A DNA stretch of 64,000 nucleotides from an uncultured Prevotellaceae bacterium (lineage in GTDB: Bacteria > Bacteroidota > Bacteroidia > Bacteroidales > Bacteroidaceae), in assembly GCA_900315095.1 (NCBI GenBank), contig OMXS01000006.1:90803-154802 (forward strand), in the 5' to 3' direction. The position numbers and the translations under genes were made by a program. Under the pieces are notes generated by a model. It was not told where the DNA came from. It saw nothing but the letters and a program-made list of their open reading frames with translations, and searched no databases. This document shows positions 1 through 64,000 of the stretch, one piece after another; the first letter of the stretch is position 1; each line of letters begins with the position of its first letter.

Positions 1-477
1 CTTAAAATTTATGACGCCTACCGCCCGCAGAAAGCTGTTGACCACTTCGTGCGTTGGGCGGCAGACCTTGGCGAAACGAAGATGAAGACATACTTCTATC
101 CCGACCTTGACAAGAGCGTGCTCTTCGAGCAAGAGTATATCATGGAGAAGAGCGGACACACAAGAGGCTCTACGGTTGACCTCACTCTCTTCGACATGAA
201 TACTGAGAAAGAAGTAGACATGGGAGGCACATTCGACTGGTTCGGTCCTGAGAGTCATCCCGACTTCTGCGGCAATCCCGATACAGGCGAATATAACGGC
301 GACAACCATAAGAGTCCCGCAGGGCGCAGCATCACGGAAAGGCAGTTCAAGAACCGTATGATACTGCGACAGGCTATGCTGCGTCACGGATTCAAGGCGC
401 TCGACACCGAGTGGTGGCACTTCACCCTGAAAGACGAGCCTTATCCAGACACCTACTTCACATTCCCCGTAAAATAA
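1..477 (+). CDS. ddpX: D-alanyl-D-alanine dipeptidase (VanX/DdpX, peptidase M15D), 5' truncated
   Basis: The reading frame is open from base 1, so the gene starts outside the window; 158 residues are visible. It begins KIYDAYRPQ, the conserved stretch near the middle of M15D zinc dipeptidases. The zinc motif SxHxxGxxxD is seen as SGHTRGSTVD (His 53, Asp 60 of the visible part) and the second metal/catalytic motif as EWWH (Glu 137, His 140). The family hydrolyses D-Ala-D-Ala for peptidoglycan dipeptide recycling; VanX members give vancomycin resistance, but no vanH or vanA is nearby, so a recycling role is more likely. The next gene starts 27 bases downstream on the same strand. A GTG at 49 is only an internal codon. 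Presence of a signal peptide cannot be judged. Confidence 0.88.
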   Translation, partial: LKIYDAYRPQKAVDHFVRWAADLGETKMKTYFYPDLDKSVLFEQEYIMEKSGHTRGSTVDLTLFDMNTEKEVDMGGTFDWFGPESHPDFCGNPDTGEYNGDNHKSPAGRSITERQFKNRMILRQAMLRHGFKALDTEWWHFTLKDEPYPDTYFTFPVK

Positions 478-504
478 CACATCAAACTTTAAGTCTGCAA
501 CGAT

Positions 505-1641
505 ATGAACTTGAACTTAACATCTACAATAAAGATGCCTGACCACACATTACGTCGTCAGGTCATCGGCCTATGCAAGAAGGTGGGCAAGCCCCTGTTG
601 AAACTCTCCACTAAGGACTATGTGGATAATGGCCTCGGAAACCTCGTGGAGCAGTTCGACGGACAGGCAGGACTGGTGAACATAGAGGTGTTCAATGAGT
701 TGCAGCACACCATCACGGGTTGGCCAGGAGGCAAGCCTGATGTGGACGACTCCACACGCCCTGAGCGCGCCAAGCCCTATCCGAAGCGTGTCATAGTGTT
801 CTCTCCCCATCCCGATGACGACGTGATTTCTATGGGCGGCACTATCCGCCGTCTGATGCAGCAGAAGCACGACGTGCATGTGGCCTACGAGACATCAGGC
901 GACATCGCCGTGGGCGACGAGGAGGTGAGTCGTTTCATGCACTTCATCAACGGCTTTAACACAATCTTCGCCAACGGCTCCGACGAGGTGATAAAGCAAA
1001 GTTATCAATGGGTGAAGAACTTCATCAAGAACAAGAAAGAGGGAGATGTCCAGCCTGAGCAGATACTGCGCCTGAAGGGACTTATCCGTCGTGGCGAGGC
1101 ACGGCTGGCATGTGAGCACAACGGCATCGACAGCAAGCATATCCACTTCCTTGACTTGCCGTTCTACGAGAGTGGCAGGATAGAGAAACTGCCGATGACG
1201 GAGCGTGATGTTATTCCTATTCAGGAACTGCTGAGAGAAATCCAGCCCCACCAGATTTATGTCGCTGCCGACCTTGCCGACCCTCACGGCACTCATCGCA
1301 AGTGTACCGATGCCGTGCTGGCTGCCATCGACGAGGAGAAAAAGGCCGGTGCCGAGTGGCTGAAGGACTGCCGCGTGTGGATGTATCGCGGGGCGTGGGC
1401 TGAGTTTGAGGTGGCCGATATTGAGATGTGCGTGCCTATGTCGCCTGAGGAACTGCGCGAGAAGCGTAATGCTATCCTGCGCCACCAGAGTCAGATGGAG
1501 AGTGCGCCCTTCATGGGCAACGACGAGCGGCTGTTCTGGCAGCGTGCCGAGGACCGCAACCGCGACACGGCGAAACGTTATGACGAACTCGGACTGGCCT
1601 GTTACGAGGCTATGGAGGCTTTTGTTGAATATAAATTCTGA
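505..1641 (+). CDS. PIG-L/LmbE family N-acetylglucosamine-type deacetylase (lacks the NagB half)
   Basis: 378 residues. The deacetylase domain starts near residue 95 with the zinc motif HPDDD followed by VISMGG, and the later DPHGTHR motif supplies the third metal ligand. From memory of Bacteroides proteins, the region before it (TITGWPGGKP, RPERA) matches the linker and C-terminal half of the long protein annotated as glucosamine-6-phosphate deaminase, in which a NagB isomerase domain is followed by this LmbE domain. Here the ORF opens with its own ATG and only about 20 residues precede the conserved linker, so the isomerase half is missing. The likely reaction is removal of an N-acetyl group from an amino sugar; the substrate is not known. 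It lies 7 bases before the GH20 hexosaminidase gene, which supports a role with N-acetylhexosamines. Confidence 0.82.
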   Translation: MNLNLTSTIKMPDHTLRRQVIGLCKKVGKPLLKLSTKDYVDNGLGNLVEQFDGQAGLVNIEVFNELQHTITGWPGGKPDVDDSTRPERAKPYPKRVIVFSPHPDDDVISMGGTIRRLMQQKHDVHVAYETSGDIAVGDEEVSRFMHFINGFNTIFANGSDEVIKQSYQWVKNFIKNKKEGDVQPEQILRLKGLIRRGEARLACEHNGIDSKHIHFLDLPFYESGRIEKLPMTERDVIPIQELLREIQPHQIYVAADLADPHGTHRKCTDAVLAAIDEEKKAGAEWLKDCRVWMYRGAWAEFEVADIEMCVPMSPEELREKRNAILRHQSQMESAPFMGNDERLFWQRAEDRNRDTAKRYDELGLACYEAMEAFVEYKF

Positions 1642-1647
1642 TATGAT

Positions 1648-3291
1648 ATGAAGCGAATGATGATAGCACTATTCGTGCTGATGATAGGTGTCGGTACAAG
1701 AGCAGGCGACGCGGCCAACTATAACGTGGTGCCCCTGCCGCAAAGCATCGTAGAGCAGAAGGGCGAACCCTTTGTTCTCGAGGAGGGTGTTCAGATTCTT
1801 GCACCAGCCGATTTACAGAACGAGGCAGAGTTTCTCAGGCAGTATATGAAGGAAGTCACGGGCAATGACCTGCCCATCGTCACACGACGCGCCAAGAAGG
1901 TGCGATACATCGAACTGTCTGTCATGCCCGATGCAGCAGAGAGAGAAGGTTATGTGATGACCGTCAACTCGAAGGGCGTCACCATCACGGGCGGTTCTGC
2001 TGCGGGTGTGTTCTATGGTATCCAGACGTTACGCAAAGCCGTAAGCGAAGGGCTGATAATGAATCCTGTCACCATTTCCGATTCTCCGCGTTTCTCGTGG
2101 CGAGGCATGCATCTCGACTGCTCGCGTCATTTCTTCCCAGTCACATTCGTAAAGAAGTTCATCGACCTGCTGGCACTCCACAACATGAATGTGTTCCATT
2201 GGCATATCACAGACGACCAGGGGTGGCGCATCGAGATAAAGAAGTGGCCGAAACTAATTTCTGTGGGTTCTCAGCGCTCAGGCACCATCGTAGGCACCAA
2301 CTCTGACATCGACGACGGCATTCCCTATGGTGGTTATTACACGCAAGAAGAGGCTCGCGAGATAGTGGCATACGCCGCCGCCCGTCATATTACCGTAGTG
2401 CCAGAGATTGACATGCCTGGCCACATGCTCGCCGCCCTTGCCAGTTATCCCGAACTGGGATGTACGGGCGGGCCTTATCAGGTAGGCCACTACTGGGGCG
2501 TCTATAAAGATGTGCTTTGCGTGGGTAATCCAAAGGTCTATGAGTTTGTGGAGGATGTGCTGACGGAGATAATGGACATCTTTCCCTCAGAAGTGATTCA
2601 TATTGGAGGCGACGAGACACCCACGGAGAAATGGCAGGCATGTCCCAGGTGTCAGGCGCTCGCCAAGACATTCGTCTCATCCCAGCAAAACGACGAGGAG
2701 TTTGAATCACTTACCTCGAAACTGTCGCCCCTGCAGGCCCACTTCACGAAGCGTGTCTTCGACTTCCTCACCTCCAAAGGCCGTCGCGCCTTGGGGTGGG
2801 ATGAGATTCTCGACGGTTCGCCTCAGGATGCTATGATTATGTCGTGGCGTGGTACCGAGCCAGGAGCAAAGGCTGCAGAGACAGGTCACGATGTGGTGAT
2901 GGCGCCCACCACCTATTGTTATTTCGACTATCAGCAGGTGGAGGACACGCAGTTTGAACCTAGCCGTTGCGGTGGATTTATCCCTGTAGAGAAAGTCTAT
3001 TCCCTAGACCCTGCTCCCGACAGTCTTTCTACGGCTGCGCGCCAGCATATCCTCGGCGTACAAGCCAATCTCTGGGCTGAGTATATGACCAACGAAGCGA
3101 TAGTGGAGTATCAGGCTCTCCCGCGTATGTCGGCCCTGTCTGAAGTACAATGGACACAACCTCAACGTAAGGACTTCAACGCCTTCCGCGAGCGTCTCAC
3201 ACGCTTCACCTCGCTCCTCGAACTCTATCATTATACTTACGCCAAGCATCTCTGGCCCGAACGACAAATCCCCAGTCGTTGGCAGTTCTGA
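1648..3291 (+). CDS. Secreted beta-N-acetylhexosaminidase, glycoside hydrolase family 20
   Basis: 547 residues with an N-terminal signal peptide (basic MKRMM, then hydrophobic to about residue 20). A GH20b-type N-terminal domain is followed by the catalytic barrel: HWHITDDQGW, EIDMPGH, and the catalytic Asp-Glu pair in HIGGDETP (Asp 322, Glu 323). The family releases terminal GlcNAc or GalNAc from glycans or chitooligosaccharides by substrate-assisted catalysis. It is predicted to be periplasmic or outer-surface; there is no lipobox Cys. It follows the deacetylase gene by 6 bases, so the two are probably co-transcribed. There is no SusCD pair, so it is not obviously part of a polysaccharide utilisation locus. 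Confidence 0.93.
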   Translation: MKRMMIALFVLMIGVGTRAGDAANYNVVPLPQSIVEQKGEPFVLEEGVQILAPADLQNEAEFLRQYMKEVTGNDLPIVTRRAKKVRYIELSVMPDAAEREGYVMTVNSKGVTITGGSAAGVFYGIQTLRKAVSEGLIMNPVTISDSPRFSWRGMHLDCSRHFFPVTFVKKFIDLLALHNMNVFHWHITDDQGWRIEIKKWPKLISVGSQRSGTIVGTNSDIDDGIPYGGYYTQEEAREIVAYAAARHITVVPEIDMPGHMLAALASYPELGCTGGPYQVGHYWGVYKDVLCVGNPKVYEFVEDVLTEIMDIFPSEVIHIGGDETPTEKWQACPRCQALAKTFVSSQQNDEEFESLTSKLSPLQAHFTKRVFDFLTSKGRRALGWDEILDGSPQDAMIMSWRGTEPGAKAAETGHDVVMAPTTYCYFDYQQVEDTQFEPSRCGGFIPVEKVYSLDPAPDSLSTAARQHILGVQANLWAEYMTNEAIVEYQALPRMSALSEVQWTQPQRKDFNAFRERLTRFTSLLELYHYTYAKHLWPERQIPSRWQF

Positions 3292-3298
3292 TTAGAGG

Positions 3299-3350
3299 AA
3301 GGAGATAGAGGGAGATAGAGGGAGATAGAGGGAGATATAAGGAGATAGAG
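3299..3350. repeat. 10-bp tandem repeat (GGAGATAGAG), five units
   Basis: Five consecutive 10-bp units of the form GGAGATAGAG start 7 bases after the hexosaminidase stop codon; the fourth unit has diverged (GGAGATATAA). The strand is purine-rich throughout. No gene is seen here. Confidence 0.9.
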
Positions 3351-3789
3351 GACAACACAGTCGCCTCTCACGCCCAATTGCTTTTCCCTTCGTCCGTCTA
3401 CTGCCAGTTCCCCACCCATGCAGGGGCGGGGATAGGGGCGGGGTCGGTATCTTCTTGTCACAGAACATCTCTGCCATGTTTTTTCATGTGACAACTGTGT
3501 CTTTTTGATACCAGAAAAGACCTATGTGACGCCCCATTTGATTCACAATTCAAAGTGTTTTTTATCTGAATACACGAATTTAACATTGGTTAAATTGACG
3601 GAAAGTGCAGGAATTTATATCAGAACAAGCGGTTCTTGCATGTCTTTTGAGGCCTTTTAGAGAAGGAAAAAACAACTATTTGTGACTTTAGAAGGCTTAG
3701 GCATAGCTGGTGCTTTGCGGTTAAAAATGTCGTATCTCATTGATTTATAAATATTTAAATGATTTATAGATGCTGTAAAAAACTCTTCG
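3351..3789. other. Gene-free stretch
   Basis: No credible coding region on either strand: the short ORFs here lack family features and translate the low-complexity repeat. A G/C-rich patch with repeated GGGGCGGGG lies around 3420-3445. The rest is AT-rich without a clear promoter or terminator. Confidence 0.6.
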
Positions 3790-3960
3790 CTATCTCAAAT
3801 CTCAAATCTCAGTTATTTTTTAAGGTACCCCCAACTCTTCTTTCTTACTATATATATTATATATTATTGATTATCAATAAGTTATAAGTATAAGAGAGGG
3901 GGGTTGGGATGTTGAAAGTGCCTTATTTTTTAATTGAGATTTGAGATAACTGAGATAGAT
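3790..3960. repeat. Large imperfect inverted repeat A with AT-rich loop
   Basis: The left arm (3790-3835) holds TCTCAAA-type short tandem units, then a T-run and CCCCCAACTCTT. The right arm (3890-3960) is its approximate reverse complement: AAGAGAGGGGGGTTGGG, a T-rich stretch, then GAGATTTGAGATAAC. The roughly 55-base loop is almost pure A/T. It has the same design as inverted repeat B at 4349-4513. Confidence 0.7.
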
Positions 3961-3965
3961 CTTAT

Positions 3966-4132
3966 TCACTCACTTTCCTCTACCAGGCCATCAAGTGCCC
4001 AGCGGAGTTTGTTGCTCACGGCTATGGTATAGCGTTCCACGCCGAAACTATGACTTGTCTTTATAGGCTTGAAGTTAGGATGCAGCGTTCCATTTTCGAT
4101 ACTTTGAGTGCCATATTCCCACCAAATACCCT
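3966..4132 (-). pseudogene. C-terminal remnant of an unidentified protein gene
   Basis: Read on the minus strand, this stretch gives about 55 residues beginning GIWWEYGTQS and ending LRWALDGLVEESE, then TGA. The composition is that of a real protein, but there is no start codon and the upstream part runs into a dispersed repeat (about 4125-4260) that breaks the frame at 4194-4196. It therefore looks like the surviving 3' end of a gene interrupted by the repeat. I do not recognise the family. It sits directly between inverted repeats A and B. Confidence 0.5.
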
Positions 4133-4260
4133 GCAAATACGTTAGTAATGATGATTTTTTGCAACGCGGATATGAGCGCCAAATAGAGGAAAATCATCGA
4201 AATCGTAGGTTTCCAAACGCCTTTTTACGCTTGCGAGAGCATAAATTTATGCTCTTTTTG
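4125..4260. repeat. Probable dispersed intergenic repeat ending in a 20-bp palindrome
   Basis: This segment truncates the gene remnant at 3966. It ends in a perfect 20-bp palindrome (4236-4255, arms AGAGCATAAA) followed by TTTTT. In one minus-strand frame it encodes KPTISMIFLYLALISALQ, a string I remember as a recurrent spurious translation in Prevotella genomes; that memory is not checked. The palindrome plus T-run could act as a terminator. Confidence 0.5.
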
Positions 4261-4348
4261 TCCTTTCATAGCACTTTCATTATAGTTGCTATAGTCATGT
4301 AAGTGTCGTATCTTATTGATATATTGCCTTTTAGGGGAATTGTTAATA

Positions 4349-4513
4349 CATGCGTTCCAGTTGTTCCAGTTGTTCCAGTTGTTTTTTTGATGTCCCAATA
4401 TTCTCTTATTATATATAACTACTTATATATCAATTAATTATATATAATATAAGGAAGAACACATGTCTCATTTTTAACTGGAACAACTGGAACTGGAACG
4501 CTTCAGTCGCATG
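4349..4513. repeat. Large inverted repeat B with GTTCCAGTT tandem arms
   Basis: The left arm (4351-4380) has three tandem copies of a GTTCCAGTT-type unit after GC. The right arm (4476-4502) reads AACTGGAAC units ending GGAACGC and is its reverse complement except for a 3-base gap. The roughly 90-base loop is AT-rich with TATATA runs. Stem length is about 26 bp. It lies 90 bases from the mcrC stop codon. Confidence 0.8.
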
Positions 4514-4601
4514 TTAAACTAATTCTTCTCTATGAGGCCCCTCCCATTCATGCTCGTTTCTCATGTTATTTGCACCTTTTGGAGTGAGTAGGAGAGGGGA
4601 G

Positions 4602-5651
4602 TTAGGTATTGGATAGACTAATAAAACTGTTCAGGCGTTCTTTTATCTCTTCAAAACTTTTATTCAAATCCAAAGTTCGAATATAAAGCATATAACCATC
4701 ACGATGCTTTATTTGAGCATCATCAATACTGAGTTCCTTTGTTTTTGCATAAAGTAACATTCCATCTACATTATGGCGATGCCCTTTATCATATTCATCT
4801 ACGTATGTTCGAATCTGGTATAGATGATTGTTTCTTAAGGTTTCTTTTCCGAATTGCTCTTGCATGATTTTTGTGTAATACTTAGTATCAACTATAAGTG
4901 TCCGTTCTCCTATTGATAAAAGTATATCTGACTGCATTATTGGCAGCACAGCAGTATCCGTTGCTTCTTCAACTACATTCCATCCAATCTGTGCAGCGCT
5001 TGGCTTTAACTCAGGGTGGTGTTTCTTGTAGTATTCTAATACGAATTTCTCAAAGAGTCTACACATGTGGTTATCAGAAAACTCACGCATTTTGTATTTA
5101 CCCTCTTCCGTCGTCATGAGCCATTCGCTCACAATAAAATAGCAGAGGTATGTCAACATGCGATAGTTTCTATTATTACGACCAAAACGTAGCGCATTCC
5201 ATCGTATGGTATGGATATCTATTGGTTGAACATTCTGAAAGAATAACATCATTTGTTTGAGTTTTGCCTTTTTGTCTTTCTTCACGTCAGAATGTCTGAT
5301 GAGTATTGCCGCTGTGGTCATGAGAATCTGGTTGTACACGTTGTTTTCAGATAACTCATCATAATTACAAGATATATGGTGATGGTTACGCACTCTATTG
5401 GCGATAGTACCATTGATGTCTATCTTTCCCTTTATTGTAAGTATTGAATCGTTCTTAGCCACATACTCACGATAAAGCCCTTGCTTTAACTGATACGATA
5501 TTCCTTTGGCCAATATCTCGGCAAACAAGTCATAGATATCTTCAAAGGTCTCGCCTTCTATTTCTGCGTAGTTATTTTGCCTAAGCTCTTGAAAAGCATA
5601 GGCAAGCATGTAATATATATTACGAATCAGTATACCTTTGTCTTCAGTCAT
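4602..5651 (-). CDS. mcrC: McrC-like nuclease subunit of a type IV (McrBC) restriction system
   Basis: 349 residues, matching the McrBC component family: NIYYMLAYAF near the start, KGKIDINGT, NRNYR, LFEKFVLEYY. The C-terminal PD-(D/E)xK nuclease core is seen as SDILLS followed by IVDTKYY (Asp 255, Lys 257). McrC cuts DNA when activated by the McrB motor. The start codon overlaps the end of mcrB by 8 bases, so the two are translationally coupled. The pair is clearly more AT-rich than the neighbouring genes and is bordered by repeats, which suggests horizontal gain. Confidence 0.92.
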   Translation of the reverse strand: MTEDKGILIRNIYYMLAYAFQELRQNNYAEIEGETFEDIYDLFAEILAKGISYQLKQGLYREYVAKNDSILTIKGKIDINGTIANRVRNHHHISCNYDELSENNVYNQILMTTAAILIRHSDVKKDKKAKLKQMMLFFQNVQPIDIHTIRWNALRFGRNNRNYRMLTYLCYFIVSEWLMTTEEGKYKMREFSDNHMCRLFEKFVLEYYKKHHPELKPSAAQIGWNVVEEATDTAVLPIMQSDILLSIGERTLIVDTKYYTKIMQEQFGKETLRNNHLYQIRTYVDEYDKGHRHNVDGMLLYAKTKELSIDDAQIKHRDGYMLYIRTLDLNKSFEEIKERLNSFISLSNT

Positions 5652-8136
5652 TCAAAGTGTTTCTTAATTTCTGGGCTTCTTGGTTGAATTTATTGTCATT
5701 ATCGAACCAATATTCTCGAAGCATGGGAATTATATCGTATTCTACTATGCTCTTCAAGTCAAAGCCGTTTTCAAAATTGCATAGATAACTATGTCCGATA
5801 CAGAAACCTGAACCAAGTGAGTCATCATCTGCAATAACTTTGTTTAAGTCAATAATGGCCTTAATCAGTTTTTTTAGTTGAGGCGTTTCCCATCTTGAAA
5901 CATATGCTTTATATGTCTCGGTTTCAAATCCTGGTTTCATTTCATAGAAACTGAATCTACGACGTAGAGCATAGTCAATCATAGCAAGACTTCTATCTGC
6001 GGTATTCATCATTCCTATAATATACAAATTACTTGGTACAGAGAAGCGTAGCTTATTATATGCTAATTGGATAGGTTGGTCACGATAGTCTGCTTCTATC
6101 AGTTGCAATAACTCTCCAAAGATTTTACTCAGGTTGCCACGATTTATTTCGTCGATAATCAGGAAATATGGCATGTCACGATGGGATTTTGCTTGTTGGC
6201 AAAAGTCATAGAAGATTCCATTAGTGAGTGAAAAACCTCCTTCTCCATTTGGTTTATATCCCATTACAAAATCTTCATAGCTGTAATTTTGGTGGAATTG
6301 GATAATTCTAGCACGAGATTCATCTTTTACCCCCATAATAGCATAGGCAAGTCGTTTGGCCGTATAAGTTTTACCAACACCAGGAGCACCTTGCAGTATA
6401 AGGTTTTTCTTACGTATTAGCAATGACTTCAAAGTTTGCAGTTGATGCTCATCTATATATACTTCGCTCAAGAAGTCTTTCTCCGTGTATGGCGCGTAAT
6501 CTTCAGTTTGCTCATCCTTTTCTATTATAGGCTCTGGGTTTTCTTTGCGAATAAGTCGCATTACTTCTTCATATTCTTCATCGGTAAGTCTAAAAAGGCT
6601 ACCTTGGCAACGATTCATAACTGGTTCAGAGTTTTTAAGTATAGGATTGGTTAGAATCTCGGAATATGGTACAGGTGATAATAGCTCTTCAACTTTTCTA
6701 ATATAAAGAACCTCTCCATCGGTTTCAGATACCACACGACCAATGGCAACTATTTGAAGCACAGGAGTAGCTTCATATGCAATTACGACATCGCCTGGCT
6801 TTGCTTCATAAAAATGCTTGAAGACGCGTCTTTTATTTCCTTTATCATTATATAGGGTATAATCTATATCATCACCCAATTCCCAATCGATTGATGGACT
6901 CCAATATTTCGGGCTACCAGTTAACCACCAATAATTTTGGTTGCTTGGAGATTCTATAGGCTCTTCCACTTTTGTAATGCCATCAATCAAATTGTCCAGA
7001 TATTTCACATTGCCCGCATAATTGGTAATGTTTGTCAGGGTCTTCATTGCTAACATAATATCTGCTTCCCACACTCCTTTATCAGTCCAATTAACCTTTC
7101 GTAAATGGGGCTGTATCATATGATTCTCATCATAATAATAATTTGAGGTAACTATGCCTCTGCCGACAATTTTTGATCTGCCTTTTTTTGCGAATACTAT
7201 ATCTCCAGGCTTCATCTCATTGGCAAAAGCATAAAGCATATCTGCACTATTTTTTTGGCTAGTGTCTGAGCCATAGTTCTGCTTCAAAGGAGCTACCAGA
7301 TCCTCCTGCTTACTAAAATTTCTAAGGTCACCTATCTTATTCCATCCTAAGCCCATGATGCCATTATCATAGTATTCATCCCAGAAAGCTGCCTGTTCGC
7401 CTGGTGAATAGATCCAATAATTAATTGTATCATCCATTTGTTTTTCATCTACATTAGAGGCAGTAGGCTTCTGCTGATAGGCAACATACGAGAACTCTGC
7501 ATAATTAGAAAAGCCTAAAGATTCAGATGCCATCTTATTATTCAGTTCTTGCATCACTCTTTCATATTCATTGTAGGGCATGAACTTTGTCCTGTCAAAT
7601 GTGATGTCTAATGATTCTAGCAGGTCTTTACTATTGCCATCCAAAGGCATATACTTATCAGGACGAATCCAAAACAAACCAAACGTAAGATTAAACTTGA
7701 TAAGATACTGGTATCTAAGTGCGTTGTATGCATTCTCAATATTCTTATCCAATACTGCTAATTCAAAAACATTCCACAGTCTTTCTAAATCTCCCTCTTC
7801 TCTTTTATCAACAAATGCCATGAAATTTGACTGCTTGGCATTCATGATGGGAATACCCTCAAAATCCTGAGGTACAGGGGCAGAAACAGCAAGGAAGTGT
7901 TTGAATTTCTCACAGATGTCAATACGTTTATCTGGAGTGATGCCACGATTGAATATTGCATAGACTGTAAAGGGGTCAATATCTGGAACACGTCTGCCGT
8001 CAGGTGCATCTTTCAGATGATTGATATACCCTTGAAGGTTATCATATATCCAATTTACCAACGGCTTCCTGTCGTTTCTAAACTGCAAGAGTTTCTGCGC
8101 CAACTCTTTATAAAATGGAATCCATGTAAATACCAT
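5644..8136 (-). CDS. mcrB: McrB-like AAA+ GTPase with two EVE-like domains (type IV restriction)
   Basis: 830 residues. Order: an N-terminal region I cannot name (1-230); a first EVE/PUA-like module (about 240-350; YWIYSPGEQ, MKPGDIVFAKKG, GRGIV); a second one (about 400-480; YWWLTGSPKYW, AKPGDVVIAYEA); then the motor domain with Walker A GAPGVGKT (583-590), Walker B LIIDEINRG (Asp 662) and the McrB-type NTADRS motif (711-716). EVE-like folds read modified bases in other McrB-type enzymes; here two lie in tandem. The protein should recognise modified DNA and drive McrC. A TATATTTG -7 box lies at 8186-8193. There is no methylase nearby, as expected for type IV. Confidence 0.92.
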   Translation of the reverse strand: MVFTWIPFYKELAQKLLQFRNDRKPLVNWIYDNLQGYINHLKDAPDGRRVPDIDPFTVYAIFNRGITPDKRIDICEKFKHFLAVSAPVPQDFEGIPIMNAKQSNFMAFVDKREEGDLERLWNVFELAVLDKNIENAYNALRYQYLIKFNLTFGLFWIRPDKYMPLDGNSKDLLESLDITFDRTKFMPYNEYERVMQELNNKMASESLGFSNYAEFSYVAYQQKPTASNVDEKQMDDTINYWIYSPGEQAAFWDEYYDNGIMGLGWNKIGDLRNFSKQEDLVAPLKQNYGSDTSQKNSADMLYAFANEMKPGDIVFAKKGRSKIVGRGIVTSNYYYDENHMIQPHLRKVNWTDKGVWEADIMLAMKTLTNITNYAGNVKYLDNLIDGITKVEEPIESPSNQNYWWLTGSPKYWSPSIDWELGDDIDYTLYNDKGNKRRVFKHFYEAKPGDVVIAYEATPVLQIVAIGRVVSETDGEVLYIRKVEELLSPVPYSEILTNPILKNSEPVMNRCQGSLFRLTDEEYEEVMRLIRKENPEPIIEKDEQTEDYAPYTEKDFLSEVYIDEHQLQTLKSLLIRKKNLILQGAPGVGKTYTAKRLAYAIMGVKDESRARIIQFHQNYSYEDFVMGYKPNGEGGFSLTNGIFYDFCQQAKSHRDMPYFLIIDEINRGNLSKIFGELLQLIEADYRDQPIQLAYNKLRFSVPSNLYIIGMMNTADRSLAMIDYALRRRFSFYEMKPGFETETYKAYVSRWETPQLKKLIKAIIDLNKVIADDDSLGSGFCIGHSYLCNFENGFDLKSIVEYDIIPMLREYWFDNDNKFNQEAQKLRNTLND

Positions 8137-8185
8137 ATCATATATCGTTTTTAGTTATTTTGCCAAACATCGGATATTTCGAGTG

Positions 8186-8193
8186 CAAATATA
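8186..8193 (-). promoter_or_regulatory. Probable -7 box for mcrBC
   Basis: TATATTTG on the minus strand, about 50 bases before the mcrB start codon. No good -33 TTTG at the right spacing, so a weak promoter is inferred. Confidence 0.45.
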
Positions 8194-8339
8194 ATCAAAT
8201 TGATTGATAAGATGATGGATTTTAATAAAAAAGTAATTCTGTATTCTATGTAATAATATAAATCTTTACATAATTGGATTATCATAGTTGCTCCTTTGTG
8301 GTTTATCTTATTTCTGAAATGATTTTATCAAACCTTTTC

Positions 8340-8672
8340 TTGGATACAACCTTTTTAGTAACTTTGGCATTGCCGAAATTCTTTGACCTAAAGATGCAAG
8401 ACGAACGAGTTCGAGTCCTTTAACTCGGAAATAAAAAGAAAATGGGTTTTCTTTGGTATTTCTCTCGTTTATTTTAGTAACTTTGCCATTAAAATGGCGA
8501 ACTTCTTGCTCGAGCAAGCGATAAAAGTTCGAATTCTTCATCTCGGCATAAAAAAGAAACGAGTTTCTTTTGTTCTGCCCTCGATTTTTAGTAACTTTGG
8601 CATTGCCGATATTACTCACGTTCGGAAAAATACAAATAAATTTGGTTTTTCGCTCACTTAATCGTAACTTTG
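8340..8672 (+). repeat. Array of promoter-like repeats upstream of the nucleoside permease
   Basis: Four plus-strand copies of TAACTTTG lie at 8359-8366, 8478-8485, 8592-8599 and 8665-8672. The first three share the context TTTTAGTAACTTTGSCATT and are spaced 119 and 114 bases apart. Copies two and three are preceded by an A-rich/T-rich mini hairpin and a TTTG. The third copy (8546-8589) matches the lon promoter region (59742-59785, opposite strand) at 42 of 44 bases. The rest of the 8137-8703 gap holds no gene; the minus ORF at 8308-8619 only translates these repeats. Confidence 0.75.
8641..8672 (+). promoter_or_regulatory. Promoter of the nucleoside permease gene
   Basis: TTTG (8641-8644), 20 bases, TAACTTTG (8665-8672): a full match to the Bacteroidetes -33/-7 form. 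The predicted leader to the ATG at 8704 is about 25 bases. Confidence 0.75.
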
Positions 8673-8703
8673 CCCCAAATTAAAAACTTAAAATCTTAAT
8701 AGT

Positions 8704-10023
8704 ATGAACTTGAAGTTCCGTTTGTCTTTGATGAATTTCCTCGAGTTTGCTGTCTGGGGAGCGTATCTCACTTGTATGGGCAATTATTTAGGCACCGCAG
8801 GACTTGGTGAGCAAATCTCGTGGTTTTATGCTCTGCAGGGCATAGTGTCAATCTTTATGCCCACGCTGATGGGTATCGTGGCCGACAAGTATATTCAGCC
8901 GCAACGCCTCTTGGGCATCTGCCATCTGATAGCGGGCGCTGCCATGCTGTGCTGCTGGTATATGGGCCTTTCTGCCGGCTTCGGCAACGAGTTGCCTAAC
9001 AAGGGCTTGTTCATAGGCATGTACACGTTGAGCGTTGCTTTCTATATGCCTACGCTGGCTCTGTCGAACACCACAGCTTTCACGATATTGAAGAACAACG
9101 GACTTGATACCGTTAAGGACTTCCCACCAATAAGAGTGCTGGGCACGGTCGGCTTTATCGTGACGATGTGGTTTGTCAACTGCGCCGTATGGGACGATGG
9201 CAGCTTCGGCTTCACTCTTGGCGAGAATGCCCATAAGTTCCAGTACACTTACATGCAGTTCTTCGTATCGGGCGTGCTGAGCCTTGTTTTGTTCTTGTAC
9301 ACCTTGACGTTGCCGGAGTGCAAACTGGAGAAGAAACCCGCCCAGTCGCTTGCTGAGTCGCTCGGACTTAACGCGTTCAAACTGTTCAAGACGAAGAAGA
9401 TGGCGCTGTTCTTCATCTTCTCTGCGTTGCTCGGCATGTCGCTTCAGGTGACCAACGGCTATGCCGGTCCGTTCATCACGAGTTTCAAGGGTAGTGCTGA
9501 CGCGCTCATATCACAGTCGTTTGCTGCCAATAACGCCACGCTGCTCACCTCTATATCCCAGGTCAGCGAGGCTCTCTGTATCCTGATGATTCCGTTCTTC
9601 CTGAAACGTTACGGCATCAAGGTGGTTATGCTCATAGCGATGTTCGCTTGGGTGCTACGCTTCGGCTTCTTCGGCATCGGCAACCCAGCAATGCCTGGTG
9701 TGATATTCTTCATCCTCTCATGCATCGTCTATGGCGTGGCCTTCGACTTCTTTAATGTGTCGGGCGGTATCTTCGTCGACCAGGAATGCGACGCCTCTGT
9801 TAAGGCTTCTGCCCAGGGACTTTTCATGCTGATGACCAATGGTCTTGGCGCTACAATAGGTACGTTGGCAGCAGGCGAGATAGTGAATCATTTCTGCACA
9901 TGGGAGAACGGTTTCCTCGTGGGTGACTGGCAGACGTGCTGGTTCATCTTCTCTGCTTATGCCTTGATTGTGGCAGTAGCGTTCGCCATCATTTTCCAGC
10001 CGAATAAGAAGAAAGGGAAATAG
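8704..10023 (+). CDS. Nucleoside permease, NupG-type MFS (nucleoside:H+ symporter)
   Basis: 439 residues, polytopic with about 12 hydrophobic segments. The start MNLKFRLSLMNFLEFAVWGAY and the ADKYIQPQRL loop are typical of the NupG/XapB nucleoside symporter family. It would import nucleosides across the inner membrane driven by protons. Purine nucleoside phosphorylase, which acts on such substrates, is encoded elsewhere in the window (25146). Transcription probably starts at the promoter at 8641-8672. The next gene begins after 78 bases. Confidence 0.9.
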   Translation: MNLKFRLSLMNFLEFAVWGAYLTCMGNYLGTAGLGEQISWFYALQGIVSIFMPTLMGIVADKYIQPQRLLGICHLIAGAAMLCCWYMGLSAGFGNELPNKGLFIGMYTLSVAFYMPTLALSNTTAFTILKNNGLDTVKDFPPIRVLGTVGFIVTMWFVNCAVWDDGSFGFTLGENAHKFQYTYMQFFVSGVLSLVLFLYTLTLPECKLEKKPAQSLAESLGLNAFKLFKTKKMALFFIFSALLGMSLQVTNGYAGPFITSFKGSADALISQSFAANNATLLTSISQVSEALCILMIPFFLKRYGIKVVMLIAMFAWVLRFGFFGIGNPAMPGVIFFILSCIVYGVAFDFFNVSGGIFVDQECDASVKASAQGLFMLMTNGLGATIGTLAAGEIVNHFCTWENGFLVGDWQTCWFIFSAYALIVAVAFAIIFQPNKKKGK

Positions 10024-10048
10024 GTGTTAGGTGATGGGTGTTAGGTGT
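10024..10048. repeat. Short-period repeat (GTGTTAGGTGATGG type)
   Basis: Two to three degenerate copies of GTGTTAGGTGATGG directly after the permease stop codon. Similar low-complexity runs occur at many gene borders in this window. Confidence 0.6.
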
Positions 10049-10101
10049 TAGCTGTTCTATAGCCGCACGACAGTTGGTAATTTAATATATAAAACTGATA
10101 A

Positions 10102-10662
10102 TTGAATAAGATAAGGCTTCATTTCGTTAGCGTGTCTGAGATTATGGGCACCGACGACCTTGCTTTGATGATACTCTGCGATGATATGCACGAGCGTCAG
10201 ATATCCATCGTGTGCAGCCGTGCTGTGGCTGTGGAGCTTGACATGCGTGTGCGTAAGATGCCTATAACGGAACGCATGCTGCCCGAGGTGTTGACGAAGA
10301 TTATTACTGAGCAGACGGACTTGAGGTATTATCTTCTTATAAATAATGTTACCGACGGTCAGTATGACACGATGGTGGTTAATGCTGACACCTTCGAGAT
10401 GACGCCTATACGCGTGTCTGATGGCGTGCTGCTCGCGGTTTCGGGCAATATCCCGATATATATAGACGAGCGACTGATGATGCAGCAGTCGGTGCCTTAT
10501 CGCATGACATCAGAGATGATGAGCGTGCCTCTGCCCATAAACACAATGAGCATGGAGATGATCGACAAGGCCATAGAGCGCGCTATAAAGGACGAGAACT
10601 ATGAGCAGGCGTCGATGCTGACAGAGGAGAAAAAGCGCAGGAAGGGGAAAATGGATAATTGA
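10102..10662 (+). CDS. Bifunctional nuclease family protein (DUF151) with UVR-like tail
   Basis: 186 residues. The main part fits the DUF151/BFN family, whose plant members have DNase and RNase activity; the bacterial role is not settled. The C-terminal MIDKAIERAIKDENYEQASMLTEEKKRR segment has the coiled helix pattern of a UVR motif, a usual partner of DUF151 in Bacteroidetes. The N-terminus looks degenerate compared with the usual opening of the family, and the start used is TTG (10102); the first in-frame ATG (10144) would remove the first beta strand. It lies 25 bases before the rsmE start. Confidence 0.75.
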   Translation: MNKIRLHFVSVSEIMGTDDLALMILCDDMHERQISIVCSRAVAVELDMRVRKMPITERMLPEVLTKIITEQTDLRYYLLINNVTDGQYDTMVVNADTFEMTPIRVSDGVLLAVSGNIPIYIDERLMMQQSVPYRMTSEMMSVPLPINTMSMEMIDKAIERAIKDENYEQASMLTEEKKRRKGKMDN

Positions 10663-10687
10663 TTATTGATAATTGATAGCAAGGCAG

Positions 10688-11422
10688 ATGAAAGAGGCAA
10701 GATATTTTTTTGTTCCCGATGCGGGTGTTGTTAACGAAATGCCCGACGAGGAGGCAATGCACGCCCTCAGGGTACTGCGGCTGAAGAGTGGCGACGAGAT
10801 GTTCCTCATGGATGGAGCGGGAACGTTCTATCGCGCGCAGGTAACTCTTGCAGCCACCAAGCGATGCCTTTACGAGATACTGGAAACCATACCGCAGCAG
10901 CCTGTGTGGAAGGGGCATATACATCTTGCCGTCGCTCCCACGAAGATGATGGAGAGGATGGAGTGGTTCGTAGAGAAGGCTACAGAGGTGGGCATAGACG
11001 AGTTCAGTTTCCTCAATTGCCAGTTCTCCGAGCGCAAGGTGCTGCGTACTGTCCGTCTCGACAAGATTATCGTGTCTGCCGTTAAGCAGAGCAGAAAGGC
11101 ATGGAAACCCGTTATCAACCCGATGGAGTCGTTCAAGGACTTCGTGTCGCGCCCGTTGGCAGGCAAGAAGTACATTGCCCATTGTTATGAGGAGATAGAG
11201 CGCAAGGACTTGTTCATGGAGTTGCAACAGCCCTGTGCTGACGGCGACGATGCCGATGTGACGGTTATGATAGGTCCTGAAGGCGACTTCTCTATTGATG
11301 AGGTGCGCCTGGCTATGGAGCATGGCTTCGTGCCTGTGTCGCTCGGTCCTTGCCGTCTGCGCACGGAGACAGCCGCCCTTTCTGCCACGATGATGGCCCA
11401 TCTCTCGCGTAGGTTGATATAG
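10688..11422 (+). CDS. rsmE: 16S rRNA (uracil1498-N3)-methyltransferase
   Basis: About 244 residues. An N-terminal PUA-like domain (RYFFVPDA, HALRVLRLK) is followed by a SPOUT methyltransferase domain with GPEGDFSIDEV and LGPCRLRTETA, the SAM-binding knot motifs of RsmE (usually GPEGG; here GPEGD). It methylates U1498 of 16S rRNA. The ATG at 10688 is preferred over an upstream TTG (10673), because that TTG lies in a short TTGATAA-type repeat (10658-10678) and family members begin just before the RYFF block. It is downstream of the DUF151 gene and upstream of the DUF4836 lipoprotein gene. Confidence 0.92.
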   Translation: MKEARYFFVPDAGVVNEMPDEEAMHALRVLRLKSGDEMFLMDGAGTFYRAQVTLAATKRCLYEILETIPQQPVWKGHIHLAVAPTKMMERMEWFVEKATEVGIDEFSFLNCQFSERKVLRTVRLDKIIVSAVKQSRKAWKPVINPMESFKDFVSRPLAGKKYIAHCYEEIERKDLFMELQQPCADGDDADVTVMIGPEGDFSIDEVRLAMEHGFVPVSLGPCRLRTETAALSATMMAHLSRRLI

Positions 11423-11441
11423 TGTTTAGAGTATTGCGTTT

Positions 11442-12743
11442 ATGAAATACATTTTTCGTTTAATTCCTGTTTGTTGTTTGCTGCTGTTGATGTCGTGTTC
11501 CAACAGCGATTATTTGAATGTCGTGCCTCGCGAGAGTGTGGCGATGGCGGCCATTGACATGGGCGATGGCGAATGGTTGATGGGCGATGGCGAGTGGTCA
11601 TTAGAGAACTCTGGCGTTGACTTGTCTTCTAAGATGTACGCCTTTGAGACTCCCGACGGCACGTTAGGACTTGTGGCAAAGGTTGATGATAGCGATGCCG
11701 TTACTGACATGTTCGTGAAGTTGTCTGGAGAGGGCAAGTGCTCGAAGCCCGAAGAGCGCAGAGGTGCACGTTTCGTTATGGTTAAGGACTCTTGGCTTGC
11801 GGGTTATAATGATGACGCAATAGCCGTGATAGGTCCTATATCGTTGATGGAGCGCACTTCCACGGAACAGAAGATGCTGAAGATGTTTACGCAAGACGAG
11901 AATCATGGGGCAAAGAACTCGCGCATCTTCCAGACTCTTGACACCCTTGATGCTCCTGTGGCCCTTGTGGCGCAAGCCTCTGCCTTGCCTGAACAGGCTG
12001 TCCTCCCGTTCACCATAGGAGCGCCCAAAGAGGCTGATGCCTCGCAGATAATGCTTTCGGCAAAGATAAACAAGGAAGAAGAGTTGCTGGTGATAAGAGG
12101 CAAGACGTTCTCTTATAATGAGGGCATAGACAAGAAACTGAAGGAAAACGACAAAGTGTTCCGTCCTGTTACCGATGATATGCTGGGCAGACTGTCGCCC
12201 CGCAGCATGGGCTTCCTTTTCATGAATGTGAACGGAGAGGACTTCTTAAAGGTGTTGCAGCAGAACCGGGGATTCCAGGCCTTGCTTGCCGGCGCCAATA
12301 CCGCCATAGACATGGACAATACATTGCGTAGCGTGGACGGCGATATCGTGTTCTCTCTTTCAAATCTGAACGGGGATTTCGACCTCATGGCACGTCTTGC
12401 GAAGAAAGACTTCCTTAAGGACGTGGGATATTGGAAGACTTCTTGTCCTGCCGGCTCAACCATCACGGACGTAGGCAAGGATGCCTATCTTTACAAGAAC
12501 GGAGACATGAGATTCTCGTTTGCCGTTACGCCCGACAATCTTTTCATCTCTTCGCTGCGGCACCGAGAAGTTCAGGCAGAGGTGGACACGGCGTTGAAAC
12601 TGACTGTCGGCGTGTTGTCGAAGGTTAAAGGCTCGCGTCTCACGATGCTGGTGGATTTAGACAAGATAGATAACAAGGCAGTAGCGGAAATAATAAAGCC
12701 GATACTGGGCGGTAAGAATAAGATTCTGTATATAAAGGAATAA
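11442..12743 (+). CDS. DUF4836 family lipoprotein
   Basis: 433 residues with a lipoprotein signal: MKYIFRL, hydrophobic CCLLLLMSC with the lipid-carrying Cys near residue 19. The LNVVPRESVAMAAIDM opening after it is typical of the Bacteroidales DUF4836 family; the function is unknown. Residues 40-53 hold a duplicated GDGEW unit encoded by a 21-bp tandem repeat (11561-11602), which looks like an in-frame repeat expansion. The gene is followed after 7 bases by an ABC ATPase gene and is probably co-transcribed with it, so a link with that transporter is possible. Confidence 0.8.
   Translation: MKYIFRLIPVCCLLLLMSCSNSDYLNVVPRESVAMAAIDMGDGEWLMGDGEWSLENSGVDLSSKMYAFETPDGTLGLVAKVDDSDAVTDMFVKLSGEGKCSKPEERRGARFVMVKDSWLAGYNDDAIAVIGPISLMERTSTEQKMLKMFTQDENHGAKNSRIFQTLDTLDAPVALVAQASALPEQAVLPFTIGAPKEADASQIMLSAKINKEEELLVIRGKTFSYNEGIDKKLKENDKVFRPVTDDMLGRLSPRSMGFLFMNVNGEDFLKVLQQNRGFQALLAGANTAIDMDNTLRSVDGDIVFSLSNLNGDFDLMARLAKKDFLKDVGYWKTSCPAGSTITDVGKDAYLYKNGDMRFSFAVTPDNLFISSLRHREVQAEVDTALKLTVGVLSKVKGSRLTMLVDLDKIDNKAVAEIIKPILGGKNKILYIKE
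11561..11602 (+). repeat. 21-bp in-frame tandem duplication inside the DUF4836 gene
   Basis: Two adjacent 21-bp units beginning GGGCGATGGCGA encode two GDGEW peptides. Being 7 codons per unit it keeps the frame. Confidence 0.8.
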
Positions 12744-12750
12744 TAAAATA

Positions 12751-13395
12751 GTGGACAAGATATTATTTAATAATGTTCTGCCTCATGTCTTCGAGAATAA
12801 CGAGGACATCACGAGCGAGGTGTGGCGGAAAGATGTGGAGTTCGAGAAAGGCAACACCTACCTTGTGGAGGCGGACAGCGGCAAGGGCAAAAGCACATTC
12901 TGCAGTTATGTCATAGGCTATCGCCACGACTACAGCGGGCAGATACTCTTCGACGACAAGGACATTAAGGCTATGAGAGTGGCCGACTGGACAAATGTCA
13001 GGAAGCAGAACATCAGTTATCTGTTCCAGGAACTGCGACTCTTCCCCGAGCTGACAGCATTCGAGAACGTCGAGATAAAGAACCGTCTCACGGGTTTCAA
13101 GACCGGAGAAGAGATAGAGCAGATGTTCGAGAGGCTCGGCATCATGGACAAACTGCACGTTAAGGTGGGACTAATGTCATTCGGTCAGCAGCAACGTGTG
13201 GCTATGATACGGGCGCTGGTGCAGCCCTTCGACTTCATCCTTGCCGACGAGCCAATCAGCCATCTCGACAGCCGCAACTCCCAAACGATGGGCGAGATGA
13301 TGATGGAAGAGGTGAAACGGCAGGGTGCAGGCGTGATAGTGACCAGTATCGGAAAGCATATCGAGATGCATTACGACAAGGTGCTGAAGTTATAA
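12751..13395 (+). CDS. ABC transporter ATP-binding protein (LolD/MacB-like), divergent motifs
   Basis: 214 residues. Walker A is present in altered form (ADSGKGKST), Q-loop as LFQELRLF, signature as MSFGQQQR in place of LSGGQ, Walker B as FILADEP and a D-loop SHLDSRN. The H-loop His is not obvious: the usual site reads TSIGKHIE. Size and arrangement fit LolD/MacB-type ATPases that work with FtsX-fold permeases, and such a permease follows at 13438. The start is GTG. The substrate is unknown; lipoprotein or envelope work is an inference from the fold. Confidence 0.85.
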   Translation: MDKILFNNVLPHVFENNEDITSEVWRKDVEFEKGNTYLVEADSGKGKSTFCSYVIGYRHDYSGQILFDDKDIKAMRVADWTNVRKQNISYLFQELRLFPELTAFENVEIKNRLTGFKTGEEIEQMFERLGIMDKLHVKVGLMSFGQQQRVAMIRALVQPFDFILADEPISHLDSRNSQTMGEMMMEEVKRQGAGVIVTSIGKHIEMHYDKVLKL

Positions 13396-13437
13396 CAACG
13401 ATAAATAAAGACAAGAAATAACTGTAGTTCAGGAATC

Positions 13438-14637
13438 ATGAATTTAGTTTGGAAACTACTTCGACAACATATAAGCGTGCCACAGCTGGCAGGCTTCTTC
13501 TTTGCTAATCTTTTCGGCATGTTCATAGTGCTGATGGGATATCAGTTCTATCGTGATGTGGTGCCCGTATTTACCGCAAAGGACACATTCATGAAGGCCG
13601 ACTTCATGGTGATAAGCAAGAAGATAGGAACAGCAACAACAATATCAGGACAGTCGAACACATTCAACGGGGCGGAGATAGACGACATCTCGGCGCAGTC
13701 GTTCGTGAAAAGTGTCGGAGCGTTCACGCCTGCTGATTTCCGCGTTAATGCCTCTATGGCCGTTCAGGAGCAACCGCTTCTCTCTTCAGAGATTTTTCTT
13801 GAGAGCGTGCCCGACGATTTCATAGACATCCAAGTTGGCGACTGGAGTTATAAGGAGGGAGCAAAAGAGGTGCCTATAATTCTTCCGCGCTCATATATAA
13901 ATATGTATAACTTCGGCTTCGCACAAAGCCGTAAGTTGCCTAAGATTAGCGAGGGACTGGCAAGCATGATTGACGTGAGACTCTTTGTTCGCGGCAATAA
14001 CAAGTCGGATGAGTTCAAGGGCAAGGTAATAGGATTCACGAACAAACTAAACACGATACTTGTTCCGCAAGCGTTTATCGACTGGGGCAACGTCCAATTC
14101 TCGTCGTCTAAGGAGCAAGCGCCGACACGCTTGATTCTTAATGTTGCCAATCCGGCCGACGAGGGGATGTCTTCATATCTTGAAAGTCATGGTTATGAAC
14201 TTGAGAAAGGCGATCTCAACTCCGAGAAGACGGCATCTTTCCTGCGATTGCTTGTAACGATAGTGATGGCGGTAGGACTACTGATAAGCATTCTCAGTTT
14301 CTATATCCTTATGCTGAGTATATATCTTCTCGTGCAGAAGAATGCATCTAAACTGGAGAACCTGCTGCTTATAGGCTACAGCCCTGCTAAGGTTGCCAAG
14401 CCTTATCAGCTGCTTACTATCATCCTTAACGTGGCTGTTCTCGTTATCGCTATCGTTCTGCTTATAGTCGTGAGAGGCTATTATATCGACACCATATATT
14501 CACTTTTCCCGCAACTGCCTGACTCCAGCGTGGTTCCCGCGTTGATTGTGGGCTGCGTGCTGTTGTTAGTGGTAACGCTAATAAACATCTTTGTCATTCG
14601 CAGGAAGATACAGAGAATATGGAACCGCAAAGAATGA
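13438..14637 (+). CDS. FtsX/MacB-type ABC transporter permease
   Basis: 399 residues. One N-terminal membrane segment (about 20-40), a large periplasmic domain (about 45-270) and three C-terminal membrane segments (about 275-300, 330-355, 365-385), the usual FtsX/LolCE/MacB topology. It is 42 bases downstream of the ABC ATPase gene, forming a transporter pair. There is no periplasmic adaptor or TolC gene, so a MacAB-TolC pump is not supported by context. Confidence 0.83.
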   Translation: MNLVWKLLRQHISVPQLAGFFFANLFGMFIVLMGYQFYRDVVPVFTAKDTFMKADFMVISKKIGTATTISGQSNTFNGAEIDDISAQSFVKSVGAFTPADFRVNASMAVQEQPLLSSEIFLESVPDDFIDIQVGDWSYKEGAKEVPIILPRSYINMYNFGFAQSRKLPKISEGLASMIDVRLFVRGNNKSDEFKGKVIGFTNKLNTILVPQAFIDWGNVQFSSSKEQAPTRLILNVANPADEGMSSYLESHGYELEKGDLNSEKTASFLRLLVTIVMAVGLLISILSFYILMLSIYLLVQKNASKLENLLLIGYSPAKVAKPYQLLTIILNVAVLVIAIVLLIVVRGYYIDTIYSLFPQLPDSSVVPALIVGCVLLLVVTLINIFVIRRKIQRIWNRKE

Positions 14638-14680
14638 GCGTGCAAAAGAACATTATGTTTAACTTAAATACTTACATATT

Positions 14681-15019
14681 ATGAAACTAACGAAAGAACA
14701 ACTCGAAGAGAAAATCATGCCTAACTTCAAGGGAGGCGAAGGAAGATACATCATGAGGGCATTTGACGATAGCGACAACAAACTGATGTTTGGCAAGCTT
14801 GAGCCGGGATGCTCCATCGGATACCATACACACACGCAGAATTCGGAGACGATGTATATCCTCTCTGGCGTCGCCACTTATGTTCTTGAAGAAGGAGTGG
14901 AGGAGGTGGTGCTTCCTGGTGAGGTTCATTATTGTGCCAAAGGCGCGAGCCATTCCTTACAAAACAGAGGCACGGAAGACCTTACGTTCTTTGCCGTAGT
15001 AGGCGAACATCACGAGTAA
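14681..15019 (+). CDS. Small cupin-domain protein
   Basis: 112 residues forming one cupin barrel. Motif 1 is GCSIGYHTHTQNSETMYILSG (His 49, His 51, Glu 55 as likely metal ligands) and motif 2 is PGEVHYCAKGASHSL. Such single-domain cupins bind a metal and are often sugar- or amino-acid-related enzymes or sensors; no substrate can be assigned. It follows the ABC permease gene by 43 bases and ends just before a terminator. Confidence 0.85.
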   Translation: MKLTKEQLEEKIMPNFKGGEGRYIMRAFDDSDNKLMFGKLEPGCSIGYHTHTQNSETMYILSGVATYVLEEGVEEVVLPGEVHYCAKGASHSLQNRGTEDLTFFAVVGEHHE

Positions 15020-15029
15020 TAATAAAGAA

Positions 15030-15078
15030 TTGAGGAGCTTAAGGTCCTTAACGTCTTTAAGGTTCTTAAACTCCTCAA
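15030..15078. terminator. Bidirectional terminator between the cupin gene and valS
   Basis: Outer arms TTGAGGAG and CTCCTCAA with inner CTTAAGG / CCTTAA pairing. It serves convergent genes; a T-rich tract follows on the plus strand near 15090. Confidence 0.6.
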
Positions 15079-15098
15079 CTTATCAAGTGTCTTTTTCT

Positions 15099-17837
15099 TT
15101 AGAGCTTCTTCTTAAGTTCTGCTATTGAAAGCTTGAGCGAGGCAATCTTCTCCTCAGAGTCGCTTTGCTTCTTGCGCTCAAGTGCAACTACGGCTTCAGG
15201 CGCATGGGCTACGAACTTCTCGTTAGAGAGTTTCTTCATAACGCCGGCAAGGAAGCCTTCAAGATGCTTCAACTGAGCCTCTTGCTTCTCAATCTCAGCT
15301 GCTACATCAATCATATCGCCCAGAGGAACGGCATACTCGTGAGTGCCAACCATGAACTGTGAGGCATCGGCCTGCTTCTCAGCTACGGTCTCTATGCCTT
15401 TCAGGTTAGCCATCTTCACAACAACGGGAGCGTAGGCGGCAAAGGCATCTTCGCCAACAGCCTGCAGTTGCATCTGCTCCTTGTTAGGAATGTTCTTTTG
15501 GTTGCGAACAGTACGCACGCCCGAAACAATCATCTTAACCTTCTCGATGTCGGCAACGAGAGCCTTGTCAGCCTCGCTTGCATCGCCGATATTTAGCATT
15601 TCGCGCATGATGCTGTCGCCATCCTTATGGTCGTAGATATGCTGCCAAAGTTCCTCTGTTATGAATGGCATGAACGGATGAAGCATTTTCAGCAGGGCAT
15701 CGAAGAACCCGAGTGTTGCCTCGTATGTCTTCTTGTCTATCGGCTGCTGGTATGCCGGCTTGACCATCTCAAGGTACCAGCTGGAGAACTCGTCCCAGAA
15801 GAGGCGGTAAACAGTCATCAAGGCCTCAGAGATACGATACTTAGAGAACTGGTCGTTCAGCTCTTCATTGGTGACGCGGAGCATCGCCTCGAACCAATCC
15901 ACAGCAATCTTGTTTGCCTCGGGCTGCTCGATATCGGCCGTCTCCCATCCCTTCACGAGTCGGAAAGCGTTCCAAATCTTGTTGTTGAAGTTACGTCCCT
16001 GCTCGCAAAGACTCTCGTCGAAGAGGATGTCATTACCTGCCGGAGCAGACAACATCATACCCATGCGAACGCCGTCGGCGCCGTATTTGTCTATCAGTTC
16101 TATCGGGTCGGGCGAGTTGCCGAGACTCTTCGACATCTTGCGGCCAAGCTTGTCGCGCACGATACCTGTGAAGTAAACGTTCTTGAACGGGAACTTGCCC
16201 ATGTATTCCTCGCCTGCCATAATCATGCGGGCAACCCAGAAGAAGATGATATCGGGACCTGTTACGAGATCGCTTGTGGGATAGTAGTACTTTATCTCTT
16301 CGTTGTCGGGGTTGTTGATGCCGTCGAAGAGCGAGATAGGCCACAGCCATGAGCTGAACCAAGTGTCGAGTGCATCCTCGTCCTGACGCAGGTCAGACAG
16401 CTGGAGGTTGTCGTTGCCACTCTCTTTACGTGCCAGTTCGAGAGCCTTTTCAGGTGTCTCAGCCACTACGAAGTGCTCTTCATTGGCCTCTGTGCCCTCA
16501 GTCTTCTCTGCGTTCTCCGTGCTGTAGTAGTATGCAGGAATGCGGTGTCCCCACCAGAGTTGGCGCGATATGCACCAGTCTTGTATGTTCTCGAGCCAGT
16601 TCTTGTAGGTGTTCACATACTTAGTGGGGTAGAAGTGCATCTCTCCGTTCAGCACAGGAGGCAGAGCGATGTCGGCAAAGTGCTGCATGCGGAGGAACCA
16701 TTGGAGCGAAAGGCGCGGCTCAATGGCCGTGTCAGGATTGCGCTCAGAATAGCCCACCTTGTTGGTGTAGTCTTCCACTCGCTCCATCAGACCAGCCTCC
16801 TGCAGGTCTTTTGCAATCTGCTCGCGGCACTCGAAGCGGTCCATTCCCACGTACAGAGGCGACTGCTCGGAAATTGTGCCGTCGGCATTAAATATGTCTA
16901 TTGTCTCCAGGTTGTGAGTCTTGCCCAGCATATAGTCATTGGTGTCGTGAGCCGGAGTAACCTTCAAGCAACCAGTACCGAACTCGATGTCCACATAACG
17001 GTCCTCGATAACGGGAATAACCCTGCCCACGAGCGGCACGATAACCTTCTTTCCCTTGAGCCACTGGTTCTTGGGGTCCTTGGGGTTGATGCACATCGCG
17101 GTATCGCCCATGATGGTCTCAGGACGTGTGGTGGCAACAACGGCATAATATCCACGCTCGTCTTTATGAACCACGTTGCCCTCTGTGCTCTCCGCCTTTT
17201 TAGCGTCTTCTTCGCTAATCTCGGCAACATAATACTTCAGGTGATAGAGTTTCGACTGCTCCTCCTTATAAAGCACCTCCTCGTTGCTGAGTGCTGTAAG
17301 TGCCTTGGGGTCCCAGTTCACCATTCGCAAACCGCGATAGATGAGTCCTTTGTTATAAAGGTCGACAAACACCTTTATCACGCTCTCCGAGCGCTTCTCG
17401 TCCATAGTGAACGCCGTACGGTCCCAATCGCATGAAGCACCAAGTCGGCGGAGCTGCTTGAGGATAATTCCGCCGTGCTCATGAGTCCAGTCCCATGCGT
17501 GCTTAAGGAACTCTTCGCGAGTCAGGTCGTGCTTCTTGATGCCCTGCTCGGCAAGTCTTTTCACCACCTTTGCCTCGGTTGCGATAGACGCATGGTCGGT
17601 TCCTGGCGCCCAGCAGGCGTTCTTTCCCTCCATGCGGGCACGCCTTATCAGGATGTCCTGTATGGTGTTGTTCAGCATGTGACCCATGTGGAGCACACCT
17701 GTGACGTTTGGTGGCGGAATGACTATCGTGTATGGCTCGCGTCCATCGGGTTTTGAACTGAACAGCTTGTTGTCAAGCCAGTACTGATACCATTTCGACT
17801 CCACCTCGCGTGGATCATACTTTGTTGCTAATTCCAT
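15099..17837 (-). CDS. valS: Valyl-tRNA synthetase
   Basis: 912 residues. The class I signatures are HMGH (residues 50-53, in [15 protein letters not shown]) and KMSKSLGN; the editing domain ([12 protein letters not shown]) and the C-terminal coiled-coil arm ([11 protein letters not shown]) are present. It charges tRNA-Val. The start at 17837 is chosen because family members begin about 40 residues before the PPPNVTG block, and because the promoter at 17885-17915 lies downstream of the longer possible ORF start (17912). It is single, with convergent cupin and divergent mazG neighbours. Confidence 0.97.
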
Positions 17838-17884
17838 TGTTATATCGTTTTTACTTCTTTTCTTCCAAATTATAAAAAACGGTG

Positions 17885-17915
17885 CAAAGGTACGAAAAAA
17901 CAAGCGCAACACAAA
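17885..17915 (-). promoter_or_regulatory. Promoter of valS
   Basis: Minus strand TTTG (17912-17915), 19 bases, TACCTTTG (17885-17892). Predicted leader about 40 bases. Confidence 0.75.
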
Positions 17916-17957
17916 AGAAAAGCATAACTTTCTAATAAATAATGATGTGCTTTCATT

Positions 17958-18093
17958 CTCTCATCGATATGCTTTGGCACTCTCACTTGTGCTTTATTGC
18001 ATGCTCACTTGTATACATCTGACACCCTCATTTATATACATTTGACACCCTCAAAAGTGCCTTCTTGCAGGCTCACTTGTGCCTCCTGACCGC
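17958..18093. repeat. Dyad-repeat array R1 (about 23-base period)
   Basis: Tandem units with the pattern CTCACTTGTATACATCTGACAC, more or less diverged, in the valS-mazG divergent gap. At least four units are readable. Same family as R2 (29695-29832), R3 (38484-38566) and R4 (51633-51775). No gene is seen in this gap. Confidence 0.75.
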
Positions 18094-18142
18094 ACAAGAA
18101 GCATGTTTCGGCGTTATAGATGATGAAAAAAAGCGCCCGATG

Positions 18143-18174
18143 TTGTGCAATCTCAGAATTATTTGTTACTTTTG
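18143..18174 (+). promoter_or_regulatory. Promoter of mazG
   Basis: -7 box TACTTTTG at 18167-18174 with a partial -33 (GTTGTG) near 18142. The ATG at 18193 lies 19 bases downstream. Confidence 0.6.
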
Positions 18175-18192
18175 CATCAAATTAAACCAATC

Positions 18193-19023
18193 ATGCATAC
18201 AAGAGAGGAAAAACTTGAGGCGTTCGGAAGACTGCTCGATGTGCTCGACAGACTTAGGAAGGAATGCCCGTGGGACCGCAAGCAGACAAACGAAAGTCTG
18301 CGGCCTAACACCATAGAAGAGACCTTCGAACTTTGCGACGCCTTGATGAAAGACGACACGAAGAACATCTGCAAGGAACTCGGCGACGTGATAATGCACG
18401 TCATCTTCTATGCTCGGATAGGTGAGGAACAAGGGAAATTCGATATCGCCGATGTGTGCAACAAGGAGTCGGACAAGCTCATCTTCCGCCATCCGCACGT
18501 CTATGGCGAGGCGGAATCGCTGAAACACTCGCCCCTGCAACATGCCGAGAAGGGCAAAGAACTTAGTTCAGGGCAGGTGCTTGAGAACTGGGAGCAGATA
18601 AAACTGCGCGAGAAAGACGGCAACAAGAGCGTTCTCTCGGGTGTGCCCGACGCCCTGCCGTCGCTTATCAAGGCATACCGCATACAGGACAAGGCGCGTA
18701 ATGTGGGCTTCGACTGGGAAGACAAGCAGGACGTGTGGACAAAAGTGCGTGAGGAACTCGATGAACTGGAGGCCGAACTGAAGCGTGAAGACAAGGAAAA
18801 ATCTACCCGCGAACTAGGCGACTTCTTGTTCTCCGTTATCAACGCGGCACGTCTTTATCATCTCAATCCTGACAACGCGCTGGAGCATACCAACCAGAAA
18901 TTCATCCGAAGGTTCAACTATATAGAGGAGCATTCAATCAAAGCAGGTAAACCCTTGACAGAGATGACTTTGGGAGAGATGGATAAACTATGGAATGAAG
19001 CAAAACAAAAAGAAAATCAATAA
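18193..19023 (+). CDS. mazG: Nucleoside triphosphate pyrophosphohydrolase MazG
   Basis: 276 residues with two MazG-type helical domains: the first with CPWDRKQTNESL and EETFEL / ELGDVIMH (the Exx(E/D)-ExxD metal motif), the second with VREELDELEAEL and ELGDFLFSVINAARL. It hydrolyses (d)NTPs to monophosphates and cleans up abnormal nucleotides. The start at 18193 rather than the longer ORF (18145) is chosen because the -7 box at 18167-18174 lies inside the extension. It runs into the lipoprotein gene after 2 bases. Confidence 0.94.
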   Translation: MHTREEKLEAFGRLLDVLDRLRKECPWDRKQTNESLRPNTIEETFELCDALMKDDTKNICKELGDVIMHVIFYARIGEEQGKFDIADVCNKESDKLIFRHPHVYGEAESLKHSPLQHAEKGKELSSGQVLENWEQIKLREKDGNKSVLSGVPDALPSLIKAYRIQDKARNVGFDWEDKQDVWTKVREELDELEAELKREDKEKSTRELGDFLFSVINAARLYHLNPDNALEHTNQKFIRRFNYIEEHSIKAGKPLTEMTLGEMDKLWNEAKQKENQ

Positions 19024-19025
19024 CT

Positions 19026-19589
19026 ATGAGAAAGCTTATATTTGTATGCCTTTCGGCTCTGCTGGTGATGTTTGTAGCCAGTTGTGACGAGACAAAAACG
19101 AAGAACGTTCTGGGCGGCGGCGACTCTCTCTTGCTAGACAGCGCAGCCGAGCAAGACAGCTCTTTGTATGGCAGATGCGGCGACGGGTGCGCCATGAACA
19201 CCCTTCAACTGATAACAGACAAGGGCGACACGCTGGAGTTGAACTACGACCCAGATGCCGAGAAGTCACCCGTTCAGGGCGGTATTGCCGTCGGCGACCG
19301 CGTTGCTGTTCAGCTGGGCAAGGATGCTTACGGCACAACTATTGCGTCAAGCGTGATAAACCTCACCACACTTCTTGGCAAGTGGCAGAGTCTCGACCGC
19401 AAGTTCGAGATTAAAGAGGGTGGAGTGGTCGAGACGGTTGTCAACGAGCAGAAGCCATACACATCGTGGAAAATCGTCAACGGCAAGCTGGTGCTTAGCG
19501 CCGACACGTTCAGCATCTACGAACTGGGTGCCGACTCGCTCTATCTGGAGAACAACGTGGGCATTTTCGCTTATAAGAGAGTGAAATAA
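19026..19589 (+). CDS. Lipoprotein with lipocalin-like C-terminal domain
   Basis: 187 residues. Signal peptide with lipobox FVASC (Cys about residue 20). A middle part reads as small beta strands; the C-terminal 70 residues (LLGKWQSLDRKFEIKEGG, TSWKIVNGKLVL, YLENNVGIFAYKR) resemble the lipocalin-like folds common in Bacteroidetes lipoproteins, which bind small hydrophobic ligands or have structural roles. The specific function is unknown. It sits between mazG (2-base gap) and the RNase Z gene (no gap), so it is part of a tight transcript. Confidence 0.7.
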   Translation: MRKLIFVCLSALLVMFVASCDETKTKNVLGGGDSLLLDSAAEQDSSLYGRCGDGCAMNTLQLITDKGDTLELNYDPDAEKSPVQGGIAVGDRVAVQLGKDAYGTTIASSVINLTTLLGKWQSLDRKFEIKEGGVVETVVNEQKPYTSWKIVNGKLVLSADTFSIYELGADSLYLENNVGIFAYKRVK

Positions 19590-20504
19590 ATGACGCCTTT
19601 CAGATTGTATATTCTTGGGTGTGGCAGCGCTCTGCCTACCCTTCGTCACTATGCCACGTCGCAAGTAATAGAGCTGCGTGGCAAGCAGTTTATGATTGAT
19701 TGTGGCGAAGGTACCCAGTTGCAATTGCGTCGTTCGAAGATAAACTTCAACAAGATACAAGCCGTTTTCATATCTCACATTCACGGAGACCATTGCTTTG
19801 GACTTATCGGAATGATAAGCACGTTCGGCTTGCAAGGGCGTACGGCACCTCTGCATGTCTATTCTCCTAAGGAACTTGAGCAGATGCTGACGGCTCAGGT
19901 GTCGCTTTTCTGTCCGCATCTCAGTTTCGAGGTGGTGTTCCATTCGGTCGACCCAAATGTGCAGAAGGTAGTTTTCGAGGACAATAGCCTTACTGTTGAG
20001 ACCATCCCCCTTGAGCATCGCATGCCTTGTTGCGGTTATTTGTTCCGCGAAAAGAACACCTTGCCGCACATCCGCCGCGACATGATTGACTATCTGGAAA
20101 TACCTGTAAGTCAGATAAATAACATCAAGATGGGTGCCGACTGGATAAAAGAGGATGGCACGGTGGTGCCCAATAGCGAACTCGTCACGCCTGCTGACCC
20201 GCCTCGCTCTTATGCCTATTGCTCCGATACGCGTTACATTCCCACCCTGCACGAGCGCTTGAAGAACGTTGACTTGCTGTATCATGAAAGCACATACGGC
20301 GAGGACAATTTAAATAGGGCAGAGACCTATTGGCACAGTACGGCACGCCAGGCGGCTCTTGTTGCCCGCGATGCTGGTGCGAAACGCCTGCTCTTGGGGC
20401 ACTACAGTTCACGATACCAAGACGAGAATGTACTGCTTGAAGAGGCGCGGGCGGTGTTCAAGAACACCTATCTTACCGATGAAAATGATGTTTTTGACAT
20501 ATAA
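19590..20504 (+). CDS. rnz: Ribonuclease Z (tRNA 3' endonuclease)
   Basis: 304 residues. Metallo-beta-lactamase fold with HIHGDH (63-68), a GCGSALPT start motif, EHRMPCCGY and YCSDTR, and the final HYSSRYQD. It cuts precursor tRNA after the discriminator base. This matters for tRNAs without an encoded CCA, such as the tRNA-Ser in this window. The ATG abuts the stop codon of the upstream lipoprotein gene. Confidence 0.95.
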   Translation: MTPFRLYILGCGSALPTLRHYATSQVIELRGKQFMIDCGEGTQLQLRRSKINFNKIQAVFISHIHGDHCFGLIGMISTFGLQGRTAPLHVYSPKELEQMLTAQVSLFCPHLSFEVVFHSVDPNVQKVVFEDNSLTVETIPLEHRMPCCGYLFREKNTLPHIRRDMIDYLEIPVSQINNIKMGADWIKEDGTVVPNSELVTPADPPRSYAYCSDTRYIPTLHERLKNVDLLYHESTYGEDNLNRAETYWHSTARQAALVARDAGAKRLLLGHYSSRYQDENVLLEEARAVFKNTYLTDENDVFDI

Positions 20505-20516
20505 TTTCGCAAAAAG

Positions 20517-20548
20517 TTTGCAAGTTATTGAAAAAAATACTATATTTG
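20517..20548 (+). promoter_or_regulatory. Promoter of the small secreted protein gene
   Basis: TTTG (20517-20520), 20 bases, TATATTTG (20541-20548); ATG at 20575. Confidence 0.75.
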
Positions 20549-20574
20549 CATCGATTAATCAAGATGACGCGCGT

Positions 20575-20883
20575 ATGATAAAGAAAATATTACTTGTTTC
20601 AATGGCTATGATGATGTTCTTCGGAATGCCATCAGTTAGTCGTGCAGAGACGGCAATAGAGATAATCGATAATGATTATCAGGCTGTTACAATCTCTGTG
20701 CAAGAGTCTGTTCTGCACGTTACCGGTGCGAATGGACAGACAATCCAAATCTATAATGTGGCCGGAGTGATGGTTAAAAGCATAAAGGTGGAAGGCAACG
20801 ACCGCCACTATGAGCTTAACCTCGGCAAGGGATGCTACATCGTTAAGGTGGGAAAGACCGTAAGAAAGGTGTCTATCAAGTAA
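20575..20883 (+). CDS. Small secreted protein made of a signal peptide and a sorting-domain-like tail
   Basis: 102 residues. A signal peptide (MIKKILLVSMAMMMFFGMPSVSRA) is followed by about 78 residues. The second half (IQIYNVAGVMVKSIKVEG, YELNLGKGCYIVKVGKTVRKVSIK) looks like the type A C-terminal domain of type IX secretion cargo, which usually ends much longer proteins. Here there is almost no passenger. The start is set by the promoter at 20517-20548; a longer ORF from 20359 overlaps RNase Z and is not supported. The function is unknown; surface display, or a leftover of a larger gene, are the options. Confidence 0.75.
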   Translation: MIKKILLVSMAMMMFFGMPSVSRAETAIEIIDNDYQAVTISVQESVLHVTGANGQTIQIYNVAGVMVKSIKVEGNDRHYELNLGKGCYIVKVGKTVRKVSIK

Positions 20884-20916
20884 TCCTAATACACTCAATT
20901 AAACTAAACTAAGGCT

Positions 20917-22452
20917 TTGTATAAACAGTTATTTGTTCTCTTCACCGTGCTGATTACTATGTATTCATGTACCGATGGAGGCAAAGAGTCATATCAGGAC
21001 ATTACGCTCGAGGCGCTTTCAGGGTTGAAATCGTCGAAGTATGAGCTGAGTTCGGAGGCCATACGCGGGCAGATAAAGCAGCTGGTAAAGAGCGAGACGT
21101 CTTCATCGGCTGCTATTAAATATGTATGTGACTATTACAAAGCCGACAAACCGCTTGTTTGGATAGACCGTCACGGCATAGACTCGCGTGCCGACACCTT
21201 GCTCGCGTTCATTTCCAAGGTTGAGGAGATGGGCTTCAAGAAGGAACTTTTCCGAGTTGACCAGATTGAAGAGGACCTCGAAAAGGTTAAAAGTCTTAGT
21301 TTCGACGGTGCCTCAAATAGTGCAAACAAGGTGCTTGCGCGCTTAGAGTATAACCTCTCGCGTGCATTTATGCGTTACTCTTCAGGCCAGAACTTCGGTT
21401 TTGTCAATCCTGCGCTGATTATTAACCGCGAGCCGGAGAACAATAGCGACACCGCAAAGATGTTGTATAAACACCAGTTCGACATTAAGATGGAGCATGC
21501 AACCGACTCTTTCTATAACAAAGCGTTGCAATTGGCAAGCAAAGGAGATCTGGGTAAGTTCCTTCATGACATACAGCCGAAGCGCAAGTTGTACGACAAG
21601 TTGCTGGCACGTCTTAACAGCGGTAAACTCTCTGAGTCGGAATGGTACACCACATTATGCAATATGGAGCGCTGCCGTTGGAACGAGAAGATGATAGAAG
21701 ACAACTACAAGAAATATGTCTTCGTTAACATCCCGGCCTTCATGCTTTGGGCGGTTGACGGCAACGAGGTGCTTCCGATGCGCATCTGCTGTGGTGCGGT
21801 GAAGACTAAGACACCTTTGCTCTCTAGCGAGATTGTGCGTATGGAGCTCAATCCTAACTGGAATGTCCCTTCATCGATAGCTAAGGGAATTGCAGGAAGC
21901 GTTGGCTACATGACTCGCAATAACATGTTCATCTATGATGTCAATAAAGGAAGGCTGCCTGCAAGCGGCGCTTCGCGAGAGCGCATATTGAGCGGAAAGC
22001 AACGCATCGTGCAGAACGGAGGCCCGGGCAATTCGCTAGGTAGAATAGTGTTCAGGTTTCAGAACAACTTCTCGGTCTATCTGCATCACACTTCATCGCC
22101 TTGGCACTTCCAGAGCACTAATCGTGCTGTCTCACATGGCTGCGTCAGGGTGGAGAAACCTTACGAGCTGGCGGTTTTCCTGTTAAAGGATAAAGACGAG
22201 AATCTTGCTAAGAAGATAAAGTATTCTATGACTTATTCGATGAAGAAGGACAGCGAGGGCAATCCCATTCCGTCATCAGTTGCTAAGGACAGCCTGGTGA
22301 AAGAAGTTAGTGTTGTGCCTCATGTTCCTGTCTTCTTGTCTTATTATACTCTATATCCAGACAATAGCGGTAATTTGGTATCTTATCCTGATGTTTATGG
22401 TTACGATAAGCGTATCATAGAACAACTTAAACCCTATGCTAAACGCAGATAA
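20917..22452 (+). CDS. Murein L,D-transpeptidase (YcbB/YkuD-type), lipoprotein
   Basis: 511 residues. TTG start; signal sequence LFVLFTVLITMYSC ends in a lipobox Cys. A long helical and scaffold region (40-300) is followed by the YkuD catalytic domain: HHTSSPWHF, then SHGCVRVEKP with the nucleophilic Cys. The order resembles YcbB/LdtD. It would form 3-3 cross-links in peptidoglycan or attach proteins to it, from the periplasm. It lies 9 bases upstream of an ECF sigma factor gene, suggesting a shared transcript for envelope stress. Confidence 0.88.
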   Translation: MYKQLFVLFTVLITMYSCTDGGKESYQDITLEALSGLKSSKYELSSEAIRGQIKQLVKSETSSSAAIKYVCDYYKADKPLVWIDRHGIDSRADTLLAFISKVEEMGFKKELFRVDQIEEDLEKVKSLSFDGASNSANKVLARLEYNLSRAFMRYSSGQNFGFVNPALIINREPENNSDTAKMLYKHQFDIKMEHATDSFYNKALQLASKGDLGKFLHDIQPKRKLYDKLLARLNSGKLSESEWYTTLCNMERCRWNEKMIEDNYKKYVFVNIPAFMLWAVDGNEVLPMRICCGAVKTKTPLLSSEIVRMELNPNWNVPSSIAKGIAGSVGYMTRNNMFIYDVNKGRLPASGASRERILSGKQRIVQNGGPGNSLGRIVFRFQNNFSVYLHHTSSPWHFQSTNRAVSHGCVRVEKPYELAVFLLKDKDENLAKKIKYSMTYSMKKDSEGNPIPSSVAKDSLVKEVSVVPHVPVFLSYYTLYPDNSGNLVSYPDVYGYDKRIIEQLKPYAKRR

Positions 22453-22461
22453 CCCTTAACC

Positions 22462-23022
22462 ATGAGCACAGAAGATAACATTCTAATATCGCAACTCGCC
22501 GATCCAAACACCAGAAGGGATGCTTTTGCTGCTGTGGTGAGACAATATAGCGAACGCTTATATTGGCACATCAGGCGTATCGTCATCACTCACGACGATG
22601 CTGATGACGTGCTTCAGAATACATTCATGAAGGCATGGGCGGCCCTTGACGACTTTCATGGCACTTCTCAAATATCCACTTGGTTGTACCGTATTGCCGT
22701 GAATGAGTCGCTCGATCATCTACGACGCAACAAAAACAAAATAAGCGCCGATGCCGATATATCGGTTGCAAACAAACTAACTGCCGACGATTATTTCGAT
22801 GGCGACTCTGCCGCCGCTTTGCTTCAGGAAGCCATATCCACGCTGCCTGAAGTGCAACGCACGGTATTCTCTTTGAGGTATTATGATGAGATGAAATATA
22901 GCGACATGAGTAGTGTGCTCGGAACATCAGAAGGAGCGCTGAAAGCATCATATCATATCGCTGTAAAAAAAATATCTCAATATGTATTAAACCATCGTTC
23001 TAATATTTCGTCAAAGGACTAA
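22462..23022 (+). CDS. ECF-type RNA polymerase sigma factor
   Basis: 186 residues. Region 2 is seen at about 10-80 (FAAVVRQYSERLYWHIRRIV, DADDVLQNTFMKAWAAL, ISTWLYRIAVNESLDHLRR) and region 4 at about 125-175 (TLPEVQRTVFSLRYYDEMKYSDMS, GALKASYHIAVKKI). It is followed after 13 bases by a gene for a single-pass membrane protein that looks like its anti-sigma partner. The target promoters cannot be read from the sequence. Confidence 0.93.
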   Translation: MSTEDNILISQLADPNTRRDAFAAVVRQYSERLYWHIRRIVITHDDADDVLQNTFMKAWAALDDFHGTSQISTWLYRIAVNESLDHLRRNKNKISADADISVANKLTADDYFDGDSAAALLQEAISTLPEVQRTVFSLRYYDEMKYSDMSSVLGTSEGALKASYHIAVKKISQYVLNHRSNISSKD

Positions 23023-23035
23023 AAAACAATAAGAT

Positions 23036-23401
23036 ATGAACGAAGTAGATTTCTTGAAGACTACTTTTGGCAAGGAGAATCCATTCAAAGTTCCCGAAGG
23101 ATACTTCGAGAACATTGAAAAACGTGTGATGGATAAACTGCCAGAAATAGACACTTCATCTAAGACTGTAGCCAAGGAGATTCCTCTGTGGAAACGACTG
23201 CGACCCTATGTTGCCGCTGCCGCTTTCTTTGGAGTTATGGCTGGCGGTTACCTTTTATATCAGAAGAACAACGTGGAAGCACCTCTGCCCGTTAACAACG
23301 TGTCTGCTATTGCCCATAGCGATGACTACAACATCGACAAGGCGGTAGATTATGTTATGATGGACAACGAGGATTTCTATGCATATCTTGCAGGAGAGTA
23401 A
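23036..23401 (+). CDS. Single-pass membrane protein, probable anti-sigma partner
   Basis: 121 residues. A cytoplasmic N-terminal part (FGKENPFKVPEGYFE, a common opening in Bacteroidetes sigma-operon proteins) is followed by one membrane segment (about 58-76, VAAAAFFGVMAGGYLLY) and a short outer tail with a DNEDFYAYLAGE end. No zinc anti-sigma motif is seen. The role as anti-sigma is inferred from position directly after the ECF sigma gene and from topology. Confidence 0.65.
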   Translation: MNEVDFLKTTFGKENPFKVPEGYFENIEKRVMDKLPEIDTSSKTVAKEIPLWKRLRPYVAAAAFFGVMAGGYLLYQKNNVEAPLPVNNVSAIAHSDDYNIDKAVDYVMMDNEDFYAYLAGE

Positions 23402-23417
23402 TTAACTTAAGCCGAAT

Positions 23418-23855
23418 ATGAAGCGATACCTTATTATATTTTACATCTTATTCGTGACTTCTCTGACGGTTAGCGCGCAGCATCCACGGGGAAGAATACA
23501 CTTTGACCCTGCCAGATTCAAGGCAGATATGGAGCAGTATATTGCGAGGGAGGCTTGCCTGACGCCAAAAGAGGCTTCTGAGTTCTTCCCTTTATTCGAT
23601 GAAATGCTTCGCAAGGAGAGGGCATTGTTCGACCAGATGTCAACCATAAGCAGGGTAAAACCTGCCACAGAGAAGGGTTGTGCCGAAGCCGTTAAGAAGC
23701 GCGACGAACTTGAAATACAAATAAAGGAGTTGCAACAGCAGTATCATAACCGTTTCTTGAAGATTCTGCCTGCAAGCAAGGTGTTTGATGTGATAAAGGC
23801 ACAAAACCATTTCCATCGCCAGATGTTCAAAAACAGGATGGGAAGAGGTAGATAA
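23418..23855 (+). CDS. Periplasmic Spy/CpxP-like protein
   Basis: 145 residues. Signal peptide ending SVSAQ (about 1-21), then an all-helical, charged protein with LTPKEASEFFPLFDEM and long helices (KKRDELEIQIKELQQQYHNRFLKILPA). This is the layout of Spy/CpxP-like periplasmic chaperones and the related small proteins that follow ECF sigma genes in Bacteroidales. It is the last gene before a strong terminator at 23885-23923. Confidence 0.7.
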   Translation: MKRYLIIFYILFVTSLTVSAQHPRGRIHFDPARFKADMEQYIAREACLTPKEASEFFPLFDEMLRKERALFDQMSTISRVKPATEKGCAEAVKKRDELEIQIKELQQQYHNRFLKILPASKVFDVIKAQNHFHRQMFKNRMGRGR

Positions 23856-23884
23856 TAGTATGTTATAAAGAATTTGTTAAAAGT

Positions 23885-23923
23885 AAAAACGCATGTCGGT
23901 TGTTGATTCGGCATGCGTTTTTT
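23885..23923. terminator. Strong bidirectional terminator between the sigma operon and thiL
   Basis: Stem AAAAACGCATG / CATGCGTTTTT with an inner CGG / CCG-type closing region and a 9-base loop. A- and T-runs flank both sides, so it works for both convergent transcripts. Confidence 0.85.
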
Positions 23924-23925
23924 AG

Positions 23926-25041
23926 TTATTCGTTGTTCATGTGATTCCACCCTTGGGCTTTCAACTCAAACTCTTGGTTGTCTCTGCTGACCAACATCAA
24001 ACCGAGTTCTGGGCGCGTGATGTGACCTATCAGGTGAACATCTTCCATGTCTTTTATTTTCTCATGGTCGCCTATAGGCACGGTAAAGAGCAGTTCATAG
24101 TCTTCTCCACCATTTAAGGCGCATGTCGTGACATTCATGTTGAGCTCTTCAGCCATCACAGCTGTTTGATAGTCTATAGGTATGTTCTTCTCGAAGATGC
24201 GACAACCTACGCTCGATTGCTTGCAAATGTGGTGAAGCTCAGATGAAAGGCCGTCGCTGATGTCCATCATGGAGGTCGGCTTGATGCCTGCATCACGGAG
24301 TCTTGCAATGATGTCTCCGCGTGCTTCTGCCTTGAGTTGGCGCTGCAGCAGATACTCCTTGCCTGCAAAGTCGGGCTGGAAGTCGTTGAGCGTTGAGAGT
24401 TGAGCGTTGAGAGTTGAGCGTTTTGCCTCGTATGTGCCGTCGGCTTTCGCTTCCTTAATCTTTTTGTTTAGTTCTTTTACCTGTTGGTAATAGACGCTCT
24501 TCTCCCTCTCCAGAAGTTGCAATCCCATATAAGCGGCCCCCAAGTCACCACTAACGCAGATGAGGTCGGTGTCTTTTGCTCCGTTACGATACACTATCTC
24601 TTCCTCTCTGGCATCGCCGATGCAAGTGATGCTAATGGCAAGTCCGGTAAGAGATGATGTGGTGTCGCCTCCCACGATATCGACGTTCCATTTGTTGCAT
24701 GCGGCGCGCATGCCTTCATAAAATGTCTCTATGTCTTCTACCGAGAATCGCTTGCTTACTGCCAAGCTAACGAGAATCTGGCGTGGTGTGCCATTCATGG
24801 CGAAGATGTCGCTGATGTTGACCATCGCCGACTTATATCCGAGGTTGCGGAGGTCGGTATATGTGAGGTCGAAATGCACTCCTTCCATCAGCATGTCGGT
24901 TGTTGTCAGCACACGAGAGTCTGGGTAGGAGAGCACAGCACAATCGTCGCCCACACCTTTAAGTGTGGACGACTGCTGTGGTTTGATGTCTTTTGTGAGT
25001 CGGTCGATAAGTCCGAACTCTCCAATTTTTGAAATATCCAA
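23926..25041 (-). CDS. thiL: Thiamine-monophosphate kinase with an internal low-complexity insert
   Basis: 371 residues from the TTG at 25041 (MDISKIGEFGLIDRL, the usual opening). Motifs: KGVGDDCAVL, TTDMLMEGVHFD, VGGDTTSS, MDISDGLSSEL and NGGEDYELLF. It phosphorylates thiamine monophosphate to the diphosphate. An in-frame insert encoding STLNAQLSTLND comes from a 7-bp GTTGAGM repeat (24385-24419) in a loop between two helices. The longer GTG start (25077) is less likely, because it lies in a palindromic GC-rich element and adds residues with no family match. Last gene of the sppA-lpxK-punA-thiL run. Confidence 0.93.
   Translation of the reverse strand: MDISKIGEFGLIDRLTKDIKPQQSSTLKGVGDDCAVLSYPDSRVLTTTDMLMEGVHFDLTYTDLRNLGYKSAMVNISDIFAMNGTPRQILVSLAVSKRFSVEDIETFYEGMRAACNKWNVDIVGGDTTSSLTGLAISITCIGDAREEEIVYRNGAKDTDLICVSGDLGAAYMGLQLLEREKSVYYQQVKELNKKIKEAKADGTYEAKRSTLNAQLSTLNDFQPDFAGKEYLLQRQLKAEARGDIIARLRDAGIKPTSMMDISDGLSSELHHICKQSSVGCRIFEKNIPIDYQTAVMAEELNMNVTTCALNGGEDYELLFTVPIGDHEKIKDMEDVHLIGHITRPELGLMLVSRDNQEFELKAQGWNHMNNE
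24385..24419 (-). repeat. 7-bp tandem repeat inside thiL
   Basis: Five GTTGAGC/GTTGAGA heptamers on the plus strand, translated on the minus strand as Leu-Ser-Thr-Leu-Asn type units. Confidence 0.85.
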
Positions 25042-25055
25042 GTTTAAAGAACTAT

Positions 25056-25100
25056 TACTTTTAATGCGGGCGAACACGGGGTACGCCCCTACAATTGATT
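25056..25100. repeat. Palindromic GC-rich element at the thiL 5' end
   Basis: Contains GGGCGAACACGGGGTACGCC then CCTACAATTG. On the minus strand this reads GTAGGGGCGTACCCCGTGTTCGCCC, split here as GTAGGGGCGTACCCC plus GTGTTCGCCC. It resembles a palindromic sequence scattered in many bacterial genomes (from memory). Confidence 0.6.
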
Positions 25101-25145
25101 AATTAACGAAGCATGAGGTAAAAGGTATGAGAATAAACGCGTCTG

Positions 25146-25955
25146 TTATGAGCGCTTAATCATTTCCCTCATAATCTCGGTCATGATAGGTTGTGCGGCA
25201 TTTGCAGCCACCTGAACTTCCTCATGTGATACTTCTACAGGATCGTCGAAGCCGCCAAGGTCGGTGATAATACTGATTCCGAAGGTCTTGATGCCACAAT
25301 GGTGAGCAACGATAACCTCAGGAACGGTACTCATGCCGACAGCATCACCGCCCAACAGGTGGTACATGCGGTACTCAGCAGGTGTCTCGAATGTAGGTCC
25401 CTGCACTCCCATATATACTCCATGCACAACTCTGATACCTTTTTCCTCGGCAATCTTGTCAGCCAATTCAATCAACTTGTGGTCGTATGTCTCGTGCATG
25501 TCCGGGAAGCGAGGTCCTGTTGGGAAGTTCTTTCCATGCAGAGGATGCTCTGGGAAGAAATTGATGTGGTCGTCGATAATCATCAGGTCGCCGATTTTGA
25601 ACTTCGGGTTCATTCCTCCTGCGGCGTTGCTTACGAACAAAGTCTTTATACCTAATTCATACATTACGCGCACGGGGAATGTCACTTCCTTCATGGTGTA
25701 TCCCTCATAGAAGTGGAATCGGCCCTGCATAGCCATGATGTCCTTGTCTCCGAGTTTACCAAAGATGAGCTTGCCGCTATGTCCCTCAACTGTAGAGACA
25801 GGCATGTTAGGAATTTCGCTGTATGGAAATTCGTAGGTGTCAGTTATTTCTGAAGCTAATTGTCCTAGTCCCGTTCCCAGCACTATTGCTGTCTTTGGGC
25901 TTGTGGTCATCCTTTGCTTTAGCCAGGATGCTGTTTCTTGAATTTTTTCGTACAT
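25146..25955 (-). CDS. punA: Purine nucleoside phosphorylase
   Basis: 269 residues of the trimeric PNP-I type: GTGLGQLA near the start (phosphate binding), GHSGKLIFG, MQGRFHFYEGY, VSNAAGGMNP and TDLGGFDDPVE. It cleaves purine nucleosides with phosphate to base and ribose 1-phosphate. The first 116 bases overlap the end of lpxK in another frame. The start MYEKIQETASWLKQR fits homologs, so the overlap appears real. Confidence 0.95.
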   Translation of the reverse strand: MYEKIQETASWLKQRMTTSPKTAIVLGTGLGQLASEITDTYEFPYSEIPNMPVSTVEGHSGKLIFGKLGDKDIMAMQGRFHFYEGYTMKEVTFPVRVMYELGIKTLFVSNAAGGMNPKFKIGDLMIIDDHINFFPEHPLHGKNFPTGPRFPDMHETYDHKLIELADKIAEEKGIRVVHGVYMGVQGPTFETPAEYRMYHLLGGDAVGMSTVPEVIVAHHCGIKTFGISIITDLGGFDDPVEVSHEEVQVAANAAQPIMTEIMREMIKRS

Positions 25956-27012
25956 AGTCTATGATTTTTTGGTTGAACATATCTTGCTGGTCTAACATGA
26001 ACTGTACCTCTACTGGAAGTGCGAAGATGTTGTGTCTGACTTCATCGCTTAGACCTTCCATTCCGAACAGTCGTGTGGCGTCCTTTTCTGTTGTGATGAT
26101 TAGTTTGGGCTCAGGCATCTCGGCGAACTGCTCGTTCATTCTTCTGATGTCTTTCTGGGTGAACTGGTGATGGTCGCTGAATGTCATGGGCAGGATGTTC
26201 TCCGTGTATGGCTTCAGGTCGAGAATCATCTGGTTAGGCGATGCAATGCCCGTGAGCAAAAGTACGTTATGCTGCTTTGTCAGGCTGTCCAGCGCCATCT
26301 CTTCGCCGCAATAGAGCGGTTTAAGATTGCCGTATTTCAGAGTGGTAAAGTACAACTTCTGGTACGGTCTGAGGTTCATCGCCTTGATAAGCACGCGGAA
26401 CTCCATCGGTTTCATGTCCTGAGGGCATTTCGTCACGATAACAATATCGGCTCTGCCTTTGCCTTCTTTCGGCTCACGAAGTCTGCCAGCAGGCAGCAGC
26501 TTGTCGTAAATTATCAGGCGATGGTAGTCTACAAGCAGGATGTTTATGCCCGGCTTGACGTAGCGGTGCTGATAGGCATCATCTAGAAGAATGACATCTA
26601 TGTCCTTGGCAACGCTGTTGTCGGTAAGTTTGTCGATGCCGTGACACCTGTCTTTGTCCACCGCGACATATATCTCAGGGAACTTCTTCTTTATCTGGAA
26701 CGGTTCGTCGCCAATTTCACTCATCGGAGTGTCCTTCTTCGCCAGTACGAATCCCTTGCTCTTCCGCTTATATCCGCGACTCAGAACAGCCACTTTTGTC
26801 TTGTCCTTCAGCAGTTTCACAAGATACTCCACGTGCGGAGTCTTGCCCGAACCGCCCACGGTTATGTTTCCTACAGAGATGACAGGCACGTCGAAACTGC
26901 GGCTTTTCAACATTCCGATATCGAAAAGTTGATTCCTCAGTCTTACGCCAATGCCGTAGAGCCAGCTAAACGGCATCAGCCACTCGTTTATCTTTATAAA
27001 GTCGCCTTCCAT
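25840..27012 (-). CDS. lpxK: Tetraacyldisaccharide 4'-kinase
   Basis: 390 residues. The N-terminal PFSWLYG and Walker A GNITVGGSGKTP identify LpxK; DDAYQHRYV and later TTEKDATRL also match. It phosphorylates the lipid A precursor at the 4' position at the inner membrane. The C-terminal tail after DYVRKNSRNS (about 30 residues, KAKDDHKPKDSN and on) is longer than usual and is encoded in the overlap with punA. It begins 18 bases after sppA ends. Confidence 0.94.
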   Translation of the reverse strand: MEGDFIKINEWLMPFSWLYGIGVRLRNQLFDIGMLKSRSFDVPVISVGNITVGGSGKTPHVEYLVKLLKDKTKVAVLSRGYKRKSKGFVLAKKDTPMSEIGDEPFQIKKKFPEIYVAVDKDRCHGIDKLTDNSVAKDIDVILLDDAYQHRYVKPGINILLVDYHRLIIYDKLLPAGRLREPKEGKGRADIVIVTKCPQDMKPMEFRVLIKAMNLRPYQKLYFTTLKYGNLKPLYCGEEMALDSLTKQHNVLLLTGIASPNQMILDLKPYTENILPMTFSDHHQFTQKDIRRMNEQFAEMPEPKLIITTEKDATRLFGMEGLSDEVRHNIFALPVEVQFMLDQQDMFNQKIIDYVRKNSRNSILAKAKDDHKPKDSNSAGNGTRTISFRNN

Positions 27013-27030
27013 CTCTGAGTTTTCCTATAG

Positions 27031-28800
27031 TTATTCCACTCTCAGGTAGAACGGTATTCTTGCCTGAATAGCGTTCTGCTTGTCCATAGTGCGAAGCAGC
27101 ATGAACGGCTCGTAGTATTCGCCCAGCACGAGGCGAGCCTGTGCTTCTATGTAGTTGTTGTCGTTGAACTTGTTCAGCAGTTGTGTCTCCCAGCCTTCCG
27201 CCTCTGGGTATGCCACGCTGTGATATTCCTCAATTTTAGCCAGTTCTGCTGCCTTCTTAATAGCGTCGTCGAGACCTCCGAGGGCGTCAACGAGCTTAAT
27301 CTTTAGCGCGTCTTGTCCCAGCCAAACGTGTCCCTGGGCAATCTTCTCCACCTCGTCAACACTCATCTTGCGGCCCTCAGCCACGCGCGAGCGGAACAAG
27401 TCGTATCCTCTTTCTATATATCTATTAAGGTATGCCATTTCCTCCTCGCTGATAGGACGAGACATAGAGCCAAATGTAGCGAACTTGTTTGTCTTTATTT
27501 CTTCGAACTTCACGCCCAATTTCTCTGTCAGCAGTTGGCTTGCGTCAGGGAACATGCCGAAGATGCCGATGGAACCTGTAAGAGTTGTAGGCTCGGCATA
27601 GATGTAGTTGCCGATGCAGCTGATATAATAACCGCCCGAAGCAGCCATTCCTCCCATTGACACAACTACCGGCTTCTTTGCTTTGAGTTGCTTCATGGAG
27701 TGCCAAATCTGCTCAGATGCGTATGCCGAACCGCCTCCTGTGTTTATGCGGAGCACAACGGCTTTGATGTCATCGTCGTTCATCAGTTTCTCAAGGTCTT
27801 TGCAAACCTTCTGCGCATCGATAGTATGGCCTTGGCTCAAGCCGCCCGCTGCGCCGTCAACAACATCGCCGTAAGCATAGTAAACGGCAATTGCCTCGCC
27901 ATCATTTCTGCTTCCTTTAGCGTTGACCATACTGCTCAGGCTCACTTTGTTGATGTTGTCGTCCTTGCCAATCTTCAGCATTTCCTTCACGACATCCTTC
28001 ACCTCGTCGGTATAGACGAGTTTGTCCACAAACTTATACTTAACGAAGTTCTGCGGTTCATCGAATGTAATGAGACTGTCGGCATATTGGTTGAGCTGGT
28101 CAACACTTATCTTTCTGCTTTCAGAAACATCCTTCAAAATGTTATCCCAGATACCATTCATATAAGCAGTAATCTGCTCGCGGTTCTCCTCACTCATCTT
28201 GTCGGCGGTGAACATCTCAGGAGCGCTCTTGTAAGCGCCCACTTTCGACAGTTGCACTTTTACTCCGAACTTTGCCAGAAGGTCCTTCAGTAACATCTGC
28301 TGTCCACCAAGTCCGTGCCAGTCAACCATTCCCTGAGGGTTCATAAGCACCTTGTCGGCTGTAGAAGCGAGGTAATATGTTCCTTGAGAGTATGTGTCGC
28401 CGTATGACACAATCCACTTTCCGCTCTTCTTGAAGTCAACAAGAGCCTTGCGGATAGCCTGGAGTGAAGCATAAGAGTCGGCTGAAAAGGCGCTTGCCTC
28501 AATATATATACCTTTGATATTGTCGTTTTCTTTTGCCTTCTTAATTGCGTTCAGCACTTCGTCGAGACCCGTGGAAGAAGTGCCTCCGCCCATTAGTGAC
28601 GACATTACATCTGTCTCTGAGCGCTCCTCGAGTGTACCGTTGAGCGAGAGAACCATTACAGAATTGTCTGAGATAGGTGCAGAGGAACTGCCTGAAGCTA
28701 TCATTCCTACGATGCTCATCATTCCTATTGCAACGATGATAATAGTGAAAATCAGAAGGCCGACAATAGTGGCGGCGGTGTATTTAAGAAAGTCTTTCAT
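27031..28800 (-). CDS. sppA: Signal peptide peptidase SppA, 67K type
   Basis: 589 residues, the double-length form. One N-terminal membrane anchor (about 8-35), then two ClpP-fold repeats. The nucleophilic Ser is in GGMAASGGYYIS and the GGGSAYASEQIWH block precedes it; the N-terminal repeat carries the general-base Lys region (QGTYYLASTADKV). It degrades signal peptides left in the inner membrane. First gene of the sppA-lpxK-punA-thiL run, with a good promoter at 28836-28867. Confidence 0.94.
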   Translation of the reverse strand: MKDFLKYTAATIVGLLIFTIIIVAIGMMSIVGMIASGSSSAPISDNSVMVLSLNGTLEERSETDVMSSLMGGGTSSTGLDEVLNAIKKAKENDNIKGIYIEASAFSADSYASLQAIRKALVDFKKSGKWIVSYGDTYSQGTYYLASTADKVLMNPQGMVDWHGLGGQQMLLKDLLAKFGVKVQLSKVGAYKSAPEMFTADKMSEENREQITAYMNGIWDNILKDVSESRKISVDQLNQYADSLITFDEPQNFVKYKFVDKLVYTDEVKDVVKEMLKIGKDDNINKVSLSSMVNAKGSRNDGEAIAVYYAYGDVVDGAAGGLSQGHTIDAQKVCKDLEKLMNDDDIKAVVLRINTGGGSAYASEQIWHSMKQLKAKKPVVVSMGGMAASGGYYISCIGNYIYAEPTTLTGSIGIFGMFPDASQLLTEKLGVKFEEIKTNKFATFGSMSRPISEEEMAYLNRYIERGYDLFRSRVAEGRKMSVDEVEKIAQGHVWLGQDALKIKLVDALGGLDDAIKKAAELAKIEEYHSVAYPEAEGWETQLLNKFNDNNYIEAQARLVLGEYYEPFMLLRTMDKQNAIQARIPFYLRVE

Positions 28801-28835
28801 GATTATAACTGATAAATTATATGATTTCTAATTTG

Positions 28836-28867
28836 CAAAAGTAGGGATATTTTTTATAATAAGCAAA
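28836..28867 (-). promoter_or_regulatory. Promoter of the sppA-lpxK-punA-thiL run
   Basis: Minus strand TTTG (28864-28867), 20 bases, TACTTTTG (28836-28843); leader about 30 bases. Confidence 0.75.
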
Positions 28868-28881
28868 TTTTAAGGTCATTT

Positions 28882-28915
28882 ATTGCGATTATGTCACTTA
28901 TTTTGGGTACTTTTG
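28882..28915 (+). promoter_or_regulatory. Promoter of the SDR gene, very short leader
   Basis: -7 box TACTTTTG at 28908-28915 and a TATTG -33-like site at 28881-28885. Only 7 bases separate the box from the ATG at 28923, so the transcript is leaderless or nearly so. Confidence 0.65.
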
Positions 28916-28922
28916 CATCATT

Positions 28923-29657
28923 ATGAAAAGAGCGATAGTAATAGGGGCTTCGTCGGGCATCGGCAAGGAAGTGGCGCGCCTGCTGCTTGCCGACGACTGG
29001 CATCTTGGCGTTGCCGCCCGCCGCACAGAGTTGCTTGAGGAGTTGCGGAGCGAGTATCCTGAGTTGGTAACGGTTGCCGAAATCGACGTTACATCAGAAG
29101 ATGCGCCTCGTAAGTTGTTAGACCTGATAGACGAGATGGGTGGAGTAGGGCTGTTCTTCTATTCCTCCGGCATCGGCAAGCAGAACATGCTGCTCGATAA
29201 GGAGATAGAGATGCGTACGGTTGAGACAAACGTCAAGGGTTTCACGCAGATGATAGACACCATATATAATTATATGTCTGAGCATCAGGGAGGGCACATC
29301 GCGGCCATCAGTTCCATTGCTTCCACAAAGGGACTTGGCGCCGCTCCCTCGTATAGTGCTACCAAGTCGTTTCAGGCACATTATATTGAGGCGCTTCAGC
29401 AGCAGGCGAATATGCGCAATCTGAACATCCGTTTTACCGACATTCAGCCAGGTTTCGTAGATACAGCCCTGCTTGGTGACGGCCACAAATATCCGCTCTT
29501 GTTGCGTACGGAGGATGTGGCGAGGCAGATAGTAAGTGCCGTTTACAAGGAAAAGGGCAGATGTATCATCGACTGGCGCTATCGTTTGCTAACCTTCTTC
29601 TGGCGTCTTATTCCCCGTTGGCTATGGGTTAGGCTTAAGATAAAGACCGCCTCATAG
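28923..29657 (+). CDS. Short-chain dehydrogenase/reductase
   Basis: 244 residues. Rossmann start GASSGIG (8-14), ISSIAS with the catalytic Ser, and YSATK with the Tyr-Lys pair; DIQPGFVDT follows. A hydrophobic, basic C-terminus (RYRLLTFFWRLIPRWLWVRLKIK) suggests membrane association. It is an NAD(P)-dependent oxidoreductase whose substrate is not predictable. It is transcribed alone, divergent from sppA and convergent with radA. Confidence 0.9.
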   Translation: MKRAIVIGASSGIGKEVARLLLADDWHLGVAARRTELLEELRSEYPELVTVAEIDVTSEDAPRKLLDLIDEMGGVGLFFYSSGIGKQNMLLDKEIEMRTVETNVKGFTQMIDTIYNYMSEHQGGHIAAISSIASTKGLGAAPSYSATKSFQAHYIEALQQQANMRNLNIRFTDIQPGFVDTALLGDGHKYPLLLRTEDVARQIVSAVYKEKGRCIIDWRYRLLTFFWRLIPRWLWVRLKIKTAS

Positions 29658-29694
29658 GCGCAGAGTTATCCTTTGATGTTGCGAAAGATGACCT

Positions 29695-29832
29695 TTCGCA
29701 CTCTCAAAGGTGCCTTTTGGGAGTGTCAGATGTATACAAGTGAGGTGGTCAGATGTATATAAGTGAGGTGGTCAGGAAGCACTTCTGAGGAAGCCAGAAG
29801 ATACACCTGAGAATGTCAGGAGAAACAAGTGA
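29695..29832. repeat. Dyad-repeat array R2
   Basis: Between the convergent SDR and radA genes. Read on the minus strand it has five to six units. Two in sequence are CCTCACTTATATACATCTGA and CCTCACTTGTATACATCTGA, 23 bases apart, joined by the same CCACC spacer seen in R3. A larger hairpin with CACTCTCAAAGG opposite CCTTTTGGGAGTG lies at 29698-29724 and may serve as a terminator. Confidence 0.8.
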
Positions 29833-29844
29833 AATTGGCTCCGC

Positions 29845-31302
29845 TTATCCAAAGAGCAGGCGGAGGGCTTCTTCCACCTTTCGAACGGGATGCAAATGTA
29901 TCTTAAAGTCGCGGTGTGCCATTCCCTGCATGTTGTATTTGGGGAATATGATGTCCGTGAATCCCAGTTTCTCTGCTTCTGCTATGCGTTGCTCAATACG
30001 GTTGATGGGGCGAACCTCGCCGCTAAGTCCCACTTCACCAGCCATGCACCATCCGCTCTCTATTGGCGTGTCGACGTTAGAAGAGAGTACGGCGGCAATT
30101 ACAGAGAGGTCGGTGGCGAGGTCGGTAACACGCAACCCGCCCGCTATGTTGAGGAACACATCCTTCTGAACGAGCTTGAATCCCACCCGTTTCTCAAGTA
30201 CCGCGAGCAGCATGTTAAGTCTTCGCTGGTCGAATCCTGTGGCAGAGCGTTGCGGAGTGCCGTATGCTGCCGTAGATACAAGTGCCTGTGTCTCGACGAG
30301 GAACGGTCGAACGCCCTCGATAGCAGAACTTATGGCTATTCCCGAGAGTCCCTCGTGGTCTTGGGTAAGCAGCAGTTCCGACGGGTTGTTCACCTGTCGA
30401 AGTCCGTTTTGCTGCATCTCGTAGATTCCAAGTTCGGAAGTGCTGCCGAAGCGGTTCTTTATTGAGCGCAAGATGCGGTACATGTAGTGCTGGTCGCCTT
30501 CGAACTGTATCACGGTATCAACGATATGCTCCAGTATCTTAGGTCCTGCCAGCGTTCCCTCCTTGTTTATATGTCCTATAAGCAATACAGGCACTCCGCT
30601 CGACTTGGCAAAACGAAGCAAGGCGGCAGCGCACTCGCGCACTTGGGTGATACTTCCCGGCGAAGAATCGACATCCTCTGTCGAGATGGTTTGTATGGAG
30701 TCGATAATCACCATCTCTGGCTGCACGTCCTTGATGTGGTTGAATATGCTCTCGAGCGATGTCTCGGTAAGAATCAGGAGATTATCATTTAGGGCGTCGG
30801 GTGATGGTTGATGGGTGTTGGTTGTGTCTTCTGCGTTTCCGCTCAACACTCCACGCTCAACATTCAACAATCTCTCAGCCCTCATCTTCAGTTGTTGGGC
30901 ACTCTCCTCACCGCTAACATACAGTACGCGCTTGTCTTTCAGGTTGAGTATTGTCTGCAAAGTGAGCGTGCTCTTGCCTATACCAGGCTCACCTCCCAGC
31001 AGCACTATGCTTCCTTGAACGAGTCCTCCGCCAAGCACGCGGTTTAGTTCTTCGTCGTGCATGTCTATTCTTGGAACGTCCTTCGATGATATCTCGCGCA
31101 GGCGCAAAGGCTTGTTCTTCTCGCCGTTTCTGCCACTTCGCACGTTCGAAGCAGCCGAGCGAGCCGCCATCTGGCCAGTATCGTTGCTTACTCTTATCTC
31201 CTTGAACGTGTTCCATTGTCCGCAGGAAGGGCATTTGCCTATCCATTTCGCCGACTCTTGGCCGCAATTCGAGCAAACGTATGCTATCTTGTCTTTTGCC
31301 AT
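29845..31302 (-). CDS. radA: DNA repair protein RadA with a low-complexity insert
   Basis: 485 residues. N-terminal zinc finger CSNCGQESAKWIGKCPSCGQW, RecA-like core with Walker A GGEPGIGKS, KNRFG motif (KNRFGSTSELG) and the C-terminal Lon-protease-like domain (SNVDTPIESGWCMAGEVGLSGEVRP). It helps branch migration in recombination. Between MRAERLLNV and NDNLLILTETS there is an insert of about 25 residues (GVLSGNAEDTTNTHQPSPDA) that normal RadA lacks; it is encoded by short-period repeats (30790-30872). The promoter lies at 31356-31386. Confidence 0.95.
   Translation of the reverse strand: MAKDKIAYVCSNCGQESAKWIGKCPSCGQWNTFKEIRVSNDTGQMAARSAASNVRSGRNGEKNKPLRLREISSKDVPRIDMHDEELNRVLGGGLVQGSIVLLGGEPGIGKSTLTLQTILNLKDKRVLYVSGEESAQQLKMRAERLLNVERGVLSGNAEDTTNTHQPSPDALNDNLLILTETSLESIFNHIKDVQPEMVIIDSIQTISTEDVDSSPGSITQVRECAAALLRFAKSSGVPVLLIGHINKEGTLAGPKILEHIVDTVIQFEGDQHYMYRILRSIKNRFGSTSELGIYEMQQNGLRQVNNPSELLLTQDHEGLSGIAISSAIEGVRPFLVETQALVSTAAYGTPQRSATGFDQRRLNMLLAVLEKRVGFKLVQKDVFLNIAGGLRVTDLATDLSVIAAVLSSNVDTPIESGWCMAGEVGLSGEVRPINRIEQRIAEAEKLGFTDIIFPKYNMQGMAHRDFKIHLHPVRKVEEALRLLFG
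30790..30872 (-). repeat. Low-complexity repeat insert inside radA
   Basis: Plus-strand GGTGATGGTTGATGGGTG-type units followed by CTCAACAYTC units; both types recur at gene borders elsewhere in the window. Inserted in frame between the ATPase Walker A strand region and the next strand. Confidence 0.75.
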
Positions 31303-31355
31303 ATATTAGGGTGATGGGTGTTTGTTGATTAGGTGATAGACCATTAAAAACGCAA

Positions 31356-31386
31356 CAAAATTACTAATATTTTTTCTTGTTACAAA
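31356..31386 (-). promoter_or_regulatory. Promoter of radA
   Basis: Minus strand TTTG (31383-31386), 19 bases, TAATTTTG (31356-31363). Confidence 0.7.
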
Positions 31387-31403
31387 ATAATTCGTTACTT
31401 TTG
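31376..31403 (+). promoter_or_regulatory. Promoter of the substrate-binding lipoprotein gene
   Basis: -7 box TACTTTTG (31396-31403) with a CTTG at 31376-31379. It overlaps the radA promoter on the other strand and leaves a leader of about 95 bases. Confidence 0.6.
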
Positions 31404-31439
31404 CACCACTTAAGGCGGCTAATATCGCTAATAATTATA

Positions 31440-31495
31440 ATGAGCGAAGGGTGACTCCAAAGACTTAATGCATGAGGGGCTGCCCTTTTTTGACT
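31440..31495 (+). promoter_or_regulatory. Structured leader with a weak terminator-like hairpin
   Basis: The leader holds AGGG-GCTG-CCCT (31475-31486) followed by TTTTT, and an upstream GAAGGG (31446-31451) that could pair with CCCTTT instead. The two foldings exclude one another, as in attenuation. It matches no riboswitch class that I can recognise. Confidence 0.3.
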
Positions 31496-31502
31496 TTTCA
31501 CT

Positions 31503-32414
31503 ATGAAGAAAATAGTTCTTGTGATGCTTTCCGCGATGCTCCTTGTGGGGTGCGGACAGAGTTATGAAGAGGCGAAGGAACAATCGGCTCGCGAACGTGC
31601 CATGCAGCAAAAGAAGGAGGCAGAGGCCCTGAAAGTGGGTGTGCTGCCCACTATCGACTGTCTGCCGATGTTTATTATAAAGGAACGTGAGTGGATAGAT
31701 ACCGCCAAGGCTGACGTGCGGTTTAAAGACATCGAGTCGCATATAGCGGCAGACGACGCGCTGAGGAAGGGCGTTATAGAAGGCTCGGTGACCGATATTG
31801 TAAGGGCAGAGCGCATGAAACGCCAAGGCGTGGCGCTCACTTACGTTGCCTCAACGCCGCTCTCGTGGCAGTTTATCACCAACAAGAAAGCGCGTATCAA
31901 GGAACTCAAACAGCTCACGGACAAGATGATAGCTATGAGCAGATTCTCAGCAACGGCCATGTTGGCTGATATGGCGGTGGACAGTTCAAAGTTGAAGTCG
32001 GAGTATGTGTTCCGTGTGCAGGTGAACAACCCGCAAATAAGACTGAAGATGCTCATCAACAACGAGATGGATGCTGCTCTTCTGCCTGAGCCGCAGGCAA
32101 CAACGGCTCGTATTGCGGGCAATCCTGTGCTGATGGATGCTAAGAACAGAGACCTTAGAATGGGCGCAATAGTCTTTACTGACAAGGCGATGAACGACTC
32201 TAGAAGGAGGTCTCAGATAGACGCTTTCATTAAAGCGTACAATCAAGCATGCGACTCCATAAACCATTATGGCATAGCGAATTATGCGGGAATAATAAAG
32301 AAATACATGGATGTGGACAGTAAAACTGTCCGCTCTATTCCAAAGATAAAGTTTGAGCATGCCGCAAGACCTCGCGAGAAGGACATAGCGAAGGCTAACA
32401 GCTGGCTGAGATAA
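31503..32414 (+). CDS. ABC-type substrate-binding lipoprotein (NitT/TauT/THI5-like)
   Basis: 303 residues. Lipobox LLVGC (Cys about residue 18), a charged linker (QQKKEAEA), then a periplasmic-binding fold: LKVGVLPTIDCLPMFI, GVIEGSVTDIVRAERM, ALLPEPQATTARIAG. This is the layout of SsuA/THI5-like binding proteins. No permease or ATPase gene lies beside it, so the transporter partner is elsewhere. It is followed after 30 bases by a TPR protein gene. The substrate is not known. Confidence 0.75.
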   Translation: MKKIVLVMLSAMLLVGCGQSYEEAKEQSARERAMQQKKEAEALKVGVLPTIDCLPMFIIKEREWIDTAKADVRFKDIESHIAADDALRKGVIEGSVTDIVRAERMKRQGVALTYVASTPLSWQFITNKKARIKELKQLTDKMIAMSRFSATAMLADMAVDSSKLKSEYVFRVQVNNPQIRLKMLINNEMDAALLPEPQATTARIAGNPVLMDAKNRDLRMGAIVFTDKAMNDSRRRSQIDAFIKAYNQACDSINHYGIANYAGIIKKYMDVDSKTVRSIPKIKFEHAARPREKDIAKANSWLR

Positions 32415-32444
32415 GCGCTAATAACCCACAATAATATTATAAGA

Positions 32445-34673
32445 ATGGAAGTGATGGAGCAAGATATCTTGAATAACACATTGAAGGAGATTGCTGATGG
32501 TCATGTGTATGTGGCCATCTGCAATATGCGCAATTATGCGATGCACAATAGCATAGGCAAGTGGCGCGACGAACTTGAGAGTCTCACAAGCGACTATGAA
32601 CTGATGATGGATTATCTCGGAAGGGGAATCGTCGACCCTGATCGTGAGAAGATACACCATAGAATAAGTGCAAGGCTCGAGAGATGTGTGCGCAACATCA
32701 TGCTCCATAACAAGACCCAGATATCTCCTTTCTATCAAGAGGCAGCACGAAAGGGTGGCGACGTGGTGCTCGAGATAGAGCAACTGAAAGCGGAACTCGA
32801 GGGTTTCGTAAGCGAGCAGGCTATGCTTGGACTTCTTTCTGATGAGGAAAGAACCGCTAAAAGCAGGGAAATCTACTCCCGACATGTTGGTCAGATGTCT
32901 GTTTTCTTCCATAGAGTTATTGTGTCGCCACAATGGAACTCTAGCATGAGAAGTCAGATGACGGAACTCCTATCGTCGCCGACCATCGACTCTTTCGATG
33001 CACAAGTGCTTGTAAGCGCAATCACCATATCCACTCTTAACCATCCTGATGAGCAGAAGACTCTGACTCTTGTAAGTGTCTATCGCGATGCAACAGACAT
33101 GAATATACGCCAGAGGGCGCTTGTGGGATGGGTGTTCGCCTCAGCAATGGGCGATAAGACACTCGACGAAATCGCGTCTTTGTGCGATGACGAGGATGTG
33201 GCGCGTGAGGTGGCGGACATGCAGAAGCAGGTGATGTTCTGCCTAAGTGCCGACAAAGACAACCAGACGATACATAAAGAAATCATCCCCGAACTGATGA
33301 AGAACCAAGACCTGAACATCACGAGGTTTGGAATCACCGAGAAGGAGGATGACAAGATGGAGGACATTCTGAATCCTAACGCCGCTGACGAGCGCATGGA
33401 GAAACTGGAAAGCACCATGAACCGTATGGAGAAGATGCAGAAAGAGGGCTCGGACATCTATTTCGGCGGTTTCTCACAGATGAAGCGGTTCACGTTCTTC
33501 AACGATATGGCCAACTGGTTCTGGCCTTTCTTTATGGAGCATCCAGGCATTCAGGATGTGTTAGACAAGGTAGGCAATGCCGAATTCTTAAAGAACATGC
33601 TGACCTACGGTCCTTTCTGCGAAAGCGATAAATACTCTTTCATCATCACTATGAAGACAGTCTTCGAGCGGTTGCCTGCCAGCATGCGCGAGATGATGCA
33701 GAGTGGATATGACATTGGGCCTGTTGTGTCTGATGCTGACCGTAACTCTGGCGCTTACATCCGTCGCAAGTATCTGCAGGATATCTACCGTTTCTATCGT
33801 CTTAACTTCCACAAGAACGAACTGAGAAATCCTTTCTTGGACGAGAGATACTATCTTTTCGTTGTCAATAAAGCATTCTGTGGCACTAAGGTATGCGACA
33901 AACTGACGGAACTTGCGTGGTTCATGCATAAGAGACAGATGAATAATTGCTTCGCCGCAATAGCCAAGACGATTATCAGTTCGACAAAAGACGAACTCGA
34001 TATGGATTACGTTCACATCGCCTCTTTTTATTTCTTTGAATATAAAAAAGATGTGGAGAAGGCTTATTCTGTTTTAATAAAGCCGTGGGAGGATGGTCTG
34101 CTTAACGATGATGTGACAGGACTTAAAATGCTTGGGCGCGTTTCGCTGGTGAAGAAAGACTACGAAATGGCGTGCGATTGCTATAGACGACTGCAGGAGA
34201 TTAATCCTGACAACAGCAATTATGCGCTCAACTATTGTGTCACATTAATGAAACTGGCACGCTATCACGATGCTTGCGAGATTCTTTATCGCCTTGACTA
34301 CGAGCATCCATCTGTCAATACAACGCGTGCTCTTGCATGGGCGTTGATGGGTGAGGGCAAGAAAGAGCAGGCAGACGCATTATACCAGAAACTCCTGTTG
34401 CAGGAAACTACGGCACCAGAGGATTTCCTCAATGCTGCCTATTGCCAATGGTTTATGGGTAATGTGCGTAATGCCGTGCAGTATTTCTCCGACTACAGAG
34501 ACTCGCTGGGCAAGAAGCCTTTGGCATCCGACTGGCTCTCTAAGGAGTTTGAGAACGATATCCAGATGCTTGAAGCCAACGGAATAAAGTCTGTTGACAT
34601 GATGCTGATGGCTGATATAGTGGAGAAGAACATTAAAGGAACGGGCTCAGAAGATGGGCAAACCATCCTTTGA
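32445..34673 (+). CDS. Large TPR-containing protein of unknown function
   Basis: 742 residues, no signal peptide or membrane segment. The N-terminal 300 residues are helical and charged. A central part (about 330-350) has a coiled-coil stretch with ERMEKLESTMNRMEKMQKEG. The last 200 residues read as tandem TPR helices (DYEMACDCYRRLQEINPDNSNYALNYCVTLMKLARYHDACEILYRL). A conserved Bacteroidales protein to my knowledge, without an assigned role; a scaffold for protein complexes is the usual use of TPRs. Its last 41 bases overlap the end of the convergent PLD gene. Confidence 0.75.
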   Translation: MEVMEQDILNNTLKEIADGHVYVAICNMRNYAMHNSIGKWRDELESLTSDYELMMDYLGRGIVDPDREKIHHRISARLERCVRNIMLHNKTQISPFYQEAARKGGDVVLEIEQLKAELEGFVSEQAMLGLLSDEERTAKSREIYSRHVGQMSVFFHRVIVSPQWNSSMRSQMTELLSSPTIDSFDAQVLVSAITISTLNHPDEQKTLTLVSVYRDATDMNIRQRALVGWVFASAMGDKTLDEIASLCDDEDVAREVADMQKQVMFCLSADKDNQTIHKEIIPELMKNQDLNITRFGITEKEDDKMEDILNPNAADERMEKLESTMNRMEKMQKEGSDIYFGGFSQMKRFTFFNDMANWFWPFFMEHPGIQDVLDKVGNAEFLKNMLTYGPFCESDKYSFIITMKTVFERLPASMREMMQSGYDIGPVVSDADRNSGAYIRRKYLQDIYRFYRLNFHKNELRNPFLDERYYLFVVNKAFCGTKVCDKLTELAWFMHKRQMNNCFAAIAKTIISSTKDELDMDYVHIASFYFFEYKKDVEKAYSVLIKPWEDGLLNDDVTGLKMLGRVSLVKKDYEMACDCYRRLQEINPDNSNYALNYCVTLMKLARYHDACEILYRLDYEHPSVNTTRALAWALMGEGKKEQADALYQKLLLQETTAPEDFLNAAYCQWFMGNVRNAVQYFSDYRDSLGKKPLASDWLSKEFENDIQMLEANGIKSVDMMLMADIVEKNIKGTGSEDGQTIL

Positions 34674-35904
34674 ACTTCTGCCAGGGTGTTCGCCACTCGT
34701 CCCATTTCTCCTCTGTAAGTTTAAATGAGTGCTGTTTGTCTCGCTCGAACATGTCGTTGAGCTCGCGAGTAGTGCAGGGGTCAACGATAACAGCATTCTC
34801 CTCATAGTCGTTTCTCAGACTTCTGGCATCGAGGTTGGCGCTTCCTACGGTACAAACTTGACCGTCTACCATTATTATCTTTGTGTGGTGGAAGCCGTTC
34901 TTATAAATCCACACATGGGCCCCACGCTTCATCAGTTTGTGCATGTTGCGGAAACTGCAGTCGGGTGTCAACGGTATATCGCTGTTGGCGGCTATCATCA
35001 GTTCCACCTTAACACCTCTTTTTATAGCATTCTTCAGCGCTTTGCTGATGCATGGTATAAGAGTGAAGTAGGGGTTGATGAGTTTTATGCTGTCTTTGGC
35101 ATTGTCTATGGCGCTCTTGTAGAACTGTCTCATCACCTTTGGTGACCTCTGAGGCTCACGGTTCACGATGCCCACCATCTTCTTTCCTGCCGTATAAGTG
35201 GTGTCGGGCTTGAGATTGTGGAAATAATCTGGCGTCTTCTGAAATTCGCCACGATAATATTGGGCGCCGCTAATCTGCTCACCTGTCACCTTTTTCCACA
35301 TCCTTACGAATATCTCCTGCAAGTAGTTAACGGCGCTTCCTTCGATGCGACAATGCATGTCGCGCCATTCGCCAACCACTTTTGTTCCTTTTATGTAATA
35401 GTCGGCAACGTTCATTCCACCCGTGTAGGCTATTTTTCCGTCGATAACTACAATCTTACGATGGTCACGTCCGAAGACACCATCGAGCCAGGGGAAGTCT
35501 ATGGGCTTGAACTCGTATATCTGTATGCCTTGAGAACGCCTCTTTTCAAGATGCTTTTTCTTCAGTGGCTGGTTATTGGAGGCATTTCCGAAACCGTCGA
35601 ATAAAGCCCTTACAACCACACCTTCCTTCACTTTGTTTGCAAGTATCTCGAACAGGAGGTCAGCGATGGAGTCGTTTCTGAAGTTGAAATACTCCAAATG
35701 AACTGATTCCTTTGCGTTTCTTATTGCCTGAAACATATCGTCGAACTTCTCCTGTCCGGACATAAGAAGGGTAACGGAATTGTCATTCGTAAACACAATC
35801 CCGCTCTTTCGCAAGTCGTTAACTATGAGAGAGTCGGCACGTTGTGCGCTGCCATAGATACAAAACAGGCAAACGGTCAACAAAGAGAGTAGTCTATACA
35901 TCAT
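34633..35904 (-). CDS. Phospholipase D family protein, cardiolipin synthase-like
   Basis: 423 residues. Signal peptide or anchor MMYRLLSLLTVCLFCIYGSAQ, then two PLD motifs: HRKIVVIDGKIAYTGG and HTKIIMVDGQVCTVGS (HxK(x)4D). This is the layout of bacterial cardiolipin synthases, but the two N-terminal membrane helices are replaced by a signal peptide, so it should be periplasmic. The reaction would be phospholipid transesterification. It abuts kdsD with no gap, so it is co-transcribed with the Kdo genes. Confidence 0.85.
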   Translation of the reverse strand: MMYRLLSLLTVCLFCIYGSAQRADSLIVNDLRKSGIVFTNDNSVTLLMSGQEKFDDMFQAIRNAKESVHLEYFNFRNDSIADLLFEILANKVKEGVVVRALFDGFGNASNNQPLKKKHLEKRRSQGIQIYEFKPIDFPWLDGVFGRDHRKIVVIDGKIAYTGGMNVADYYIKGTKVVGEWRDMHCRIEGSAVNYLQEIFVRMWKKVTGEQISGAQYYRGEFQKTPDYFHNLKPDTTYTAGKKMVGIVNREPQRSPKVMRQFYKSAIDNAKDSIKLINPYFTLIPCISKALKNAIKRGVKVELMIAANSDIPLTPDCSFRNMHKLMKRGAHVWIYKNGFHHTKIIMVDGQVCTVGSANLDARSLRNDYEENAVIVDPCTTRELNDMFERDKQHSFKLTEEKWDEWRTPWQKFKGWFAHLLSPFL

Positions 35905-36879
35905 TTATATCATGCACGAATAATGGTCAACGACGCCCAGCAGGTGCTTCTCTTGGTCGGTTACAAGCACGGTATGAACAAAATTCTTGTGCATTATCTT
36001 TTGTATCTCAGTTATTTTGGTATCTGCGAGAACACACTTTGGCGTGCGTGTCATTATCTCTTCCACGGTGTGGTTGACGAAGTCTGCCTGCCAACGTTCC
36101 ATAGCGCGGCGTATATCGCCGTCGGTTATCAGTCCTATAATCTTCTCGTTCTCGTCAAGCGACACGCCAAGTCCCAACTTTCCCTTGCTCACCAGTATGA
36201 TTGCCTCGCCAAGATGCATCTCTTTGGGGATGACGGGAAGGTCGTTTGTGCGCATTACATCCTTTGCTGTAGTGAGCAGTCGCTTGCCCAGTTCGCCGCC
36301 AGGATGGAACTGTGCGAAGTCCTTTGGCTTGAAGTTGCGCACCTCCATAAGTGCCACGGCCAGCGCGTCGCCCATCACGAGAGCAGCCGTTGTGCTGCTT
36401 GTGGGTGCAAGATTAAGAGGACACGCCTCTTTTTCCACCTTCACTTTAATATGTACTGTGCTGTATTTCGCCAGCAGACTCTTCTCGTTGCCGCTCATTC
36501 CTATTATCGGAATGTGCATGTGAAGCACCATAGGGATGAATCTTAGCAGTTCGTCTGTCTGTCCGGAGTAGCTGATAGCAATCACTACATCCTCGCTTGT
36601 CATCACTCCAAGGTCGCCGTGGAACACGTCAAGAGGATTGATGAAGAACGACGGTGTACCGGTACTTGATAGGGTGGCGGCAATCTTCGCTCCTATATGA
36701 CCGCTCTTTCCTACACCAGTAACAATAACTTTGCCCTTGCAGTTGAGTATCAACTCTACCGCACGGTCAAACTCTGAGTCAATCTGGTTGAGCAGGTTGA
36801 GCACAGCATTACATTCGTCTTTTATGCATTGTGTGGCGTATTGCCTCACCATAGCCATTCTTTCGCTTTGGGTACTCAT
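35905..36879 (-). CDS. kdsD: Arabinose-5-phosphate isomerase (KdsD/KpsF/GutQ)
   Basis: 324 residues. The SIS domain (VTGVGKSGHIGAKIAATLSSTG, SYSGQTDELL, PTSSTTAALVMGDALAVALM) is followed by two CBS repeats from about residue 205. It interconverts ribulose 5-phosphate and arabinose 5-phosphate, the first step to Kdo. It is 6 bases downstream of kdsA. Confidence 0.95.
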   Translation of the reverse strand: MSTQSERMAMVRQYATQCIKDECNAVLNLLNQIDSEFDRAVELILNCKGKVIVTGVGKSGHIGAKIAATLSSTGTPSFFINPLDVFHGDLGVMTSEDVVIAISYSGQTDELLRFIPMVLHMHIPIIGMSGNEKSLLAKYSTVHIKVKVEKEACPLNLAPTSSTTAALVMGDALAVALMEVRNFKPKDFAQFHPGGELGKRLLTTAKDVMRTNDLPVIPKEMHLGEAIILVSKGKLGLGVSLDENEKIIGLITDGDIRRAMERWQADFVNHTVEEIMTRTPKCVLADTKITEIQKIMHKNFVHTVLVTDQEKHLLGVVDHYSCMI

Positions 36880-36885
36880 GTCCTC

Positions 36886-37650
36886 TTAGTCAATTAGTTT
36901 TTTCACTATGCCTTCCAAGTCGTTAAGATAGAGCATGTTAGGTCCGTCTGATAGTCCCTTGTCTGGGTCGGGATGCACCTCAAAGAAATATCCTGTGGCT
37001 CCAAATGCCTTTGCCGCCAGCGCCATGTTGGGAACGAAACGGCGGTCGCCGGAGGTCTTTCCTCCTCCTGCTCCTGGACGCTGGACGCTATGAGTGCAGT
37101 CCATTATGACGGTATCCACGATGTCAAGCATGTCAGGAATGTTGCGGAAGTCAACCACCAGATTGTTATATCCGAACGTGTTGCCTCGTTCTGTCAGCCA
37201 TACTTCCTTTGCACCAGCGTCCTTTGCTTTCTCTACAGGGTAGCGCATGTCCTGACCACTCAGAAACTGTGCTTTCTTTATGTTTATTGTCTTGCCGGTC
37301 TTCGCAGCCGCCACCAGCAGGTCGGTCTGTCGGCAGAGGAAAGCAGGAATCTGCAGCACGTCGCACACTTCACCAGCAGCTTCTGCCTGATGGCTCTCGT
37401 GTATGTCGGTAAGAATGCGAAGACCGTATTTCTCCTTTATGTCTGCCAGCATCTGCAATCCCTTCTCAAGTCCCGGACCTCTGAACGAGCGGATGCTCGT
37501 ACGGTTAGCCTTGTCGAACGAAGACTTGAAAATGATGTCGGTGCCGCACACCTTATTTATATAAATGAGTTTCTGCGCCACTATGTCCAGCAGTTCTTTA
37601 GACTCAATGACACAAGGACCAGCAATGAATATTGGCTTCATGTTAAACAC
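36886..37650 (-). CDS. kdsA: 3-deoxy-8-phosphooctulonate synthase (Kdo-8-P synthase)
   Basis: 254 residues. IAGPCVIES start, KSSFDKANRTS, LTDIHE, QIPAFLCRQTDLL and DCTHSVQ are KdsA hallmarks. It joins arabinose 5-phosphate and phosphoenolpyruvate. It forms an operon with kdsD and the PLD gene. A TAATTTTG -7 box lies at 37667-37674 (minus strand), giving a short leader. Confidence 0.96.
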   Translation of the reverse strand: MFNMKPIFIAGPCVIESKELLDIVAQKLIYINKVCGTDIIFKSSFDKANRTSIRSFRGPGLEKGLQMLADIKEKYGLRILTDIHESHQAEAAGEVCDVLQIPAFLCRQTDLLVAAAKTGKTINIKKAQFLSGQDMRYPVEKAKDAGAKEVWLTERGNTFGYNNLVVDFRNIPDMLDIVDTVIMDCTHSVQRPGAGGGKTSGDRRFVPNMALAAKAFGATGYFFEVHPDPDKGLSDGPNMLYLNDLEGIVKKLID

Positions 37651-37666
37651 TTTTTATTATCACATG

Positions 37667-37674
37667 CAAAATTA
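37667..37674 (-). promoter_or_regulatory. -7 box of kdsA
   Basis: TAATTTTG on the minus strand 16 bases before the kdsA start codon; no clear -33. Confidence 0.5.
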
Positions 37675-37843
37675 GCAGAATTTGTTCAATAATCCCAATT
37701 ATTTTGCCGAAATTGCCGAAAAAGAACAAAAAAAGGGATAAATGTTTGCTCAATTCAAAATAAATATAGAACTTTGCACCCGATTTCAGGAACATATACA
37801 ATTATTATAATTACTTTACAAACTTAAAAGAAAGGGTAAAAAG

Positions 37844-38386
37844 ATGAAAAAGATTGTTATGACATTTGTTGCAGCTGTTATGGCTGTTAGTGCTTCTGCA
37901 CAGGTTTACGTTGGTGGTAACGTAGGTATCGCAAGCTACGACCCGGGTTATGAGGGAAGCAAGAGCGAGACTGTTTACAGCGTTCTCCCTGAGATTGGTT
38001 ACAGCTTCGATTCTGATTGGGCTGCCGGTGTTGCTTTCGGTTGGAGCAAGGGCGCTCTTCGTCAGAACGACCTCACATTTGACAGCGACATGACTCACAC
38101 CTTCGAGGTTAATCCTTACGTTCGTTACACAGCTATCAAGGGTAAGGTTGTTAACGTATTCGTAGATGGTGCATTTGGTTACAAGCACTACAATGACCTG
38201 GGCAACTCTTGGTCACTCGGTCTGAAGCCAGGTGTAGCAGTAAACGTTGACAAGTTCAGCTTCGTTGCACACATTGGTTTCGTTGGTTACGAGAACTTCA
38301 AGCCAGAGGGTGGCGACGCTTCTAGCGTATGGGGCGTTGACTTTGACGGCAACAACATTTCACTCGGAGTTTACTACAACTTCTAA
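37844..38386 (+). CDS. Outer-membrane beta-barrel protein (porin-like, small)
   Basis: 180 residues. Signal peptide MKKIVMTFVAAVMAVSASA. The remainder alternates amphipathic strands (VYVGGNVGIASY, AAGVAFGWSKGA, HTFEVNPYVRYTAI, VVNVFVDGAFGYKHY, SFVAHIGFVGYENF) and ends in YYNF with a terminal Phe, the BAM signal; about eight strands fit an OmpA/OmpX-like barrel. Codon use is strongly biased to GGT, GTT, GCT, AAG and AAC, unlike neighbours, which points to very high expression. It is followed by a strong terminator. Confidence 0.85.
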   Translation: MKKIVMTFVAAVMAVSASAQVYVGGNVGIASYDPGYEGSKSETVYSVLPEIGYSFDSDWAAGVAFGWSKGALRQNDLTFDSDMTHTFEVNPYVRYTAIKGKVVNVFVDGAFGYKHYNDLGNSWSLGLKPGVAVNVDKFSFVAHIGFVGYENFKPEGGDASSVWGVDFDGNNISLGVYYNF

Positions 38387-38422
38387 TTCAAATAGAAACT
38401 AATAAATTCTGAAATCAACGAT

Positions 38423-38457
38423 AAAGGGCTCGGCTATCACGCCGGGCCCTTTCTTTT
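38423..38457 (+). terminator. Strong terminator after the outer-membrane barrel gene
   Basis: Stem AAAGGGCTCGG / CCGGGCCCTTT with an ATCAC-type loop, followed by CTTTT. Confidence 0.85.
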
Positions 38458-38483
38458 GCTAATAGGTCGTGTTCTTGACTACC

Positions 38484-38566
38484 TCAGGAGACACTTCTGA
38501 CCATCTCAGAAGACACTTCTGACCACCTCAGGAAGCATTCCTGACCATCTCAGGAGATACAAGTGA
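38484..38566. repeat. Dyad-repeat array R3, exact 22-base period
   Basis: Four units start at 38484, 38506, 38528 and 38550. Each is a 17-base dyad of the form TCAGNAN-NNN-NTNCTGA, with spacers CCATC, CCACC, CCATC. Unit 2 is TCAGAAG-ACA-CTTCTGA and unit 3 is TCAGGAA-GCA-TTCCTGA, both perfect dyads; unit 1 pairs with one G-U. More distant units may extend to about 38600. Rest of the 38387-38669 gap: no gene. Confidence 0.9.
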
Positions 38567-38669
38567 CAATTCATGACATGACAAGAAGATATCTGACAAC
38601 CATAATGTCAACGATACAGTCGATGGCAGATGGACATTTCTAAATGGTAACTGTCATATAAATTGGAAT

Positions 38670-39179
38670 TTATCTTGTCAGCCTCATGTTAAGCAAATCA
38701 CACAATTCCTGCGGCTTTATGTTGAGACCATCTGCTGGCAAAGATTCCTGAACCCCAGCTAAAAGTTCATTCAACTTCCGAAAGGTGCGACCAGCGCTGC
38801 TTGCATCATTCATCTTCTGAAACTCTACTTCTTTCTTATATTTTATGCCTATCTGCTTAGATGACGACACTTTGATCAGATAGAATTCTTCCACATCTGC
38901 AAAACGGACCTCCTGTTTCTTCATTCCGCTATCCATCGAAACAGATTCGTCTGTTATGATATAATAGGCTTTGTGACTGATTCTTTCTCTCAGTATGAGG
39001 AATAAGACGAAAAGTCCACCTCCGCCAAAGAATAAGATAAAGAATAAGATGCCTGTCCATGCAATGAATGATTGTTCTCCACGCAGAAGCATTAGAATTC
39101 CCATTGCCACAAACACAAAACATGTTGCTATCAAGCCTATGTTTTTCCAAATGGAATGATATATCCTAATCTCTTCCAT
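38670..39179 (-). CDS. STM3941-like small membrane protein
   Basis: 169 residues. Two membrane segments (about 12-30 and 40-62), then a soluble part with a PH-like strand pattern (AYYIITDESVSMDSG, VRFADVEEFYLIKVSSSKQIGIKYK). This matches the STM3941 family, of unknown function. It is next to the MscK-like channel gene (same strand, 78 bases), which may be coincidence. It faces array R3 at its 3' end. Confidence 0.7.
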   Translation of the reverse strand: MEEIRIYHSIWKNIGLIATCFVFVAMGILMLLRGEQSFIAWTGILFFILFFGGGGLFVLFLILRERISHKAYYIITDESVSMDSGMKKQEVRFADVEEFYLIKVSSSKQIGIKYKKEVEFQKMNDASSAGRTFRKLNELLAGVQESLPADGLNIKPQELCDLLNMRLTR

Positions 39180-39257
39180 AAATTCCGATTTATCTGTTTC
39201 GTTAATTGTCTATAAAAGTGCAAAGGTTTCTATATTCACATGCAGAGGGCGACTTAT

Positions 39258-41612
39258 TTACTGATTATCAAGTGGCGTATTCTTTACATGTATATCGCGT
39301 TGTGGGAACGGTATCTCGATGTTGTTCTTGTTCAGGGTGTCGTAGATGCACTCCATGATGTCGCTTACAACATATATCTGCTTCACGGCATCCACCCAGC
39401 AGAGCAACTGGAAATTGACGCTGCTGTCGCCAAACTCGGTGAAGACGGCGCGCACCTTTTTCTTCTTGTCGATGTTGGGATGCTTAAGGTTGACAACAGC
39501 ATCCTCTACCACTCGGCACACTTGTTTTACGTTGGAGCCGTAGGCCACGTTGAAAGGTATCAACGACAGCACATATCCATGATTGCGCGTGAGGTTCTTG
39601 TAGTTCTTTGTGAACAACTGCGAGTTCTGGAATGCGATTACCGAGCCATCGATAGCTTCTATCATGGTGCTCGTGTAACTGATGGAGCTTACCTTGCCCT
39701 TGGTGCCGTCGCACTCTATCCAGTCGCCAATCTTTATGCGTCCCGCCATGAGCGAGATACCGTAGTAGATGTTCTCCAGGATGTCCTTCATGGCGAAACC
39801 GATACCTGTGGACAGACCTCCCGAGATTACTATCAGCCATGTGTTGCTCACCTTCATGATGGCGAGACTAATGAGCAGCCATGTTCCCCAAACTAATACC
39901 TGAAGCACGTTGCGGCCCATCACGCTTCTACTGTCTGCCGTACGCGGGTCTTTCTCTGCGAAGTGCTGACGCAGGAAGGCAAGCGAGATGCGGTTGATGT
40001 AACCGAAGAGGAACCACAGCGAGGCTACGATGATGATATTTAATATGCTTACGCTGATGGAGTCGGTATCGATGAATCGTTTGGTTATTATGCCCATCAC
40101 CACGTCGCTGAGGTTGAACACGTCGGCGGCGTAATAGATGGAGAGGATGATAGAGCCAAGTCCCATAACGGGCAGCAGTACACGATAGACAAAGCGGAAC
40201 AACCATGTCTTGCTAACGGGCTGATCGTAAACATGATGAGATTCGCTGTACTTGTGCATCCACTCACTAATGCAGGTGATGGTGAGAATGCATGTCAACT
40301 GCATTATCCACCAGATGAGCATCTGTACGCTGAGCAGCGTGTAACCCATCCACGAGCATATGACGCTAGCAATGAACACTCCAAGCGAGATGTATGTATA
40401 GGTCATGTCGCTCTTTGGAACTTTCTTGCTGTGGCGGCGAATGAGGAACCATTGCCACAGGGCGCATACAAGCAGTATAGGAGGGAAGATGAGATTCACC
40501 AGGTCGTTCGGAATGAGCACTATTCGGAACGTGATGACGATGAAGCCAATCACTATCAGCGGAGCGTAAATCTTAAAGGCGCTCTTTATTTGATTGCCGT
40601 CGACGCGCAGGAGCAGCGAGATAAGAATCACACCAAGCAGCCATGAGTATTCCACCAACAATCCGCTCGCCATGATGAGGAAGTTCTGGTTTACAGTTGC
40701 CCTAAGCACTCCCAGAATCAAAGCGAATGTGATGGTTGTTGTGGCGAGAATGATGCATGTGCGTTTCTTCAGGAATCCAGCTGAGCGGAATCTCTTTGGA
40801 AGCACATATCTAATGGCGATGATGTTCAGCGCTATGGCAAGCGTGCCGTATATTAATATAAAGAGGAAAAGGAAGGTTATAATCTTAATATCCCATTGCG
40901 AACTGACTCCTTCCAGAGGCGTGTATTTGTCGGTGACGGAGTCTGCCATCTTTGACATCTGGAATTGCATGCTCTTTATGATTGCCCAGTAGGGCTCGCC
41001 TCCGTTCTTGAAGATGTTTGTCTGTATCTCGTTGTAGCGTACGTTAGCATAGTCGTTCAGCGTTTTCAACTGTTCCTCGGCCCGCTCGTAATACTTTATG
41101 TATTCGGTCATTCGCTCCTTGGTCTCGGTGTAGTTGTTTCGTATGTTGACAGCAAGCGTTAGACATACGTCGTGATCCACCTTGGCGCTGTCGTCGAGGC
41201 GTCTGGTGGGCATCTTGCTCAGGCTTGTCACAAGACTGTCGTAGCGAGCAATCTCGATGTTCATCTTGTCTACATACTGACGGAAGGGCAGGGTGGTCTT
41301 CTTGAAGTCCTGATACTGGTCGGTTGCCTCGTGACATGCGTATGTTAGGTCGAAAACATAGTCGGGCTTCTGCGAGTAGAGCATCAGCGCGTTCTGGTTG
41401 CTTCTCGACATTGTTGAGAACAGGTTGTTCAGGATGCGCTTGTTCATCTCCTTCGAAGACTTCATATCCTCCTCCATTTCAAGGTATGTCTTCGTGAGCT
41501 CTTTACGCAATATAGATAGTGTCTTGCCCAAGTCTTCCTCCTTGAGCACAGCGTGCATCGGCAATGCCATCAGCAGCGCGAGCACCAATGTAAGCAGTTT
41601 TGCATGTTTCAT
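39258..41612 (-). CDS. Mechanosensitive ion channel of the MscS/MscK type
   Basis: 784 residues from the ATG at 41612. Signal peptide MKHAKLLTLVLALLMALPMHA, a helical periplasmic part (about 25-210), then about ten membrane segments, and the MscS core near residue 590-780: GGLSTGIGFAMKDILENIYYGISLMAGRIKIGDW and the beta domain VSSISYTSTMIEAIDGSVIAFQNS. It opens on membrane tension after osmotic downshift. The longer start (41840) is rejected because the promoter at 41621-41652 lies inside it and it would overlap the divergent kinase gene. Confidence 0.9.
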   Translation of the reverse strand: MKHAKLLTLVLALLMALPMHAVLKEEDLGKTLSILRKELTKTYLEMEEDMKSSKEMNKRILNNLFSTMSRSNQNALMLYSQKPDYVFDLTYACHEATDQYQDFKKTTLPFRQYVDKMNIEIARYDSLVTSLSKMPTRRLDDSAKVDHDVCLTLAVNIRNNYTETKERMTEYIKYYERAEEQLKTLNDYANVRYNEIQTNIFKNGGEPYWAIIKSMQFQMSKMADSVTDKYTPLEGVSSQWDIKIITFLFLFILIYGTLAIALNIIAIRYVLPKRFRSAGFLKKRTCIILATTTITFALILGVLRATVNQNFLIMASGLLVEYSWLLGVILISLLLRVDGNQIKSAFKIYAPLIVIGFIVITFRIVLIPNDLVNLIFPPILLVCALWQWFLIRRHSKKVPKSDMTYTYISLGVFIASVICSWMGYTLLSVQMLIWWIMQLTCILTITCISEWMHKYSESHHVYDQPVSKTWLFRFVYRVLLPVMGLGSIILSIYYAADVFNLSDVVMGIITKRFIDTDSISVSILNIIIVASLWFLFGYINRISLAFLRQHFAEKDPRTADSRSVMGRNVLQVLVWGTWLLISLAIMKVSNTWLIVISGGLSTGIGFAMKDILENIYYGISLMAGRIKIGDWIECDGTKGKVSSISYTSTMIEAIDGSVIAFQNSQLFTKNYKNLTRNHGYVLSLIPFNVAYGSNVKQVCRVVEDAVVNLKHPNIDKKKKVRAVFTEFGDSSVNFQLLCWVDAVKQIYVVSDIMECIYDTLNKNNIEIPFPQRDIHVKNTPLDNQ

Positions 41613-41620
41613 CACGACCG

Positions 41621-41652
41621 CAAAGATAACAATTATCCATGCTTTTACCAAA
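41621..41652 (-). promoter_or_regulatory. Promoter of the channel gene with almost no leader
   Basis: Minus strand TTTG (41649-41652), 20 bases, TATCTTTG (41621-41628); start codon 8 bases after the box. Confidence 0.75.
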
Positions 41653-41711
41653 TCTTTTCCCTCAAATTCAACTTTTTTCAGTCGTTGTGCCATTAAAACA
41701 AATCTTTTAAC

Positions 41712-41719
41712 TACTTTTG
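41712..41719 (+). promoter_or_regulatory. -7 box of the kinase gene with almost no leader
   Basis: TACTTTTG with the ATG at 41725, only 5 bases between. The -33 (GTTGTG near 41684) is weak. Confidence 0.6.
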
Positions 41720-41724
41720 CAACC

Positions 41725-42552
41725 ATGAAACTAATAGCAGATAGCGGAAGTACAAAGACATCATGGGCTGTTGTCGATGATAAGGAAACAAAGATGATAA
41801 GCACGGCAGGCATAAACCCTGCGGTACAGTCGGAAGACACGATAATGTGTACACTTCACGAAATGGTTTCTCTATTGACTGATGGTCCGCGTGAGATTTA
41901 TTTCTATGGCGCAGGGTGCCGTGGAAAGGCATCGTTGCTTATGGAACAATGTCTTAGACAGGCGTTCCCTGATGCGGATACTGTCTGCGTGGAGAGCGAC
42001 CTTCTGGGTGCTGCTCGTGCGTTGTTCGGTGGCGAAGAGGGCATTGCATGCATACTCGGGACAGGCAGCAATTCGTGTCTTTACGATGGTAACGTCATTA
42101 TGGCGAATGTTCCTCCGTTGGGATATATTCTTGGTGACGAGGGTAGCGGGGCAGCATTGGGCAAGATGTTCTTTAACGCTTTATTCAAGGGAGATTTGCC
42201 AGAGGAGTTGAAGAATATGTATCTCGAAGAGACACATCAGACATACGATGATGTAATCCGTCGTGTCTATCGTGAGCAGAATGCAAACCGTTATCTTGCT
42301 TCCACTTCTATGTTCATTGCAAACCACTTAGATGTTAAGCAGTTAGTGGATATTGTTGACCAAAACTTCGAGCAGTTTTTCGTGAAAAATGTGCGCAAGT
42401 ACGGACGTCCAGATTTGCCTGTTACAGCTGTAGGCAGCATTGCCTTTGCCTATAGTGATATATTTAATAAGGTGGCATCGCGTCATGGATATCAGGTTAC
42501 AAGAGTCATCAAAGAGCCAATAGATGCACTTGTTGGATATCATGCCAATTGA
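41725..42552 (+). CDS. BadF/BadG-type ATPase, N-acetylglucosamine kinase-like
   Basis: 275 residues. The actin-like ATPase motifs are LIADSGSTKTSWAVV (phosphate 1), GTGSNSCLYDG (phosphate 2) and GDEGSGAALG. This matches the BadF family as seen in Bacteroidales, where members are similar to eukaryotic GlcNAc kinase. It probably phosphorylates an amino sugar. The long upstream ORF (from 41398) is antisense to the channel gene and not used: the promoter lies directly before 41725. A link with the hexosaminidase and deacetylase at the left end is possible but they are far apart. Confidence 0.85.
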   Translation: MKLIADSGSTKTSWAVVDDKETKMISTAGINPAVQSEDTIMCTLHEMVSLLTDGPREIYFYGAGCRGKASLLMEQCLRQAFPDADTVCVESDLLGAARALFGGEEGIACILGTGSNSCLYDGNVIMANVPPLGYILGDEGSGAALGKMFFNALFKGDLPEELKNMYLEETHQTYDDVIRRVYREQNANRYLASTSMFIANHLDVKQLVDIVDQNFEQFFVKNVRKYGRPDLPVTAVGSIAFAYSDIFNKVASRHGYQVTRVIKEPIDALVGYHAN

Positions 42553-42615
42553 TGTTGATTAGGGTGATATGTGAAAGTGGAAAATAAAGAATAATTAAAA
42601 AAATATCGTGGAAAA

Positions 42616-42647
42616 TTTGGAGTTATGGAAAAATAACACTACCTTTG
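42616..42647 (+). promoter_or_regulatory. Promoter of the tRNA pair
   Basis: TTTG (42616-42619), 20 bases, TACCTTTG (42640-42647), about 50 bases upstream of tRNA-Ser. Confidence 0.75.
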
Positions 42648-42695
42648 CACTCGCAATTGAGAAATCAGTTGCTGGCAAATCAAAAACAAGCCCGA

Positions 42696-42782
42696 GGAAG
42701 GATGGGTGAGTGGCTGAAACCAGCAGTTTGCTAAACTGCCGTACGGGTTCCCGTACCGGGGGTTCGAATCCCCCTCCTTCCG
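42696..42782 (+). tRNA. tRNA-Ser (anticodon GCT)
   Basis: 87 bases. Acceptor GGAAGGA / TCCTTCC, anticodon stem-loop CAGTTTGCTAAACTG (anticodon GCT), long variable arm GTACGGGTTCCCGTAC typical of class II tRNAs, and T arm GGGGGTTCGAATCCCCC. No CCA is encoded: the bases after the discriminator G are CTG. It reads AGC and AGT. Confidence 0.97.
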
Positions 42783-42805
42783 CTGGGGATTTGACTGACA
42801 GAGAT

Positions 42806-42880
42806 GGTGGATTCATCTAATGGTTAGGATACAAGATTCTCAATCTTGGCATAGGGGTTCGATTCCCCTATCCACTACCA
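42806..42880 (+). tRNA. tRNA-Glu (anticodon CTC)
   Basis: 75 bases including encoded CCA (42878-42880). Acceptor GGTGGAT / ATCCACT gives a G1-U72 pair; D arm CATCTAATGGTTAGGATA is typical of tRNA-Glu; anticodon arm CAAGATTCTCAATCTTG (anticodon CTC); T arm AGGGGTTCGATTCCCCT. It reads GAG. It lies 23 bases after tRNA-Ser and shares its promoter. Confidence 0.95.
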
Positions 42881-42882
42881 AA

Positions 42883-42920
42883 AATGCCTCGTAAATCATA
42901 TGATTTGCGAGGCATTGTTT
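42883..42920 (+). terminator. Terminator after the tRNA pair
   Basis: Stem AATGCCTCG / CGAGGCATT, with an inner AAATCATATGATTT palindrome, then GTTTTG. Confidence 0.8.
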
Positions 42921-42924
42921 TGTT

Positions 42925-42955
42925 AAAGAGGTGTACCAATACAGCACACCTCTTT
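42925..42955 (-). terminator. Terminator of the fbp transcript
   Basis: Stem AAAGAGGTGT / ACACCTCTTT located 6 bases after the fbp stop codon (minus strand); may work in both directions. Confidence 0.75.
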
Positions 42956-42961
42956 CATTAT

Positions 42962-44938
42962 TTATCTGCGTTCTTTAATAAAACCGTGACGGAAGGCGTA
43001 GAGGAGTTCCTCTAGATCGCTTATCTGTTTAATCAGTTCTTGTCCTTTGTCGGTGTCGGCAACCTTCATACGATGGGCAGACATCTCGACAATCTGCGTT
43101 GTTCCCTTGATGTCGGCACCTGTTCTCACCACGTCCTTTGCACTTGTGAACGGTTCGTGCTGTACGAGTTCAAAACCGCGGCTGTGGTATACGAGGGTGT
43201 AGCCTGCAATTCCTGTTTCCTTATGGTATGCGCGAGAGAATCCTCCGTCGATAACCATTAGTTTGCCGTTTGCCTTGATGGGATTCTCACCTTTTGACGC
43301 ATGCACAGGCACATGCCCGTTGATGATATGTCGATTGGGACCTGTAAGTCCAAAACTGTCCATTATACGGTCTATTACCTCTTCGTTGTCGCGCATCTTG
43401 AAGAATGTGCCTTTCTCCTCAACATGTGTTTCCTTGTCGCTGATGAAATAACGCTCGAATGTTGCCATCTTCGACTTGTCGAAGAGAGAGGAGTCGGGAC
43501 CGCACCAAAGATAAAGGAAATAGTCTTTTGCATATTCCTTTTCCATCGGGTCGGAGTCGTTTTGGAACGCGGCTCGTATGAGCATTCCAGTATGGTGCAT
43601 CAGGTCTTTGCCGCAATACTTCTTGCCGTTGTAGAGTTCCACTTCCTTTAGTGTTCCGTCTGGGTTCAGCGGAATGGAGGCATGGAATAGCAGGTTGTTG
43701 TTGAATACAGAATACATGCAACCGTGAGAGAGCAGCGTGCGCATGTGCTTGTGAAGTTTCTCGCTGTGCACGAAAGAGTCGTGCAGACGTTTCATAACGT
43801 CACGCTCGCCTTCTGTAAGTTCATTTGGATTGTTTGGGTCGATGGTAGGGAAGTTGCAACTTGTCATTTGGTATTCCTTGCCGTCGATGGTGCATACGCC
43901 GCGTTCATAGTCGATATACTTGAGCATCTCGCGATCTTGCATGTTCCATTGCTTGTGTTTCTCGAACATAGCGGCTTCCACCTTGAACTGAATGACTGCA
44001 ATAGCTTTGTGCATGCGTGCTATCTGCATCTTATCGCGCTCATCTATATCGTTGTCCTTAGAGCATTTAGGCATGAATTCGGTACAGGGGTCGTTGGCAT
44101 AGGTGTCAAGTGCGAATGAAAGCAGCGGAACAAGGTTTATGCCATAGCCGTCCTCGAGTGTTGCCAGGTTGGCATATCGCATTGATATGCGCAGCACGTT
44201 GCATATACAGGCGTCGTTACCTGCCTTGGCTCCCATCCACAGGATGTCGTGGTTTCCCCATTGAATGTCCCACGAATTATAGTTGCGCAGGGTGTCAACG
44301 ATGATGTGTGCACCAGGTCCACGGTCGTATATGTCTCCGAGGATGTGCAACTGGTCGATTGTGAGTCGTTGAATGACGTTAGAGATGGTTATGATGAAAT
44401 CGTCGGCTCTGCCTGTAGATATTATAGTGTCGATGATGGCAGAAACATAAGCACTCTTGTTTACGTCGTCGGCTTGCTCATGGAGTAGTTCCTGAATGAT
44501 GTATGAGAATGCTTGCGGTAGCGACTTCCTCACCTTTGAACGTGTGTATTTTGATGACACCTCACGACATACGCGCACCAAGCGGTGTATGGTGATGTGA
44601 TACCATTCGTTGATATCCTCCTCGTTAGCCTTCACCAGTTCCAGTTTCTGTTCTGGATAGTATATCAGAGTGCATAGGTCGCGCTTAATGCTTTCGCGTA
44701 TCTCGTTTCCGAAAAGTTCGTTAACCTTACGCTTGATGTTTCCAGACGCGTTCTTCAGAACATGCTGGAAAGCCTCGTATTCACCATGAATGTCGGCGAG
44801 GAAATGCTCTGTTCCTTTCGGGAGGTTAAGAATGGCCTGGAGGTTGATTATCTCTGTACTCGCGTCTGCCACCGTGGGGAATGTATTAGAAAGCAACTCC
44901 AGGTAGCGCATGTCTTTCATAATGTCATATTGTTTCAT
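42962..44938 (-). CDS. fbp: Fructose-1,6-bisphosphatase, class III
   Basis: 658 residues, the length usual for class III FBPases of Firmicutes and Bacteroidetes. Metallophosphatase motifs: LADIHGEYEAF near residue 42, GDIYDRGPGAH, QWGNHDILWMG, and later GHVPVHASKGENPIKANGK. It removes the 1-phosphate from fructose 1,6-bisphosphate in gluconeogenesis. It is the last gene of the long minus-strand run; 20 bases separate it from the glycosyltransferase gene. Confidence 0.96.
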   Translation of the reverse strand: MKQYDIMKDMRYLELLSNTFPTVADASTEIINLQAILNLPKGTEHFLADIHGEYEAFQHVLKNASGNIKRKVNELFGNEIRESIKRDLCTLIYYPEQKLELVKANEEDINEWYHITIHRLVRVCREVSSKYTRSKVRKSLPQAFSYIIQELLHEQADDVNKSAYVSAIIDTIISTGRADDFIITISNVIQRLTIDQLHILGDIYDRGPGAHIIVDTLRNYNSWDIQWGNHDILWMGAKAGNDACICNVLRISMRYANLATLEDGYGINLVPLLSFALDTYANDPCTEFMPKCSKDNDIDERDKMQIARMHKAIAVIQFKVEAAMFEKHKQWNMQDREMLKYIDYERGVCTIDGKEYQMTSCNFPTIDPNNPNELTEGERDVMKRLHDSFVHSEKLHKHMRTLLSHGCMYSVFNNNLLFHASIPLNPDGTLKEVELYNGKKYCGKDLMHHTGMLIRAAFQNDSDPMEKEYAKDYFLYLWCGPDSSLFDKSKMATFERYFISDKETHVEEKGTFFKMRDNEEVIDRIMDSFGLTGPNRHIINGHVPVHASKGENPIKANGKLMVIDGGFSRAYHKETGIAGYTLVYHSRGFELVQHEPFTSAKDVVRTGADIKGTTQIVEMSAHRMKVADTDKGQELIKQISDLEELLYAFRHGFIKERR

Positions 44939-44958
44939 AGTAGTCGTTTGTTTCGTTC

Positions 44959-46083
44959 TTATATCTTATGTGTAATGAAGTCGTATTTGTCGGCTCTGTG
45001 GTATGCTATCCAGTAGTGGAACTTGTGCCACAGCAGCCTTATCTCAAGCGGAACGATTTTCCAAGCAGGTATCTGGCACATGAACTGCTTTATCCTGCGA
45101 CCAGCAATTACCGTTCTTATTATTATCGTTAGCAATAGTGCAGCAGGTGCAGCAATTATTACCGGCATGCTATTGGTAAGCAATCCGTATGCCAGAGCAA
45201 CTATTGGCATAAGCAGACTAAGAATGAAAAACACCCCGTCGATGACCAATGGCAGTCGATGGCGTATCTTTCGGCTTAGGTGACGCCGTGTTTCCATATA
45301 GTAAAGACGGTGGTTGCGCCACATCTTTCTCGTAGGCTCTGCCTCCACTAGGAGCGCTTCTTCGGCATCGGTTATCGCTGTGCCACCTTTCACGGCATAT
45401 TTGTTTACGATGAAGTCATATTCACCTCGCATATATTTAAGGTTGCCTTCAAATCCTCGTCCTTCGAGGAACTCGTCGCGAAGCATAAGGATGTTGTTGC
45501 ATTCAGAGCGGTATGCTGTTGAGAATGCTGCCTCGTGTGCAAGGTTGATGTCGTCGTGAAGTCGCTGGAATCGATAGAATAACGGGCTCTCATCATCGTA
45601 AACAGTTGGTCCTATCACCATGTTCTTGCCCTCGCTCATGCGTTCGGTCATAGTCTTTATCCATAGACTTGATGTCGGGTGGCATGTTATGTCGGTGAAA
45701 AGAATCCAAGGATTGTGCGCCGCCTTCACTCCAAGAGTCATCGCAAGTTTGCGGCGACTGATATATCTTGAAGAATCCGGTATGAAAGTTGTGTAAAGTC
45801 TGGGGTTGCCCGCAAACCTTTTAAGCACATCTTCTGTACCATCGTCACTTTTGGCGCACACCACAATTACCTCGTAACCTGGTTCATACTCCTGTTCAAG
45901 GAATGCACTCATGTTGTTTTCTATATCTTGTGCATTGTCTTGAACGCATAGAATAACAGACACAGGTTTCTTAGCATGCTCCTCATCGGGCGCGTTGAAC
46001 CTCTGCCTTCGCATGTAAATGCTGAGCAAGGGAGAAACAATGGCAATAAATGCCAGTACGGATATGATGATAATGTCAGTCAT
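44959..46083 (-). CDS. Membrane glycosyltransferase, family 2
   Basis: 374 residues. An N-terminal membrane anchor (1-25), a GT-A domain (VSVILCVQDNAQDIENNMSA, YEVIVVCAKSDDGTEDV, ILFTDITCHP as the DxD-like site) and two C-terminal membrane segments (about 285-330). The acceptor is not predictable; an envelope glycan is likely. It lies between lysA (9 bases) and fbp and has no other glycan genes beside it. Confidence 0.85.
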   Translation of the reverse strand: MTDIIIISVLAFIAIVSPLLSIYMRRQRFNAPDEEHAKKPVSVILCVQDNAQDIENNMSAFLEQEYEPGYEVIVVCAKSDDGTEDVLKRFAGNPRLYTTFIPDSSRYISRRKLAMTLGVKAAHNPWILFTDITCHPTSSLWIKTMTERMSEGKNMVIGPTVYDDESPLFYRFQRLHDDINLAHEAAFSTAYRSECNNILMLRDEFLEGRGFEGNLKYMRGEYDFIVNKYAVKGGTAITDAEEALLVEAEPTRKMWRNHRLYYMETRRHLSRKIRHRLPLVIDGVFFILSLLMPIVALAYGLLTNSMPVIIAAPAALLLTIIIRTVIAGRRIKQFMCQIPAWKIVPLEIRLLWHKFHYWIAYHRADKYDFITHKI

Positions 46084-46092
46084 TTAGTGTTA

Positions 46093-47250
46093 TCAGAATT
46101 CATCAGAAAGATAGCCTTTCGGCATTGGGCGGCAGTTGTAGCATGACGCCATAATCTCTCCGTAGGCACCAGCCGAGCGTATAGCGATGTAATCGCCGCG
46201 GTGACAAGCGTTTAGGTCAACCGCCTTTCCAAAGACATCGCTCGACTCGCAGATAGGTCCAACGACATCATAAGTCTCTATTGGCTCCTCGCTTGATATG
46301 TTCTCAATCTTGTGATATGCCTGATAGAGTGCAGGGCGGATGAGGTCGGTCATTCCAGCATCAACGATGGTGAATTTCTTCGCTGTGCCTTCCTTGACGT
46401 AGAGGCATTTTGTGATTAGCGTACCGCATGGTGCAACTACTGCTCTACCAAGTTCAAAGTGCAGCGTCTGACCATTGCGCAACTTCAGATGACGTGCATA
46501 TGTTTTGAAGTAGCTCTCAAAATCGGCCATCGGAACGCGGTTGGGGTGATTATAGTCGATGCCCAGGCCACCGCCTACGTTGATATGCTCCACGCGGATA
46601 TGATGTCTCTCAAGTTGGTCTTGCAGGTCGTTGATGCGATTGCAGAGTGCACGGAAATCGCCCATGTCGAGTATCTGCGAGCCTATATGGAAATGAAGTC
46701 CCACGAAAGTGACGTTCTTCATCTCTTCTGCTTTCAGTATGACGTCCTCCATATCGGCCATTGCGATGCCGAACTTGTTCTCGGCAAGACCTGTGGTTAT
46801 GTTGGCATGAGTGTGAGCACCCACATCAGGATTGATGCGGAATGCCACTCTCGCCACCTTGTTGCTTTTCTGGGCGATATTGTTAATCACCTCAAGTTCT
46901 GCAGCACTCTCCACGTTGAAGCAGAAGATGTCTTTGTCTATGCCCAGTTGTATTTCCCAATCGCTCTTTCCAACTCCTGCATATACAATCTTCTTTGCAG
47001 GAAAACCAGCATTGAGTGCAGTCTGTATCTCCCATCCACTCACGCAATCCACGCCGAGGCCTGCTTGGCAAATGATGCCCAACACCTTAGGATTGGCATT
47101 AGCCTTAATAGCATAATGCACGCAAAAACCATCATACTTGCTGGTTTCGTGTCTTATCTCCGACAGCGTGTTGCGCAGCAGTTCGGTGTCGTAGTAGTAG
47201 AATGGGGTGGTGACAGAGTTGAACTTGTCAACTGGGAATATACCTTTCAT
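46093..47250 (-). CDS. lysA: Diaminopimelate decarboxylase
   Basis: 385 residues. PLP lysine in HYAIKANANP (about residue 49), GLGVDCVSGWE, HFHIGSQI, NVGGGLGIDY, and the catalytic CESSDVFGK near the C-terminus. It makes lysine from meso-diaminopimelate, the last step of the pathway that lysC starts. Its start is 6 bases from the lysC stop. Confidence 0.96.
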   Translation of the reverse strand: MKGIFPVDKFNSVTTPFYYYDTELLRNTLSEIRHETSKYDGFCVHYAIKANANPKVLGIICQAGLGVDCVSGWEIQTALNAGFPAKKIVYAGVGKSDWEIQLGIDKDIFCFNVESAAELEVINNIAQKSNKVARVAFRINPDVGAHTHANITTGLAENKFGIAMADMEDVILKAEEMKNVTFVGLHFHIGSQILDMGDFRALCNRINDLQDQLERHHIRVEHINVGGGLGIDYNHPNRVPMADFESYFKTYARHLKLRNGQTLHFELGRAVVAPCGTLITKCLYVKEGTAKKFTIVDAGMTDLIRPALYQAYHKIENISSEEPIETYDVVGPICESSDVFGKAVDLNACHRGDYIAIRSAGAYGEIMASCYNCRPMPKGYLSDEF

Positions 47251-47255
47251 GTTCT

Positions 47256-48575
47256 TTATTTATTAAATAATGTGTCAGAAAGACTCTGGAGAGCTCTCTT
47301 CTTGTCTGCCTCGCGGATGAGGAACGAGATGTTATAGTTGGAACCGCCGTAAGAAATCATTCTTACTGGAATGTTCTTCATGGCGTCGGTTGCTATTGTC
47401 TCAAAGCCCACGTTGCTCCAGTCGAGGTCGCCAACGACGCAGATGATGCACATGTCTGTGTCAACTGTCACGGTGCCGTATTTCTTCAGTTCGTCAACAA
47501 TCTCATTGAGATGAGCGTCGTTGTCGATACTCATGGAAACGCCTACCTCACTTGTTGCCACCATGTCGATAGCTGTCTGGTAACTCTCGAATATCTCGAA
47601 CACCTTGCGGAGGAATCCCGTTGCAAGGAGCATTCTCGAACTCTTGATTTTGATTGCAATGATGTTGTCCTTAGCTGCAACGGCCTTTATCTTGCCCCTG
47701 ACGGTAACGTTGTCTATGATAGTGCCTGGTGCATCGGGCGACATCGTGTTCTTCAGACGAACGGGGATGCCAGCGTACTTAGCCGGCTGAACGCATGTAG
47801 GGTGCAGAATCTTAGCACCGAAGTACGCCAGCTCTGCAGCTTCCTCAAAGTGCAGTTGTCTTACGGCTTCCGTCTTGTCAACGATGCGCGGGTCGTTGTT
47901 GTGCATGCCGTCGATATCTGTCCATATCTGAATCTCCTCGGCGTTGATGGCAGCACCGATGAGCGATGCTGTATAGTCGCTGCCTCCACGTTGCAGGTTG
48001 TCTATCTCGCCGTATGCGTTGCGGCAGATGAAGCCCTGTGTGATATACACTTGGTGTCCTGCCTCCTTCTCCATTATTGCACCCAGTTTGTCGTGGATAT
48101 AAGTAGGGTCGGGCTCTGAGTTCTTGTCGGTTCTCATGAAGTCGAGTGCATTAAGCAGCACGGCGTCGATGCCTTGCTCCTTCATGTAGTTCACCACCAT
48201 GTTGGTACTCATTATCTCGCCCTGAGCCACGATGCTCTTCTCCTCGAAACTGGTGAACAGTTCCTTTGTGAATGAGCGCAGGTAGTTGAACTCTTCGTGA
48301 AGGAACTCGCGAGTGATGTTGCGATACTCCTCTGTAGAGTAGAGTTTCTCCACATGCTGCATGTATGTGCCTTCAAGACTGTTTATCACCTCGTTGGCGC
48401 CATCTGGGTTTTTCTTGTAGAGATAGTTAGAAATCTCCACGAGAGAGTTGGTTGTGCCAGACATTGCTGAGAGCACCACGAAGACGGGCTCCCCGCCGTT
48501 TGTTATTAATGATGATACGCTCTGCATACGCTCTGGCGTGCCAACAGAGGTGCCACCGAACTTCATTACTTTCAT
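47256..48575 (-). CDS. lysC: Aspartate kinase, monofunctional
   Basis: 439 residues. KFGGTSVGTPERM start, FICRNAYGEIDNLQRGGSDYTASLIGAA, IWTDIDGMHNNDPR, then two ACT domains (EVGVSMSIDND). It begins the aspartate family pathway; being next to lysA it probably serves lysine and diaminopimelate. No homoserine dehydrogenase is fused. Confidence 0.96.
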   Translation of the reverse strand: MKVMKFGGTSVGTPERMQSVSSLITNGGEPVFVVLSAMSGTTNSLVEISNYLYKKNPDGANEVINSLEGTYMQHVEKLYSTEEYRNITREFLHEEFNYLRSFTKELFTSFEEKSIVAQGEIMSTNMVVNYMKEQGIDAVLLNALDFMRTDKNSEPDPTYIHDKLGAIMEKEAGHQVYITQGFICRNAYGEIDNLQRGGSDYTASLIGAAINAEEIQIWTDIDGMHNNDPRIVDKTEAVRQLHFEEAAELAYFGAKILHPTCVQPAKYAGIPVRLKNTMSPDAPGTIIDNVTVRGKIKAVAAKDNIIAIKIKSSRMLLATGFLRKVFEIFESYQTAIDMVATSEVGVSMSIDNDAHLNEIVDELKKYGTVTVDTDMCIICVVGDLDWSNVGFETIATDAMKNIPVRMISYGGSNYNISFLIREADKKRALQSLSDTLFNK

Positions 48576-48593
48576 CTTCTATATGTTTTTTGT

Positions 48594-49301
48594 TTATGAT
48601 TCTTCTTTTTCAGCAGTTAAGTCGATGCTGTTGTATGTGTTTGTTATGTCGTTTATGGAAGTCTCCGAGCATCTGTATACGATGCCTGGATACTTGTCGA
48701 GCATTGGGATGTTGTGTGTTGACATCACCACAGCTGTTCCCGTGAGACTTATCTGACGCAGAAGTGCGATTATGTTGCTTGCCGTCTCGGGGTCGAGATT
48801 GCCCGTTGGCTCGTCGGCAACGATAATCTTTGGACGGTTGAGCAACGAGCGTGCTATCGCGATTCGCTGCTGCTCGCCACCCGAGAGTTCATGAGGCATC
48901 TTGCCAGCCTTGTCCGCAAGGCCTACCGCCTCAAGCACCTCAACGATGCGCTGGGCACGTTCCGACTTTTTCCATCCCGTTGCTTTCAGCACGAAGTCAA
49001 GGTTCTTCTCCACCGAACGGTCGTGAAGCAGCTGGAAATCCTGGAAGATTATGCCCATCTCCTTGCGCAACTCGGGAATCTCCCTGCGCTTTATTTTCAT
49101 GACATCTCTGCCCAGCACCTCAGCTTTCTCGGCGCAGTCGATGTCCAACTCGCAATAGAGTGTTTTCAGAAGTGAACTCTTTCCTGAACCCACCTTGCCG
49201 ATAATATACACGAACTCCCCTTCATCGACATTGAAATCGACGTCGTTGAGTACACAAACATCATCTTGGTAAATGCTTACCTTCCTATAATCTATCAGCA
49301 T
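48594..49301 (-). CDS. ftsE: FtsE-like cell-division ABC ATPase
   Basis: 235 residues. Walker [12 protein letters not shown]-loop IFQDFQLL, signature LSGGEQQR, Walker [15 protein letters not shown]-loop STHN. Similarity to FtsE is strong ([19 protein letters not shown]). FtsX is not adjacent, as is common in Bacteroidetes. With FtsX it regulates peptidoglycan hydrolysis at division. The upstream gap holds GAATTAC tandem repeats (49311-49337). Confidence 0.87.
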
Positions 49302-49310
49302 ATATTGAAT

Positions 49311-49337
49311 TACGAATTATTAATTACGAATTACGAG
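49311..49337. repeat. GAATTAC short tandem repeat
   Basis: Three to four GAATTAC-type units between ftsE and hisIE; non-coding. Confidence 0.65.
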
Positions 49338-49344
49338 TGCCGTA

Positions 49345-49992
49345 TTATTCCATTTTTCCTTCTGCCTTCAGCGTGCGGCGAGTCTTGTCCCAATTAGGAT
49401 CGTGGCGCTGCATCAGTTCCTTTGCAAGGTCCTCTATGCGCAACCCTTTCTCCGTAAGCAGCACAAGCAGGTGGTAAAGCATGTCTGCACCCTCGTAAAC
49501 CAGTTTCTCCTTGGTTCCGTTGCAGGCTTCGATTACCGTTTCAAGCGCCTCTTCTCCCACCTTCTGAGCCATCTTGTTTACTCCGCTGTTGAACAGTTTT
49601 GTGGTGTAAGAGCCCTCGGGCATCTCCTCCTTTCGTTTCTCAATGAAGTCTTGAAGGAACGAGATGAAGAGCAAAGGGTTCTTCTCGTTCGTCTCTGCCC
49701 AGCATGTGTCGGTTCCCTTATGGCATGTGGGACCGTCGGGAATAGCCTTCACCAGCAGCGTGTCGTTGTCGCAATCGCACTTTATGTCGACAAGATTAAG
49801 GAAGTTACCGCTGGTCTCTCCCTTTGTCCAAAGCGTGTTGCGTGAGCGACTCCAGAACGTCACCTTCTTCGTCTCTATCGTCTTTTGCAGAGCCTCCTCG
49901 TTCATGTAGCCGAGCATCAGCACCGTCTTGGTGTTGGCATCTTGCACTATTGCAGGTACGAGACCGCCCATTTTATTGAAATCTACTTCCAT
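49345..49992 (-). CDS. hisIE: Bifunctional phosphoribosyl-AMP cyclohydrolase / phosphoribosyl-ATP pyrophosphohydrolase
   Basis: 215 residues from the ATG at 49992. HisI half: GYMNEEAL, FWSRSRNTLWTKGETSGN, CDCDNDTLL and GPTCHKGTDTCW (zinc ligands). HisE half: KLFNSGVNKMAQKVGEEALETVIEA. They carry out histidine steps 2 and 3. An earlier in-frame ATG (50019) lies in a GGTTATTGGTTATA tandem repeat and adds nine low-complexity residues; the later ATG matches the family start, but use of the first cannot be ruled out. Confidence 0.95.
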   Translation of the reverse strand: MEVDFNKMGGLVPAIVQDANTKTVLMLGYMNEEALQKTIETKKVTFWSRSRNTLWTKGETSGNFLNLVDIKCDCDNDTLLVKAIPDGPTCHKGTDTCWAETNEKNPLLFISFLQDFIEKRKEEMPEGSYTTKLFNSGVNKMAQKVGEEALETVIEACNGTKEKLVYEGADMLYHLLVLLTEKGLRIEDLAKELMQRHDPNWDKTRRTLKAEGKME

Positions 49993-50019
49993 AACCAATA
50001 ACCTATAACCAATAACCAT
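49990..50019 (-). repeat. GGTTATTGGTTATA repeat at the hisIE start
   Basis: Three degenerate copies of a TATTGGTTATA-type unit filling the space between hisF stop and the hisIE start. Confidence 0.7.
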
Positions 50020-50020
50020 T

Positions 50021-50842
50021 TTATCTTCTCACGTTTATTCCCTCGCCGATGAGATATTCTTTCAACTCGGGAATTTTAATCTCGCCGAAGTGGAACACGC
50101 TAGCTGCGAGTGCAGCATCGGCTTTTCCTATGGTGAACGCATCGCGGAAATGCTCCATCTTGCCTGCTCCGCCACTTGCAATAACAGGTATTCCGAGCGT
50201 GTCGGCAAGTGTGGCGAGAGCCTCGTTGGCATATCCTGTCTTCACTCCGTCGTGGTTCATGCTCGTAAAGAGAATCTCCCCGGCGCCTCTCTCTTCCGCT
50301 TCTTTTGCCCAACTGAACAGTTTCTTTTCTGTCGGGATGCGTCCTCCGTTAAGGAAACACGTCCATTCGCCATTCTCAAAACGGGCGTCTATGGCGCAAA
50401 CACATACTTGAGAGCCAAAGCGGCGGGCAATCTCGTCGATGAGTTCAGGCCTTCTCAGCGCTGCCGAGTTTACGCTCACCTTGTCTGCTCCGGCATAAAG
50501 CAGTCGCTCAACATCCTCGATGGAGTTGATTCCTCCGCCCACCGTGAACGGAATGTTTATGTTTTCTGCCACGCGGGTGACCATCTCTGCGAAAGTCTTT
50601 CGTCCCTCGTGACTTGCCGTGATGTCAAGAAACACCAGTTCGTCGGCACCTGCCTGGCTGTATGCCATACCTAGTTCGACGGGGTCACCAGCCTGGCGGA
50701 GGTTCACGAAGTTGGTTCCCTTCACCGTCTGTCCGTCCTTTACGTCGAGACAGGGCACAATTCTTTTTGCTAAACCTGAGCCCCCTAAGTTAGGGGGTTG
50801 GGGGTCTGAACGCCTGATGTTTAATATTTTGTTGTCTGACAT
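50021..50842 (-). CDS. hisF: Imidazole glycerol phosphate synthase, cyclase subunit, with N-terminal insert
   Basis: 273 residues; usual length is about 251. The normal HisF opening ([13 protein letters not shown], catalytic Asp) begins at residue 25. The preceding 24 residues ([19 protein letters not shown]) are translated from a palindromic repeat (50775-50812) and have no family match. No start codon exists between the repeat and LAKRIVP, so translation must run through it from the ATG at 50842. [18 protein letters not shown] and [11 protein letters not shown] complete the family signs. It closes the imidazole ring with HisH. Confidence 0.95.
50775..50812. repeat. Palindromic REP-like element inside the hisF 5' end (copy 1)
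   Basis: Core CCCCCTAAGTTAGGGGG (50781-50797), then TTGGGGGTCTGAAC. Inverted with respect to copy 2 (50868-50895). Confidence 0.85.
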
Positions 50843-50867
50843 ATTTCGTTTGTGGTTAGGAGTCTTG

Positions 50868-50895
50868 TTCAGACCCCATGCCCCTAACTTAGGGG
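50868..50895. repeat. Palindromic REP-like element at the hisA 3' end (copy 2)
   Basis: TTCAGACCCCATG then core CCCCTAACTTAGGGG (50881-50895). It supplies the last Pro codon and TAA stop of hisA on the minus strand. Confidence 0.85.
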
Positions 50896-51608
50896 TTTAT
50901 GACCAGTTCTTTCAAGTCAATTCTTCCTTCATATATTGCCTTGCCGAAAACAACGGCAGGTATTCCCTCGCTTTCAAGTCTGCGGATGTCTTCAATACAT
51001 GAGACGCCGCCGCTCGCGATGAGATGCAACTCTGGGTACTCGCGCATTACCTCTTTATATAGTTCAACGGCGGGTCCTTCGAGCATGCCGTCTTTAGATA
51101 TCTCTGTGCACAGAACGTTCTTCACTCCCTTGTCGATGTATTTCTTAAGGAACGGGAGCAGCGCCTCGCTTGAGTCGTCTTTCCATCCGTTGATGCTTAT
51201 CATGCCGTTCCTAACGTCGGCTCCGAGGATTATCCTTTCTGCCCCGTACTTCTCTAACCATTGGTAGAAGAGGGTGGGAGAGGTCACGGCTATAGAACCT
51301 ACCGTTACCATCTGCGCCCCTGCCTCGAATGCTTTCTCGATGTCGTCGTCGGTTTTTATGCCGCCACCGAAGTCAACTGAGAGGCTCGTTGTGCTTGTTA
51401 TCTCGCGAAGGACATCGATGTTCACTATATGCTTCGACTTAGCGCCGTCGAGATCAACCACATGCAGGCGCTTGAAACCGAGTCGTTCAAAGTCTTGCGC
51501 CATTTGTGCGGGTGAGTCGCCATAAACAGTTTTCTGTTCGTAATCGCCCTTCTTGAGTCTTACGCACTTGCCGTTGATTATGTCTATTGCGGGTATAAGT
51601 TCTATCAT
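50889..51608 (-). CDS. hisA: Phosphoribosylformimino-AICAR ribotide isomerase
   Basis: 239 residues. [16 protein letters not shown] opening with the catalytic Asp, [27 protein letters not shown] and [10 protein letters not shown]. It isomerises ProFAR in histidine synthesis. The last residues and stop codon come from the REP-like copy 2. Order in the run is hisH, hisA, hisF, hisIE in transcription direction. Confidence 0.97.
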
Positions 51609-51632
51609 CTGTGTCCTTATATATTATTAAAT

Positions 51633-51775
51633 GTGTGCTTTCGCACTCCGAATGATGCCTTTTGGCATTCTCACTTGTGCTTAATGAGCACCTCACTTAT
51701 ATACATCTGACCTCCTCACTTGTATACATCTGAGCACCTCATTTGTGCCTTCTGGCAGTCTCAGGAGATACTCCT
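51633..51775. repeat. Dyad-repeat array R4
   Basis: Between hisH and hisA. Contains CCTCACTTATATACATCTGA and CCTCACTTGTATACATCTGA units like R1 and R2, plus mini hairpins GTGCTTTCGCAC and TGCCTTTTGGCA at its left end. No gene here. It sits inside the his gene run, so it is probably transcribed. Confidence 0.8.
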
Positions 51776-51810
51776 TAACTTCTAACTTCTAATTCCTCAC
51801 CTCCTAACTC

Positions 51811-52401
51811 TTATATGCTGAGGAAATTGCTCAATATCTTTTCGCCTACGGCTCCGCTCTTTTCGGGGTGGAACTGGCATGTGTAGAAGTTGTCCTTATG
51901 CAGAGAGGCGGAGTAGGGAAGGGTGTAGTCGGCCTTCGCTATTGTCCAGTCGCACACGGGAACGTAAAAGCTATGCACGAAATAAACATACTCTCCGTCG
52001 CCGATTCCTTTATACAAAGGGCTGCAAACGTCAGTAAGCGAATTCCATCCCATTGCCGGCACTTTGTCCTCATGCCTTGTAGGGCGGAAGCGTCGCACGT
52101 CTACGTCGAACACTCCGATGCAATTTGTGTCGCCTTCCTCGCTATGTCGGCATAGCAACTGCTGTCCGATGCAGATGCCAAGAACCGGCTGGCGCAAGTC
52201 CCTTATCAACTGGTCGAGGTTTCTTTCGCGAAGATACTCCATCGCTCCGCGCGCCTCTCCCTGTCCGGGGAATATCACCTTGTCGGCTCTCTTTATCGTT
52301 TCGGCATCGTCGGTCAGCACAGGTGAGCAACCGAGACGTTTCATCGCGTTCACCACCGAGTAGACATTGCCTGCGTTATACTTAACTATAGCGACTTCCA
52401 T
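51811..52401 (-). CDS. hisH: Imidazole glycerol phosphate synthase, glutaminase subunit
   Basis: 196 residues. VKYNAGNVYSV start, FPGQGEAR, nucleophile in LGICIGQQLL (Cys near 78), FVHSFYV, and CQFHPEKSG with the catalytic His and Glu. It feeds ammonia from glutamine to HisF. It is separated from hisA by 202 bases containing array R4, and from purU by 29. Confidence 0.96.
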   Translation of the reverse strand: MEVAIVKYNAGNVYSVVNAMKRLGCSPVLTDDAETIKRADKVIFPGQGEARGAMEYLRERNLDQLIRDLRQPVLGICIGQQLLCRHSEEGDTNCIGVFDVDVRRFRPTRHEDKVPAMGWNSLTDVCSPLYKGIGDGEYVYFVHSFYVPVCDWTIAKADYTLPYSASLHKDNFYTCQFHPEKSGAVGEKILSNFLSI

Positions 52402-52430
52402 AACGTGTCAACAACTTAACTGCTTAACTT

Positions 52431-53294
52431 CTAACTAAATATTATAGTTTTGTTCTTATATGTAAGAATCTTCCTTTGTATGTGCTTGGTGACGGCACGG
52501 CTCAGCACAATCTTCTCGAGGTCGCGGCCTTTCAGCACAAGAGAGTCGGGAGTGTCCTTATGAGTTATGCGCACCACATCCTGCTCTATGATTGGCCCTG
52601 CGTCGAGGTCGGCAGTCACATAGTGGCTCGTAGCGCCGATAATCTTCACGCCTCGCTCGTATGCCTGATGGTAAGGCTTTGCCCCGATGAATGCGGGAAG
52701 GAACGAGTGGTGTATGTTTATGATGTGATGAGGATACTCCTTTATCATCTCGTCGCTTATTATCTGCATGTAACGAGCGAGTACTATGAACGTCACATTC
52801 TCCTTCTCCAGCAGTTCCATCTCAGCCTTCTCCACCTCCGCCTTGTTGGAGTGGTCTTTCTTTATGCTCCATACGTGGAACGGGATGTTGAACTGCTCCG
52901 CCACATAGCGCAGGTCTTCGTGGTTGCTCACGATGCACGGAATCTCCACTTCCCATTCTCCCGCCTTGTAACGGGCCAGCAGGTCGTAAAGGCAATGGCT
53001 CATCTTGCTCACGAAGATTGCCATTCTCGGCTTCACGTCGTTGAAGTAGAGGTTGAAAGTCATCTTATATCTTTGCGCGTAAAGCGTAGAGATGTATTCC
53101 TTTATCTTTTCTCTTGGAATGAGGAAGTTGTCGAGTTCCCATTCAATACGCATGAAGAACATGCTGTCTACACGGTCCACATACTGGTCGAGATAAACGA
53201 TGTTGCCCTTATTGTCGGTGATGAAGCGAGTCATCTCTGATATAATGCCGGGCTTGTCTAAACAATGCAATAAAAGAATTGCTGTAGGTTTCAT
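52431..53294 (-). CDS. purU: Formyltetrahydrofolate deformylase
   Basis: 287 residues. An N-terminal ACT domain (AILLLHCLDKPGIISEMTRFI) and a PurN-like formyl-transfer domain (VSNHEDLRYVAEQF, LARYMQIIS, INIHHSFLPAFIGAKPYHQAYERGVKIIGAT, with the catalytic Asn/His/Asp set). It hydrolyses 10-formyl-THF to formate and THF, balancing one-carbon units and supplying formate to PurT. -7 box TAACTTTG at 53322-53329. Confidence 0.95.
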   Translation of the reverse strand: MKPTAILLLHCLDKPGIISEMTRFITDNKGNIVYLDQYVDRVDSMFFMRIEWELDNFLIPREKIKEYISTLYAQRYKMTFNLYFNDVKPRMAIFVSKMSHCLYDLLARYKAGEWEVEIPCIVSNHEDLRYVAEQFNIPFHVWSIKKDHSNKAEVEKAEMELLEKENVTFIVLARYMQIISDEMIKEYPHHIINIHHSFLPAFIGAKPYHQAYERGVKIIGATSHYVTADLDAGPIIEQDVVRITHKDTPDSLVLKGRDLEKIVLSRAVTKHIQRKILTYKNKTIIFS

Positions 53295-53321
53295 TTTCTT
53301 TTCTTATTACTAATGGAGCGG

Positions 53322-53329
53322 CAAAGTTA
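53322..53329 (-). promoter_or_regulatory. -7 box of purU
   Basis: TAACTTTG on the minus strand 27 bases before the purU start; a TTTG lies too close to be a standard -33. Confidence 0.5.
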
Positions 53330-53371
53330 CTAAAAATGTTTCAAATTATCACGATTTTATCCAAATAATTA

Positions 53372-54676
53372 TCATTTTGAATCGCCCTTGGGCGCATTTC
53401 TGTCATTTTTGCCTTTCTTGCCGCCTCTGTATCTGCCTTTTCTCTGGTTGCCACCTTTGCCCTTTGCGCCTCTTTGGTGCTTGTGGTTAGGTTTGCCGCC
53501 GCGCCTTCCTTTCTTTATCATAGGCACATATTCGGGACCTTCGCCAATGCCCTCGGGCAGAGGGTTCTTGGTGACCTCGTAGCCAAGGAAACGCTCTATC
53601 TCCATGAAGTCAACTATCTCCCAACCTCTTACGAGAGTTATGGCAACACCGTCGCGGTCGGCGCGTGCCGTTCGTCCTATGCGGTGAACATAGTCCTCGG
53701 CATCGTGGGGCACATCATAGTTGATTACTGTAGCGATATCGTCTATATCTATGCCTCGCGCAACTATGTCTGTAGCCACGAGAACATCTATCTTGTTTGC
53801 CTTGAAACGGTACATCACGTCGTCTCTCTGCTGTTGGGAGAGGTCGGAATGCATCTCGTCGCAGTTTATTCCCATGCGTTTCAGATCGCGGGTGATGTCT
53901 TTCACTTTCAGCTTAGAACTCGAGAAGATTATCACTCTCGAAAGTTTGTTGCCTTGGAAGAGATGCTTCAATATGGCGTTTTTCTGCGTTTCGTGGCACA
54001 CATAAGCCGACTGCTGAATCTTGTCTGCGGGCTTGCTAACCGCGAGTTTTACGGTTACGGGGTTCTTCAGCAAAGTCCTTGCAAGTTCCTCTATCTTTGG
54101 AGGCATTGTGGCAGAGAACATTATTGTCTGGCAATCGACGGGAAGCAGCTTGGCAATGGAGATGATATCATCGCTGAATCCCATGTCCAGCATGCGGTCG
54201 GCCTCGTCAAGCACGAAGAAAGAGACGCGACTGAGGTCGATGTTTCCCATCGTTATATGGCTTTTCAGACGACCTGGTGTGGCGATAATCACGTCTGCTC
54301 CCATCTTCATTCCTTTCTGTTCCTGGTCGTAACGGTTGCCGTCGTTGCCGCCATATACCGCTACGCTGCTCACGTCAGGCATATAGTAGGAGAATCCTTG
54401 CATCGCCTGGTCTATCTGCTGGGCAAGTTCTCGTGTAGGGCTCATCACCACACAGTTGATGGCATCGTGTGGAAAACCGCCGTCATCGAGCATGCTCAGG
54501 ATAGGCAGAAGATAGGCCGCGGTCTTGCCTGTGCCCGTCTGAGCCACTCCAAGGACATCATGCCCGTCGAGAATCTCGGGTATGCACTTCTCCTGAACGG
54601 GTGTGCAGGTGTAGAAATGCATGTCGTCGAGCGCGTCAAGTGTATTGTCGTTGAGTTCTAAGTCATAGAATTCCAT
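53372..54676 (-). CDS. DEAD-box RNA helicase (RhlE-like)
   Basis: 434 residues. Motifs in order: Q motif CTPVQEKCIP, I AQTGTGKT, Ia PTRELAQQ, II DEAD in VLDEADRMLDMGF, III SAT, VI HRIGRTARA. A basic Gly/Lys/Arg-rich tail (about 390 onward, KGRRGGKPNHKH) suits RNA binding. It probably acts in ribosome assembly or RNA decay in cold or stress. The ATG at 54676 is used; a TTG at 54703 lies at the promoter-like TAATCTTTG. Confidence 0.94.
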   Translation of the reverse strand: MEFYDLELNDNTLDALDDMHFYTCTPVQEKCIPEILDGHDVLGVAQTGTGKTAAYLLPILSMLDDGGFPHDAINCVVMSPTRELAQQIDQAMQGFSYYMPDVSSVAVYGGNDGNRYDQEQKGMKMGADVIIATPGRLKSHITMGNIDLSRVSFFVLDEADRMLDMGFSDDIISIAKLLPVDCQTIMFSATMPPKIEELARTLLKNPVTVKLAVSKPADKIQQSAYVCHETQKNAILKHLFQGNKLSRVIIFSSSKLKVKDITRDLKRMGINCDEMHSDLSQQQRDDVMYRFKANKIDVLVATDIVARGIDIDDIATVINYDVPHDAEDYVHRIGRTARADRDGVAITLVRGWEIVDFMEIERFLGYEVTKNPLPEGIGEGPEYVPMIKKGRRGGKPNHKHQRGAKGKGGNQRKGRYRGGKKGKNDRNAPKGDSK

Positions 54677-54724
54677 ATGCTGCTTTTTACTTGTTACTGT
54701 CAAAGATTAGTGACTTTTAGCCGA

Positions 54725-54815
54725 GCGCAAAGTTCAAAGTTCTTTCGGTCGCTTTGCTTGGTGAAAGCGGCAGAGCCGAGCGCAAAGTTCAAAGTTCAAT
54801 GTTCAAAGTTCAATG
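54725..54815. repeat. CAAAGTT short tandem repeats
   Basis: Two clusters of CAAAGTT/CAATGTT heptamers each preceded by CCGAGCG, between the helicase and LptF/G genes. Confidence 0.8.
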
Positions 54816-56045
54816 TTAATTAGGAGCATTGCGATAGCAGAACCACGCAACAACAGAGAAGATGATGTTCGGAATCCATGCGGCAAGCATCGCCGGCGTG
54901 TTTGCCTGTATGGCGAATGTTGCCGATACCGTCTGAAGCATTATATATCCGAAACTCAGGGCAAGTCCGATGCCGAGATACATTCCCATTCCTCCCTTTC
55001 GTTTTCGCGAGGAGAGCGAAAGACCGATGGTTGTTAGTATGAACGAGGCGAACGACGACGCTATTCGCTTGTGATACTCCACCTCGTATTGCACCACATT
55101 GCCCGATCCTCTGTCTATCTGCTTGCTTATGTAGTCGCGCAACTGCGGGCTTGTGAACGTCTCCTGCTGTCCTTTCGAGAACACAAGGTCGGTGGGCTCC
55201 ATCATCACAAGCGTGTCTATTGTTGCTCCGTTGGTGATTTTCTCCCTCATGCCTCGCATGTCTCTTATGCGCCAGTTGGTTGCTTTCCAATGGTACTTCG
55301 ACTCTGAGATGGTGTCATATTGTATTTCTGTAGCCGTCATGTGGCTCACCACTTTCTTGTTCTCGAACTTATCGAGGCAGAAGCCATAGCCTCTCTTGCG
55401 GTTGTTGTCATAGAACTGGATGTATGCGATGACACCTTTTCCCACCTGCAATTGTACGTTCTCGGCGGCGGTGTTCTTCTTCTTGTTCTTGTAGAGTGTC
55501 TCGAAGTTCTGCCTTACAACCGTTCCTTTCGGGATGACATAAGAGCCGAGATAGAACGTGAGCGCCGAGATGAGCGCCGCAGAAATCATATATGGCCTCA
55601 TCAGTCGTCTCTTGCTCACACCTGCGGCTAGCATTGAGATAATCTCGCTGTTGCCTGCCAGTTTCGATGTAAAGAAGATTACGGCAATGAAAACAAACAA
55701 CGGAGAGAAAAGGTTGGCAAAGTAGGGCACGAAGTTCATGTAGTAATCAAACACAACAGCCTTAAGTGGCGCATGATATTGCGTGAACTTCGCGAGGTTC
55801 TCGTTAACGTCGAAGACGATAGAGATGGAGATAATCAGGGCGATGGCATAGAAATAAGTGCCTATGAACTTCTTTATGATATACCAGTCGAGAATCTTCA
55901 AATAGCGTTTAGGGTTGAGATATTTCATCCAACCCAGATACTTTGCCGCCCATTTCATTGCGTTTATAACGGGAGCAAAGGCGTTCTTTATCGTCCTAAT
56001 TGCCTTTAAAGGCTTTCGCCAACGCTTTATGTTGTAGTAATTCAC
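54816..56045 (-). CDS. LptF/LptG family LPS export permease
   Basis: 409 residues. Three N-terminal membrane segments (about 60-85, 105-130, 145-175), a periplasmic jellyroll region (about 180-320) and three C-terminal ones (about 325-400), as in YjgP/YjgQ. ILDWYIIKKFIGTYFYA is the typical start, so the true start may be the Met near residue 41 rather than the first ATG. With LptB it lifts LPS from the inner membrane. It is next to tgt, as often in Bacteroidetes. Confidence 0.88.
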   Translation of the reverse strand: MNYYNIKRWRKPLKAIRTIKNAFAPVINAMKWAAKYLGWMKYLNPKRYLKILDWYIIKKFIGTYFYAIALIISISIVFDVNENLAKFTQYHAPLKAVVFDYYMNFVPYFANLFSPLFVFIAVIFFTSKLAGNSEIISMLAAGVSKRRLMRPYMISAALISALTFYLGSYVIPKGTVVRQNFETLYKNKKKNTAAENVQLQVGKGVIAYIQFYDNNRKRGYGFCLDKFENKKVVSHMTATEIQYDTISESKYHWKATNWRIRDMRGMREKITNGATIDTLVMMEPTDLVFSKGQQETFTSPQLRDYISKQIDRGSGNVVQYEVEYHKRIASSFASFILTTIGLSLSSRKRKGGMGMYLGIGLALSFGYIMLQTVSATFAIQANTPAMLAAWIPNIIFSVVAWFCYRNAPN

Positions 56046-56125
56046 TTTCTATTTTTCTAAATAATATTATCTCAACTCTCTGAATTATATATAATAAAAT
56101 GTTGAAATCGTATAATCGTCAAATA

Positions 56126-57253
56126 CTATATTCTTCTTCCGAGTTGCTCAATGACGCTTTTCTTCCACGGAGTGAAATCACCTGCTATGATATGCTTGCG
56201 TGCATCGCCGACCAAACGGAGGTAGAACGAGAGGTTGTGTATGCTTGCTATCTGCATTGCCAGCAACTCCTGAGCCTTGAAGAGATGGTGGAGATAGGCC
56301 TTTGTGTGTATCCTGTCTATCTCACAACCGTTGGGGTCGATGGGGGAGAAGTCGTCTTCCCATTTCTTGTTCTTCATGTTCATAGTGCCTTCGTATGTAA
56401 AGAGCATCGCGTTGCGGCCGTTTCTTGTAGGCATAACGCAGTCGAACATATCCACACCTCGCTCTATTCCCTCGAGCAGGTTCTGCGGAGTGCCCACTCC
56501 CATTAGATATCTTGGCTTTTCCTTGGGAAGGATTTCATTCACCACCTCAATCATCTCGTACATCACCTCAGTCGGCTCGCCCACAGCCAAGCCACCGATG
56601 GCGTTGCCGTCAGCACCCTTGTCTGCAATATACTTTGCCGCCTCGGAGCGAAGGTCTTTATATGTGCATCCCTGAACGATAGGGAAGAGGCTTTGCTTAT
56701 ATCCGTACTGAGGCTCCGTTTCGTTGAACCTTTTGATGCAACGGTCGAGCCATCGCTGTGTCAAAGACAGGCTTTTGCGGGCGTACTCATAGTCGCTCTT
56801 GCCTGGAGGACACTCGTCGAGCGCCATTATGATATCCGCTCCGATGGTGCGTTCGGTGTCCATCACATTCTCTGGAGTGAAGAAATGGCGCGAGCCGTCG
56901 ATGTGCGAGGTGAACATGCAACCCTCTTCCGTGAGTTTTCTGATGCCTGCCAGCGAGAACACCTGAAAGCCGCCGCTGTCTGTAAGCATAGGCCTGTCCC
57001 ATGAAATGAACTTGTGCAGTCCTCCCGCCTTGTGCAGTATGTCGAGCCCGGGACGAAGATACAGATGATAGGTGTTGCCCAGTATTATCTGTGCTCCTAC
57101 CTGCTGGCGCAGTTCGCTGAAGTGAACGCCCTTCACACTTCCCACAGTTCCCACAGGCATGAAGATAGGAGTCTCTATTGTTCCGTGGTCGGTGGTAATG
57201 AGTCCTGCGCGTGCTTCGCTCGCGTTGTCGGTATGTTGCAGTTCAAATGTCAT
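56126..57253 (-). CDS. tgt: Queuine tRNA-ribosyltransferase
   Basis: 375 residues. LTDSGGFQVFSL (catalytic Asp), GGLAVGEP, DCVMPTRNGRNA. It exchanges guanine 34 of tRNA for preQ1. The usual zinc motif CxCxxC near residue 305 is reduced to a single Cys (DPNGCEIDRIHTKAYLHHL), although the following zinc His region (SIHNL) remains. The start overlaps lon by 4 bases (ATGA type). Confidence 0.95.
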   Translation of the reverse strand: MTFELQHTDNASEARAGLITTDHGTIETPIFMPVGTVGSVKGVHFSELRQQVGAQIILGNTYHLYLRPGLDILHKAGGLHKFISWDRPMLTDSGGFQVFSLAGIRKLTEEGCMFTSHIDGSRHFFTPENVMDTERTIGADIIMALDECPPGKSDYEYARKSLSLTQRWLDRCIKRFNETEPQYGYKQSLFPIVQGCTYKDLRSEAAKYIADKGADGNAIGGLAVGEPTEVMYEMIEVVNEILPKEKPRYLMGVGTPQNLLEGIERGVDMFDCVMPTRNGRNAMLFTYEGTMNMKNKKWEDDFSPIDPNGCEIDRIHTKAYLHHLFKAQELLAMQIASIHNLSFYLRLVGDARKHIIAGDFTPWKKSVIEQLGRRI

Positions 57254-59703
57254 TTCTTCTCTTCTTCAATTTTGAAGCATACGGGATGCTCCACAATCTC
57301 GTTGGTGAGCGCAAAGTCCCATACGTCTCTCACATTCTCCACATAATGGAATTTCACACCTTTGAGGTACTGCTCCGGAATCTCGTCGATGTCTTTTTTG
57401 TTGTCCTTGCAAAGGAGAATGTCGGAGATGCCTGCACGTTTAGCAGCAAGTATCTTCTCCTTTATTCCGCCAACAGGAAGTACCTTACCGCGCAGCGTTA
57501 TCTCACCTGTCATTGCCGTGTTTTTGCGCACCTTGCGTTGAGTGAGTGCCGAGGCGATGCTCGTTGCTATAGTGATACCAGCGCTCGGACCGTCCTTCGG
57601 GGTTGCTCCCTCGGGAACATGAATGTGAATATTCCAGTTGTCGAATATCCTGTAGTCGATATTCAGATCATCGGCATGAGCCTTAACGTACTCCAATGCC
57701 AGCACAGCACTCTCTTTCATCACGTCTCCGAGATTACCTGTGAGCGTGAGTTTAGAGCCTTTGCCCTTGCTTAAACTTGTCTCAATGAAGAGTATCTCGC
57801 CACCTACACTTGTCCATGCAAGACCTGTCACCACACCAGCATAACTGTTTCCTTGGTATATGTCGCGATAGAATGGTGGCTTGCCGAGCAGTCCTTCTAT
57901 CTCTTCTGCCTTCACCTTGAGGAACGGCAGTTCGCCTTCGCGTGCCTTCATGAGTGCCATTTTGCGTAGAGCCTTGTTTATCTGTTTCTCCAGTTGGCGC
58001 ACTCCGCTCTCACGGGTGTACTGTTCTATGATTTTCTCTATGGCAGCCTTGTTGAAGGCGAGTTGCTTCTCTTTCTCTAGTCCGGTGTTCTCCTTCTCCT
58101 TAGGTATGAGATGGCGCTTTGCTATCTCAATCTTCTCCTCGGTGGTGTAGCCGCTTACCTCGATTACCTCCATACGGTCGAGTAGCGGACGAGGAATGGT
58201 GTTCAGGTCGTTTGCCGTTGCTATGAATAGCACTTTCGACAGGTCGTAGTCAACATCGAGGTAGTTGTCGTGGAACGCGTTGTTCTGTTCGGGGTCGAGA
58301 ACCTCGAGCATTGCCGATGACGGGTCACCGTTGATGGTGTTCTGTGTCACCTTGTCTATCTCGTCAAGAATGAATACGGGGTTTGAAGAACCTGCTTTCT
58401 GAATGCTCTTTATGATTCTTCCAGGCATCGCTCCTATGTATGTGCGACGGTGACCGCGAATCTCCGACTCGTCGTGGAGTCCGCCAAGACTCATCCTTAC
58501 ATACTTGCGCTTCATTGCTGTTGCGATGCTCTTGCCCAAAGATGTCTTTCCTACTCCTGGAGGGCCATAGAGGCATAGGATAGGAGACTTGAGGTCGCCT
58601 CTCAGACTCAGCACAGCCATATATTCAAGTATGCGCTCCTTCACCTTTTCAAGTCCGTAGTGGTCGCGGTCGAGTATCTTTTGAGCGCGCTTCAGGTCAA
58701 GGTCGTCTTGCGAGTAACTGCCCCAAGGCAGTCCCACCATCGTCTGCAGGTAGGTCATCTGCATAGAGTACTCGGGACTTTGCTGGTTTAGCATGTCCAG
58801 TTTGTCGAGTTCCTTGAAGAACACCTTCTCAACGTCCTCGCTCCATATCTTTCGTGAAGCCTGCTCAAGAAGTTCCTTTCGCTCAGGCGAGCCCTCATGG
58901 TTGCCCAGTTCTTCGCGGATGTTCTTTATCTGCTGCTGCAGGAAGTACTCACGCTGTTGTTCGTCGATGTCCTCGCGGGTCTTCAGTCTGATGTTCTGCT
59001 TCAGCTGTTCCAACTGTGTGGCACGATAAAGAATCTTAAGCAACTCGAACACTCTTTCCTTAGTTGATTCCTTTTCGAGCAGCATCATTTTCTCCGGCAA
59101 GTCAAGAGGAAGACTTGAACACAAGAAGTTGGCGGCAATGACATCATTGTCGATATTGTTCACCGCAAACTGTGCCTCGTCAGGAATGTCCTCGTTCTTT
59201 TTGATGTATTCCGTTGACGCACGCCTCAGGTCTTCCATCGCGGCGCGATATTCCTTGTCTTTGTTGGATGCTATAATCTCGGGTGCAGCTTCTACTTCAC
59301 CCACAAGATAAGGTGTTTCCTTAACTATTTTCTTAAGAACTATTCTGCCAAGACTTTGAACTATAACGGTTACTCTGTCCTCTTGGTTAGGAATGTCGAG
59401 CACCCTGATTATCTTAGCCACCACACCATATTTGAAGAGGTCTTCTGGTGCCGGGTCTTCTATGTCTTGGTCGCGCTGGCAGATTACAGCCATCAGCGCA
59501 TCTGGGGTTTTCCTTATTTTCTCAACGAGCATTCTGCTCTTGTTCCTGCCGATAAGAACAGGGGTCACCACTCCTGGGAAAAGCACGAGATTTCTCGTGG
59601 CAAGAATGGGCAACACACTCTCTTTCGGTGCCTCAAAAAGATGTTTCACGTCGCCTTCGTAGTCGGCAATCATGGAAAACTGATTATTTTGTCTTTCGCT
59701 CAT
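57250..59703 (-). CDS. lon: ATP-dependent protease Lon
   Basis: 817 residues. N-terminal LonN domain ([20 protein letters not shown]), AAA+ motor with Walker [11 protein letters not shown] and Walker B FILDEIDK, and the protease domain with the Ser-Lys dyad (PKDGPSAGI and [14 protein letters not shown]). It degrades misfolded and regulatory proteins. The promoter at 59732-59762 contains a dispersed repeat. First gene of the lon-tgt-lptF/G run. Confidence 0.97.
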
Positions 59704-59731
59704 TTCCTATTAACTATGTATAAATCGGGTG

Positions 59732-59762
59732 CAAAGATACGAAAAATCGAGGGCAGAACAAA
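59732..59762 (-). promoter_or_regulatory. Promoter of lon inside a dispersed repeat
   Basis: Minus strand TTTG (59759-59762), 19 bases, TATCTTTG (59732-59739). The adjoining 59742-59785 stretch, with an AAAAGAAAC / GTTTCTTTT hairpin, matches 8546-8589 at 42 of 44 bases. Confidence 0.75.
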
Positions 59763-59868
59763 AGAAACGGGTTTCTTTTTTATGCTTATATGCGGTATCT
59801 TCGCAAGTTTTATGAGCAAAGTTGCGAAAATTAATTCTTAATTCGCAATTAAAGTTATAATAATTTCG

Positions 59869-59876
59869 TACCTTTG
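59869..59876 (+). promoter_or_regulatory. -7 box of trmN6 with almost no leader
   Basis: TACCTTTG; GTG start codon at 59882, only 5 bases later. No clear -33. Confidence 0.6.
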
Positions 59877-59881
59877 CGCTC

Positions 59882-60580
59882 GTGAGTAACGATTTTTCTC
59901 TGAAACAATTCGACATTAAACAGGACCGTACGGCCATGAAAGTGGGCACGGACGGACTGTTGCTTGGTGCGTGGGCTCAAGGCGGAAAACGTGTCCTTGA
60001 CATCGGTACAGGCACAGGACTCATCGCCCTTATGATGGCGCAGCGTTTCCCTGAAGCTCATGTTGATGCCATAGACATTGATGCCGATGCTGCATCGCAG
60101 GCAGAAGACAATGCTCGCCGTTCGCCTTTTGCTGATAGGGTGGCGGTGAGGTGCGTCTCGTTACAGGAATATGTGGCAGAGAGGGAATATGACTCTATCG
60201 TATGTAATCCCCCGTTTTTCACTCAGTCGTTGCAGTCGCCTGACAGCAAGCGCACTCTGGCACGCCATTCTATTGCGCTTCCGTTTGATGATTTGTTTCG
60301 TCATGCTCGTCGTCTGATGTCTGAAGATGGAGTGCTCTCTATCGTTGTGCCATCAGATGCATTGTCACAGATAGAGACAGCAGCGGTGATGAATAATTTG
60401 TTTCTTGTCAGGCGATGTCTTGTGCGCGCCACAAGAAAGAAACCAGCACGCCGTTTGCTGTTGTCATTCTCACAAAAGCCGTTGCCATTTCATGATGAGG
60501 AAGGAGTCATACAAGAGGCAGTAAACGAGCCTTCTGAATGGTATCGAAACCTCACTTGCGATTTCTTGTTAAAATATTAA
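59882..60580 (+). CDS. trmN6: tRNA1(Val) (adenine37-N6)-methyltransferase
   Basis: 232 residues. GTG start. FSLKQFDIKQDRTAMKVGTDGLLLGAW is the YfiC opening; DIGTGTG is the SAM site and NPPF the N6-adenine catalytic motif (CNPPFFTQS). It methylates A37 of tRNA-Val. The start fits homologs and lies 5 bases after a -7 box, so the transcript should be leaderless. Followed by the thioesterase gene after 27 bases. Confidence 0.92.
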   Translation: MSNDFSLKQFDIKQDRTAMKVGTDGLLLGAWAQGGKRVLDIGTGTGLIALMMAQRFPEAHVDAIDIDADAASQAEDNARRSPFADRVAVRCVSLQEYVAEREYDSIVCNPPFFTQSLQSPDSKRTLARHSIALPFDDLFRHARRLMSEDGVLSIVVPSDALSQIETAAVMNNLFLVRRCLVRATRKKPARRLLLSFSQKPLPFHDEEGVIQEAVNEPSEWYRNLTCDFLLKY

Positions 60581-60607
60581 TATACAGATAATTATAAAAT
60601 ACTATTA

Positions 60608-61081
60608 ATGAAAAAGATTATTAACCCTTGGACGCGTCGTGAAGGCTATGACTGCTTCGGTTGTTGCCCCAATAATCCCATTGGAGTTCACATGAATTTT
60701 TTTGAAGATGGTGACGATATTGTGAGTTACTGGAAACCGAGTCAGCACTATCAAGGATGGATAAACACCATGCACGGGGGAATACTATCTACGCTTATCG
60801 ACGAGACGGCAGGATGGGTGGTGTTCCGTAAACTGCAGACGAGCGGTATGACAACCCATCTCGATGTTCATTTTCGCAAGGCGGTGTCAACCATAGACCC
60901 CCAACTGGAGATTCGTGGGCACATCGCAGAGCAGAAACGAAACATTGTCTTCATAGACGTGGTGGTTAAGAACTCTCAGGGCGAGGTGTGCTGCGAGGGA
61001 CGTGCCACTTATTTCTGCATGAATGGCGAGCGTGCGAGGGCAATGGGATTTGAGTCGTGTGACGTAGAAGAGCTGGAGTGA
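60608..61081 (+). CDS. PaaI-like hotdog thioesterase
   Basis: 157 residues. CFGCCPNNPIGVHMNF, then the hotdog core HGGILSTLIDETAGWVV (His and Asp active-site region) and HLDVHFRKAV. This is the 4HBT/PaaI type of acyl-CoA thioesterase; the acyl group is not predictable. The N-terminal Cys-rich part may bind a metal, which is an inference. Confidence 0.87.
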   Translation: MKKIINPWTRREGYDCFGCCPNNPIGVHMNFFEDGDDIVSYWKPSQHYQGWINTMHGGILSTLIDETAGWVVFRKLQTSGMTTHLDVHFRKAVSTIDPQLEIRGHIAEQKRNIVFIDVVVKNSQGEVCCEGRATYFCMNGERARAMGFESCDVEELE

Positions 61082-61168
61082 CGGCATTTCTATTAATGTG
61101 ATTTGAAGTGCTGTCATTTTTATTTTTAATTTCTGCCTCTTTCTTTATTATTTTTCACAATTATTTAT

Positions 61169-61176
61169 TACTTTTG
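61169..61176 (+). promoter_or_regulatory. -7 box of the DUF1846 gene
   Basis: TACTTTTG, with a leader of about 57 bases to the ATG at 61239; no clear -33. Confidence 0.5.
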
Positions 61177-61238
61177 CGCTCGAAATCTGAACCAAATCAT
61201 TTTTTAAGGTAGCATAAGGTAACCAAATAAGTATTATT

Positions 61239-62702
61239 ATGAAGTTAGGTTTTGACAATGACAAGTATCTCCGAATACAGTCGGAACATATTAAGGAACG
61301 CATAGCGCAATTCGGTGACAAACTTTATATGGAGTTTGGCGGGAAACTCTACGACGACTATCACGCCTCCCGTGTTCTCCCGGGGTTCCATCCAGACAGT
61401 AAGTTGCGCATGCTGATGCAGCTCAAGGATGATGCTGAAATCGTCATTGTCATTAGTGCCGAGGACATCGAGCGCAACAAGGTGCGCGGCGACTTAGGCA
61501 TCACTTACGACAAGGATGTGCTGCGCCTTAAAGAGGTGTTTACCGAGCGCGGACTTTATGTCAGTAGTGTTGTAATAACACATTTCAACGGTCAGTCAAG
61601 TGCTGTCTCTTTCCGTGAAAGACTTGAGCGTATTGGTGGAGTGAAGGTTTATTACCATTATCTTATTGAAGGTTACCCAACGAATGTTGAACTTATTGAC
61701 TCAGACGAGGGTTTCGGCAAAAACGACTATGTGGAAACCACGCGTCCGCTGGTGGTTGTTACCGCCCCTGGTCCAGGTAGTGGCAAGATGGCGGTGTGCT
61801 TATCTCAACTCTACAACGAGAACCGTCGTGGCGTGAAGGCCGGCTATGCTAAGTTCGAGACATTCCCTATATGGAACATTCCTCTGAAGCATCCCGTTAA
61901 CGTGGCGTACGAGGCAGCAACAGCCGACCTCAACGACGTGAACATGATAGACCACTTCCATTTGGAGGCATATGGAAAGACCACCGTCAACTATAATCGC
62001 GACATCGAGATATTCCCTGTTCTTAACGCTATCTTCGAGGGAATATACGGCGAGAGCCCTTATAAGTCGCCAACAGACATGGGCGTTAATATGGCGGGCT
62101 TCTGTATCAGCGATGATGAGGTGTGCTGCGAGGCGTCAAAGCAAGAGATTATACGTCGTTATTACACGGCGCTTAGCAATATGACTGATGGCAGGAACAA
62201 CGATCATGAGGTGAACAAACTGGTGCTGCTGATGAAGCAGATGAAACTCACAACAGCAGACCGTAAATGTACCGTTGCTGCATACGAGCGTAAATTGCGC
62301 TCAGGCACTCCTTCGGCTGCTATTGAACTTGCTGACGGAACATTGATTACAGCAGAGACCAGTTCTCTTCTCGGCCCTAGCGCAGCATTGCTGCTTAATG
62401 CCACGAAACATCTTGCCGGTGTTGACCACGATTTGAAACTCATACCACAGGAGATGATAGTGCCTATTCAGCGCATGAAAACCTCGATGCTTCATGGCAA
62501 CAACCCGCGACTGCATACTGATGAGGTGCTTGTGGCGCTTGCTGTGCTCAGTCAGACTGACGAGAACTGCAAGAAAGCTCTCGACACGCTGCCGCTTCTC
62601 GATGGCTGTCAGGTACATGCTACGGTAATGCTCAGCGAGGTTGACCGCAAAATCTTCAAGAAACTGGGGTGCGGTCTTACGTTCGATCCTGTGAAGAAAT
62701 AA
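61239..62702 (+). CDS. DUF1846 family protein
   Basis: 487 residues, full length for the DUF1846 family (structures are known; function is not firmly set). A P-loop-like VVVTAPGPGSGKMAV near residue 170 and HFNGQSSAVSFRERLERIG are seen, so nucleotide binding is plausible. Cytoplasmic. It is followed after 12 bases by the ZIP transporter gene. Confidence 0.88.
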   Translation: MKLGFDNDKYLRIQSEHIKERIAQFGDKLYMEFGGKLYDDYHASRVLPGFHPDSKLRMLMQLKDDAEIVIVISAEDIERNKVRGDLGITYDKDVLRLKEVFTERGLYVSSVVITHFNGQSSAVSFRERLERIGGVKVYYHYLIEGYPTNVELIDSDEGFGKNDYVETTRPLVVVTAPGPGSGKMAVCLSQLYNENRRGVKAGYAKFETFPIWNIPLKHPVNVAYEAATADLNDVNMIDHFHLEAYGKTTVNYNRDIEIFPVLNAIFEGIYGESPYKSPTDMGVNMAGFCISDDEVCCEASKQEIIRRYYTALSNMTDGRNNDHEVNKLVLLMKQMKLTTADRKCTVAAYERKLRSGTPSAAIELADGTLITAETSSLLGPSAALLLNATKHLAGVDHDLKLIPQEMIVPIQRMKTSMLHGNNPRLHTDEVLVALAVLSQTDENCKKALDTLPLLDGCQVHATVMLSEVDRKIFKKLGCGLTFDPVKK

Positions 62703-62714
62703 TTCATATTTTAT

Positions 62715-63494
62715 ATGGAAGGAACGGTAATAGGATTACTGATACCGTTGCTTGGCACGATGCTCGGCTCGGCGTTTGTCTTTTTTATGAAGAAAGACAT
62801 GCCTTTGTTATTGCAGAAAACCTTGCTTGGCTTTGCGTCGGGAGTGATGGTGGCAGCTTCGGTATGGTCGCTGCTCATCCCTGCAATGGAGATGTGTGAG
62901 GCTGACGGCAAGTGGGCTGTGCTGCCCGCAGCCATAGATTTTTGTCTCGGTATGGCGTTCCTTCTGTTCGTTGATTATGTCACCCCTCACCTTCATATAG
63001 ACTCAGACACACCGGAAGGTCCGCGCAGCCATCTGTCGCGTACCGCTATGCTGTCGCTTGCCGTCACCATTCATAACCTTCCAGAGGGAATGGCTGTGGG
63101 TGTTGTACTTGCGGGTGCCCTGCAGGGAGGAATTGGTATTTCTGCAGCCGCAGCACTTGCGATGTCACTTGGTATTGCGATACAGAACATTCCTGAGGGT
63201 GCTATCATCTCTATGCCTATGCGTGCAGCCGGCAACAGCCGCCTGCGCTCTTTCGTTATAGGCAGTCTTAGCGGGGTGGTGGAGCCTATTGGAGGTATAC
63301 TTGTTATATTGTTGGCATCAGCTATGATGCCTGTGCTGCCTTATCTTCTGGCCTTCGCTGCAGGCGCCATGTTCTACGTTGTTATAGAAGAACTTATTCC
63401 TGAGGCTTCCGAGGGCAGTCATAGCAATCTCAGCACGGTTGGCTTTGCTGTCGGTTTCGTGTTGATGATGGTTTTGGATGTCGTTATGGGATAA
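62715..63494 (+). CDS. ZIP family metal transporter (ZupT-like)
   Basis: 259 residues, eight membrane segments. Signature HNLPEG in segment 4 and QNIPEG in segment 5 form the binuclear metal site; a loop with HLHIDSDTPEGP lies between segments 3 and 4. It imports zinc or other divalent cations. Co-transcribed with the DUF1846 gene by spacing. Confidence 0.92.
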   Translation: MEGTVIGLLIPLLGTMLGSAFVFFMKKDMPLLLQKTLLGFASGVMVAASVWSLLIPAMEMCEADGKWAVLPAAIDFCLGMAFLLFVDYVTPHLHIDSDTPEGPRSHLSRTAMLSLAVTIHNLPEGMAVGVVLAGALQGGIGISAAAALAMSLGIAIQNIPEGAIISMPMRAAGNSRLRSFVIGSLSGVVEPIGGILVILLASAMMPVLPYLLAFAAGAMFYVVIEELIPEASEGSHSNLSTVGFAVGFVLMMVLDVVMG

Positions 63495-63546
63495 AGTATA
63501 TATTAAGGCAATTATATGCTATTAGACCTCATCGGCCAATAAACCG

Positions 63547-63776
63547 AACGTTTTCGATAAGCCGAGAGCAGAGCGATGCTTGCATCAACTATGCCGAGGC
63601 GAGAAAAGGTCGGATGAAATCCAACGTTTTCGATAAGCCGAAAGCAGAGCGATGCTTGCATCAACTATGCCGAGGCGAGAAAAGGTCGGATGAAATCCAA
63701 CGTTTTCGATAAGCCGAGAGCAGAGCGATGCTTGCATCAACTATGCCGAGGCGAGAAAAGGTCGGATGAAATCCAA
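63547..63776. repeat. 76-bp tandem repeat, three copies
   Basis: Copies start at 63548, 63624 and 63700 with ACGTTTTCGATAAGCC and end in GGATGAAATCC. They differ at one base in the part after GATAAGCCGA. The period is not a multiple of 3. The unit contains GCATCAACTATGCCGAGGCG, which I recall from Prevotella intergenic DNA. Confidence 0.9.
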
Positions 63777-63996
63777 CATTTAGATGCTGCTTATAGGCGA
63801 TGCGTTTCTTGTATTTCACCTCATCATGAAGACGGAAATCGTGACAAATAGCCTCTACAAGATGTGACAATTGGCCCTTGTTACCCCCACTTTCTGCAAC
63901 AAGATTAGCCATTTGGCCACACAACTCCTTCCAAGTGAGGTCAGGGTACTGAAATTCAGAACCACTGACATGTGCGCCAAGTATAGGAAAAAGCAT
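63661..63996 (-). CDS. ORF at the window edge, C-terminus fused to the 76-bp repeat, possibly partial
   Basis: 111 residues from the ATG at 63996, but the frame stays open to the window edge so the gene may begin further right. Residues 1-73 (WKELCGQMANLVAESGG, LSHLVEAICHDF) have protein-like composition; the last 38 are read from the 76-bp repeat. I do not recognise the family. It may be a broken gene whose end was replaced by the repeat. Confidence 0.35.
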   Translation of the reverse strand: MLFPILGAHVSGSEFQYPDLTWKELCGQMANLVAESGGNKGQLSHLVEAICHDFRLHDEVKYKKRIAYKQHLNVGFHPTFSRLGIVDASIALLSAYRKRWISSDLFSPRHS

Positions 63997-64000
63997 TGGA

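Follow-up and report, generated by a model that had tools for sequence, protein, structure and literature searches.

The window, i.e., the whole 64,000-nucleotide stretch of DNA that was analysed, comes from the 3.24-Mb genome of an uncultured Prevotellaceae bacterium (the source genome below). A short tandem array, R3, lies between two of its genes, and the features of this locus are as follows.

37844..38386, plus strand: gene for an outer-membrane beta-barrel protein (PF13505, by Pfam), the upstream neighbour of R3
38423..38452, plus strand: intrinsic-terminator-like hairpin of 12 pairs with a T-rich tail, from a terminator scan; 3' of the upstream gene and outside array R3
38484..38566, no strand assigned: core of array R3, four 17-base units with a 22-base period (by shuffling, the window would be expected to give 0.03 matches)
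38484..38500, plus strand: unit 1, TCAGGAGACACTTCTGA, with Watson-Crick pairs at 6 of 7 arm positions plus one G-T
38501..38505, plus strand: spacer CCATC, C-rich; the polarity of the array comes from the spacers
38506..38522, plus strand: unit 2, TCAGAAGACACTTCTGA, a perfect 7-bp dyad
38523..38527, plus strand: spacer CCACC, which, as such or as its complement, is the commonest spacer in the arrays of the source genome and of Prevotella sp. UBA4330
38528..38544, plus strand: unit 3, TCAGGAAGCATTCCTGA, a perfect 7-bp dyad
38545..38549, plus strand: spacer CCATC, read from the sequence
38550..38566, plus strand: unit 4, TCAGGAGATACAAGTGA, with mixed arms (4 of 7 pairs); letter-identical in the UBA4330 orthologue
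38670..39179, minus strand: gene for a 169-amino-acid protein, the convergent neighbour of R3, with no Pfam match at E 0.001

The unit starts (38484, 38506, 38528, and 38550) and their period of 22 bases agree with the original prediction, as do the spacers CCATC, CCACC, and CCATC; the prediction counted four dyads in the array. That description suits units 2 and 3, the two perfect dyads among the four units, which do differ from each other at positions 5 and 7 in both arms as predicted, and also unit 1, where pairing is kept through the single G-T (G-U in RNA) while the other 6 of 7 pairs are Watson-Crick; it does not extend to unit 4, whose inner arms form only 4 of 7 pairs. The array is not a product of chance: the bare pattern TCA-N11-TGA-N5-TCA-N11-TGA has three matches in the window, every one in R3 as three successive unit pairs, against a mean of 0.03 and a maximum of 1 in 100 shuffles of the window.

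R3 belongs to a non-coding repeat family that is scattered over the intergenic DNA of a few Prevotella genomes. Further copies were found in the source genome and in relatives, and the window itself contains three further arrays with 22- to 23-base units that were absent from the prediction.

18005..18068, no strand assigned: family array with 23-base units first, between divergent genes
29704..29832, no strand assigned: family array between convergent genes
51671..51778, no strand assigned: family array between genes in tandem

The family unit consists of 17 or 18 bases followed by a 5-base spacer (TCA-N11/12-TGA plus 5). A two-unit frame of this kind gives 125 matches in the source genome and 0 with the same pattern read backward as the control. 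The survey pattern opens with CTCA, and some pairs are counted once on each strand, which makes these match counts and not array counts. By strict chaining, 50 arrays with 210 units were found in 864.6 kb of source DNA, made up of 464 kb chosen without regard to arrays, within which 11 of the 50 arrays fall, and a remainder taken round array matches; the reversed control gave 0. The DNA examined from UBA4330 contains 32 arrays with 147 units (reversed control, 0), and that from a further genome, G437, contains 10 arrays with 55 units (reversed control, 1). The arrays comprise 2 to 8 units by the same chaining, and start-to-start distances in the source genome are 22 bases in 61 cases, 23 in 42, 21 in 2, and 24 in 1. 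The spacers vary, including CCACC, CAACC, GCACC, CATCC, CACCC, and more. The recurrence of the TCA and TGA ends and of the 22- to 23-base frame is partly built in, as both were required by the survey; arm symmetry was not required, and R3 is among the more symmetric loci of the source genome. Repeated at a period that is not a multiple of 3, TGA and the mirror-image TCA would stop all reading frames. A six-frame stop element was nevertheless rejected, because the commonest deviating ends in the source genome are TGG on the right (20 of 31) and CCA on the left (13 of 21), and another stop appears once per side (TAA and TTA, respectively).

Other repeats were observed in the same genomes. A larger repeated element, of which about 600 to 700 bases are common to 7 of the 14 loci compared and 250 to 380 bases are shared by four more, includes a 22-base array together with a GTGATTAGG...CCTAATCAC palindrome and repeats of the GTAG type; it has copies in UBA4330 and in the source genome, at L269 (4709-5328), L255 (486-1193), and L204 (4751-5463) and also at L242, L247, L251, and L254. 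A GTGATTAG...CTAATCAC palindrome adjoins several arrays (L010, L023, and L040), and inverted repeats of the AACAAAGTTATTAACTTTGTT type adjoin others (L011, L013, and L021). The window also contains, at 63547-63781, a tandem repeat with a period of 76 bases, 3.1 copies, and 98% matches, which differs in kind from the dyad arrays.

Gene contexts were assigned with a simple longest-ORF caller and not from annotation. On this basis, the arrays are intergenic in 49 of 50 cases in the source genome, in 10 of 10 in G437, and in 28 of 32 in UBA4330, where 3 lie inside or overlap an ORF and 1 lies at an edge. The arrays of the source genome occupy 25 gaps between tandem genes, 16 between convergent genes, and 8 between divergent genes, compared with 55, 26, and 34, respectively, among background gaps of at least 150 bases. 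Array context does not differ significantly from that of other intergenic gaps in a pooled chi-square test (p 0.19) that counts orthologous arrays of the source genome and UBA4330 twice and whose background includes the gaps of the 11 arrays from the 464 kb. A preference for convergent gaps was rejected on this result together with the convergent-to-divergent ratio of 16:8 in the source genome versus 26:34 in the background (Fisher p 0.09). Polarity, as read from the spacers, is mostly consistent within arrays (mixed in 17 of 85 versus 65 expected by chance) yet indifferent to the direction of the flanking genes (24 along and 20 against; p 0.65), which favours a role at the DNA level over one at the transcript level and led to the rejection of a strand-specific terminator or 3'-UTR element. 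An intrinsic terminator is a G+C-rich stem followed by a T run and oriented with its gene; this identity was also rejected for R3, as a scan of 37600-39300 gives sites at 38423-38452 and 39006-39026, neither of them in the array.

The family is narrowly distributed. One degenerate unit pair, searched exactly in a collection of 84,980 species genomes, occurs in 7 stretches, six from Prevotella sp. UBA4330 and one from Prevotella sp. RGIG7809 (water buffalo), a count from which records close to the window's own were possibly omitted. When up to 3 mismatches are allowed, a specific unit pair is present in a single one of the 301 genomes searched in the family, the source genome, and in an order-wide survey of 393 genomes, no genome except the source genome exceeds 3 matches. 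The loose frame has at least 5 matches in 12 of 250 genomes of the genus, the source genome included, and eight of the 12 have other arms. After the 125 matches of the source genome, the numbers are 84 in G325 (UBA4330), 56 in G437, 19 in G520, 14 in G335, 8 each in G381 and G538, 6 in G452, and 5 each in G308, G341 (RGIG7809), G373, and G417, several of the genomes under such handles being incomplete; the backward control pattern gives 0 or 1 in these twelve. Quite different arms occupy the same frame in arrays or pairs of several genomes, for example TCAGAGATGGTCTCTGA (G381), TCATTTGTGGCAAATGA (G538), TCACGGATACTCCGTGA (G417), TCATCACGGCGTGATGA (G335), and TCAATATATCATATTGA (G421). The arrays of G452 and G463 are not dyadic, and the matches in G308 look mutually unrelated. 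In G329, the backward control has 19 matches versus 1 forward, suggesting another repeat family with a similar frame. A viral or plasmid origin was rejected, as viral contigs contain no exact match to one degenerate unit pair and phage and plasmid records contain none to R3.

Between sister genomes, the sites are kept and the units change. The flanks of UBA4330 arrays are mostly 84 to 93% identical to those in the source genome. The arrays of the two genomes are largely orthologous and not independent. In 12 aligned pairs, the arrays stand at the same sites with differing unit number and content, some loci being nearly unchanged and others replaced; the UBA4330 DNA was chosen for its arrays, so empty sites would not show in this comparison. 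At the R3 site of UBA4330, only unit 4, the non-dyad TCAGGAGATACAAGTGA, is kept letter for letter, and unit 3 (TCAGGTATATCACCTGA) retains six pairs, position 6 having changed from A-T to T-A. In RGIG7809, flank identity is 79 to 88% at three loci and 95 to 96% at a fourth, and three degenerate 22-base units, read by eye, lie behind the orthologous barrel gene.

This turnover, with unit number and content differing at the same sites, is what a purely mutational minisatellite would give, in which a founder palindrome of each lineage was amplified by slippage and copied by ectopic conversion and has no reader. We regard this main rival explanation as somewhat unlikely. In the source genome, inner arms are shared more between adjacent units than between units from separate arrays (0.59 versus 0.44), and this likeness of neighbours shows that units duplicate in tandem or undergo conversion. 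Within a unit, its two arms are no more alike than random arms (0.40 versus 0.37). A gene context not significantly unlike that of other intergenic gaps (chi-square p 0.19) and the existence of genomes in which entire arrays are near-identical copies also favour the minisatellite. However, neutral decay should strike ends and arms alike, and the recurrence of the outer TCA and TGA and of the 22-base frame in several genomes with differing arms counts against it, an argument weakened by the fact that the search required these ends.

The paired arm differences between units 2 and 3 had led the original prediction to propose selection on a hairpin, through compensating substitutions, or on a dimer-binding site. 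Arm pairing would be selected if the arrays were RNA or single-stranded hairpin elements, such as terminators, 3'-end protectors, or processed small RNAs, and besides the two perfect dyads of R3, the complementary arms found in several genomes and the six pairs retained by unit 3 of UBA4330 despite its A-T to T-A change agree with such elements. In the source genome, however, the arms of a unit pair no more than shuffled ones. Among distinct 17-mers, 131 of 264 inner-arm cells are paired versus 122.5 (standard deviation, 8.3) with right arms shuffled, and among 18-mers, 45 of 132 are paired versus 48.5; many copies whose arm changes do not compensate, named beforehand as telling against a selected hairpin, are therefore what the source genome contains. 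The same absence of overall covariation is seen in UBA4330 (79 of 156 versus 83.4 for 17-mers and 27 of 68 versus 26.3 for 18-mers) and in G437 (71 of 108 versus 68.6). Units were oriented by their spacers in this test, and random orientation gave the same overall picture. Single positions depart from the shuffle in both directions: position 5 by 13 is above it in the 17-mers of the source genome (31 versus 21.9; 11/1000), as is position 5 in the UBA4330 18-mers (4 versus 1.8; 27/1000), and position 6 of the 17-mers is below it in the source genome (30 versus 35.0) and UBA4330 (15 versus 18.6). Perfect dyads make up 10 of 66 distinct oriented 17-mers in the source genome and none of the distinct 18-base units of the source genome (0 of 33) or UBA4330 (0 of 17), which speaks against the hairpin, whereas those in G437 (20 of 49 exact units) speak for it. 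A weak within-unit excess was also found in G335 (31 of 56 versus 23.5; standard deviation, 4.0; 217/5000 shuffles), where units are few; G417 (16 of 24 versus 13.0; 722/5000) and G538 (16 of 28 versus 14.5) lean likewise without significance.

RNA folding gives a similar picture. The arrays fold better than dinucleotide shuffles, with plus-strand mean z values of -2.11 for the source genome, -2.69 for UBA4330, and -4.05 for G437. However, when five bases per arm are redrawn from the pool of each genome, the real arrays fold no better than the redrawn ones and slightly worse in two genomes (z of +0.62, standard error 0.15, in the source genome; +0.78, standard error 0.22, in UBA4330; and +0.29, standard error 0.54, in G437). 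Selected within-unit pairing thus fails in the source genome. With array polarity indifferent to gene direction, terminator scans giving no site in R3, and a non-dyad unit preserved in the UBA4330 orthologue of R3, hairpin elements are an improbable explanation of the family.

The remaining candidate, a REP/REPIN/BIME family moved by a hairpin-recognising REP-associated Y1 transposase (RAYT), is quite improbable: the short, palindrome-like, intergenic, many-copy, arrayed, and lineage-specific sequences do resemble REPs as described in PMC2817692 and PMC3116915, but REPIN stems show compensating changes according to the latter, and of 25 Y1_Tnp loci in 15 genomes, none is situated in a family array, flanks of about 1.5 kb being included as far as the contigs reach. 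Four single family signatures in three of these loci look like coding or chance sequence. The Y1_Tnp genes of the source genome and UBA4330 have repeats of the GTAGGGGC type instead, as an inverted pair preceding the only such gene of the source genome and on both sides of the gene in UBA4330; in addition, G520 (76% complete) and G538 (59% complete) contain arrays and no Y1_Tnp match. A second repeat family, GTAGGGGCG...CGCCC, with the classic look of a GTAG-tagged REP, forms an inverted pair upstream of the Y1_Tnp gene of the source genome (L117, 1265-1360, on contig C26, where the transposase gene lies at 61492-61794). It recurs in other intergenic regions of the source genome, UBA4330, and RGIG7809 (L039, L010, L287, and L090).

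The symmetry is seen in the arms of a genome taken together. Of 4 inner positions, arms pair with their own partners and with other arms of the same genome about equally: 1.92 versus 1.83 in the source genome, 1.88 versus 2.12 in UBA4330, 2.52 versus 2.50 in G437, and 2.18 versus 2.32 in G520, the four best sampled genomes, in which left and right half-sites mix freely. With arms of other genomes, just 1.0 to 1.3 of 4 positions pair. Because arms of the same genome pair like own partners and foreign arms pair poorly, these genomes have a pool of half-sites that is used on both sides. Between genomes, with one unit drawn from each of the 12 genomes with at least 5 matches and every listed place of these genomes taken, pairing is 2.01 versus 1.22 when shuffled (in 27/1000 draws, it does not exceed the shuffle); once four near relatives are left out, the result is weaker (1.95 versus 1.13; 59/1000), and eye-picked strings from 19 genomes give 1.79 versus 1.13 (4/400). 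In G452 and G308, the arms are not symmetric (1.00 of 4). In the source genome, the hairpin interpretation thus fails for single units, and the symmetry is a property of the pool of half-sites. Each genome supplies its left and right arms from a common pool, and from genome to genome the two sides change in step; a factor reading half-sites, as in the dimer-site proposal, would fit this.

The family is dispersed, has a fixed 22- to 23-base frame, and recurs in the same gene neighbourhoods of the sister genome with turnover of its units. The explanation that we tentatively prefer, at a little short of an even chance, is that the family is a BIME-like intergenic DNA repeat which duplicates in tandem and in which a putative protein reads, or once read, the inverted half-sites. 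Each array is a run of inverted half-sites (TCA, three variable bases, and a purine, and the mirror of these), two per 22 to 23 bases, and would act, or have acted, as double-stranded DNA, with no need for an RNA hairpin role. A trans-acting protein may recognise individual half-sites that are arranged as inverted pairs at a distance of about one helical turn, with a preference that would drift between species, and copies may spread by slippage, by ectopic conversion, and by hitch-hiking in larger elements. Several points weigh against such a reader. The shared arm pool could be left over from an amplified and scrambled founder palindrome; the source pool has at least three half-site types (CTTG, GGAG/GAAG, and GATG), which is loose for one protein; and mixing is not free everywhere, given the excess in G335, the like tendency of G417 and G538, and the position 5 excesses in the source genome and UBA4330. 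The asymmetric arms of G452 and G308 and the weaker between-genome result without the near relatives also count against it.

A more specific form of the half-site-reading protein is distinctly unlikely. A fast-evolving, genus-limited DNA-binding protein would read inverted half-sites spaced at one per helical turn across dozens of intergenic arrays; half-sites and protein would co-diverge between Prevotella species, making the arrays a new class of protein-docking array scattered over the chromosome, with a possible part in nucleoid organisation or in array movement. Where short palindromic repeats differ in both arms, selected hairpins are the usual interpretation, and dozens of copies in one genome, with relatives that have other arms, make that interpretation testable. 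If a factor reads the half-sites, the arrays provide a natural series for the co-divergence of protein and site in Prevotella; if there is no reader, they are a clear case of minisatellites that resemble palindromes, imitate compensation, and may lead structure-based annotation astray.

The original prediction knew of no named element of this form, and none was found: at the Rfam gathering score, the window contains only two tRNAs and no match at R3, and the open-licence literature yielded no description of these arrays. CRISPR arrays have near-identical repeats and unique, longer spacers and lie beside cas genes; the 5-base spacers and diverging units seen here do not fit such an array. Tandem binding arrays of dimeric DNA-binding proteins consist of inverted half-sites at about helical spacing, and repeated inverted half-sites at approximately this spacing occur here too, but at dozens of loci with no significant relation to gene context or direction and with several half-site types in one genome. 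REP/BIME sequences associated with a RAYT have a constant tetranucleotide of the GTAG or GTGG type at the 5' foot of the stem. The family resembles REP/BIME and REPIN sequences in being short palindromic intergenic repeats with many copies, regularly spaced and alternately oriented arrays, and rapid lineage-specific change, and its 210 dyad-like units in 50 arrays, most single units being imperfect, make it a high-copy intergenic palindromic repeat. It differs from REP/BIME in that the arrays have a 22- to 23-base period and variable spacers, that the stem has no constant tag at its base, and that no Y1 transposase among those examined lies in or beside an array (0 of 25 loci), and from REPINs in the lack of overall within-unit compensation in the source genome, UBA4330, and G437, with G335 as an exception. 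The GTAG- and CGTC-tagged repeats treated in PMC3733652 are likewise dispersed prokaryotic palindromic DNA repeats, and the source genome has one GTAG-tagged type beside its Y1 gene; the 22-base units, in contrast, lack such a tag as a constant terminus. The BrickBuilt MITE of Porphyromonas gingivalis is described in PMC4596501 as tandem 23-nucleotide units that vary in number and sequence among 19 sites of one strain; its units follow AGAYCATARTATCCTCTCRTRTG and lie mostly beside a leader or tail with IS5-family-like terminal repeats. The arrays described here have 2 to 8 units of another sequence, which on a comparison by reading only do not follow the AGAYCATARTATCCTCTCRTRTG consensus. Some copies lie in the larger repeated element, whose stretch of about 600 to 700 bases round the array, common to 7 of 14 loci, is at most a candidate for such a leader or tail. 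Both families are nevertheless found in Bacteroidales and share an intergenic location, tandem units of differing number and sequence, and predicted stem-loops.
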